Virus record (IMG/VR): IMGVR_UViG_3300010885_058128
Span: 1-28,768 of that record
From: a virus
Length of the DNA stretch: 28,768 nucleotides
Strand: one strand, 5' to 3'
The notes beneath the pieces were generated by a model. The model did not search any database and had not been told where the DNA came from. It saw nothing but the letters and a program-made list of their open reading frames with translations. Below are positions 1 to 28,768 of this stretch, one piece after another; position 1 is the stretch's first letter, and each line of letters opens with the position of its first letter. Made by a program: the position numbers and the translations under genes.

Positions 1-83
1 GAATAGATACAAAAACTATTGTTAATAATCCTTACATAACAACAGTAGATAAGCCTATCAAACTAAATAGCAGTAGAGCATAA
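1..83 (+). CDS. C-terminal end of an upstream protein (partial)
   Basis: An open frame enters from the left edge (codons in phase with base 3) and ends at TAA 81-83. Only about 26 residues are visible, ending in KLNSSRA, too little to identify. The stop overlaps the next start by one base (TAATG), the tight coupling seen elsewhere in this phage, so I take it as a real gene tail. The start lies outside the window. No function can be given. Confidence 0.5.
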   Translation, partial: IDTKTIVNNPYITTVDKPIKLNSSRA

Positions 84-376
84 TGAAAAAAATAGAACTA
101 ACATCAGTAGAGGATATAAATAAAATCTTTGCTACAGAGTCTGTTGAACTTACTGATAGTATTAGAGAGTCTATTCAGGAAGCAATAGAGAGTAAAAAGA
201 AAAGTGTCTGTCTATTTGAAATCTGTATAGAGGGATTTGATAGCGTATTTGAGATAATCTTAACAAAAAAAGAGTACATAACTGCTTTAGAAAATTGTCT
301 CAAGCTATATGAAAAATGGGAGATGGGAGACGAAGCACTTGATACTTACTTACTTATAAAACAACTTAAAGGATGA
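83..376 (+). CDS. Small acidic hypothetical protein
   Basis: A 97-residue, Lys/Glu-rich protein of predicted mainly helical character, with no membrane segment or signal peptide. I do not recognise a family. The N-terminus (MKKIELTSVEDINKIF) and a later LTKKEYITALENCLKLYEKW stretch look like amphipathic helices. The start overlaps the upstream stop by one base and its end overlaps the next gene by four (ATGA-type coupling), so it is probably co-translated with both neighbours. No promoter is visible directly upstream, so it is probably expressed from outside the window. Confidence 0.7.
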   Translation: MKKIELTSVEDINKIFATESVELTDSIRESIQEAIESKKKSVCLFEICIEGFDSVFEIILTKKEYITALENCLKLYEKWEMGDEALDTYLLIKQLKG

Positions 377-615
377 TAAAAGTATTTACTTGTGAAGTTA
401 CAGGAATTAAGACAACCTATACCTACAATAAAGATAGCGTTGTAAGTGGAATAGTAAAAGCTGAATTTGAATATCCACCAGGATACTTGGATGCTTTTAA
501 TAAGAAAGAGAAACATCAGAAAAGCCTTCCAAAGACTAAGCAGATGTTCTTAAATCCTAAGACAGGGAAAGAGGTTAGGTATTATAGAGCGAAAGCATTA
601 GGTTTAGTAGAATAA
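373..615 (+). CDS. Small basic hypothetical protein
   Basis: An 80-residue basic protein. It starts with a short beta-like segment (MIKVFTCEVTGIKTTYTYNK) and ends in a Lys/Arg-rich region containing NPKTGKEVRYYRAKALGL. The start overlaps the upstream stop by four bases. It is the last gene before the promoter at 635-666, so it closes the first visible operon. There are no paired cysteines for a zinc site and no membrane segment. Function unknown; a small nucleic-acid-binding role is possible from the charge but not shown. Confidence 0.7.
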   Translation: MIKVFTCEVTGIKTTYTYNKDSVVSGIVKAEFEYPPGYLDAFNKKEKHQKSLPKTKQMFLNPKTGKEVRYYRAKALGLVE

Positions 616-634
616 AAAAAAGTTCTAAAAAGAG

Positions 635-666
635 TTGTAAGTCTGAAGTAAGATACTTATATTTAG
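635..666 (+). promoter_or_regulatory. Phage early promoter, Bacteroidota type (variant -7)
   Basis: TTG at 635-637, a 20-bp spacer, then TATATTTAG at 658-666, followed by an AT-rich leader of about 36 nt to the ATG at 703. One base differs from the common TATCTTTAG form. Confidence 0.75.
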
Positions 667-702
667 GTGTAATAATTAATTAATCAATAAAAAATAAAAG
701 TT

Positions 703-1527
703 ATGATGAATCAATTTCAAACAGGGTTAGATATGTATCTAACAAAAGATCAAGTAAAAGCTTTAGCACCAGTAGCATTTGCTACTGAGCCTACAAACAC
801 TAAAGTAAGTACTAAATACTTACATATTAATACTGAGACAATCATTGACGACTTAGCTAAGTTAGGATGGTTTCCAGTTACTGCCTCTCAGAGAAAGTCT
901 AAGAAGACTGATAGAACTTCTATCTTTTCTAAGCATATGATATCATTTCAAAATCCAGATATCATGATCAAGGGTAAGAATGGTGATGATGCTTTTCCAA
1001 GAATCATATTAACTACTTCACATGATGGATGTACTTCATTTCAATTTAGAGTTGGTATCTACAGATTAGTTTGTTCTAATGGATTGGTTGTAGCTGATGA
1101 AGAATTTTCAGCTTTCAAGATTAGACATGTTGGATATACTTTTGAGGAACTTAGAAATGTAGTATCGCAAGCAGTAGTTGATCTTCCTAATAAAGTAGAG
1201 ATACTAAATCAAATGCAAGTAAGAATGCTTACTTCAGAAGAGCAAAGACAATTAGCAATCGATGCTATGGCTTTAAGATCTTCTAATCCTAATGCTGAGT
1301 ACGATGAAGCTACTATTGAAGAAGTACTTTCTGCTACTAGAAAAGAAGATGAAGGAGAAGATCTTTGGGTTATTTTTAATAGAATTCAAGAGTCAATTAT
1401 TAATGGTGGGTACTCTGCAGCTCTAAGAGGAGCTAAGGTAAGAAAGGTCAAAAAGATTCAGTCATTTGAGAAAGATCTTGAAATAAACCAGAAGTTATTT
1501 AAACTTGCAACCGCACTATTAAACTAA
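703..1527 (+). CDS. DUF932-like phage/plasmid protein
   Basis: A 274-residue protein resembling the DUF932 phage/plasmid-like family. Visible hallmarks are the N-terminal segment with YLHINTETIIDDLAKLGWFP and a central FRVGIYRLVCSNGLVVADEE block (about residues 116-135), where this family carries its best-conserved R-x-VCxNG-type motif. The rest is helical, ending in a Lys-rich segment. The biochemical role of the family is not established; members are common on plasmids and large phages. It has its own promoter at 635-666 and an ATGATG start; the first ATG is used. A homing endonuclease gene follows directly, which often marks insertion next to a conserved gene. Confidence 0.75.
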   Translation: MMNQFQTGLDMYLTKDQVKALAPVAFATEPTNTKVSTKYLHINTETIIDDLAKLGWFPVTASQRKSKKTDRTSIFSKHMISFQNPDIMIKGKNGDDAFPRIILTTSHDGCTSFQFRVGIYRLVCSNGLVVADEEFSAFKIRHVGYTFEELRNVVSQAVVDLPNKVEILNQMQVRMLTSEEQRQLAIDAMALRSSNPNAEYDEATIEEVLSATRKEDEGEDLWVIFNRIQESIINGGYSAALRGAKVRKVKKIQSFEKDLEINQKLFKLATALLN

Positions 1528-1551
1528 CAACACTTTAACATAAGTCATGAC

Positions 1552-1564
1552 TATTTATAATAAA
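1552..1564 (+). promoter_or_regulatory. Candidate late promoter before the homing endonuclease
   Basis: TATTTATAATAAA, 15 nt before the ATG at 1580. It matches the motif before 10262, 13619 and 25202. It would lie inside the coding region if the upstream ATG at 1547 were the start. The assignment is inferred from the recurring motif. Confidence 0.45.
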
Positions 1565-1579
1565 CAAACTAAGATAGTC

Positions 1580-2299
1580 ATGGCTTATATTTATAGAATT
1601 ACAAGTAAAGAAGGAAAGGTATACGTAGGAAGCACTAAGGATGTAAAAGCTAGAGAGAGGTACTACAGAGGAGGTAGATGTAAGGGACAGAGAAAGTTGT
1701 TCTTTTCAATACAAAAATACGGATGGAACAGTCACACATTTCAGATTATCGAAGAGTGTGATAATTCTTTACAATTTATACGAGAAAGACACTGGCAAGA
1801 TTTTTATAATGTACTAGGTCCAAAAGGACTGAACTGTGTACTGGTAGGAACAGATGAACTTCCCCATTCACATTCCCAAGACACAAAAAATAGAATGAGT
1901 GAATCTAGAAAAGGTATAAAAAAAAGTGAGGAATGGCAATCTAAAATTACAGTAGCAATTACGGGAAAGCCTAAAAGTGCTGACCATAAGCAAAAGATAT
2001 CTATGACAAAAAAAGGAATAACAGAGTCGGAGGAGACTAAGAAGAAAAAGTCCCTAGCTAGAATAGGAAAGAAGCACTCAGAAGAAACTAAGCAAAAGAT
2101 ACGACAGGCTAGTGCAGGAAAGATACTCCCAGGAAAAAGCCTAACACAGTATAATCTAGATGGAACCTTAGTTCGACAATGGAAGAATGTAGAGGAGGTC
2201 TTCCTAGAATTAGGATACAGTAAGAGCTACATAAGAGATGCAAGTAGAGGAGCTTATAGTCACATAGCATTTAAACAAATATGGAAATATAATGGATAG
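1580..2299 (+). CDS. GIY-YIG homing endonuclease with NUMOD repeats
   Basis: A GIY-YIG nuclease, probably a free-standing homing endonuclease of the I-TevI/Seg type. From the chosen start (239 residues) the catalytic domain opens with MAYIYRI (GIY strand) and GKVYVGST (YIG strand), followed by an Arg-containing helix and the RERHWQDFY helix with the likely catalytic Glu. The middle holds several NUMOD3-like modules (repeats around GIKKSEEWQSKI, GKPKSADHKQKI and GKKHSEETKQKI). The C-terminus looks like a NUMOD1 DNA-binding repeat (YNLDGTLVRQW...). An in-frame ATG at 1547 would add 11 residues, but the GIY strand begins right after the second Met and a late-promoter-like box lies between the two, so 1580 is preferred. 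Its stop overlaps the next gene's start by eight bases. Confidence 0.88.
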   Translation: MAYIYRITSKEGKVYVGSTKDVKARERYYRGGRCKGQRKLFFSIQKYGWNSHTFQIIEECDNSLQFIRERHWQDFYNVLGPKGLNCVLVGTDELPHSHSQDTKNRMSESRKGIKKSEEWQSKITVAITGKPKSADHKQKISMTKKGITESEETKKKKSLARIGKKHSEETKQKIRQASAGKILPGKSLTQYNLDGTLVRQWKNVEEVFLELGYSKSYIRDASRGAYSHIAFKQIWKYNG

Positions 2300-2531
2300 A
2301 GATCAGTATATACAAATGAGACGAACTGGCCAATACGATCTTGGCTGGTTCTATCAATACTTTTTAGAGCATAAGGATAAAGGAAGAGTTACTCCTCCGT
2401 TTGAAATATTTCAACAAACGTTTAATATGTACTTCCAAATGAATGGAGCATTCGTATTAGAGTTTATGGATAAGAAAATGGATGTATCAAAAATAGAAAA
2501 CGAACAAGGACAATTAATTTATATAAACTAA
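2292..2531 (+). CDS. Small hypothetical protein
   Basis: A 79-residue soluble protein, Tyr/Phe/Gln-rich (for example DLGWFYQYFLEHK and FQQTFNMYFQMNG), not matched to a family I know. Its start lies inside the last codons of the homing endonuclease gene, so the nuclease seems to have been inserted exactly upstream of this reading frame, or the two are translationally coupled. The next gene starts one base after its stop. It probably belongs to the set 2292-3058 read together. Confidence 0.7.
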   Translation: MDRDQYIQMRRTGQYDLGWFYQYFLEHKDKGRVTPPFEIFQQTFNMYFQMNGAFVLEFMDKKMDVSKIENEQGQLIYIN

Positions 2532-2532
2532 A

Positions 2533-2772
2533 ATGGAAGGAAAAGTAAAGACACCGAAAGAGCTAATGGCAGATATGAATGGTAACTACATTCAAGTAAT
2601 AATGAAGAATGGTAAGACACATCAGAAACTATTCAAAGATCCTCAAAGAGCAATTAGAGCAGTAGGAGGAGTAGATTACGTAAAATACTTAAGAGAAGTT
2701 CTTAAGGAGCAAGTCTTAACTAAGTATACAGATGTAGATTCATTAACAGGAACACCAGAAAACGAATTATAA
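2533..2772 (+). CDS. Small basic hypothetical protein
   Basis: A 79-residue protein with an N-terminal helix (TPKELMADMNGN), a short beta segment (YIQVIMKNGKTHQKLF) and a helical C-terminus (VKYLREVLKEQVLTKY). No recognised family and no membrane segment. It abuts the genes on both sides (one base from each), consistent with one operon. An antisense open frame over it is only a shadow. Confidence 0.7.
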   Translation: MEGKVKTPKELMADMNGNYIQVIMKNGKTHQKLFKDPQRAIRAVGGVDYVKYLREVLKEQVLTKYTDVDSLTGTPENEL

Positions 2773-2773
2773 T

Positions 2774-2971
2774 ATGGAAAAGATAACAGTATTTTTAGCA
2801 GCACTTGCAGTTGTAGTAGTATCAGCAGTAGTATTAGCATGGCCAGTACAATGGCTTTGGAATAATGCTCTAGTAGGAGCAGTAGATGGAATATCTCCAA
2901 TAGGTTTCTGGCAAGCGCTAGGAGTCAACATACTGTGTAACCTCCTATTCAAAGGAACTAACTCTAAATAG
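2774..2971 (+). CDS. Small inner-membrane protein
   Basis: A 65-residue protein with one strong membrane segment near the N-terminus (ITVFLAALAVVVVSAVVLAW, about residues 4-23) and a second moderately hydrophobic region ending in FWQALGVNILCNLLFKG. This looks like a hairpin or re-entrant membrane peptide in the host inner membrane. I recall similar short proteins in T4-like phages but cannot name a function. It is followed by two further membrane peptides (2975 and 3245), so this stretch may act at the cell envelope. Confidence 0.7.
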   Translation: MEKITVFLAALAVVVVSAVVLAWPVQWLWNNALVGAVDGISPIGFWQALGVNILCNLLFKGTNSK

Positions 2972-2974
2972 GAA

Positions 2975-3058
2975 ATGGATACAGTAAATACAGTTCTACT
3001 CTGCTTATTAGTACTATCGCTTATAGCAATATCATCTAATTGGAATAATAAATTGTAA
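2975..3058 (+). CDS. 27-residue membrane peptide
   Basis: ATG at 2975, stop TAA at 3056-3058. The peptide is almost wholly one transmembrane segment (VLLCLLVLSLIAIS, about residues 7-20) flanked by MDTVNT and NWNNKL. It begins three bases after the preceding membrane-protein gene and ends 10 bases before a terminator hairpin, so it fits as the last gene of that operon. Short length keeps confidence modest. Confidence 0.5.
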   Translation: MDTVNTVLLCLLVLSLIAISSNWNNKL

Positions 3059-3068
3059 AATAAGTAAG

Positions 3069-3098
3069 AAAAGAGTTGGTAGTTCAACTCTTTTTCCT
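3069..3098 (+). terminator. Intrinsic terminator overlapping the next promoter
   Basis: Perfect 10-bp stem AAAAGAGTTG (3069-3078) / CAACTCTTTT (3085-3094), 6-nt loop, followed by TTCCTT. It sits just after the stop at 3058. The TTG of the next promoter is the end of the 5' arm. Confidence 0.75.
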
Positions 3099-3107
3099 TA
3101 TCTTTAA
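3076..3107 (+). promoter_or_regulatory. Phage early promoter
   Basis: TTG 3076-3078, 20-bp spacer, TATCTTTAA 3099-3107. Leader of about 26 nt to the ATG at 3134. The spacer is the loop and 3' arm of the terminator hairpin. Confidence 0.75.
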
Positions 3108-3133
3108 GTATTAAAAACAAACAAACAAGGGTT

Positions 3134-3232
3134 ATGATAGAAGCAGAGTTACAGGCTTTATGTGACGAAGAAGAGACTTATATTAGTCAATGGAGAGACT
3201 CTCTAACACAAGAACAGGTAGATTCAATTTAA
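3134..3232 (+). CDS. 32-residue acidic peptide
   Basis: ATG at 3134, TAA at 3230-3232. The peptide is strongly acidic (begins MIEAELQALCDEEETYISQW) with no membrane segment. It is the first reading frame after the promoter at 3076-3107, at the leader distance typical for this phage, which is the main support. Function unknown. Confidence 0.5.
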   Translation: MIEAELQALCDEEETYISQWRDSLTQEQVDSI

Positions 3233-3244
3233 ACTCAAGGTAAG

Positions 3245-3358
3245 ATGAATAGAAAAGAGTATCTAGAAATGGCAAAGAGAGGAAGACAAGGAAGTGAGAT
3301 CTTATTAATCCAAGTAGTAGTCATATTATGTGCATTAGTATATTTAATATTATTTTAA
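3245..3358 (+). CDS. 37-residue single-pass membrane peptide
   Basis: ATG at 3245, TAA at 3356-3358. A basic cytoplasmic head (MNRKEYLEMAKRGRQGSE) is followed by a C-terminal transmembrane segment (ILLIQVVVILCALVYLILF), predicting an N-in tail-anchored topology. It lies 12 bases after the previous micro-gene and 4 before the next, in an evident operon. Function unknown. Confidence 0.55.
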   Translation: MNRKEYLEMAKRGRQGSEILLIQVVVILCALVYLILF

Positions 3359-3362
3359 ACGT

Positions 3363-3518
3363 ATGGACGATAAACTATTTATGCCTAACCTTACTCCTAG
3401 AGAGGTTATAGCAGAAGACTTTGCTATTGGATTTGCAGAGTGGTTATTAAAAAACTATGATGGTATTAAATCAGTAAAAGAACTATTACAAATCTATAAA
3501 AAAGAAAAAGGATTATGA
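3363..3518 (+). CDS. Small protein, paralogue of the next gene (EW...IYKKEKGL family)
   Basis: ATG at 3363, TGA at 3516-3518; 51 residues. It shares with its neighbour the segment D/KFAI-x-F-x-EW (about residues 19-27) and the C-terminal ELLxIYKKEKGL, so the two are tandem paralogues. Here the region between the blocks is short (LLKNYDGIKSVK); in the neighbour it is longer. The stop overlaps the next ATG (ATGA). Function unknown; the amphipathic ends suggest a protein-binding helix pair. Confidence 0.65.
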   Translation: MDDKLFMPNLTPREVIAEDFAIGFAEWLLKNYDGIKSVKELLQIYKKEKGL

Positions 3519-3763
3519 GTATAAGTAGTAAAATTGCATTAGCAATGTCAGCAGATGGTGCTAGTTTTGAAGAAGTTCATATTAATTTAGAAAAAATAGT
3601 AGATAAATTTGCTATAGAGTTTACAGAATGGGTGAACAAAACAGAAAATAGATTAGGGTATTATGAAACTAAAAATGAATGGTATCATTTTGATTCAGGA
3701 AAATGGATTACAACATCAGAACTATTAGAAATTTATAAAAAAGAAAAAGGATTATCACCATAA
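3515..3763 (+). CDS. Small protein, longer paralogue of the previous gene
   Basis: 82 residues. It has the shared FAI-x-F-x-EW block near residues 32-39 and ends in ELLEIYKKEKGLSP. A Trp/Tyr-rich insert (YYETKNEWYHFDSGKWITTS) lies between the shared blocks. Unlike the paralogue, the expected TGA directly after KGL is TCA here, so the protein gains Ser-Pro before TAA at 3761-3763. The same base removes the expected ATG of the next gene (see findings). Confidence 0.7.
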   Translation: MSISSKIALAMSADGASFEEVHINLEKIVDKFAIEFTEWVNKTENRLGYYETKNEWYHFDSGKWITTSELLEIYKKEKGLSP

Positions 3764-4002
3764 GACAATTAATTGAAGAGCTATCTCAAATCAAAGACCA
3801 GGAAGTAAAGGTAATGGTAAAGGGATATGAAGGAGGAATAGATGATGCTATAATAAGAAAAGATGAAAATAATACTCCAGCAATTTATACTATAGAAAGA
3901 AATAGAAATACAGAATGGTATATGGGAAGACATGAAGTAACAGAAGAAGATACTCCATTAAAAGAAAATAAAATAGAAAGAGCAATTATCCTTATAGGAT
4001 AA
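3754..4002 (+). CDS. Small hypothetical protein with a lost or non-standard start
   Basis: The first ATG (3814) gives only 62 residues, but the same frame is open upstream and reads ITIRQLIEELSQIKDQEVKV before that Met. This looks like a natural N-terminus of a small helix-then-strand family (compare the protein at 6807: LVKELVESLLMLDQEKEI). The natural start should be at 3754, where the codon is ATC instead of ATG. I give the full frame; translation may use ATC weakly, start at 3814, or fail. The body has a MVKGYEGGIDD segment and a beta-rich C-terminus ending IILIG. Confidence 0.55.
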   Translation: MTIRQLIEELSQIKDQEVKVMVKGYEGGIDDAIIRKDENNTPAIYTIERNRNTEWYMGRHEVTEEDTPLKENKIERAIILIG

Positions 4003-4022
4003 AAAAGAAATAGAGAGTAAAG

Positions 4023-4083
4023 ACCCGTTCATATACCCACTTCTCTACCCGTTTTACTACCCGATCAAGAACCCGTTTCATAG
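4023..4083 (+). repeat. 12-bp tandem array 1 (ACCCGTTNNNNN)
   Basis: Five units start at 4023, 4035, 4047, 4059 and 4071, exactly 12 bp apart. The core is ACCCG followed by TT/AT (one unit ACCCACTT); the last five bases vary. A further ACC is at 4084. Confidence 0.8.
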
Positions 4084-4412
4084 ACCATTTCTCCTATATA
4101 CGATACATTGATATTACATATAAAAGATAGTGAAGGAGTAATGCTAAATACAATGGATACATACAAAAAGAGATATGGAAAGGGAAAGGAGTCAAGAGTA
4201 TAAAGAAAAAGTAAAGAGTAGAAAGCCATATAGTACTGTGTAATAAAAGGTACTATAAAGATATAGAATGTGTAGAGAAATGGGGAATTAAAGTCTAAAG
4301 TTAGAATAGGAGAATTGAGGCATCTGTGTCTCCTGTTTCACTCTCTCCTATATAGAAGAAGAAAACCCCCCTAGGAAAAGGCCTCCCTCTAGGAGAAACT
4401 GCCCCTTTCTAG

Positions 4413-4520
4413 ACCCGTTTGGCTACCCGTTCACATATCCGCCTATAGACCCGTTCAAGGACCCGTTTGTAGACCCACTTGGAGACCCGATCAACGACCC
4501 GTTTCACTACCCGAAAAAAA
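4413..4520 (+). repeat. 12-bp tandem array 2 (ACCCGTTNNNNN)
   Basis: Nine units in exact 12-bp phase from 4413 to 4520, with a decayed tenth (ACCTGATAAA) at 4521. The unit order near the end (ACCCACTT, ACCCGATCAA, ACCCGTTTCA) echoes units of array 1, so the arrays share ancestry. It lies just upstream of the promoter at 4535. Confidence 0.85.
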
Positions 4521-4534
4521 ACCTGATAAAAAAG

Positions 4535-4566
4535 TTGTATTTCTGGATATTTATCCATATCTTTAG
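4535..4566 (+). promoter_or_regulatory. Phage early promoter
   Basis: TTG 4535-4537, 20-bp spacer, TATCTTTAG 4558-4566; drives the ATG at 4586. The spacer contains the near-palindrome TGGATATTTATCCA. Confidence 0.8.
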
Positions 4567-4585
4567 GTAAATAAAAAAAGATACT

Positions 4586-4804
4586 ATGAAAACAATGAAG
4601 ACACTTAAGGTTTATGAATGGTTAGTTAATAAGGGAAGAGCTACTGGAGCCACTAAACTCCTAGTTCTATTTGAAGGGATAGAGGATCTTGACTATCCTG
4701 GACTAGAAGCTTTCTTGAAAATCATCTATAGGAAAGATTCGGAAGCTATCTTCAGAGAAATGCAATGTGATGTAATAACAACTTTAAACTTTACTCTACT
4801 ATGA
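4586..4804 (+). CDS. Small hypothetical protein
   Basis: 72 residues. A basic N-terminus (MKTMKTLKVYEWLVNKGRAT) is followed by a helical region (KLLVLFEGIEDLDYPGLEAFLKIIYR). No recognised family and no clear membrane span. The start is 19 nt after the promoter box, the usual distance. The stop TGA overlaps the next ATG (ATGA), so the pair is probably translated together. Confidence 0.7.
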   Translation: MKTMKTLKVYEWLVNKGRATGATKLLVLFEGIEDLDYPGLEAFLKIIYRKDSEAIFREMQCDVITTLNFTLL

Positions 4805-4932
4805 AAACGATTCAGGTGACTATGCAAGAGAGATGGGCTGCCTCAAGGCATAAAATCCATAAGTCAAAAAAATCCTATAACAGAAAAGAAAAACATGGGG
4901 GAAAACAGGCCAGAAAATCCTCTCCCCTCTAA
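4801..4932 (+). CDS. 43-residue strongly basic peptide
   Basis: ATG at 4801 overlaps the preceding stop; TAA at 4930-4932. The peptide is rich in Lys, Arg and His from about residue 16 on (HKIHKSKKSYNRKEKHGG), suggesting binding to RNA, DNA or an acidic protein, though no fold is recognised. Coupling to the upstream gene supports it. Its 3' end faces the predicted minus-strand RNA that starts near 5011, so antisense contact is possible. Confidence 0.6.
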   Translation: MKTIQVTMQERWAASRHKIHKSKKSYNRKEKHGGKQARKSSPL

Positions 4933-4933
4933 A

Positions 4934-5011
4934 AAAAAATTTGAGGCCAAGGTACTGCTCCGTCCACTCTTCCGACGCTATTTCAAAGCCAGGCCCCTTA
5001 TTCTCTTATCC
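4934..5011 (-). ncRNA. Predicted minus-strand small RNA, copy B
   Basis: Lies downstream (minus strand) of the promoter at 5018-5049, with no ORF. It shares a 26-nt block (plus-strand 4951-4976, one mismatch) and a GGGCCTGGC block with copy A. The shared block holds a CGUC / GACG stem closing a GGAAGAGUG loop. A minus-strand U run (complement of 4931-4939) could end it. The 5' and 3' ends are estimates. Confidence 0.5.
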
Positions 5012-5017
5012 TTCCCC

Positions 5018-5049
5018 CTAAAGATAGGGAATAATCTTCACATATACAA
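5018..5049 (-). promoter_or_regulatory. Minus-strand early promoter for RNA copy B
   Basis: On the minus strand: TTG (complement of 5047-5049), 20-bp spacer, TATCTTTAG (complement of 5018-5026). Identical boxes and spacing to the plus-strand early promoters. Confidence 0.75.
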
Positions 5050-5089
5050 CTATTTCACAAACTTTTTTTAAACTTTTTTTTCGTAGGAA

Positions 5090-5152
5090 AGTGTGAGGTA
5101 CTGCTCCGTCTACTCTTCCGACAGTCTCTCAGTGCCAGGCCCTTCTTTTTAT
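5090..5152 (-). ncRNA. Predicted minus-strand small RNA, copy A
   Basis: Follows the minus-strand promoter at 5159-5190 and contains no ATG-led ORF. Predicted fold: an outer stem GGCACUG / CAGUACC with one C-A mismatch, enclosing CUGUC-GGAAGAGUA-GACGG. Copy B has C-G where this copy has U-G in the inner stem. No U-rich terminator is seen, so the transcript may run into copy B. Ends are estimates. Confidence 0.5.
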
Positions 5153-5158
5153 TCCGTC

Positions 5159-5190
5159 CTAAAGATAAGGAAAAAGAATCAGGGCTACAA
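5159..5190 (-). promoter_or_regulatory. Minus-strand early promoter for RNA copy A
   Basis: On the minus strand: TTG (complement of 5188-5190), 20-bp spacer, TATCTTTAG (complement of 5159-5167). Strong match to the phage early consensus. Confidence 0.75.
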
Positions 5191-5339
5191 CTATTTTTTA
5201 TATTATTTTTAATAAATTAAGAAAAATAACAGCCAAGCTCTTTACTCCATGTAGCTATTCTCTTAGTGATTTCGTAGGGAAAACTAATGCAGGAGCTCTA
5301 ATTCACTAATCTTAGTAAGTAAAAAAGTTTATAAAAAAG

Positions 5340-5371
5340 TTGGATATATGGTATAAAAGTATTATCTTTAG
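5340..5371 (+). promoter_or_regulatory. Phage early promoter
   Basis: TTG 5340-5342, 20-bp spacer, TATCTTTAG 5363-5371, then the conserved leader GTATCATTAATTTAAAAC before ATG 5400. Confidence 0.85.
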
Positions 5372-5399
5372 GTATCATTAATTTAAAACATAGAAAATC

Positions 5400-5693
5400 A
5401 TGGCTAAAAAAACTTATCAAGACACTGACGGAACATCATTTCACGGAGTAACAATTCGAGCAACAGTTGAGCAATTAACAAAAGCTTTTGGAGATCCAGA
5501 TGATAATAATACGGGTGAGGACAAAGTAAATTTTGTTTGGGATATGGAAACTGACGAAGGAGAAGTATTTACGATTTACGATTGGAAAAATTACCGAAAA
5601 TTAAGATTGGATGAATATGTTGTATGGCATATCGGGGCAAGGAATAAATCTGTTGCTAATGATGCTGAGAGAGAATTGTTGAAAAAACTTTAA
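5400..5693 (+). CDS. Small acidic hypothetical phage protein
   Basis: 97 residues. The protein reads as a compact alpha/beta fold: TSFHGVTIRATVEQLTKAFG, then NFVWDMETDEGEVFTIYDWK, then an acidic C-terminal helix. The pattern F-x-G-V-T-I-x-A-T-x-x-x-L-x-x-x-F-G followed by a W-rich strand resembles small proteins I have seen in other phages, but I know of no assigned role. It is monocistronic: own promoter at 5340-5371 and a hairpin/promoter module after its stop. Confidence 0.75.
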   Translation: MAKKTYQDTDGTSFHGVTIRATVEQLTKAFGDPDDNNTGEDKVNFVWDMETDEGEVFTIYDWKNYRKLRLDEYVVWHIGARNKSVANDAERELLKKL

Positions 5694-5702
5694 AAAAAGT
5701 TT

Positions 5703-5735
5703 AAGGAATAGTTGTTTATATGATGACTATTCCTT
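5703..5735 (+). terminator. Inverted repeat, probable terminator fused to promoter
   Basis: Perfect 10-bp arms AAGGAATAGT (5703-5712) / ACTATTCCTT (5726-5735), 13-nt loop, followed by ATCTTTAGG. It sits right after the stop at 5693. Confidence 0.55.
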
Positions 5736-5743
5736 ATCTTTAG
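5712..5743 (+). promoter_or_regulatory. Phage early promoter
   Basis: TTG 5712-5714, 20-bp spacer, TATCTTTAG 5735-5743; serves ATG 5783 through a leader longer than usual (about 39 nt, with ATTAATCAATCAATAATTAA). Confidence 0.85.
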
Positions 5744-5782
5744 GTAAGTAATTAATCAATCAATAATTAAAACTTCAAAAAA

Positions 5783-5962
5783 ATGAAACATCCAAGTTAT
5801 CCAAATGCAAAGAATGAGTATTTAGGAACATCAGCTACAACGTTATCTCCAACGTCTAAACAAGCTCTAAACAAAACTATGAAGGAGTTTGCAGTTCGTT
5901 TAAATGCTATTGTTGCCAGAAAGGAAAAGGAAAAAGCAGATCGCTTATCCCAAACTTTCTAA
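5783..5962 (+). CDS. Small basic hypothetical protein
   Basis: ATG at 5783, TAA at 5960-5962; 59 residues. A polar, low-complexity N-terminus (MKHPSYPNAKNEYLGTSATT) is followed by a charged helix (KEFAVRLNAIVARKEKEKAD). The codon texture matches its neighbours. It has its own promoter (5712-5743) and is followed by the next hairpin/promoter module. Function unknown. Confidence 0.65.
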   Translation: MKHPSYPNAKNEYLGTSATTLSPTSKQALNKTMKEFAVRLNAIVARKEKEKADRLSQTF

Positions 5963-5972
5963 AAAAAAGTTT

Positions 5973-6005
5973 AAGGAATAGTTGTTTATATGATAGCTAT
6001 TCCTT
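5973..6005 (+). terminator. Inverted repeat, probable terminator fused to promoter
   Basis: Arms AAGGAATAG (5973-5981) / CTATTCCTT (5997-6005), perfect over 9 bp, just after the stop at 5962. Confidence 0.55.
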
Positions 6006-6013
6006 ATCTTTAG
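5982..6013 (+). promoter_or_regulatory. Phage early promoter
   Basis: TTG 5982-5984, 20-bp spacer, TATCTTTAG 6005-6013; ATG 27 nt further on at 6041. Confidence 0.85.
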
Positions 6014-6040
6014 GTATTATTAATTATAACATCAATAAAA

Positions 6041-6295
6041 ATGAGAAAAGGTACAGTTACAGGTGACTTACGAATTACATTAGCAGAATTAGGGGTTCCT
6101 TCTAATCAAGGAGTCTATTCAGATCCTTACACTAAAGGAAAAGTAGGTGTAAAAGTTTGTGATATTCGTCTAGATGATGAATTGAAAGAGATTGTAAAGA
6201 CTAAAATGGAACAGAAGGGTTATACGTTTCATTTTATTAGAGAGAATAGTACAGGATACTTCTCAGGAACTAGGTTTTGTTTCTCTAAAAACTAA
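6041..6295 (+). CDS. Small hypothetical protein
   Basis: 84 residues. The N-terminus has a helix (TGDLRITLAELGVPSNQG); the middle is beta-like (KGKVGVKVCDIRLDDELKEI) and the C-terminus aromatic (YTFHFIRENSTGYFSGTRF). It looks like a small globular protein with no membrane segment and no family I recognise. It is a single-gene transcription unit between promoters 5982-6013 and 6318-6349. Confidence 0.7.
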   Translation: MRKGTVTGDLRITLAELGVPSNQGVYSDPYTKGKVGVKVCDIRLDDELKEIVKTKMEQKGYTFHFIRENSTGYFSGTRFCFSKN

Positions 6296-6307
6296 TTAAA
6301 AAAAGTT

Positions 6308-6340
6308 AAAGGAGTAGTTGTTTAATTGCTCCTTTTTCAC
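6308..6340 (+). terminator. Inverted repeat, probable terminator fused to promoter
   Basis: Arms AAAGGAG (6308-6314) / CTCCTTT (6329-6335), followed by TTCAC and the promoter box. The arm sequence differs from that at 5703, but pairing is kept. Confidence 0.55.
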
Positions 6341-6349
6341 TATCTTTAG
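6318..6349 (+). promoter_or_regulatory. Phage early promoter
   Basis: TTG 6318-6320, 20-bp spacer, TATCTTTAG 6341-6349, leader GTATTAATAATTAAAACA, ATG at 6377. Confidence 0.85.
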
Positions 6350-6376
6350 GTATTAATAATTAAAACAACAAAAATC

Positions 6377-6724
6377 ATGATAAAAGTAAAATTAGTTCGT
6401 TTAGTAGTTTCAGGTCACGTAGGAGTATTAGATTGTGAAGAAATTATAACTTCACAAGTAAAAGATCAAAAACAATTAATCAGTTTGATTGTGAAGAATT
6501 TATCTTCAGACGATCAGGAAATTGCAAAGAGTATGTTTGAGAGAATTACTCGAAATAATTTAGTTGATAATATTGAAGGAGATTTATCAAGTAACGTTTG
6601 TTTGTTAGGATTAGATGAAGAAAATTACATTATGATTTTGCAAAATGAACTTGCAGATAGTTCAGAAGATATTTTTGCAGAACTTCACGACAAGTTTATT
6701 GATGAATTATATCAGGTAAATTAA
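6377..6724 (+). CDS. Hypothetical acidic protein
   Basis: 115 residues. It opens with a beta strand (MIKVKLVRLVVSGHVGVLDC) and is helical after about residue 30 (DQKQLISLIVKNLSSDDQEI), with an acidic C-terminus (DSSEDIFAELHDKFIDELYQ). The protein is soluble and unassigned. It forms its own transcription unit, with a hairpin/promoter module starting 13 nt after the stop. Confidence 0.7.
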   Translation: MIKVKLVRLVVSGHVGVLDCEEIITSQVKDQKQLISLIVKNLSSDDQEIAKSMFERITRNNLVDNIEGDLSSNVCLLGLDEENYIMILQNELADSSEDIFAELHDKFIDELYQVN

Positions 6725-6736
6725 TTTAAAAATAAT

Positions 6737-6770
6737 CGGAGAAGGTGTTGCATAATAAATACTTTCTCCG
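6737..6770 (+). terminator. Inverted repeat, probable terminator fused to promoter
   Basis: Arms CGGAGAA (6737-6743) / TTCTCCG (6764-6770), perfect over 7 bp, touching TATCTTTAG. Sequence unrelated to the other arms, pairing conserved. Confidence 0.55.
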
Positions 6771-6779
6771 TATCTTTAG
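6748..6779 (+). promoter_or_regulatory. Phage early promoter
   Basis: TTG 6748-6750, 20-bp spacer, TATCTTTAG 6771-6779; ATG at 6807 after GTATTAATAATTAAAA. Confidence 0.85.
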
Positions 6780-6806
6780 GTATTAATAATTAAAAAAGAT
6801 AAAATT

Positions 6807-6998
6807 ATGTTGGTAAAAGAATTAGTTGAGAGTCTATTAATGTTAGATCAAGAAAAAGAAATTAACTTCACATTCGGAGCTGAATCGGGTAGAAGTTATA
6901 TGTATGGTCATTCAGGAGAGCTTATGGATTTCGAAATAGAAGACGGGCAAGTTATATTTTCTCTAGATTTCGATGAAGAGAATTGTGATGAACAATAG
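6807..6998 (+). CDS. Small acidic hypothetical protein (helix-strand family)
   Basis: 63 residues, strongly acidic. The N-terminus LVKELVESLLMLDQEKEI is a helix leading to a strand, the same layout as TIRQLIEELSQIKDQEVKV in the gene at 3754; I infer a shared small fold. The remainder is beta-rich (IEDGQVIFSLDFDEENCD). It could be an acidic inhibitor or DNA mimic by charge alone, but there is no direct evidence. Own promoter and terminator. Confidence 0.7.
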   Translation: MLVKELVESLLMLDQEKEINFTFGAESGRSYMYGHSGELMDFEIEDGQVIFSLDFDEENCDEQ

Positions 6999-7019
6999 AA
7001 AATAAATTAAAAAAAGATA

Positions 7020-7050
7020 GCAGATCAGTTGATGGTCTGCTTCTTTTTAC
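7020..7050 (+). terminator. Intrinsic terminator
   Basis: Stem GCAGATC (7020-7026) / GGTCTGC (7034-7040), one G-U pair, 7-nt loop, followed by TTCTTTTTAC. The promoter TTG lies in the loop. Confidence 0.7.
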
Positions 7051-7060
7051 TTATCTTTAG
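7029..7060 (+). promoter_or_regulatory. Phage early promoter
   Basis: TTG 7029-7031, 20-bp spacer, TATCTTTAG 7052-7060; ATG at 7086. Confidence 0.85.
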
Positions 7061-7085
7061 GTATTAATAATTAAAACATATAAAG

Positions 7086-7343
7086 ATGATTGTAGAAAAT
7101 TTATTACGAGAGACTTCAAACAAAAAGATCTTCACTGTAACGTTTGTTAAGAAGGATGGTAGCATTAGAAAAATGAATGCTATGAGAGGAGTTAGAAAAG
7201 GAGTAAAAGGAGCTGGTCATTCATTTGATCCTTCTGAGAAGAATTTATTGACTGTCTATGATATGCAAATCGGAGCTTTTAGATTTGTTAACTTAAATGA
7301 TGTACTTTCGTTTAGAGCTAACAAAAAAACTTTTACAAAATAA
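7086..7343 (+). CDS. Small basic hypothetical protein (SH3-like look)
   Basis: 85 residues, basic. The layout is helix (MIVENLLRETSNKK), paired strands (IFTVTFVKKDGSIRKMNAMRG), a glycine- and lysine-rich turn (KGVKGAGHSFDPSEKN), then LLTVYDMQIGAFRFVNLNDV. The end pattern VYD-MQ-x-GAFR-x-VNLNDV looks like WYL/SH3-like small phage proteins, and I recall similar phage proteins without known function. Own promoter at 7029-7060; another promoter follows directly after the stop. Confidence 0.72.
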   Translation: MIVENLLRETSNKKIFTVTFVKKDGSIRKMNAMRGVRKGVKGAGHSFDPSEKNLLTVYDMQIGAFRFVNLNDVLSFRANKKTFTK

Positions 7344-7355
7344 GTTAGTAAAGAG

Positions 7356-7387
7356 TTGGTACCTAGAGATATTATTACTATCTTTAG
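7356..7387 (+). promoter_or_regulatory. Phage early promoter
   Basis: TTG 7356-7358, 20-bp spacer, TATCTTTAG 7379-7387. A weaker 6-bp inverted repeat (TAGTAA 7346-7351 / TTACTA 7375-7380) spans it. Confidence 0.82.
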
Positions 7388-7415
7388 GTATCAATAATTT
7401 AAAACGATAAATGTT

Positions 7416-7562
7416 ATGGAAAATCAAGAAAAATTCTACGAGTGGTTAATTAGTTTAGGAAGTATTCATACAGCCGACTCTGAGGGAATGAGCAAAGCTT
7501 ATATTGCAATAGCAGAAAATGATGAAAAAATAGTTGTTAAAGAAGTTGTTTTATCGAATTAG
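7416..7562 (+). CDS. 48-residue acidic hypothetical protein
   Basis: ATG at 7416, TAG at 7560-7562. The peptide has a helix (NQEKFYEWLISLGSIHT) and ends in a strand (DEKIVVKEVVLSN). An ATG at 7411 is out of frame, so 7416 is used. It lies at the normal leader distance from the promoter at 7356-7387. Its last codons contain the TTG box of the next promoter, so coding and promoter sequence overlap. Function unknown. Confidence 0.62.
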   Translation: MENQEKFYEWLISLGSIHTADSEGMSKAYIAIAENDEKIVVKEVVLSN

Positions 7563-7577
7563 TTTACTTATCTTTAG
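7546..7577 (+). promoter_or_regulatory. Early promoter beginning inside the upstream gene
   Basis: TTG 7546-7548 lies within the last codons of the 7416 gene; 20-bp spacer; TATCTTTAG 7569-7577; ATG at 7605. Confidence 0.82.
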
Positions 7578-7604
7578 GTATCATTAATTAAAAACATAAA
7601 CACT

Positions 7605-8345
7605 ATGAAAAATTATTCAAATGAGATTGCAGAATTAGAGGCTCAAATTACAGAAGCAAAAAGAGAGCAAAGATTGTTAGAGGAATCTAATAATGAGAAA
7701 GTTCAAAATGTTCTAGATTATTACTTTAATTATTTCCTAGAGATGGAAGTTAAAGTGAGAGGAACTTACGCTACTTTTCATTTAAAAGATGAAGAGGGTT
7801 ATAATAAAGAAATCTTTAGTCTATACTTTGATGGAAGATATCAGCAAGAAGCTACTCTAAGAATCTCTTACTATTCGACTTCTACGAATTCAGATTTTGA
7901 AATAGAAAGATTAATCTTAATTGGAAAAGCTGCTCAAGTTATCAAAAGAAGCTCAGAGATTATCTTATCGACGATCAAAGGTACGAGAAAACTAGATCTC
8001 GAAAAAACAAATGAATTGTTCTCTAATCAATTGAAATATGAGAATCAAATCAAGGATTACAGAAATTCAGAACTTCAAGAGAGAAAAGCTCAGATAGAGT
8101 TGGAGTTAAAGAATGGAGGAGTTACTTTCGAAGTACCAAGAGAAATCAAGTTTAAATTTAATTATGTAATCTATGTTAAATTTCTTAAGATAATCGATAT
8201 TTCGAAATCAGGGAAAACTTGTACAGTGATCTTCAAAACTAGAGATGGATATGAAACGAGAGAAGAAAATTGTAATATACAGAATGTAATTGATCAAGTT
8301 ACATCTCTTCATAAAAGCATTGTATCAACTTTAGAGTTGGTATAG
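7605..8345 (+). CDS. Coiled-coil hypothetical protein
   Basis: 246 residues. It starts with a long charged helix likely to form a coiled coil (EIAELEAQITEAKREQRLLE, about residues 6-25), followed by a mixed middle (YYFNYFLEMEVKVRGTYATF) and a second helical segment rich in Lys/Glu (residues about 140-170, ELQERKAQIELELKNGG). The C-terminal third is beta-like. No enzyme motif, signal peptide or membrane segment is seen. It is the largest protein of the early island and has its own promoter, with a terminator-like hairpin about 25 nt after the stop. Function unknown. Confidence 0.72.
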   Translation: MKNYSNEIAELEAQITEAKREQRLLEESNNEKVQNVLDYYFNYFLEMEVKVRGTYATFHLKDEEGYNKEIFSLYFDGRYQQEATLRISYYSTSTNSDFEIERLILIGKAAQVIKRSSEIILSTIKGTRKLDLEKTNELFSNQLKYENQIKDYRNSELQERKAQIELELKNGGVTFEVPREIKFKFNYVIYVKFLKIIDISKSGKTCTVIFKTRDGYETREENCNIQNVIDQVTSLHKSIVSTLELV

Positions 8346-8370
8346 TTTTAATTATTGATCGAAGAAGAGA

Positions 8371-8392
8371 CTCCTTTTTAAGGGGCCTTTTT
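8371..8392 (+). terminator. Possible intrinsic terminator
   Basis: CTCCTT (8371-8376) can pair with AAGGGG (8380-8385, one U-G pair), followed by CC and TTTTT. It lies 26 nt after the stop at 8345. The loop is short, so support is moderate. Confidence 0.4.
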
Positions 8393-8417
8393 GGGTTAAA
8401 AAAAGTTTTGAAAAGAG

Positions 8418-8449
8418 TTGTTTATATGATAGTAATTCCTTATCTTTAG
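8418..8449 (+). promoter_or_regulatory. Phage early promoter
   Basis: TTG 8418-8420, 20-bp spacer, TATCTTTAG 8441-8449; ATG at 8476 after GTATCAATAATTAAAACA. No overlapping inverted repeat; the separate terminator at 8371 takes its place. Confidence 0.85.
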
Positions 8450-8475
8450 GTATCAATAATTAAAACATATAAAAA

Positions 8476-8643
8476 ATGAAAGCATTTAAAAAGGTTATGG
8501 AAGTTAAAGAGTCTTTTAATAATTATATAGATCAGATGATTGAGGACTTGAAAGAGGATGGAATTGATTTGGAGGAAATGAACTGCTTGGATGAAGACTT
8601 AGGGTTTATGCTTCATAGTGCATTAGAAGATTGTGAAATATAA
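8476..8643 (+). CDS. 55-residue acidic helical protein
   Basis: ATG at 8476, TAA at 8641-8643. After a basic start (MKAFKKVMEVKESF) the rest is acidic and helical (IDQMIEDLKEDGIDLEEMNC), ending in LHSALEDCEI. Its position 26 nt after the promoter box and before the next hairpin/promoter module supports it. No family recognised; the acidity could suit an anti-host protein, but that is a guess. Confidence 0.65.
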   Translation: MKAFKKVMEVKESFNNYIDQMIEDLKEDGIDLEEMNCLDEDLGFMLHSALEDCEI

Positions 8644-8657
8644 ATTAAAAAAAGTTT

Positions 8658-8690
8658 AAGGAATAGTTGTTACTATGATGACTATTCCTT
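8658..8690 (+). terminator. Inverted repeat, probable terminator fused to promoter
   Basis: Arms AAGGAATAGT (8658-8667) / ACTATTCCTT (8681-8690), perfect over 10 bp with a 13-nt loop, after the stop at 8643. Same arms as at 5703. Confidence 0.55.
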
Positions 8691-8698
8691 ATCTTTAG
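8667..8698 (+). promoter_or_regulatory. Phage early promoter
   Basis: TTG 8667-8669, 20-bp spacer, TATCTTTAG 8690-8698; longer leader with ATTAATCAATCAATAATTAA, as at 5744, before ATG 8739. Confidence 0.85.
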
Positions 8699-8738
8699 AG
8701 GGAAGTAATTAATCAATCAATAATTAAAATCAATCATC

Positions 8739-8936
8739 ATGGAAAAGTTTTTCGAAGAGCAGTTTAAAATGTTAGACAGAGGAATAGTAGCAACTCCTAA
8801 CACAAGAGAAGATCTTGAAGCATTTGCTAAAGCTAATAATGGTTCAATGGATATCCTTCTAATGCAAATGGCTATGAACTTTGGCTATAAGATGGTAATA
8901 GAGAATGTTCAAGAGGAATTAATGAAAGTAGCATAG
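8739..8936 (+). CDS. Small helical hypothetical protein
   Basis: 65 residues, mostly helical: MEKFFEEQFKMLDRGIV, then NTREDLEAFAKANNGSMDIL, then an amphipathic Met-rich segment (LMQMAMNFGYKMVIENVQEE). No recognised family. It is the first gene of a two- or three-gene unit; the next ATG follows the TAG stop with no gap. Confidence 0.68.
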   Translation: MEKFFEEQFKMLDRGIVATPNTREDLEAFAKANNGSMDILLMQMAMNFGYKMVIENVQEELMKVA

Positions 8937-9182
8937 ATGAGTGAACAGAATATCAAAGGAAGTTGGAAGGGGATCAAGACATCCCCTTCTATCCCGGAAG
9001 GGCCCATTCTAGGAATGATCTACCAAGGAGTAAAGACAAGAGCTAGGATTGGATCGGGAATGAATATAGTAGGGATGTTGATAGAAGTTTTCCCTAATGA
9101 AGGAGATGCTATACTCAGAGATAAAGAAAACTTTCCTCATTGTGTAGACTATAAGTCATTAAAGATAGTAATAAATAATTAA
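8937..9182 (+). CDS. Small beta-rich hypothetical protein
   Basis: 81 residues. It contains ILGMIYQGVKTRARIGSGMN and a closing FPHCVDYKSLKIVI strand, suggesting a small beta-barrel fold. No family is recognised and no catalytic motif seen. It starts at the base after the upstream stop, so it is probably coupled to the 8739 gene. A broken membrane-peptide frame follows 4 nt later. Confidence 0.68.
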   Translation: MSEQNIKGSWKGIKTSPSIPEGPILGMIYQGVKTRARIGSGMNIVGMLIEVFPNEGDAILRDKENFPHCVDYKSLKIVINN

Positions 9183-9186
9183 GAGT

Positions 9187-9279
9187 ATGTAAACATTAGC
9201 AGTAGTAGGGTTTGGAATATTTGCAGTAGCATTCGTAGTATTAGGGGTAATGATTACCCGTCCAATGGACGAAAAATAA
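9187..9279 (+). pseudogene. Membrane micropeptide frame with stop at codon 2
   Basis: ATG at 9187 is followed directly by TAA (9190-9192). The same frame then reads TLAVVGFGIFAVAFVVLGVM and ends ITRPMDEK at TAA 9277-9279, a typical single-span membrane peptide. One base change (TAA to AAA) would restore a 30-residue protein starting MKTLAVV. It is either a recent nonsense mutation, a sequencing error, or a frame that is not translated. Confidence 0.5.
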
Positions 9280-9291
9280 TTAATAAAGGAG

Positions 9292-9323
9292 TTGGATGTA
9301 TGATCTCTTTTCCTTATCTTTAG
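9292..9323 (+). promoter_or_regulatory. Phage early promoter
   Basis: TTG 9292-9294, 20-bp spacer, TATCTTTAG 9315-9323; ATG at 9350. Only a weak AAGGA/TCCTT pairing spans it. Confidence 0.85.
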
Positions 9324-9349
9324 GTATCAATAATTAAATAGATATCATT

Positions 9350-9592
9350 ATGACAAGAGAAGAATTTATTGCAGGAACAGAATTTAGAATCGGAAGAAAC
9401 TTCTTTAAGAAAGAAGAAGACACAATCACAAAGATCTATAGATCGAATGATGAGTCTAGAGTAGTAATGGAAGACTATCATATGAACATCGAGAAGATGG
9501 GTAGGGTAGGATTTGAAGCTTTTACTTACGTCTTAAATAAAAGGGTTAGTAGAAAGATTAGATTTGAGGATTTAGAGTTGTTCAAGAGTTAG
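9350..9592 (+). CDS. Small basic hypothetical protein
   Basis: 80 residues. The N-terminus reads MTREEFIAGTEFRIG; the middle is beta-like (DTITKIYRSNDESRVVMEDY) and the end basic (NKRVSRKIRFEDLELFKS). The T-R-E-E-F-x-x-G-T-x-F start followed by strands suggests a small SH3-like fold. Role unknown. Its TAG stop (9590-9592) lies inside the 5' arm of a strong terminator, so the gene and its termination signal are fused. It is the last gene of the early island. Confidence 0.72.
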   Translation: MTREEFIAGTEFRIGRNFFKKEEDTITKIYRSNDESRVVMEDYHMNIEKMGRVGFEAFTYVLNKRVSRKIRFEDLELFKS

Positions 9593-9615
9593 CCTTCGGG
9601 CTAACTTCTTTTTTA
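9587..9615 (+). terminator. Strong intrinsic terminator
   Basis: Perfect 8-bp stem AGTTAGCC (9587-9594) / GGCTAACT (9599-9606) with a TTCG tetraloop (9595-9598), then TCTTTTTTA. The stop codon of the 9350 gene is part of the stem. Confidence 0.9.
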
Positions 9616-9624
9616 ATATACAAC

Positions 9625-9656
9625 TTGTATGGGAACTTTTTTTTCCTTATCTTTAG
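9625..9656 (+). promoter_or_regulatory. Early promoter with no ORF behind it
   Basis: TTG 9625-9627 (inside ATACAACTTGTAT), 20-bp spacer, TATCTTTAG 9648-9656. The usual GTAT(C/T)AATAATTAAAACA leader is absent; the sequence continues CCGACGTCACGGTGAC. Confidence 0.82.
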
Positions 9657-9662
9657 GCCGAC

Positions 9663-9890
9663 GTCACGGTGACAGCAAGGTGAGAGAAAACTGACAGTAT
9701 ATTTCCCTCAACGGGTCTGCACTTGGGTTCTACCGGTTTCTCTGGGTAACGAATTTCTCATGGATTTTAGACTATGGCAATATATATTGTCAAAAAAGAT
9801 TAAAGAGTGTGTGGTTATGACAGTGCTACTCATTACTCCAATTCAAAATTGTACTAGACTCTAGCCCTTCACTACAGCTCTATCAAGTTG
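9663..9890 (+). ncRNA. Candidate non-coding RNA after a dedicated promoter
   Basis: Transcription from 9625-9656 would enter about 230 bases with no credible plus-strand ORF. The first 120 bases are more GC-rich than the surroundings and hold several possible pairings: GTCACGGTGAC (9663-9673), AGAGAAA with TTTCTCT across about 60 nt, TACC/GGTA within the 9730s-9750s, and TGGCAATAT/ATATTGTCA near 9775-9792. CTAGACTCTAG (9854-9864) is palindromic. No tRNA cloverleaf found. The 3' end is an estimate. Confidence 0.45.
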
Positions 9891-9899
9891 TTTTACTCC

Positions 9900-10118
9900 T
9901 TAATCAAATCTTTTATTCACATTGTTTTTAATATAAGTATTTAATCCCAGCCCCAAACGAGCCAATCTCTTCATAGTCTCTACATTCTGTCTTCCAGCCT
10001 TTGCATAACTATAACGATAAACGCTACCATTTGTCTTAAACTGCACAGCTATGAAGTCATCTCCAATAACAAATGCATAAACCGAGCTCTTTCTACTTCT
10101 ATTTTTATATACTTCCAT
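9900..10118 (-). CDS. KTSC-like small protein, minus strand
   Basis: The only minus-strand protein gene seen. From Met at 10118 it has 72 residues, beginning MEVYKNRSRKSSVYAF. The pattern IAVQFKTNGSVYRYSYAKAG, then LNTYIKNNVNKRF, resembles the KTSC domain (strand, G-x-x-YxY, late N-x-x-I/V segment), a short domain found in phages and lysyl-tRNA-synthetase-linked proteins. The frame extends 28 residues further upstream, but the minus-strand promoter at 10137-10168 lies within that extension, which decides for the inner start. It converges with the candidate RNA at 9663. Confidence 0.68.
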   Translation of the reverse strand: MEVYKNRSRKSSVYAFVIGDDFIAVQFKTNGSVYRYSYAKAGRQNVETMKRLARLGLGLNTYIKNNVNKRFD

Positions 10119-10136
10119 GTAAATAAATAACCCTTT

Positions 10137-10168
10137 CTTAAGATAAGAAAAAAACCATGAAATTCCAA
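10137..10168 (-). promoter_or_regulatory. Minus-strand early promoter for the KTSC-like gene
   Basis: On the minus strand: TTG (complement of 10166-10168), 20-bp spacer, TATCTTAAG (complement of 10137-10145), 18 nt before the ATG at 10118. Decides the start of that gene. Confidence 0.75.
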
Positions 10169-10241
10169 CTACCCATTCTTGGTATTTTTCACAAAAACTC
10201 AAGAAATTTTTTTGGGAAGATTCTGTTATGTAAAGACTATA

Positions 10242-10253
10242 TATTTATATAAA
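10242..10253 (+). promoter_or_regulatory. Candidate late-type promoter
   Basis: TATTTATATAAA, 8 nt before ATG 10262. Matches the TATTTATWnAATA motif only in its first half. No early-type promoter is visible here. Confidence 0.35.
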
Positions 10254-10261
10254 AAAGTAGA

Positions 10262-10690
10262 ATGAAAGACCTTGATGGAGATTCTCTATTCTCAATCTTC
10301 GATAGAGGAGATGAAGAGGTGTATAGCGATCTTAAACATGATATTGACCTAAGTAATAACGCTCTTTTAATGGGTATGGTTATTCGCGGCATAGACAACT
10401 ACTTTCTCTTGGATAAAATCTACTTTAATAGGTATGGAGAATACTATCTCTCCGTTAGTGAAAAAATAAAGCTAAAGTACTTTCTTAGATTGCTAGAATA
10501 TCTTAAGAGCGTTAAGGATTTATCATTAGAAACAGTTTCTTATACAAGAGATGAGTTTGGACTCAACGCCATAGCCTATTCTCTTCAGTCTATGCTTTCT
10601 CTCTTTGAAGAAAAAGAGATGTATGAAGATTGTGTAATCATAAAAAAATATTTGGATCTTTTTCAAGAGAGTAGTTTGTTTCTTGATTAA
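10262..10690 (+). CDS. Hypothetical helical protein
   Basis: 142 residues, mainly helical. The C-terminal part (AIAYSLQSMLSLFEEKEMYE, then DCVIIKKYLDLF) resembles the helix pair of UVR-type or TPR-like motifs, in which E-x-x-x-YE-x-C/A-x-x-I recurs. The N-terminus is acidic (MKDLDGDSLFSIFDRGDEEV). Enzyme motifs are absent. It starts 60 nt downstream of the divergent KTSC-like gene's unused upstream frame; the intervening AT-rich stretch carries a possible late-type promoter. Its last codons contain the TTG of the next promoter. Function unknown. Confidence 0.7.
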   Translation: MKDLDGDSLFSIFDRGDEEVYSDLKHDIDLSNNALLMGMVIRGIDNYFLLDKIYFNRYGEYYLSVSEKIKLKYFLRLLEYLKSVKDLSLETVSYTRDEFGLNAIAYSLQSMLSLFEEKEMYEDCVIIKKYLDLFQESSLFLD

Positions 10691-10706
10691 TTTTCATTAT
10701 CTTAAG
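10676..10706 (+). promoter_or_regulatory. Phage promoter with 19-bp spacer
   Basis: TTG 10676-10678 (in TTTG), 19-bp spacer, TATCTTAAG 10698-10706, about 23 nt before ATG 10730. The box matches the minus-strand KTSC promoter. Confidence 0.7.
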
Positions 10707-10729
10707 CTCTAATTTAAAAAATAAAAGTT

Positions 10730-10927
10730 ATGACGCTTACGCAAACCATTCTATTCAATTATTTCCTTATAGGAACTATTTTTACTCTCTGTGTAGATCT
10801 TCTTATAAGAGTTATAAAGACTTCCGAACCCTACAATATTAAAGAGATTTTTATCTCAATTTTTATCTGGCCATTTATTGCCATAGGTATGATGAAAACG
10901 TTCTTTAAAGGAAGAAGTGATGTATAG
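10730..10927 (+). CDS. Small two-span membrane protein
   Basis: 65 residues with two hydrophobic segments: TILFNYFLIGTIFTLCVDLL (about residues 6-25) and IFISIFIWPFIAIGMM (about residues 40-55), joined by a basic loop (RVIKTSEPYNIKE). It ends FFKGRSDV. A small inner-membrane hairpin protein, function unknown. The stop overlaps the start of the next gene, which suggests coupling with the GIY-YIG protein. Confidence 0.7.
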   Translation: MTLTQTILFNYFLIGTIFTLCVDLLIRVIKTSEPYNIKEIFISIFIWPFIAIGMMKTFFKGRSDV

Positions 10928-11549
10928 AGATAAGATAGATTTAGATACGGCAAGAGCTTTAGAAGAAGTAGGAGAGATTATTATTCTCGACTCGTCACCG
11001 GAGTCTCTTCCTCCTCTAGGAGAAGAAGGATTACTATGGAGAGAAAACCTTAAGACTCTCCAATCAAGGACTAGACACATATCTCCAGACAAGCTTCTTA
11101 CTTTCTATAATGCCAGGTATACCATTGAAGTACCCATGGACAGTAGTCCTCAAACGGGTACCTTCTCCTGGAGATACTTAACGGGTCTGGAAACTAATAA
11201 GATTCAAGAGAAGACTCAAGATAATGTAGAGTATGTATACGTTTTTGTGAATGAGGGATATCCCCAACTTGTGAAGATAGGTATGACTCGAGGAGAGATT
11301 CTCTCTAGAGCAGACGGGATAAACTCCTCGGGAGTTCTTCATGAGTGGATTCCCAAGTTTGCTCTTCCTCTTTCAAAAGGCAGCGCCATTAAAGTGGAAC
11401 AAGCTGTTCATAAATACTTCTCCTCCCTGAGAGTAAATTCCGATATGGGAAGTTCTAGAGAGTTCTTCACACTAGACGCTCTTACTGCTTTTGATAAAGT
11501 AAGAGAAGTAGGAGCTCTTTTTATGATGGGTAATCCCATTACTTACTAA
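10920..11549 (+). CDS. T5orf172/MUG113-type GIY-YIG protein
   Basis: 209 residues from the ATG at 10920; a GTG directly before (10917) would add one residue. The second half looks like the T5orf172 branch of the GIY-YIG superfamily: VEYVYVFVNEGYPQLVKIGM (GIY- and YIG-equivalent strands, with the K-I-G-M-T-R signature), then a helix with A-D-x-I, a VEQAVHKYFSSLRV segment and the REFFTL terminal motif. The first half (about residues 1-90) is unassigned. Members are often nucleases or linked to DNA metabolism in phages. It shares a divided motif with its own 3' flank (see findings). Slightly GC-richer than neighbours. Confidence 0.75.
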   Translation: MYRDKIDLDTARALEEVGEIIILDSSPESLPPLGEEGLLWRENLKTLQSRTRHISPDKLLTFYNARYTIEVPMDSSPQTGTFSWRYLTGLETNKIQEKTQDNVEYVYVFVNEGYPQLVKIGMTRGEILSRADGINSSGVLHEWIPKFALPLSKGSAIKVEQAVHKYFSSLRVNSDMGSSREFFTLDALTAFDKVREVGALFMMGNPITY

Positions 11550-11597
11550 GGATATATCTAGGACTTGCGCGGCGATTCGTCACTAAGATCTCCGGAG

Positions 11598-11629
11598 TTG
11601 TTTCCCAAAATTATTTTCACTAACTTCTA
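11598..11629 (+). promoter_or_regulatory. Variant promoter before the sigma-factor operon
   Basis: TTG 11598-11600, exactly 20-bp spacer, TAACTTCTA 11621-11629. The -7 box differs at two positions from the early consensus. About 75 nt of very AT-rich leader precedes ATG 11704. Confidence 0.45.
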
Positions 11630-11703
11630 CAAAGATAAAGAAATTTATTAAGATTAAAAGAAACTAAAATTAATAAAATAAAATAATTTAATAAAAAATT
11701 AAA

Positions 11704-11877
11704 ATGAGAAATAAAGAATTATTCGTAAGAAAATTAGAAAAATTCGAATCCGAAGTTAAGTTAGCAGCATATCACTTCTATAGAAATGAACTACAAGAAG
11801 GTTCTGATAAGGTTGTAGAACTGTTAGAAAGAATTGGAGATATGAGGACTTTACTTAATACTGAAGAGCAAGACTAA
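11704..11877 (+). CDS. Small helical hypothetical protein
   Basis: ATG at 11704, TAA at 11875-11877; 57 residues. The sequence is a long charged helix (ELFVRKLEKFESEVKLAAYH, then DKVVELLERIGDMRTLL). Its stop overlaps the next ATG by one base (TAATG), so it is the first gene of the HD-domain/sigma operon. It may be a partner subunit for the HD protein, but that is inference from coupling only. Confidence 0.68.
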   Translation: MRNKELFVRKLEKFESEVKLAAYHFYRNELQEGSDKVVELLERIGDMRTLLNTEEQD

Positions 11878-12614
11878 TGGAGTTATCTGCAGAACAAATA
11901 GAAAAAAACTGGTTTAAGTATCTTAAAATCGTAGATACTTTTATTACTGGAGAACGTAAAACTAAACTAGTAGACCTTTATCTTGACCTAGCTGAAGAGA
12001 TGATGATGTCTCCTGCTTCAAGTAAACCTTCTTTTCATAATGCATTTCCAGGAGGATATATCGATCATATAAATCGAGTAGTACATTGTGCTATAAAAAC
12101 TAAAGAATTATGGGAAACTATGGGAGCTAGTATTGATTTTACTGATGAAGAACTAGTCTTTGCAGCTCTTAATCATGATCTAGGTAAAATAGGTGGAAAA
12201 GGTACTCCAGGATATATTCCTCAGACTGATAAATGGAGACAGGATAAATTAGGAGAGATGTATACCGTAAATAGAGATAACTCTTTTATGTTAATTCAAG
12301 ATAGATCTCTATTTCTTCTTCAACAGTATGGAATATCAATGTCAGAGAAAGAGTACCTAGCAATTAAATTACACGATGGACTTTATGATGATGTAAATAA
12401 ACCTTACTATATCTCATTTAATCCAGATTCTAAATTCAGAACTAACATCGTCTATATTCTTCATGAAGCAGATTTCTTAGCTTCTAAAATTGAATATGAT
12501 AGATGGAAAAACGAAGGAGGAACTTCTCAACCTAAAGTAGAGAAAACCAAGACTAGTTCAGGTAAAACGGTAAACTCCTCAGAAGGATTGTTAAACTTAG
12601 TAAAAAATATTTAA
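11877..12614 (+). CDS. HD-domain phosphohydrolase
   Basis: 245 residues with HD-superfamily metal ligands in order: H64 (GGYIDHINRV), H100-D101 (ALNHDLGKIG), a further H166-D167, and D199 (LHEADFLAS). HD proteins hydrolyse phosphate esters, often of nucleotides or cyclic nucleotides; the substrate here cannot be read from sequence. The last 30 residues form a Lys/Ser/Thr-rich tail. Similar HD proteins occur next to structural and sigma genes in T4-like marine phages, from memory. It starts within the upstream stop and abuts the next gene. Confidence 0.85.
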   Translation: MELSAEQIEKNWFKYLKIVDTFITGERKTKLVDLYLDLAEEMMMSPASSKPSFHNAFPGGYIDHINRVVHCAIKTKELWETMGASIDFTDEELVFAALNHDLGKIGGKGTPGYIPQTDKWRQDKLGEMYTVNRDNSFMLIQDRSLFLLQQYGISMSEKEYLAIKLHDGLYDDVNKPYYISFNPDSKFRTNIVYILHEADFLASKIEYDRWKNEGGTSQPKVEKTKTSSGKTVNSSEGLLNLVKNI

Positions 12615-12615
12615 A

Positions 12616-12909
12616 ATGGATATACTTTCAGTTATACTATTAGTTGCGCTAGTAGTTGCAGGATTTTTAGTATATAACCTATATAGTAAGGTTTATAGAC
12701 AAGAAGTAATAATAGAGAGTCAGATTGAGTATCTACGTAATGTATCAAACGTTATAGTAGAATCCAAATTATACATAGATAAATTAGACGAGAAAGGAAT
12801 TTTTAGAGCTGATGATGAAGTTGGAGTCTTTTTCAATTTTATGAAAGAGATTCAAGAAAATATAAATAGCTACCGTCTTCCGGAGAATTATGGAAAAAGA
12901 AAAGAATAG
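12616..12909 (+). CDS. Membrane-anchored protein with coiled-coil region
   Basis: 97 residues. One N-terminal membrane segment (ILSVILLVALVVAGFLVYNL, about residues 3-22) is followed by a helical, partly heptad-like region (SKVYRQEVIIESQIEYLRNV) and a conserved-looking block YIDKLDEKGIFRADDEVGVF. I recall the last block from T4-like cyanophage proteins of unknown role. Probably N-out or tail-in single-pass; the topology is not resolved. Its end overlaps the sigma-factor gene by 20 bases. Confidence 0.7.
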   Translation: MDILSVILLVALVVAGFLVYNLYSKVYRQEVIIESQIEYLRNVSNVIVESKLYIDKLDEKGIFRADDEVGVFFNFMKEIQENINSYRLPENYGKRKE

Positions 12910-13585
12910 TAATTACTACTTTACTCAAGGTACGCAAGATGCAATCGTAAAGTATAATTCAACTACTGACCTATTAGCAAGAGACCGTATATTTACTCAG
13001 GAGATTTACTACCCTTTCTACAAACTGGTTGAAAATATTATTCATACGTTTAAATTCTACTACACAGATGTTAACGATATTGAGAATTTAAAACTAGAAA
13101 TCGTTTCAGTATTAGTAGAGGAAAAGATTCATAGATTTGATCCAACTAATGGAGCAAAAGCATTTTCTTATTTTCAAACAATAGTTAAGAGGTGGTTAAT
13201 AAATTATAATAATAAGAATTACAAGAAGTTAAAGCAGGTTGGTTCATTCGATGAAATAGCTGATTCCTGGGAGACTGAAGAGGAAAAGGATGATGTTAGA
13301 GTTATTAGTTTAGCTAAAGTTGTAGACTTATTCGTAAAAAACTCTTACAGTAACTTACAGACTATCTTCGCTAAAGAGCAAGATCAAAAAGTTGCAGATG
13401 CAGTTCTAACTCTATTTAAGACTCGTAATGATCTTGAAATTTTTAAAAAGAAAGCTCTTTACATCTATATTAGAGAGATGACAGATTGCGAAACTCCTAC
13501 ATTAACAAAGGTAATAACTGAGTTGAAAAAAGAATTCTACAAAACTTATCGTATTTACCAGGATGCCGGCTTTTCTATAGAATAA
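12890..13585 (+). CDS. gp55-like late sigma factor
   Basis: 231 residues. The centre looks like sigma-70 region 2: NLKLEIVSVLVEEKIHRFDP (about residues 66-85, with the F-D-P turn), then GAKAFSYFQTIVKRWLINYN (about 88-107, matching the AFSYF...-10-recognition helix pattern), then a basic NKNYKK stretch. The remaining C-terminal part is helical and lacks an obvious region 4. This matches gp55 of T4, the sigma subunit for late transcription, though the protein is longer (gp55 is about 185 residues). The gene sits just before the late structural block, as expected. The only start is 20 bases inside the upstream gene. Confidence 0.78.
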   Translation: MEKEKNSNYYFTQGTQDAIVKYNSTTDLLARDRIFTQEIYYPFYKLVENIIHTFKFYYTDVNDIENLKLEIVSVLVEEKIHRFDPTNGAKAFSYFQTIVKRWLINYNNKNYKKLKQVGSFDEIADSWETEEEKDDVRVISLAKVVDLFVKNSYSNLQTIFAKEQDQKVADAVLTLFKTRNDLEIFKKKALYIYIREMTDCETPTLTKVITELKKEFYKTYRIYQDAGFSIE

Positions 13586-13597
13586 AAAGTTTCTAGA

Positions 13598-13610
13598 TAT
13601 TTATACAATA
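13598..13610 (+). promoter_or_regulatory. Candidate late promoter of the structural block
   Basis: TATTTATACAATA, 8 nt before ATG 13619, in the first gap after the sigma gene. Closest match to the shared motif TATTTATWnAATA. Confidence 0.5.
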
Positions 13611-13618
13611 AATAAGCA

Positions 13619-13966
13619 ATGGGATTAGAAACAACGATTTTTGGAACGAAAACGGTTTCCGATGTAATGAAGGAAATCTACGATAACTCTCGAAGTAAAG
13701 CAAAGCAAGTAAATGCTCTTATTGGAGAATTAAAACCTCTTGTAGAGAATGTAGGAGACGCTACATTAATTGTACCTATGATAAAGGAGTATTTAGAAGT
13801 AGGTATAAAGAATGATGAACATCTTATTAAGATGGTAGCACTTGTACAAAGATTTGATGGTGGAGGAAAAGGGTCCGAAGCTGATTTCTTTAATCCAGAG
13901 GAATTAGCTAAGTTAGTTGAACAAAGTCAAGAGATCGGTAAGAATCTAGATAATAAAAAAGAGTAA
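13619..13966 (+). CDS. Conserved hypothetical protein upstream of the spike gene
   Basis: 115 residues, helical. It has a hydrophilic start (MGLETTIFGTKTVSDVMKEI), a long middle helix (IVPMIKEYLEVGIKNDEHLI) and a Gly-rich linker (DGGGKGSEADF) before a last helix. No enzyme motif. It shares its stop with the start of the gp5-like gene (TAATG). Position in the late block suggests a tail or baseplate assembly role, by context only. Confidence 0.7.
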   Translation: MGLETTIFGTKTVSDVMKEIYDNSRSKAKQVNALIGELKPLVENVGDATLIVPMIKEYLEVGIKNDEHLIKMVALVQRFDGGGKGSEADFFNPEELAKLVEQSQEIGKNLDNKKE

Positions 13967-15132
13967 TGGGACTTGGATATAATTATAATCTTGCAAGTAG
14001 GGTTACTTCAAATACTTCTAACTTCAGTGCAGATCCTGTAAAGGAATCGGACTACGGTAGAGTTGTAGATATTCTTTTGGATGATACTAGAGAATGGATG
14101 AACGTAAGCGTTAATGAAAAGTACCCTATAGGTACAGTTAAATGTATACGCTTAAATAAAGATAATCAAGCTACAGATGTAATAGTCTATGCATATCCAT
14201 CTACTACAGCAATATCAAACTTTCCCTTATACAACGAAGTAGTAGCTTTAAAACTTGAACCTATATCAGATCTACAGTTTAATGTAACTTCAACAAGACT
14301 GTACTACTCTCATGTAGTTAATCTATGGGGATCTAAGACAAATAACTCACTACCTTCAGATACCTTTGACGGTCAAAATCTATTAGGACCTGATGCTATA
14401 TCGTTATCTGATATAAATCCACTATATCCTTTTCCTGGTGATACTCTTATAGAAGGAAGACAGGGACAGTCTATCCGTATAGGAGGTTTTAAATCACCTA
14501 AAAATAAGTTAGTTGATAACTCAAATAATGGGAAACCGTACGTACTTATCAGTAACGGACAGATTAAGACTGATAATGGAGTAGATCATATAGTAGAGGA
14601 TATTAATAAAGATCCTAACTCAATTTACTTACTTTCAAACCATAAAGTACCTTTAGAAGAAGCAAATAGTAGGAGAGATTCCTACGATAAGGCACCTACA
14701 AAAGCAAAAGACTACAAAGGTAATCAGTTGATTATCAACGCAGATAGGGTTTTTATAAATGCAAAAAATGAAAGTGTACTTATTTCTTCAAAAAAGTCCA
14801 TAGGGATAAATTCCGATACTTTAAACTTTGATGCTAGTACTTATATATGTCTAGATGCACCGTTGATGTACTTAGGGTCAAAAGCAAGAACATCTCCAAA
14901 AGGATTAAAAGAGCCGGTTATACTAGGTAATCAATTAGAGAATTTTCTAGCAATAATGTTAGATACTCTTCAAAATATAGGAGAAGCTATGATCGCAGCT
15001 GAGTCAACTACAGGAGGACCAGTAGGTAGTCTTAATCTTGAAGGATATTGTGTAAAGAGCTCAGTTAAAGTACTTCAGAGTTTACTAGGTCAGAATTCTA
15101 CTATAAAATCTAAAAAAGTATTTGTTGAATAA
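13966..15132 (+). CDS. Baseplate hub/spike protein, gp5-like without lysozyme
   Basis: 388 residues. The N-terminal third has an OB-fold look (YGRVVDILLDDTREWMNVSV, then PIGTVKCIRLNKDNQATDVI). The middle has LIEGRQGQSIRIGGFKSP, a segment typical of gp5-like spike proteins. The last part (about residues 250-340) is a beta-helix-like stretch (LIINADRVFINAKNESVLIS, then SIGINSDTLNFDAS). The end, IKSKKVFVE, also occurs in T4-like cyanophage gp5 proteins I recall. The protein trimer would form the central needle of the baseplate. T4 gp5 carries a lysozyme domain between OB and helix; none is visible here. Confidence 0.78.
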   Translation: MGLGYNYNLASRVTSNTSNFSADPVKESDYGRVVDILLDDTREWMNVSVNEKYPIGTVKCIRLNKDNQATDVIVYAYPSTTAISNFPLYNEVVALKLEPISDLQFNVTSTRLYYSHVVNLWGSKTNNSLPSDTFDGQNLLGPDAISLSDINPLYPFPGDTLIEGRQGQSIRIGGFKSPKNKLVDNSNNGKPYVLISNGQIKTDNGVDHIVEDINKDPNSIYLLSNHKVPLEEANSRRDSYDKAPTKAKDYKGNQLIINADRVFINAKNESVLISSKKSIGINSDTLNFDASTYICLDAPLMYLGSKARTSPKGLKEPVILGNQLENFLAIMLDTLQNIGEAMIAAESTTGGPVGSLNLEGYCVKSSVKVLQSLLGQNSTIKSKKVFVE

Positions 15133-15890
15133 TGGCAATAAAATCTAAGTTAACTAAGATAGTAGCAAGTCAAGTTGGACCTCTACAAGCAAAATTACGT
15201 TCTGAGATTCAGAAAAAAGTTCTTGAGTTACTTAAGGAGTTTGCAAGTGGATGTCCAAATCAAGCTAAGTTGCTGCAGATTATTAAAATAAAAAATAATC
15301 TACTTAGAAATATAAATAGCTTTCAAAAGAGGGTTGATAAAGTAAAGACACTACCTAACTCTCTTAAGCCCGTCATAAATACAGCTAAAGTAGCATTACA
15401 GATTATTTCAAATATTCCAGTACCGACAGCAGTACCTCCAGGAGCAGGTATTCCTATTAGTATACTTAATAGATACAGTAAGGCTATCAATACTATCTCG
15501 AAAACCATTGATGTACTAGAAGGAGACGTAGATTCGGTTAATACAATGGTAAATTCAGTATCAGGTCCTATAACGTCTTTACAGAAGAGGTTACAGTCCT
15601 TAGATATTAAAATACAACAATGTAGTAATGGAAATCCTGCAGTTATAGCTGAAGTACAACCTAAAGGAAATACAGGATCAGAAGGAACTCCTAATTCAGA
15701 CTACCTGTATAAAGGGTATACTTTAGAGATTCTTCAAGATCCAAATTCACCAAAAATAGCGCCAAGAAGATACGCTCTTGCTAAGAATAAAGTAGGTGTA
15801 GTAGTCATAATAGGAGACTCCTCCTTTAGTTCATCAACTCAAGTATTACTAGATGAACTTAAATTTAAAATAGATAATCAATTAATATAA
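15132..15890 (+). CDS. Virion structural protein, unassigned
   Basis: 252 residues. The N-terminal two thirds are helical and basic (KLTKIVASQVGPLQAKLRSE; later IKNNLLRNINSFQKRVDKVK), with a proline-rich hydrophobic hinge (NIPVPTAVPPGAGIPISI). The C-terminal part reads KIAPRRYALAKNKVGVVVII then GDSSFSSSTQVLLDELKF, which looks like a small alpha/beta domain that I recall from similar phages. It begins at the spike gene's stop. A tail or baseplate component by position; the exact equivalent in T4 is not clear. Confidence 0.7.
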   Translation: MAIKSKLTKIVASQVGPLQAKLRSEIQKKVLELLKEFASGCPNQAKLLQIIKIKNNLLRNINSFQKRVDKVKTLPNSLKPVINTAKVALQIISNIPVPTAVPPGAGIPISILNRYSKAINTISKTIDVLEGDVDSVNTMVNSVSGPITSLQKRLQSLDIKIQQCSNGNPAVIAEVQPKGNTGSEGTPNSDYLYKGYTLEILQDPNSPKIAPRRYALAKNKVGVVVIIGDSSFSSSTQVLLDELKFKIDNQLI

Positions 15891-15907
15891 ACTAGCTATT
15901 TATTAAT

Positions 15908-16303
15908 ATGAAAGTAGACCTTTTAAAAAGACTAATAAAAGAAGCCGTAAGTGAAGCAGTTCGAGAGGAATTAAATAAAGTTCTTTCCGAAAATGTAAGA
16001 CCAGTTCAAACGTTAGCAGGTACAGCAACAAAGTATCAAAACTATAGACCAGTAGTTACAAAACCAGCTCCTACAGGAGATCCTATTATGGATTTACTTA
16101 ATGAGACAAGAGGAGCTATGACACAAGCAGACTATCAAGGTATTGTAGGAGGAGATTCTCCTATGGTAGACGGAGGAAATTATAGTCAGTTTCAACAAGG
16201 TCCTGAACCGGGATTAGATATTTCACAATTTGATTTTATAAAAAAAGCAGGTGCAATTTATAATGCATCAAAGGAAAAAGATAAACAGAGACACGGACTA
16301 TAA
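15908..16303 (+). CDS. Conserved late hypothetical protein
   Basis: 131 residues. It begins with an amphipathic helix (DLLKRLIKEAVSEAVREELN), followed by a Pro/Thr/Gln/Gly-rich low-complexity middle and a helical end (FIKKAGAIYNASKEKDKQRH). The layout (short assembly helix, flexible linker) fits a small tail-assembly or scaffold protein, but this is inference. The TATTTATTAATA sequence directly overlapping its start resembles the late motif but is too close to serve it. It ends in the start of the gp25-like gene. Confidence 0.68.
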   Translation: MKVDLLKRLIKEAVSEAVREELNKVLSENVRPVQTLAGTATKYQNYRPVVTKPAPTGDPIMDLLNETRGAMTQADYQGIVGGDSPMVDGGNYSQFQQGPEPGLDISQFDFIKKAGAIYNASKEKDKQRHGL

Positions 16304-16713
16304 TGGCATTTGACGTAAAACAGATTAATCCTATAGATTTTCTACCCAGCGTAGCAGTTGGAGTAGCGCTACCTTTTTCTGCTAAAAATGCTTTTAGATC
16401 TACGTACACTACTCAAGATGCTTTAAAATCAAACTTAGTTAATTTTCTACTTACAGATACTGGAGAAAGGTTTATGAATCCAAACTTAGGTGCTGGATTA
16501 CGTCCTCTTCTTTTTGATCAAATGACCGATGATACTACAGACGCTGTAGAATCAGCAATACGAAGAGGAATCTCAACTTGGTTTAATAATATCAGTTTAA
16601 CTGACTTAAAAATCAATCAATCACCCGATACTAATTCAGTGACTATTTTACTAAAGTATAAGATAAACAATACAAACGTTCAAGATCAACTAGTAATAAA
16701 CTTTCAACAATAA
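16303..16713 (+). CDS. gp25-like baseplate wedge protein
   Basis: 136 residues, close to the usual length of the GPW/gp25 family. The diagnostic region is NLVNFLLTDTGERFMNPNLG with AGLRPLLFDQ right after (about residues 43-72), the E-R-x-x-x-P-x-x-G-x-x-L-x-x-L-F pattern. It ends with ILLKYKINNTNVQDQLVINF strands. In T4, gp25 joins the wedge and helps start the sheath. The gene shares bases with the neighbours on both sides (TAATG), as expected for a baseplate operon. Confidence 0.88.
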   Translation: MAFDVKQINPIDFLPSVAVGVALPFSAKNAFRSTYTTQDALKSNLVNFLLTDTGERFMNPNLGAGLRPLLFDQMTDDTTDAVESAIRRGISTWFNNISLTDLKINQSPDTNSVTILLKYKINNTNVQDQLVINFQQ

Positions 16714-18527
16714 TGACTCACGATAGAGATATAAAATACGTAAATAAAGACTTTACTAACTATAGAGATCAGTTAATCGAATTTAGTAAGAGCTACTTCC
16801 CAGATACTTATAATGACTTTTCACCAACATCACCAGGTATGATGTTTATCGAAATGGCAGCATACGTAGGAGACGTTCTATCTTTCTACCAGGATATTCA
16901 GCTTCAGGAAACGTACTTACAGTATGCTAAGAATCCTAGTAACCTATATACCTTAGCTTACATGATGGGATATAGACCTAAGGTAACATCAGTATCTCAA
17001 GTAGATGTTAGTTTTAGTCAAACAGTAGGAGTAGATGGAGGAGGAAATCCAAACTGGAATCAAGCAATGAAAATTGATGCTAACGCACAATTAATATCAA
17101 CTTCAGGAGGTAACATTAAGTTTATTGTAGATAGACCTATTAATTTTAAATTTTCAAGTTCTTACGATCCTACAGACGTTCAAGTTGCAACATTATCAGG
17201 AACTGCGCCAGCTACGTTTACTTTAACTAAAAAAGCTAGAGCTATTTCAGGTGAACTTAAAACGCAGACTGAAGTTATAACGTCAGTAGAGAAGTTTAAA
17301 ACAATAACAGTATCGGATACAAATATAGTAGGTATTATTTCTATAGTAGACAGTAACGGTAATACATGGTATGAAGTTCCTTTCCTAGGACAAGATACAA
17401 TCTTTAACGATAGTACCAATACGTCTTCCGATAGTTCGCAAGTTCCCTACTTACTTACATTACAGAAAGTACCTAGACGGTTTGTAACTAGACTAGATTC
17501 ATCAGGAATCTTGACAATTCAGTTCGGTTCAGGTATAACAGGGCAAGATGATTCAGTACTTACTCCTGATCCAACTAATGTAGGATTTGGATCTACTCAA
17601 GGAATATCTAGAATAGATTATGCATACGATCCTTCAAACTTTCTAAACTCACAAGCATACGGACTAACTCCTTCGAATACTACTCTAACAATCACGTATT
17701 TAGTAGGAGGTGGAGTTGAATCGAACGTACCTGCAAATACAATAACAACAGTATCTGCAACTAAATCTGCAACTGATACAACGTACATAAATACATTAAC
17801 AGTAAATAACTTACAAGCAGCAACAGGAGGAAAAGACGGAGATAGCGTAGACGATTTACGTCAAAACTCGATGAGAGCATTTAACGAACAAGGAAGAGCA
17901 GTAACCTTACAGGATTCCACAGTGAGAGCTTTATCACTACCTCCTAAGTACGGATCAGTTGCAAAAATATACGTAACACAGGATCAATTAACAAATCCAA
18001 ACTCAAGTACAGATAATATTCTCGATAGTAATCCTTTATCACTATCAATGTATATGTTAGCATATGATCTTAACAAGAATCTTATAAACGTATCTACTAA
18101 TTTAAAAAACAACTTAAAACAGTATCTAGCTCAGTATATGATATTAACAGACGCACTTAACTTAAAGGATGCTTTTGTTGTCAACGTCGAGTTAGATTTT
18201 GATATAATAGTTCAACCTAACTATATAGGAAGGGATGTACTAGTTACTTGTACAGAAAAGCTAAAAGAGTACTTTGATATAACGAAATGGAGTATCAATC
18301 AACCTATTAATATATCAAGTCTGTATACGCTTTTAGATCAAGTAAAAGGTGTTCAAACAGTACAGAAAATTAAACTAGTAAATAAAGTAGGAGGAGATTA
18401 TTCACAATATGCATACGATCTTGATGGAGCAACTAGAAATAATGTACTTTATCCATCTTACGATCCTATGATCTTTGAAATAAAATACCCAGACACAGAT
18501 ATTAAAGGAAGAATAACAACACTATAA
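16713..18527 (+). CDS. gp6-like baseplate wedge protein (baseplate J family)
   Basis: 604 residues. The N-terminus (about residues 8-75) has KDFTNYRDQLIEFSKSYFPD, then FSPTSPGMMFIEMAAYVGDV and LSFYQDIQLQETYLQYAKNP, typical of gp6 in T4-like phages. A beta-rich domain follows. The segment TGGKDGDSVDDLRQNSMRAF (about 371-390) matches the conserved baseplate-J core. The C-terminal domain contains ITKWSINQPINISSLYTLLD. In T4, gp6 dimers form the inner ring of the baseplate and hold the wedges together. It directly follows the gp25-like gene, as in other T4-like phages. Confidence 0.88.
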   Translation: MTHDRDIKYVNKDFTNYRDQLIEFSKSYFPDTYNDFSPTSPGMMFIEMAAYVGDVLSFYQDIQLQETYLQYAKNPSNLYTLAYMMGYRPKVTSVSQVDVSFSQTVGVDGGGNPNWNQAMKIDANAQLISTSGGNIKFIVDRPINFKFSSSYDPTDVQVATLSGTAPATFTLTKKARAISGELKTQTEVITSVEKFKTITVSDTNIVGIISIVDSNGNTWYEVPFLGQDTIFNDSTNTSSDSSQVPYLLTLQKVPRRFVTRLDSSGILTIQFGSGITGQDDSVLTPDPTNVGFGSTQGISRIDYAYDPSNFLNSQAYGLTPSNTTLTITYLVGGGVESNVPANTITTVSATKSATDTTYINTLTVNNLQAATGGKDGDSVDDLRQNSMRAFNEQGRAVTLQDSTVRALSLPPKYGSVAKIYVTQDQLTNPNSSTDNILDSNPLSLSMYMLAYDLNKNLINVSTNLKNNLKQYLAQYMILTDALNLKDAFVVNVELDFDIIVQPNYIGRDVLVTCTEKLKEYFDITKWSINQPINISSLYTLLDQVKGVQTVQKIKLVNKVGGDYSQYAYDLDGATRNNVLYPSYDPMIFEIKYPDTDIKGRITTL

Positions 18528-18528
18528 A

Positions 18529-19641
18529 ATGGCAGTATATAGAATATTTCCCGAAAAAGATGCATTTATATCATCAGAAATTCCAACAGGTAATGCTGGA
18601 AAGGATGAAATAATTGAGATAGGAGGTTACAAAGATCTTTCGAATATCGGAAGAACCAACCGTATACTTACTCAGTATAGAACATCGGAAATACAGGACG
18701 TAATTACAAATAAGATAGGTTCAAGTAACTATAGTGCAAGTCTTTGTCTATATCTAGCAGATGCTACAGAAATTCCAGTCGACTATGTTTTGTATGCCTA
18801 TCCAGTTTCTGGAACATGGGATAGTGGAGTAGGTAAGTTTGGAGATACACCAATAGATATTACAGGAGTATCTTGGAAGTATAGACAAGCAGGAGGAATA
18901 TCAGCTTGGAGTACATCATCTTTCACAGCAGGAGTAACAGCATCTTTTCAGTCAGGATCAACTCAAGGAGGAGCAACTTGGTATACAGGATCAGCAGGAG
19001 TTAATTTAGAGTTTACACAATCACATACTTTAAACTCAACTAACGATGTTAATATTAACGTTACAAGAGCTATACAACTAATTAACGCAAATACTCTTAC
19101 TAATAACGGGTTTATTTTAAAACTGCCAAATAATCTTGAATACAATACTACATCTTCTATAAAATTAAAGTACTTTGGTGTCGATACAAATACAATCTAT
19201 CCACCCTTTTTAGAGTTTAAATGGGATGATAGTACTTATAATACAGGATCACTTTCAGTTCTTTCAAACAGTACCTCTATAATTAATCTTACAAACAGTA
19301 AAGGAAAGTATGTAGATAACGGTACGCAAAGATTTAGACTATCAGCAAGACCTAAATATCCAGTTAGATCTTTTACAACAACTTCAGCTTACTTAACTAA
19401 CTACGCTCTTCCTTCAGCTTCTTACTGGGGACTGAGAGATGAAAACACACAGGAAATGGTAGTTGATTTTGATACTAATTTTACAAAAATAAGCTGTGAC
19501 CCTAATGGAGCATTTTTTGATATCTATATGGACGGTTTACAACCTGAAAGATATTATCGCTTACTAGTTAAGACAACTTTAGATGGAAGCACTACAGTGA
19601 TAGATAATCAGAACATATTTAAAGTAGTAAGAAATGGCTAA
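18529..19641 (+). CDS. Baseplate-region structural protein (DNRLRE-like look)
   Basis: 370 residues. The N-terminus VYRIFPEKDAFISSEIPTGN and the block ASLCLYLADATEIPVDYVLY with AYPVSGTWDSGVGKF (about residues 67-104) resemble the disaggregatase-related/DNRLRE beta-sandwich pattern. The rest is beta-rich, Ser/Thr/Asn-rich and fibre-like, with a later LQPERYYRLLVKTTL segment. By position between gp6-like and the large protein it may take the place of a gp7/gp8-type wedge subunit, but I cannot confirm that. Its last bases overlap the next gene by eight. Confidence 0.65.
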   Translation: MAVYRIFPEKDAFISSEIPTGNAGKDEIIEIGGYKDLSNIGRTNRILTQYRTSEIQDVITNKIGSSNYSASLCLYLADATEIPVDYVLYAYPVSGTWDSGVGKFGDTPIDITGVSWKYRQAGGISAWSTSSFTAGVTASFQSGSTQGGATWYTGSAGVNLEFTQSHTLNSTNDVNINVTRAIQLINANTLTNNGFILKLPNNLEYNTTSSIKLKYFGVDTNTIYPPFLEFKWDDSTYNTGSLSVLSNSTSIINLTNSKGKYVDNGTQRFRLSARPKYPVRSFTTTSAYLTNYALPSASYWGLRDENTQEMVVDFDTNFTKISCDPNGAFFDIYMDGLQPERYYRLLVKTTLDGSTTVIDNQNIFKVVRNG

Positions 19642-19969
19642 TGATATTCAAGTACAAAAGACAGTCTTTAGTAATACCGAGTTTGGTAGAGTAGTAGATA
19701 CTGCTTTTAATACGTTCAAACAGCCGGATCTTAGAGGTGGCTTGGATCCTACGGTAGAATTTTTTAAATTGTATGAGGATCTATACTACGTTATAGATGT
19801 AACGGGCGAAACAAACTCACATGAGTACCTGGTTAGAAAGAGTTCTGAACTACTGAATTTCGATACAGTTACAGAAGATATTCAACCACTACTGGATGAG
19901 ATAGCACAATTAAGACAGGAAAATCTTGCTCTAAATCAACAAATATTAGATCTAGAGACTACAGTATAA
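19634..19969 (+). CDS. Small structural-block protein with C-terminal coiled coil
   Basis: 111 residues. It opens with a beta-like segment (QVQKTVFSNTEFGRVVDTAF), has an acidic middle (YLVRKSSELLNFDTVTEDIQ) and ends with a leucine-rich coiled coil (IAQLRQENLALNQQILDLET, about residues 90-109). A trimer- or dimer-forming connector is plausible. It overlaps the upstream gene by 8 bases and is followed 2 bases later by the large protein, so it belongs to the same operon. No family assigned. Confidence 0.68.
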   Translation: MANDIQVQKTVFSNTEFGRVVDTAFNTFKQPDLRGGLDPTVEFFKLYEDLYYVIDVTGETNSHEYLVRKSSELLNFDTVTEDIQPLLDEIAQLRQENLALNQQILDLETTV

Positions 19970-19971
19970 AG

Positions 19972-22900
19972 ATGGCAGAAATAACTTATCAACTTAACGG
20001 AGAATTACCAGAAAATATACCAGGTTTTGAACAGTATCAAGACAAGGATACAAATCTTATTGAATCTTTTCAGATAAATAACCTATTTGATCCTACTAAG
20101 AACTTCTCGGAATTACATATTTTAGATTTAGCAGATACACTACTAAGCAGTAAGTACTACTATACAGGATACAAACTATCACTGAATGCACAGTCTGCTG
20201 GAAAGGATGGAGCTTCTATACTAACTATAGATCCAATACAGGATGCACTAAATTCAGGATATTCCTTCGGAGGTATAAAATTACTGTATCATTTCTTAAA
20301 TGATCTGTATACACCGGACAATACTACGTTAGATTTCTATATAGACAGCATATCTCCTGATAGGACAGAGCTTCAGTTACTTACGCATAACCTAACAGCA
20401 GAAGATGTTGTTAGATATACAGAATTAGTAAAGACTAATTTAAAGAGTCAATCATATTTTAGCGAGTTTAGATTAAATTTTAAAAATAATAACCTCCTTA
20501 TAGGAGTTAATATTGATAATCTAGATACCATAAACGGTAAAGCAGTAGTAATTAAGCTATACGAGCCTTTACCAGATGATTTTGATATAAAGAGTACACT
20601 TAGCTTAGTTGAAATTATATCAGACTCGATAGCTTATGAGATAGATTATCAGCAGACTTTAGACGAACCAGTCTTTCCAACTTTAAGATCTGCTAACTTC
20701 AATTTAGATATTCAGGATGAGAATGTAATTCCTACTCAGTATCTCAATTATGACGATCTCTTAAGTTACAAAGTAAGTAATACAAATAGTGAGATCTACT
20801 CTATGATTAGTGAAAAAGGAGTAGAGCTTAGTATTGATTATTCAGACTATAGCAACTTTGTTCATTTCTCATCCGCACAAGAAAGACTTTTAAATTTTAA
20901 ATACAAGTTAGACTTACTTGCAAGCTACTCTCAGAGTTTAGCTACAAAAGGATCTGCAACTGGTGGAGCACAAGGAGTAAGCGGTAGCGTAGCGTATTAC
21001 GAAGGACTTTATCAAGGAATTATAAATAATTTTGATCACTACGAAAGATTCCTATATTACGAATCAGGAAGTAGTTCTTGGCCTAAGACAAATAACGTAA
21101 AACCGTACATAAATCAAGTAAGCTCACTAGCTACAACTTGGTATAACTCAGCTCTTACAGCAGCTGTAGCTTATGATAGTACAAATTACAATTCATTAAT
21201 AGAAACTATTCCTACATATCTTCGAGATGATCCTGCTAATGATAACTACCTAACTTTTGTTTACATGGTAGGTCAGCATTTTGATAACCTATGGGTATAT
21301 GGAGATGCAGTTACGGACAAGTATGATAACGATAATAGACTAAACTACGGTATATCAAAAGACCTAGTAGGAGAAGCTCTTAAGAATTTTGGAGTTAAAT
21401 TATATACCTCAAACAAATCAATAGAGGATTTATTCAGTACCTTTATTGGACAAGCCTATCAATCTGGAAGTGAGAAGATTAATTACTATATAACAGGATC
21501 ATTAACTGGATCAAATACTCCTATTCAACCAACTTCTTTTGATAATTATCAGAAAGAAATTCAAAAACGTATATACCATAATCTACCTTTACTTTTAAAA
21601 TCAAAAGGAACTGAAAGAGGATTACGAGCACTAATTAACTGCTTTGGTATACCAGGAGATATTTTAGATATTAAACTATATGGAGGTAGAGACACCTATA
21701 AAAGACCTGTACTTGGAGATTCTCAATACTACACAAGTTCATTAGATAAGATACGTTTAGACAATACAGGAAGCATAGTAAGTGGAGACACTTTATCAAA
21801 CTATACGTCTATTGTAAAAAGAGACGATAAGTATACGGACGATATTCACGTTATTGAAGTAGGTTTCTCACCTACAGATAATATTGATACTTATATTGTA
21901 TCAAAATCAGCAGCAACATTCAGTATTGACGATTATCTAGGAGATCCTAGAAGTTTATACTTAGATAACTACTCAGGACTATACCGTACAGCAAATACAT
22001 TACTAAGTTCATCACTAGGGACATCAGGATCTTATGATCTACGAGATTATGTAAGACTTATTAAGTTTTTCGATAATACAGTGTTTAAGATGGTTAAAGA
22101 TTTTATTCCTGCTAGATCTGTTGCAGATACAGGTGTAATTATTAAGCCTCATATTCTTAATGTATCAAAAGCTAAGTCAGTAAGAGTATCGGGTTCTAGA
22201 CCAGAGTATACAGGATCTATAGATACTGCTTTCATCTCTTCAAAAAACGCTAGTACGTTTAACTTTCAAGAAAATGAATATGGTACATCATACAGTGATT
22301 CTATACAGACTCCTAATGGAATTCTTACAGAAGATCGACTTCATGGACAAGAGCAGGCAAAGTATAACGGAGAACTACTTAGAAGTTCTATTGTAGCTTC
22401 AAGTAGAGATTTGAATAAAGCTAATCGTTATAAAGTACTTTCCTACATAGAGAATAATTACGATATAGTTTTTGTCAGTTCATCGAATGAAGTCTGTATC
22501 TTAAGTACAAATTCCGGACTCAGTAACCCTGTCTTTATAGATCCAAATATAGTATATACTAATGTAGATTTCTTTTCAAATACTAATCCTAGTACATCGT
22601 ACAGTGCATCTAACTCAGCTACAGCAATCCCATTTACTCCAACCTATAACGGGATAAACCTTAACAATGGCTATCAGTTTAATACAGGATTAAGTCAGTA
22701 TGACTACTTTTATATAAAAGCAGATAACTGGAATTATACTTTAGGATCCTGCACACAGACTATAACTGCTAGATACGGTATATGTGGATTATCAGCTAAA
22801 AAGCTAAGCTCCTATAGCGTAGTTCAGTATTCGTCTACTAAGAATAATACGTACGATTTAAGAACTTGGTTCGATAAGTATGCAGGTCAATCAGAACTAC

Positions 22901-23970
22901 AGTATACAGCATCGTATAATGGGACTACTGTTGGAATTACTAATCCAGATTCCTATAAATTTAATCAGAGTATTGGAACTTCTGTTACAATACTAGTTAT
23001 AGATACTAAATTAGCATCTTCTTGTACTGCGAAACAGGTAGTTAACGTTAATAGCTGCGTACTAGGAGCAACTTCAGTATCAGACTGGGCTAGTATAACT
23101 TTTAGCGGTGAATATAGGTTTATAGAATTTGAATACTCTTACTGGAAAGCCTATAATATAGCAACTGCACGATACGCAGAATTTAACAGAAGACAGTTAG
23201 GTAGATCTAGAACAAACTCGTCTGGTCAGCTATCAACTTGGGGAATTCAAGCATACTTTACTCCTCAAACAGTAACGGATATTTACGAAAATAATACACT
23301 ACGTTATACTATATATGAACTGAAAGTAGATTCAACTGGTACTCTATACAGCTTATATAAAAGAAGAAGTTTAGTTAATGCAAATGCCACAGATGCTTTA
23401 ACATGTTGTACACTTACCGAAACTACTACAACAGCAAGCCCAGTAGTATTCAGTGGAGCTAGTTGTAGCAACTACGCTGCTGCAGCTGCATCGGGATACT
23501 TCTCCAGTAATAAACCTATTACAATAGAAGTACCGTCGGTAAATACAGAACCTACAGTATATAGAAATACTTATACAGTCAATATAGGACGAGGACAAAC
23601 TGAAACACGTACAGATATTATTGTTGGAGATCCTGTCAGCATATCTCCGTTCAATCTTCCACAGGCTTATATAATAGAAGCTACAAATAATAATCCAACC
23701 AATTTATGTATGTCTCAGATAACTGTTTATGGAAGTTCAGGTACTTTATGGAAGGTAGAAGGATATGGAAACTACTTTCAATTTCAAGCACCAGGAAATT
23801 CTTATCATACATCAGGAGATTCTGGAGGATGGTTACTAACAGGGTGGGATTACTCAACTGGAACTACACCAGCAGGAGCTAATGAGTACCCAAACGTAGA
23901 CCCTGGTAGTAATTACGGTCCATGGGTGTATGTTCAGATAAGACGCTTTTCAGAGACTGCTTATAAATAA
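19972..23970 (+). CDS. Large wedge/tail structural protein with variable C-terminus
   Basis: 1332 residues, the largest gene here. At about residues 525-571 it has EIQKRIYHNLPLLLKSKGTE followed by RGLRALINCFGIPGDILDIK, a strongly conserved segment I recall from baseplate and tail proteins of T4-like phages and related to P2-gpI-type proteins. The N-terminal half is beta-rich with hydrophobic acidic segments. From about residue 890 on (NGINLNNGYQFNTG onward) composition changes: Cys-containing, Tyr/Ser/Thr-rich repeats, with a Thr run (TETTTTAS) near 1149 acting as a linker. This suggests an added surface or receptor-contact domain. The T4 equivalent could be gp7 or gp10, not settled. Confidence 0.75.
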   Translation: MAEITYQLNGELPENIPGFEQYQDKDTNLIESFQINNLFDPTKNFSELHILDLADTLLSSKYYYTGYKLSLNAQSAGKDGASILTIDPIQDALNSGYSFGGIKLLYHFLNDLYTPDNTTLDFYIDSISPDRTELQLLTHNLTAEDVVRYTELVKTNLKSQSYFSEFRLNFKNNNLLIGVNIDNLDTINGKAVVIKLYEPLPDDFDIKSTLSLVEIISDSIAYEIDYQQTLDEPVFPTLRSANFNLDIQDENVIPTQYLNYDDLLSYKVSNTNSEIYSMISEKGVELSIDYSDYSNFVHFSSAQERLLNFKYKLDLLASYSQSLATKGSATGGAQGVSGSVAYYEGLYQGIINNFDHYERFLYYESGSSSWPKTNNVKPYINQVSSLATTWYNSALTAAVAYDSTNYNSLIETIPTYLRDDPANDNYLTFVYMVGQHFDNLWVYGDAVTDKYDNDNRLNYGISKDLVGEALKNFGVKLYTSNKSIEDLFSTFIGQAYQSGSEKINYYITGSLTGSNTPIQPTSFDNYQKEIQKRIYHNLPLLLKSKGTERGLRALINCFGIPGDILDIKLYGGRDTYKRPVLGDSQYYTSSLDKIRLDNTGSIVSGDTLSNYTSIVKRDDKYTDDIHVIEVGFSPTDNIDTYIVSKSAATFSIDDYLGDPRSLYLDNYSGLYRTANTLLSSSLGTSGSYDLRDYVRLIKFFDNTVFKMVKDFIPARSVADTGVIIKPHILNVSKAKSVRVSGSRPEYTGSIDTAFISSKNASTFNFQENEYGTSYSDSIQTPNGILTEDRLHGQEQAKYNGELLRSSIVASSRDLNKANRYKVLSYIENNYDIVFVSSSNEVCILSTNSGLSNPVFIDPNIVYTNVDFFSNTNPSTSYSASNSATAIPFTPTYNGINLNNGYQFNTGLSQYDYFYIKADNWNYTLGSCTQTITARYGICGLSAKKLSSYSVVQYSSTKNNTYDLRTWFDKYAGQSELQYTASYNGTTVGITNPDSYKFNQSIGTSVTILVIDTKLASSCTAKQVVNVNSCVLGATSVSDWASITFSGEYRFIEFEYSYWKAYNIATARYAEFNRRQLGRSRTNSSGQLSTWGIQAYFTPQTVTDIYENNTLRYTIYELKVDSTGTLYSLYKRRSLVNANATDALTCCTLTETTTTASPVVFSGASCSNYAAAAASGYFSSNKPITIEVPSVNTEPTVYRNTYTVNIGRGQTETRTDIIVGDPVSISPFNLPQAYIIEATNNNPTNLCMSQITVYGSSGTLWKVEGYGNYFQFQAPGNSYHTSGDSGGWLLTGWDYSTGTTPAGANEYPNVDPGSNYGPWVYVQIRRFSETAYK

Positions 23971-23986
23971 TAGAATCAAATAAATA

Positions 23987-25162
23987 ATGACACAGGCAGA
24001 TTTTTTTTCATATGCAAGACTATATCCAAATTTACTAAATATATGGTATAGTACAGTCGGACCTCCCTATACAATCTACGGACTATCAGTACCTGTCTTA
24101 GATAAAGCTAACGAAGACTCAACAACATATTTATCACAAGTAGAAGAGATATCTATACCTCTTATAGGAGGTTCTTTAGATTATATAACTCTTAAAGTAC
24201 AGCAGAGATTTTATGCAATTTCTAAAAATATAGGGTACTACCTGCTATTAGTAACTCCTTATTCTATAGATTCTATAGGAAGCACTTCAGTAAATAACTC
24301 TAAAGCACTACTTTCACCTTCTTTAGATGTATCAACTTTTGCAGATAGTCCTTATAATGTTCTTGGAGGATCTATAGAAGATAGTAGGAACTCTACGTAT
24401 ATGATGCAAAGTGATAGGTACAAAGTAGGTACATTAAATAATCCATCCTACACAGGACCCTTAAACATAGATGCATTACTATCAGGTTCTGCAACGAGAG
24501 CAAGCATACAGGATAGTAACTATAGTAGTATAGGTTGGCTACGTTCACGATACGATGGAACTAAGACAAATAGGGCTGATTATAAAGTAGATCCAGCATT
24601 AGCAGGCAGGTTATTTCAAGGAGCAGACTTTGCATCAGGATCGGATATTAGTCAAATTAACTACTTACTATCAAGCAGTCAAGTAGATTATAAAGATTTT
24701 TTCTATGCAGGAAAGGGTGATATACCGGGATTTGATCTCAGTATCGCTACAGACTTAAGATTCATTACAAATCTAAAGAATCCGGTAAACTATCCCTCTA
24801 CTGAGGTAGTAGGACTTTGGGCATCCTCTATAAATACAGCAACAAATCCTCGATACTATCCAATGCAAGGAGATATTATTGCAGTGAACTACCTCACTAC
24901 ACCAGAACTTATGAAAATAACAAACGTCGGAATAGTCGGAACTAATCGTCCAGTTACGTACTCACTAGACTTAATAAGAGGTTATTACTCTACTGCAGCT
25001 ACTATCAGCCCTCCTACAGTGATAACTAGAGCAGCACCGGTACAGATCTATAATATAGAGAATAATAAACTAAGTGGAGTTCCGAAAGGACTGGTTATAG
25101 TAAAAGAGACAGGTAAGACTTTAGGAATAGATTCATTAGGATACGTTATCTCTTCAAGATAA
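23987..25162 (+). CDS. Late virion structural protein, unassigned
   Basis: 391 residues. It starts MTQADFFSYARLYPNLLNIW and continues with a beta-rich body. Notable stretches are VEEISIPLIGGSLDYITLKV and, later, NSTYMMQSDRYKVGTLNNPS, plus RSRYDGTKTNRADYKVDPAL at about residues 187-206. Many D-S-x-Y and S-S motifs suggest a surface-exposed or fibre-linked protein. It follows the 1332-residue protein by 16 bases. No clear family assigned; probably a baseplate or tail-tip component by position. Confidence 0.68.
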   Translation: MTQADFFSYARLYPNLLNIWYSTVGPPYTIYGLSVPVLDKANEDSTTYLSQVEEISIPLIGGSLDYITLKVQQRFYAISKNIGYYLLLVTPYSIDSIGSTSVNNSKALLSPSLDVSTFADSPYNVLGGSIEDSRNSTYMMQSDRYKVGTLNNPSYTGPLNIDALLSGSATRASIQDSNYSSIGWLRSRYDGTKTNRADYKVDPALAGRLFQGADFASGSDISQINYLLSSSQVDYKDFFYAGKGDIPGFDLSIATDLRFITNLKNPVNYPSTEVVGLWASSINTATNPRYYPMQGDIIAVNYLTTPELMKITNVGIVGTNRPVTYSLDLIRGYYSTAATISPPTVITRAAPVQIYNIENNKLSGVPKGLVIVKETGKTLGIDSLGYVISSR

Positions 25163-25176
25163 AATTAAAACATACA

Positions 25177-25188
25177 TATTTATTAATA
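25177..25188 (+). promoter_or_regulatory. Candidate late promoter
   Basis: TATTTATTAATA, 13 nt before ATG 25202, in one of the few gaps of the structural block. Same motif as at 13598 and 1552. Confidence 0.5.
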
Positions 25189-25201
25189 AAACATATAGAA
25201 A

Positions 25202-25861
25202 ATGGGATACTTAAGTAATCAAGTAGTAACGGTAGATGCAATTCTTACCAAAAAAGGAAGAGAACTTCTTGCAAGAGGAGACGGATCTTTTAAGATAACA
25301 CAATTTGCCTTAGCAGATGATGAAATAGATTACACATTATATAATCCAAATCATCCGAATGGATCAGCCTACTACGGTGAAGCAATTGAAAGCATGCCAT
25401 TATTAGAAGCATTTCCTGATGAAAATCAAATTATGAAGTATAAGCTAACAACTCTTCCAAGAGGAACAGCTAAGCTTCCAATACTTGATTTAGGGTTTGC
25501 AGCAATACGCCTAAAACAAGGAGCTTCCGTAGCTATTACTCCACAGACGTTGAATTACTTGGGATCTTCTCATACTTTTGAAGCAGGAGGATATGTAGCA
25601 ACGATAGCAGATGCTAGAGTTTTAAATACGTTTAACGGAGTAGGAGTTAATACAGCAGATGCAGCAGCATTAAATTCAACTACTACACTAGGTACTAATG
25701 TATCTAAGACAGTAATAGGAACTTCAATTAACTTAACAGCAACTACAGTCAATACGCTATTCGGAGATAATACACAACTTCAAACAACTATTACAGTAAT
25801 TGGTAGAGATTCAGGAGCTAGATTGACAATTCCGGTAACTATTATTAAAGTAACACAATAA
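25202..25861 (+). CDS. Virion structural protein with conserved N-terminal domain
   Basis: 219 residues. The N-terminus VDAILTKKGRELLARGDGSF followed by KITQFALADDEIDYTLYNPN is a well-marked domain that I recall from T4-like phages of marine and Bacteroidota hosts (virion structural proteins of unknown detail). A GEAIESMPLLEAFPDENQIM segment follows. The C-terminal half is Thr/Ala/Gly-rich and beta-like, as in fibre shafts. A late-type promoter lies upstream. It may link baseplate and fibres; the role is inferred from position. Confidence 0.75.
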   Translation: MGYLSNQVVTVDAILTKKGRELLARGDGSFKITQFALADDEIDYTLYNPNHPNGSAYYGEAIESMPLLEAFPDENQIMKYKLTTLPRGTAKLPILDLGFAAIRLKQGASVAITPQTLNYLGSSHTFEAGGYVATIADARVLNTFNGVGVNTADAAALNSTTTLGTNVSKTVIGTSINLTATTVNTLFGDNTQLQTTITVIGRDSGARLTIPVTIIKVTQ

Positions 25862-25871
25862 AAAACTAAGT

Positions 25872-26894
25872 ATGTCATTTAAAAGATTAGATACCGAAGA
25901 TATATCAATATCAGCCGAATCAGTAGTAGCACCAGCTTGGTCAAACCAGTTAACAACGCTAACTGCTTTTTATACATCGTCCAACCAGACAGGAACAGGA
26001 GCAGGAAATTATTACTATGAAATTTACCAAACAGCATCAAATGATGCAGCTGCATCGGTTCAGTTTTCAGTTGCATACGGTAATTACCAGGGAAGTGGCT
26101 CAACAATGATATCGTCAGTGGTAGGATCATCTCCTTCCTCTATAAACTACGGACAATATAGAACACTGATAAATGGAGATGAAAATACAAACTTTACTTT
26201 TGGTACAGTCACTCCAAAGTCAATATTTATTATATCTGTAAACAGAAGTAAGTATAAAGAAAAACTACTACCAGGTAGTTTTAACTTGACTCTTTCAGGA
26301 TCGGGAACTGCTTGTTTAAAACTAACAGATAATAGTAAGAGTATTACTGCAGTTTCCTATGTAGATGCAGGTAGGGTTTACGATATTGTAAGTGGATCAG
26401 ATGGAGTAGCTTTTACAGGAAACGGTACAACAACAGGATTTAGTATTAACTCAGGATCGTACGGTAAATTTCTTCCAGATGTAGGCACAATTATTTTAAA
26501 TGGGGACGCTTTAAGTGGATCAGTTGCAGCAGGAGGTCTAGCCCTGACGATAAACCAGAATTCAAATATATCACCTACTATTAACTTAACTGCAATCTAC
26601 AATGCAATAGCAACCGGAGCAAACTTTAAACTACAATCAGAAGAGACAATCTCTTCAAATTACGTATTTGTTAGAGTAAGAAATAGTGAATTTAATTACT
26701 CAACGAATCCTTCTAATATTTCAGGTTCAGGAGAGCTAAGATGGGATGTTATGGTGAATACACCGCAGGCATACATTACAACAATTGGAATGTACAATGA
26801 TAATAACGACTTACTGGGAGTAGCTAAGTTATCCAAACCATTATTAAAAGATTTTACAAAAGAAGCATTAGTAAGAATCAAACTTGATTATTAA
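25872..26894 (+). CDS. Fibre-region structural protein, paralogue of the next gene
   Basis: 340 residues. It contains SAESVVAPAWSNQLTTLTAF, a Ser/Thr/Gly-rich middle with KYKEKLLPGSFNLTLSGSGT, and a C-terminal block VRVRNSEFNYSTNPSNISGS plus QAYITTIGMYNDNNDLLGVA that matches the end of the next protein (VRESEFNFTYNPSALSS, PYITTVGLYNEANQLIAVG). The pair are therefore tandem paralogues. The composition and location next to the fibre gene suggest a fibre or tail-tip protein. An antisense frame here is a shadow. Confidence 0.72.
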   Translation: MSFKRLDTEDISISAESVVAPAWSNQLTTLTAFYTSSNQTGTGAGNYYYEIYQTASNDAAASVQFSVAYGNYQGSGSTMISSVVGSSPSSINYGQYRTLINGDENTNFTFGTVTPKSIFIISVNRSKYKEKLLPGSFNLTLSGSGTACLKLTDNSKSITAVSYVDAGRVYDIVSGSDGVAFTGNGTTTGFSINSGSYGKFLPDVGTIILNGDALSGSVAAGGLALTINQNSNISPTINLTAIYNAIATGANFKLQSEETISSNYVFVRVRNSEFNYSTNPSNISGSGELRWDVMVNTPQAYITTIGMYNDNNDLLGVAKLSKPLLKDFTKEALVRIKLDY

Positions 26895-26897
26895 TGA

Positions 26898-27797
26898 ATG
26901 GGTGCTTACAAAAAATTAAATAAACAAGATGCTTATATAACTACCCGTATTGCCCATAAGACATGGATAATATCGGGTAGTGATTTTAGTTCTTACGGAA
27001 TAACAACAGCAGTCGCAACTGGAAGTTACCTTAACAGTTTACAGCAATTATACTATCCTCTACAGACTGGAAACAATATAGTTTCACACTCTTTTGACTA
27101 CTATAATCAAAGCACACTTTACGTATCATCATCCAGAAATCTAACAACAAGCTCCTTTATTATATCAATACCTAGATCACTCTACGGAGTGAATCTACAA
27201 CCGGATATAGCAACGAAACTATTATTTACAGGACTAGAAAATTCACTTTATGCGAAGTATAAGTACTGGGAAGATAGTTATGTAGATGAACCTAGTATAG
27301 CTCATACCTACGGTTCTGCAGATGTTGATGATGATGGAGAGGGCAACCTGTATATAGTAGGGTCATCACCTAGACTTCAAATAGGTAATATAATATATCC
27401 TCACGGTATGATAGTTATAACAGAACCCAGCTATTCAGCAGCTCTTTCGAAGCAGTCCTTAACTTCAATTCAATTTGGATCAAGTCAACCAATATATACA
27501 CACAACTATCACTGTAGAGTTAGAGAGTCGGAATTTAACTTTACCTATAATCCATCGGCATTAAGTAGTTCGTTAAAAACGGTCTACGATAATCAAGGAA
27601 GTATCTACTTAACAGCTAGTAATGTATCAAACGGAGTAATTAAAAGTAATCTAACAGGAAGTAGTTTTCAACCCTATATTACAACAGTAGGACTATATAA
27701 TGAAGCAAATCAGTTAATAGCAGTAGGTAAAATGTCACAACCGGTACCTAAATCAGCAAATACAGAAATGACAATAATAGTAAAAATAGATATATAA
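26898..27797 (+). CDS. Fibre-region structural protein, paralogue of the previous gene
   Basis: 299 residues, starting MGAYKKLNKQDAYITTRIAH. The ATG at 26894 is in another frame and ends quickly, so 26898 is used. The C-terminal block RVRESEFNFTYNPSALSSSL with FQPYITTVGLYNEANQLIAV is shared with the previous gene; N-terminal parts differ more. A DVDDDGEGNLYIVGSSPRLQ stretch (about residues 140-159) carries acidic residues that could bind a metal ion. Probably a tail-fibre or baseplate-attached protein; exact role open. Confidence 0.72.
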   Translation: MGAYKKLNKQDAYITTRIAHKTWIISGSDFSSYGITTAVATGSYLNSLQQLYYPLQTGNNIVSHSFDYYNQSTLYVSSSRNLTTSSFIISIPRSLYGVNLQPDIATKLLFTGLENSLYAKYKYWEDSYVDEPSIAHTYGSADVDDDGEGNLYIVGSSPRLQIGNIIYPHGMIVITEPSYSAALSKQSLTSIQFGSSQPIYTHNYHCRVRESEFNFTYNPSALSSSLKTVYDNQGSIYLTASNVSNGVIKSNLTGSSFQPYITTVGLYNEANQLIAVGKMSQPVPKSANTEMTIIVKIDI

Positions 27798-27800
27798 AAC

Positions 27801-28768
27801 ATGGCAATTACATTAAGACAGGTAACAGGATCAGCACTATCCTTTGCTCAAGTAGATACAAACTTTTCATCTTTCTACTACTCATCTTCTGTAGCAGGAT
27901 CAACACTTACGTTGTTTAGAACAGGAAGTACTGCCTTCAGTATTCCAATAACTTCTGAATCAATAAGTATAGCAGGAATTTCACTTTGGACAGCATCTTT
28001 AGATGGAACAATTACTAGAAGCGGGAACGTACTAATAACAGGTTCTTTGTCAAATGGAGCACTTAATCTAGCAACAGGACCCTATTCACATGCAGAAGGT
28101 TACGCTACTACAGCATCAGCTCAGGGAGCACATTCTGAAGGATCTGGGACTAAAGCATCAGGAATATACTCACATGCTGAAGGAGATACTACACAAGCAT
28201 CAGGGACAGGATCTCATGCAGAAGGATATAGTACGATATCATCGGGATTTTATTCACATACCGAAGGTAGTGGAACTACAGCTTCTCAGACAGGATCTCA
28301 TGCAGAAGGAGTAGGTAGTAACGCATTTGCAGACTATGCACATGCAGAAGGTACCGGTACAGAAGCATCAGGATACGCATCTCATACAGAAGGAGATAGT
28401 ACAAAGACACTAGGTAGAGCAGCACATGCTGAAGGACGTAATACTTATGTATCAGGAGCTTATTCACATGCCGAAGGATATTATACATCAGCATCTGGAC
28501 AATATCAGCACGTACAAGGTCAATATAACATAGCTTCTACAACAGACTCTGCTTTTATACATGGAAATGGAACATCAGACTCTACTAGATCAAATCTTAT
28601 TTTTGCAGCCGGAAATACAGTTCAGATAACAGGATCATTAAACGTAAGTGGATCAGTAACAGGTTCACTACTCGGATCGTCATCATATGCTTTAACAGCA
28701 TCTTACGCTCTTAATGCAGGTGGAGTAACAGTACCCGGAGGATCCTCTAATTCAATTCAATTTAATAA
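27801..28768 (+). CDS. Tail-fibre/adhesin protein with YadA-type repeats (partial)
   Basis: Starts at ATG 27801 (MAITLRQVTGSALSFAQVDT) and runs off the right edge, so only the first 322 residues are visible. After a Ser/Thr-rich lead come eleven 14-residue units (residues about 95-248) built around SHAEG...T.ASG, the pattern of YadA-like trimeric adhesin heads, also used in phage fibres. After this the chain continues with SSSYALTASYALNA and GGSSNSIQFN, typical fibre-shaft sequence. Repeats imply a trimeric left-handed beta-roll, probably for contact with the host surface. Small frames on either strand here are repeat shadows. Confidence 0.85.
   Translation, partial: MAITLRQVTGSALSFAQVDTNFSSFYYSSSVAGSTLTLFRTGSTAFSIPITSESISIAGISLWTASLDGTITRSGNVLITGSLSNGALNLATGPYSHAEGYATTASAQGAHSEGSGTKASGIYSHAEGDTTQASGTGSHAEGYSTISSGFYSHTEGSGTTASQTGSHAEGVGSNAFADYAHAEGTGTEASGYASHTEGDSTKTLGRAAHAEGRNTYVSGAYSHAEGYYTSASGQYQHVQGQYNIASTTDSAFIHGNGTSDSTRSNLIFAAGNTVQITGSLNVSGSVTGSLLGSSSYALTASYALNAGGVTVPGGSSNSIQFN
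28083..28544 (+). repeat. Eleven 42-bp tandem repeats (YadA-type units)
   Basis: Eleven units in exact 42-bp phase from 28083 to 28544, each coding a variant of YSHAEGxxTxASGx. Units are diverged in sequence (for example GSHTEG, AAHAEG, YQHVQG), so the array is old rather than a recent expansion. Confidence 0.85.

Follow-up and report, generated by a model that had tools for sequence, protein, structure and literature searches.

Two RNA copies on the minus strand of the window

The stretch of DNA analysed here, which we call the window, is a virus record of 28.8 kb (28,768 nucleotides) related to Flavobacterium phage immuto, with 76% DNA identity to it in the region of the DUF932 gene. Directly after this gene the window has an ORF (1547-2299) that by eye resembles a GIY-YIG type homing endonuclease, and immuto has no such gene at the corresponding place. 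At about 4.9-5.2 kb lie two copies of a short sequence, here named RNA1 and RNA2, both read from the minus strand (Table 1). The original prediction, made from the letters of the window, saw in them a duplicated, promoter-driven and non-coding RNA gene pair, and its description of the primary sequence is confirmed: a 26-nt block is shared by the copies with one base different (4951-4976 and 5097-5122), and GCCAGGCCC comes after this block in both. Ungapped extension yields 58 nt with 79% identity at a distance of 146 nt. The orientation opposite to the surrounding genes also holds for both copies, and so does the claim that they are non-coding, as neither core has a minus-strand ORF of at least 20 aa, nor a start codon on that strand. 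The covariance model R1, which has both copies among its training sequences, gives no matches in the window besides these two. The homologue of RNA1 in immuto phages was found independently by blastn (E 9e-13), and in these phages too it is read from the minus strand at the corresponding place, beside a homologue of the small gene 4801-4932. In the immuto record, a 33-aa hypothetical protein, immuto26A_125, is annotated opposite the RNA (MW353175.1, 67454-67552; locus L061, 16585-16683), which is probably a spurious gene call. A pattern taken from the window alone, GGAAGAGTNGACGGAGCAGTAC, gave no matches, because its GGAGCAG is seen only in the window.

Table 1. Positions of the RNA features, their promoters and the neighbouring small gene in the window
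Feature	Position	Strand	Basis
RNA1 promoter, TTG-N20-TATCTTTAG	5159..5190 (TTG 5190-5188, TATCTTTAG 5167-5159)	-	exact match
RNA1 conserved core (58 positions of the family model)	5086..5143	-	cmsearch with model R1, 65.8 bits, E 2.8e-15
RNA1 covarying hairpin (CCUGGCAC...UGUCGG, U bulged)	5118..5139	-	covariation across the family
RNA1 invariant segment AAGAGUAGAC	5108..5117	-	invariant or nearly so in alignment A1 and the wider family
RNA2 promoter, TTG-N20-TATCTTTAG	5018..5049 (TTG 5049-5047, TATCTTTAG 5026-5018)	-	exact match
RNA2 conserved core	4940..4997	-	cmsearch with model R1, 61.7 bits, E 4.4e-14
RNA2 covarying hairpin	4972..4993	-	family covariation
RNA2 invariant segment AAGAGUGGAC	4962..4971	-	alignment A1; A to G at position 7, known elsewhere in the family
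RNA2 likely 3' end (GGCCUC, then AAA and nine U)	4931..4948	-	inferred from sequence and MFE fold; specific to this copy
Small ORF beside the RNA (synteny marker, outside the RNA)	4801..4932	+	78% identity over 32 aa to the immuto26A_124 product

Each copy was predicted to lie behind a perfect promoter TTG-N20-TATCTTTAG, and exact matching finds both. On the whole, the window has 15 such promoters while 0.08 are expected by Markov simulation, and the spacer is exactly 20 nt in all of them. Only the two in front of RNA1 and RNA2 belong to the minus strand, the other 13 to the plus strand. The 13 plus-strand promoters are spread over 4535-9656 in a cluster of small genes, as an unusually uniform phage promoter set. 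At the other end of RNA2, the GGCCUC of the likely 3' end could pair with GGGGCC at the 5' end (4997-4992), judging from the letters and the MFE fold, while a simple terminator scan, restricted to short loops, reports no terminator there.

A conserved hairpin and an invariant segment

The members of the family are short (about 55-95 nt), structured and non-coding, and they share a core that begins with (G)GGG, continues with a hairpin and the invariant AAGAGURGAC directly 3' of it, and then has UCC or a G-rich variant. In most lineages the part after AAGAGURGAC reads UCC-R-N-C, the G-rich variants being those of the window's lineage, and further 3' there is purine-C, often with a YUAUA stretch. 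The outer pairs of the hairpin are C-G, C-G, (bulged U) and G-C in most members, and the most diverged copies retain mainly GUAGACUCC.

Covariation proves the 5' hairpin to be real. In an alignment of 73 distinct sequences, which was fitted to a model containing the hairpin, 87.9% of cells are paired against 71.9% in shuffles, with 67 doubly changed cells against 18.1 and a covariation score of 0.411 against 0.168. An unfitted MAFFT alignment shows the same hairpin result, and RNAalifold predicts the same helix unaided. When the partner is shifted by one column, pairing falls to 42-50%, and shifts of 1 to 3 columns destroy it. The closing pair, anchored on the flanking letters, is C-G in 58 copies and U-A in 10, with no mismatch.

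This hairpin replaces the one that had been proposed for the window, a stem CUGUC/GACGG versus CGUC/GACG closing a GGAAGAGU[A/G] loop. That stem is refuted: over 49 members its pairing is 61.6%, the same as the shuffled mean of 61.6%, and the upstream hairpin has as its 3' arm the CGG that precedes AAGAGU. The complementarity is present in the two window copies, and its bases belong to the hairpin located further 5'.

When all columns are scanned for mutual information, the 5' hairpin is the only convincing helix to emerge. Two further candidates were rejected, namely a small hairpin GUA/UAC around the 3' part, in which compensatory change is absent, and a helix closing the 5' leader with the 3' end, which among 44 representatives gives -5.77 kcal/mol against -5.62 with shuffled partners, being good in single lineages (W2, L030, L209 and L226). 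MFE folding of the single window copies is also not better than for shuffles (z of -0.29 and -0.75). Given the failure of the closing helix and the non-significant MFE, the 3' half is without supported structure, and the fold is only partly known.

A family apparently specific to phages of Bacteroidota

The original prediction had called for a covariance-model search of other phages, and such a search confirms family members across many viral contigs. A shared-core pattern found 71 stretches in viral contigs, from which four loci (L067, L072, L095 and L097) were excluded after inspection of their sequences, while a 3'-half pattern found 44 and a third pattern 87; the pattern matches were confirmed with covariance models. 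Overall, the carriers are about 130 distinct viral contigs, counted by contig names and up to 368 kb long. Together with the covariation, this conservation in many other phages strongly supports the reading of a duplicated, promoter-driven and non-coding functional RNA, and we are highly confident that the RNA family exists. It is likewise strongly supported by sequence that the window RNAs are members of an apparently phage-specific family, carried by phages of Bacteroidota with Flavobacterium-like hosts.

The copy number per genome runs from one to nine, and the copies diverge from each other and are scattered over both strands. Among cultured phages, immuto (Flavobacterium) has one copy, Larrie (Tenacibaculum) has three with the third being weak, and the Cellulophaga phages phiST and phi13:1 have three each. 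The search with model R2 found no copy in 12 other named phages, namely crAss001, phi14:2, phi38:1, phi40:1, phi10:1, PTm1, pT24, FCL-2, P12002L, P12024L, P2559S and B124-14. High copy numbers are seen in contigs of 53 kb (nine copies), 233 kb (eight) and 340 kb (six). The nine copies of the first (contig IMGVR_UViG_3300032288_004603, 52.8 kb; G522, loci L337-L345) are divergent, lie on both strands and extend over 28 kb (3639-31820). Grouping by proteins shared in the fetched flanks, at a threshold stricter than that of single linkage, which had merged nearly all carriers via a few shared proteins, gives four groups with at least six members and many singletons. One group consists of immuto-like phages with a baseplate wedge protein, another has a terminase nearest to that of Nonlabens phage P12024L, and another has a GroEL gene.

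Two local arrangements recur around the RNA. At L268 and in the group of L204, L208, L224 and L229, a second, convergent core is located 40-70 nt downstream. The given strand there reads GGAGTCTACCC or a variant of it, the other strand GGGTAGACTCC, and two such RNAs, being convergent and overlapping, might base-pair with one another. In immuto-like phages, an array of ACTTTAAGTTAAAG-like short inverted repeats comes directly after the RNA (L061, 16506-16580, and related loci), possibly being its 3' end.

In bacterial genomes, the first model gave two weak matches in 395 class-level host genomes, both coding-like and thus no convincing cellular copy, and the second model gave none in 399 family-level host genomes; under the strict filters, with few candidates scored per genome, a diverged cellular relative could escape both searches. 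As a control, 45 genomes were searched, two of them assemblies known to hold a carrier contig; these two gave matches, with 1 and 3 copies, and the remaining 43 gave none. Most pattern matches in genome_contigs were rejected, as they resemble chance matches inside genes, and the two retained, L145 and L172, are on phage-like contigs in metagenome assemblies. In the assembly of L145, a bacterial metagenome assembly, one contig (C5 of G003) bears three RNA copies, and it is probably a phage contig binned with its host. In addition, plasmids show no match to the RNA.

Concerning transcription, a Bacteroidota-type promoter (TAnnTTTR with TTG 17-23 nt before it) is found upstream of 57 of 87 RNA copies, against 151 of 3000 random positions (5%), and the distance from promoter to core across the family is about 10 to 25 nt. 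Other lineages have recurrent upstream motifs of their own, GATAATA or TTGTAACTTTTT..ATCGTTATA, which may act as promoters. The latter recurs before the RNA and elsewhere at L066, L071, L115, L346 and L347, and is probably a phage-specific promoter. The flanking genes are opposite in strand to the RNA in the window, at all three Larrie copies and at several other loci; in phiST, one copy faces a gene of the opposite strand and another has no annotated gene downstream. This orientation is not universal among the carriers, as in some lineages a same-strand ORF begins 70-330 nt downstream. The opposing flanking genes make the copies look like stand-alone transcripts, each made independently from a putative promoter. 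With such a promoter of their own, no coding capacity and a conserved structure, they have what is generally expected of a stand-alone phage small RNA.

No known relatives of the family were found by sequence. Rfam 15 gives no match at gathering score in the window, and none at looser thresholds on the carriers and the RNA locus. From Rfam 15 and the open-access literature, the family is apparently undescribed, and neither Bacteroidota nor Flavobacterium appears in a review on small RNAs derived from phages (PMC12197685). The most informative comparison is with abiF RNA (RF03085), the antitoxin of AbiF, which is also short, has a hairpin and an invariant stretch, and occurs in phages and Bacteroidia. 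Its motif, 36-37 nt long, acts as an antitoxin (PMC12373285), and phages are among its reported sources (PMC12373285; PMC12197685). Unlike the RNA studied here, abiF RNA has another sequence and another arrangement of conserved bases, and is tied to abiF genes, whereas no minus-strand gene, and so no abiF (Abi_2) gene, follows the window RNAs. A relation was rejected by sequence and by covariance model: the abiF model, which does detect the abiF RNAs of Bacteroidia, has no gathering-level match in the window and none at E<=10 in 4800-5300. Type III antitoxins are head-to-tail repeats within one transcript, with a cognate toxin gene, while the copies here are dispersed and have separate promoters, and no toxin gene was recognised in the neighbourhood of the window copies.

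Among other RNAs, the stable RNAs C and D of phage T4 are likewise non-coding, with unknown function; they belong to unrelated phages, whereas the present family has many lineages, many copies and covariation. RNA anti-CRISPRs and mimics of type III antitoxins such as pseudo-ToxI are phage RNAs that copy a host RNA to occupy a host effector, whereas the RNA here is without a host original in the genomes searched. The c4 antisense RNA controls an antirepressor. This RNA of P1-like phages (RF01695) is also a small structured non-coding RNA encoded by phages, gives no match in the Rfam scan of the window, and is described from proteobacteria and their phages (PMC2864571). The structured RNAs 6S-Flavo, Flavo-1 and Bacteroidales-1 (RF01685, RF01705 and RF01693), and further RNA motifs of Bacteroidota, come from the same phylum and were described from bacteria (PMC2864571); they are part of the Rfam collection in which no match was obtained.

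Possible functions of the RNA

The reading we prefer, with about an even chance of being right, is that of a structured phage RNA made early by the host polymerase, which titrates or inhibits in trans a host factor common to Bacteroidota, most likely a protein. Host RNA polymerase would make the RNA early in infection, since the promoters of the RNA equal those of the small-gene cluster. The RNA would then accumulate and act in trans, its hairpin presenting the invariant single strand AAGAGURGAC(UCC) to the host factor. An invariant single strand next to a stem of free sequence is the usual look of an RNA that binds protein or RNA. The factor, once bound, would be titrated or inhibited, and several promoter-driven copies would raise the dose. 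In fact, the amplification to several independently transcribed copies suggests such a dose effect, as for a decoy or inhibitor, and the step of a protein decoy is proposed because of this copy number and the lack of easy base-pairing targets. Some copies are sense-oriented upstream of genes, where a role in cis is possible.

The main rival, which we consider unlikely, is a trans-acting antisense RNA whose AAGAGURGAC(UCC) base-pairs with a conserved RNA of the host or the phage. The location of the conserved segment outside the supported hairpin would suit it, and the A-to-G variant (W2, L017 and L063) would retain a G-U pair with a U in the target. The targets themselves, however, do not appear: of 100 family-level host genomes only 18 contain the 12-mer GGAAGAGTAGAC or its complement, a share close to that of the backward control, and complementarity to the rRNA operon (plus strand of L198) reaches at most 8 nt of the 10-nt core. 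Complementary sites in the phages are also not in excess, with 8 against 8.4 in the window and 8 against 6.4 in 25 kb of immuto. These tests leave room for shorter or gapped pairing, and for tmRNA, RNase P, 6S and mRNA targets. The idea that the RNA copies a conserved host RNA, or is complementary to one, was rejected from the chance-level occurrence of GGAAGAGTAGAC in the 100 genomes and the weak rRNA complementarity; the 5S rRNA of one Flavobacteriaceae genome contains GGAAGAGUAGG.

It is rather improbable that the RNA is a counter-defence decoy mimicking the regulatory RNA of a defence system, such as an AbiF or type III antitoxin or a CRISPR repeat, and thereby keeps the effector off. An RNA that is phage-specific, small and multi-copy, with a short hairpin and a conserved single strand like abiF RNA, would fit this idea. 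A mimic is expected to have a cellular original, however, and the scans with the RNA models, under strict filters, revealed none in the 395 and 399 host genomes (about 790 together), among which CRISPR and antitoxin arrays should be represented. Moreover, the abiF RNAs of Bacteroidia differ in sequence and fold, and the Rfam abiF match is absent.

A role in cis is a poor candidate as well; the RNA would then be an element heading the early transcripts, such as an antiterminator of the kind of the HK022 put RNAs. The position close to the promoter agrees with it, as do the same-strand ORFs downstream in some lineages. A put-like antiterminator stands at the 5' end of the transcripts of the genes it serves, but the neighbouring genes run opposite in the window, at the three copies of Larrie and at other loci; of the phiST copies, one is followed by a gene of the opposite strand and another by no annotated gene. 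Furthermore, the plus-strand promoters of the window are without the RNA element.

We give slightly less credit still to a replication primer transcript or a single-stranded DNA element (an R-loop origin or a priming site). A promoter followed by a structured transcript in intergenic position would be compatible with this, and single-stranded DNA would also give hairpin covariation, but up to nine copies per genome on both strands are unlike an origin, and so is the variable promoter-core distance of about 10 to 25 nt. Finally, chance or a small coding gene, for which one could cite the 33-aa plus-strand ORF annotated in GenBank over the immuto copy, can be regarded as refuted, since the differences in hairpin length are not multiples of three and go along with compensatory changes, no minus-strand ORF lies in the window copies, the RNA is conserved across different phage backgrounds, and no conserved reading frame is seen across the family.

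A further reading, held with considerable doubt, sees in the RNA a dedicated multi-copy counter-measure that would neutralise, by RNA alone, a defence or growth-control factor shared by most Bacteroidota hosts, for which different phages, including very large ones, would have gained and amplified the RNA. If true, such a counter-measure would be an RNA inhibitor not copied from any host RNA. The spread over many phages, in multiple copies with their own promoters, suggests an important job during infection. A phage RNA whose function is unknown has usually been met in no more than a few phages, while the present one recurs in about 130 contigs from several groups, and Flavobacterium, Tenacibaculum and Cellulophaga each have cultured phages that carry it. 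The family could reveal a host factor that phages of Bacteroidota commonly must handle, and tests in culture should be easy.
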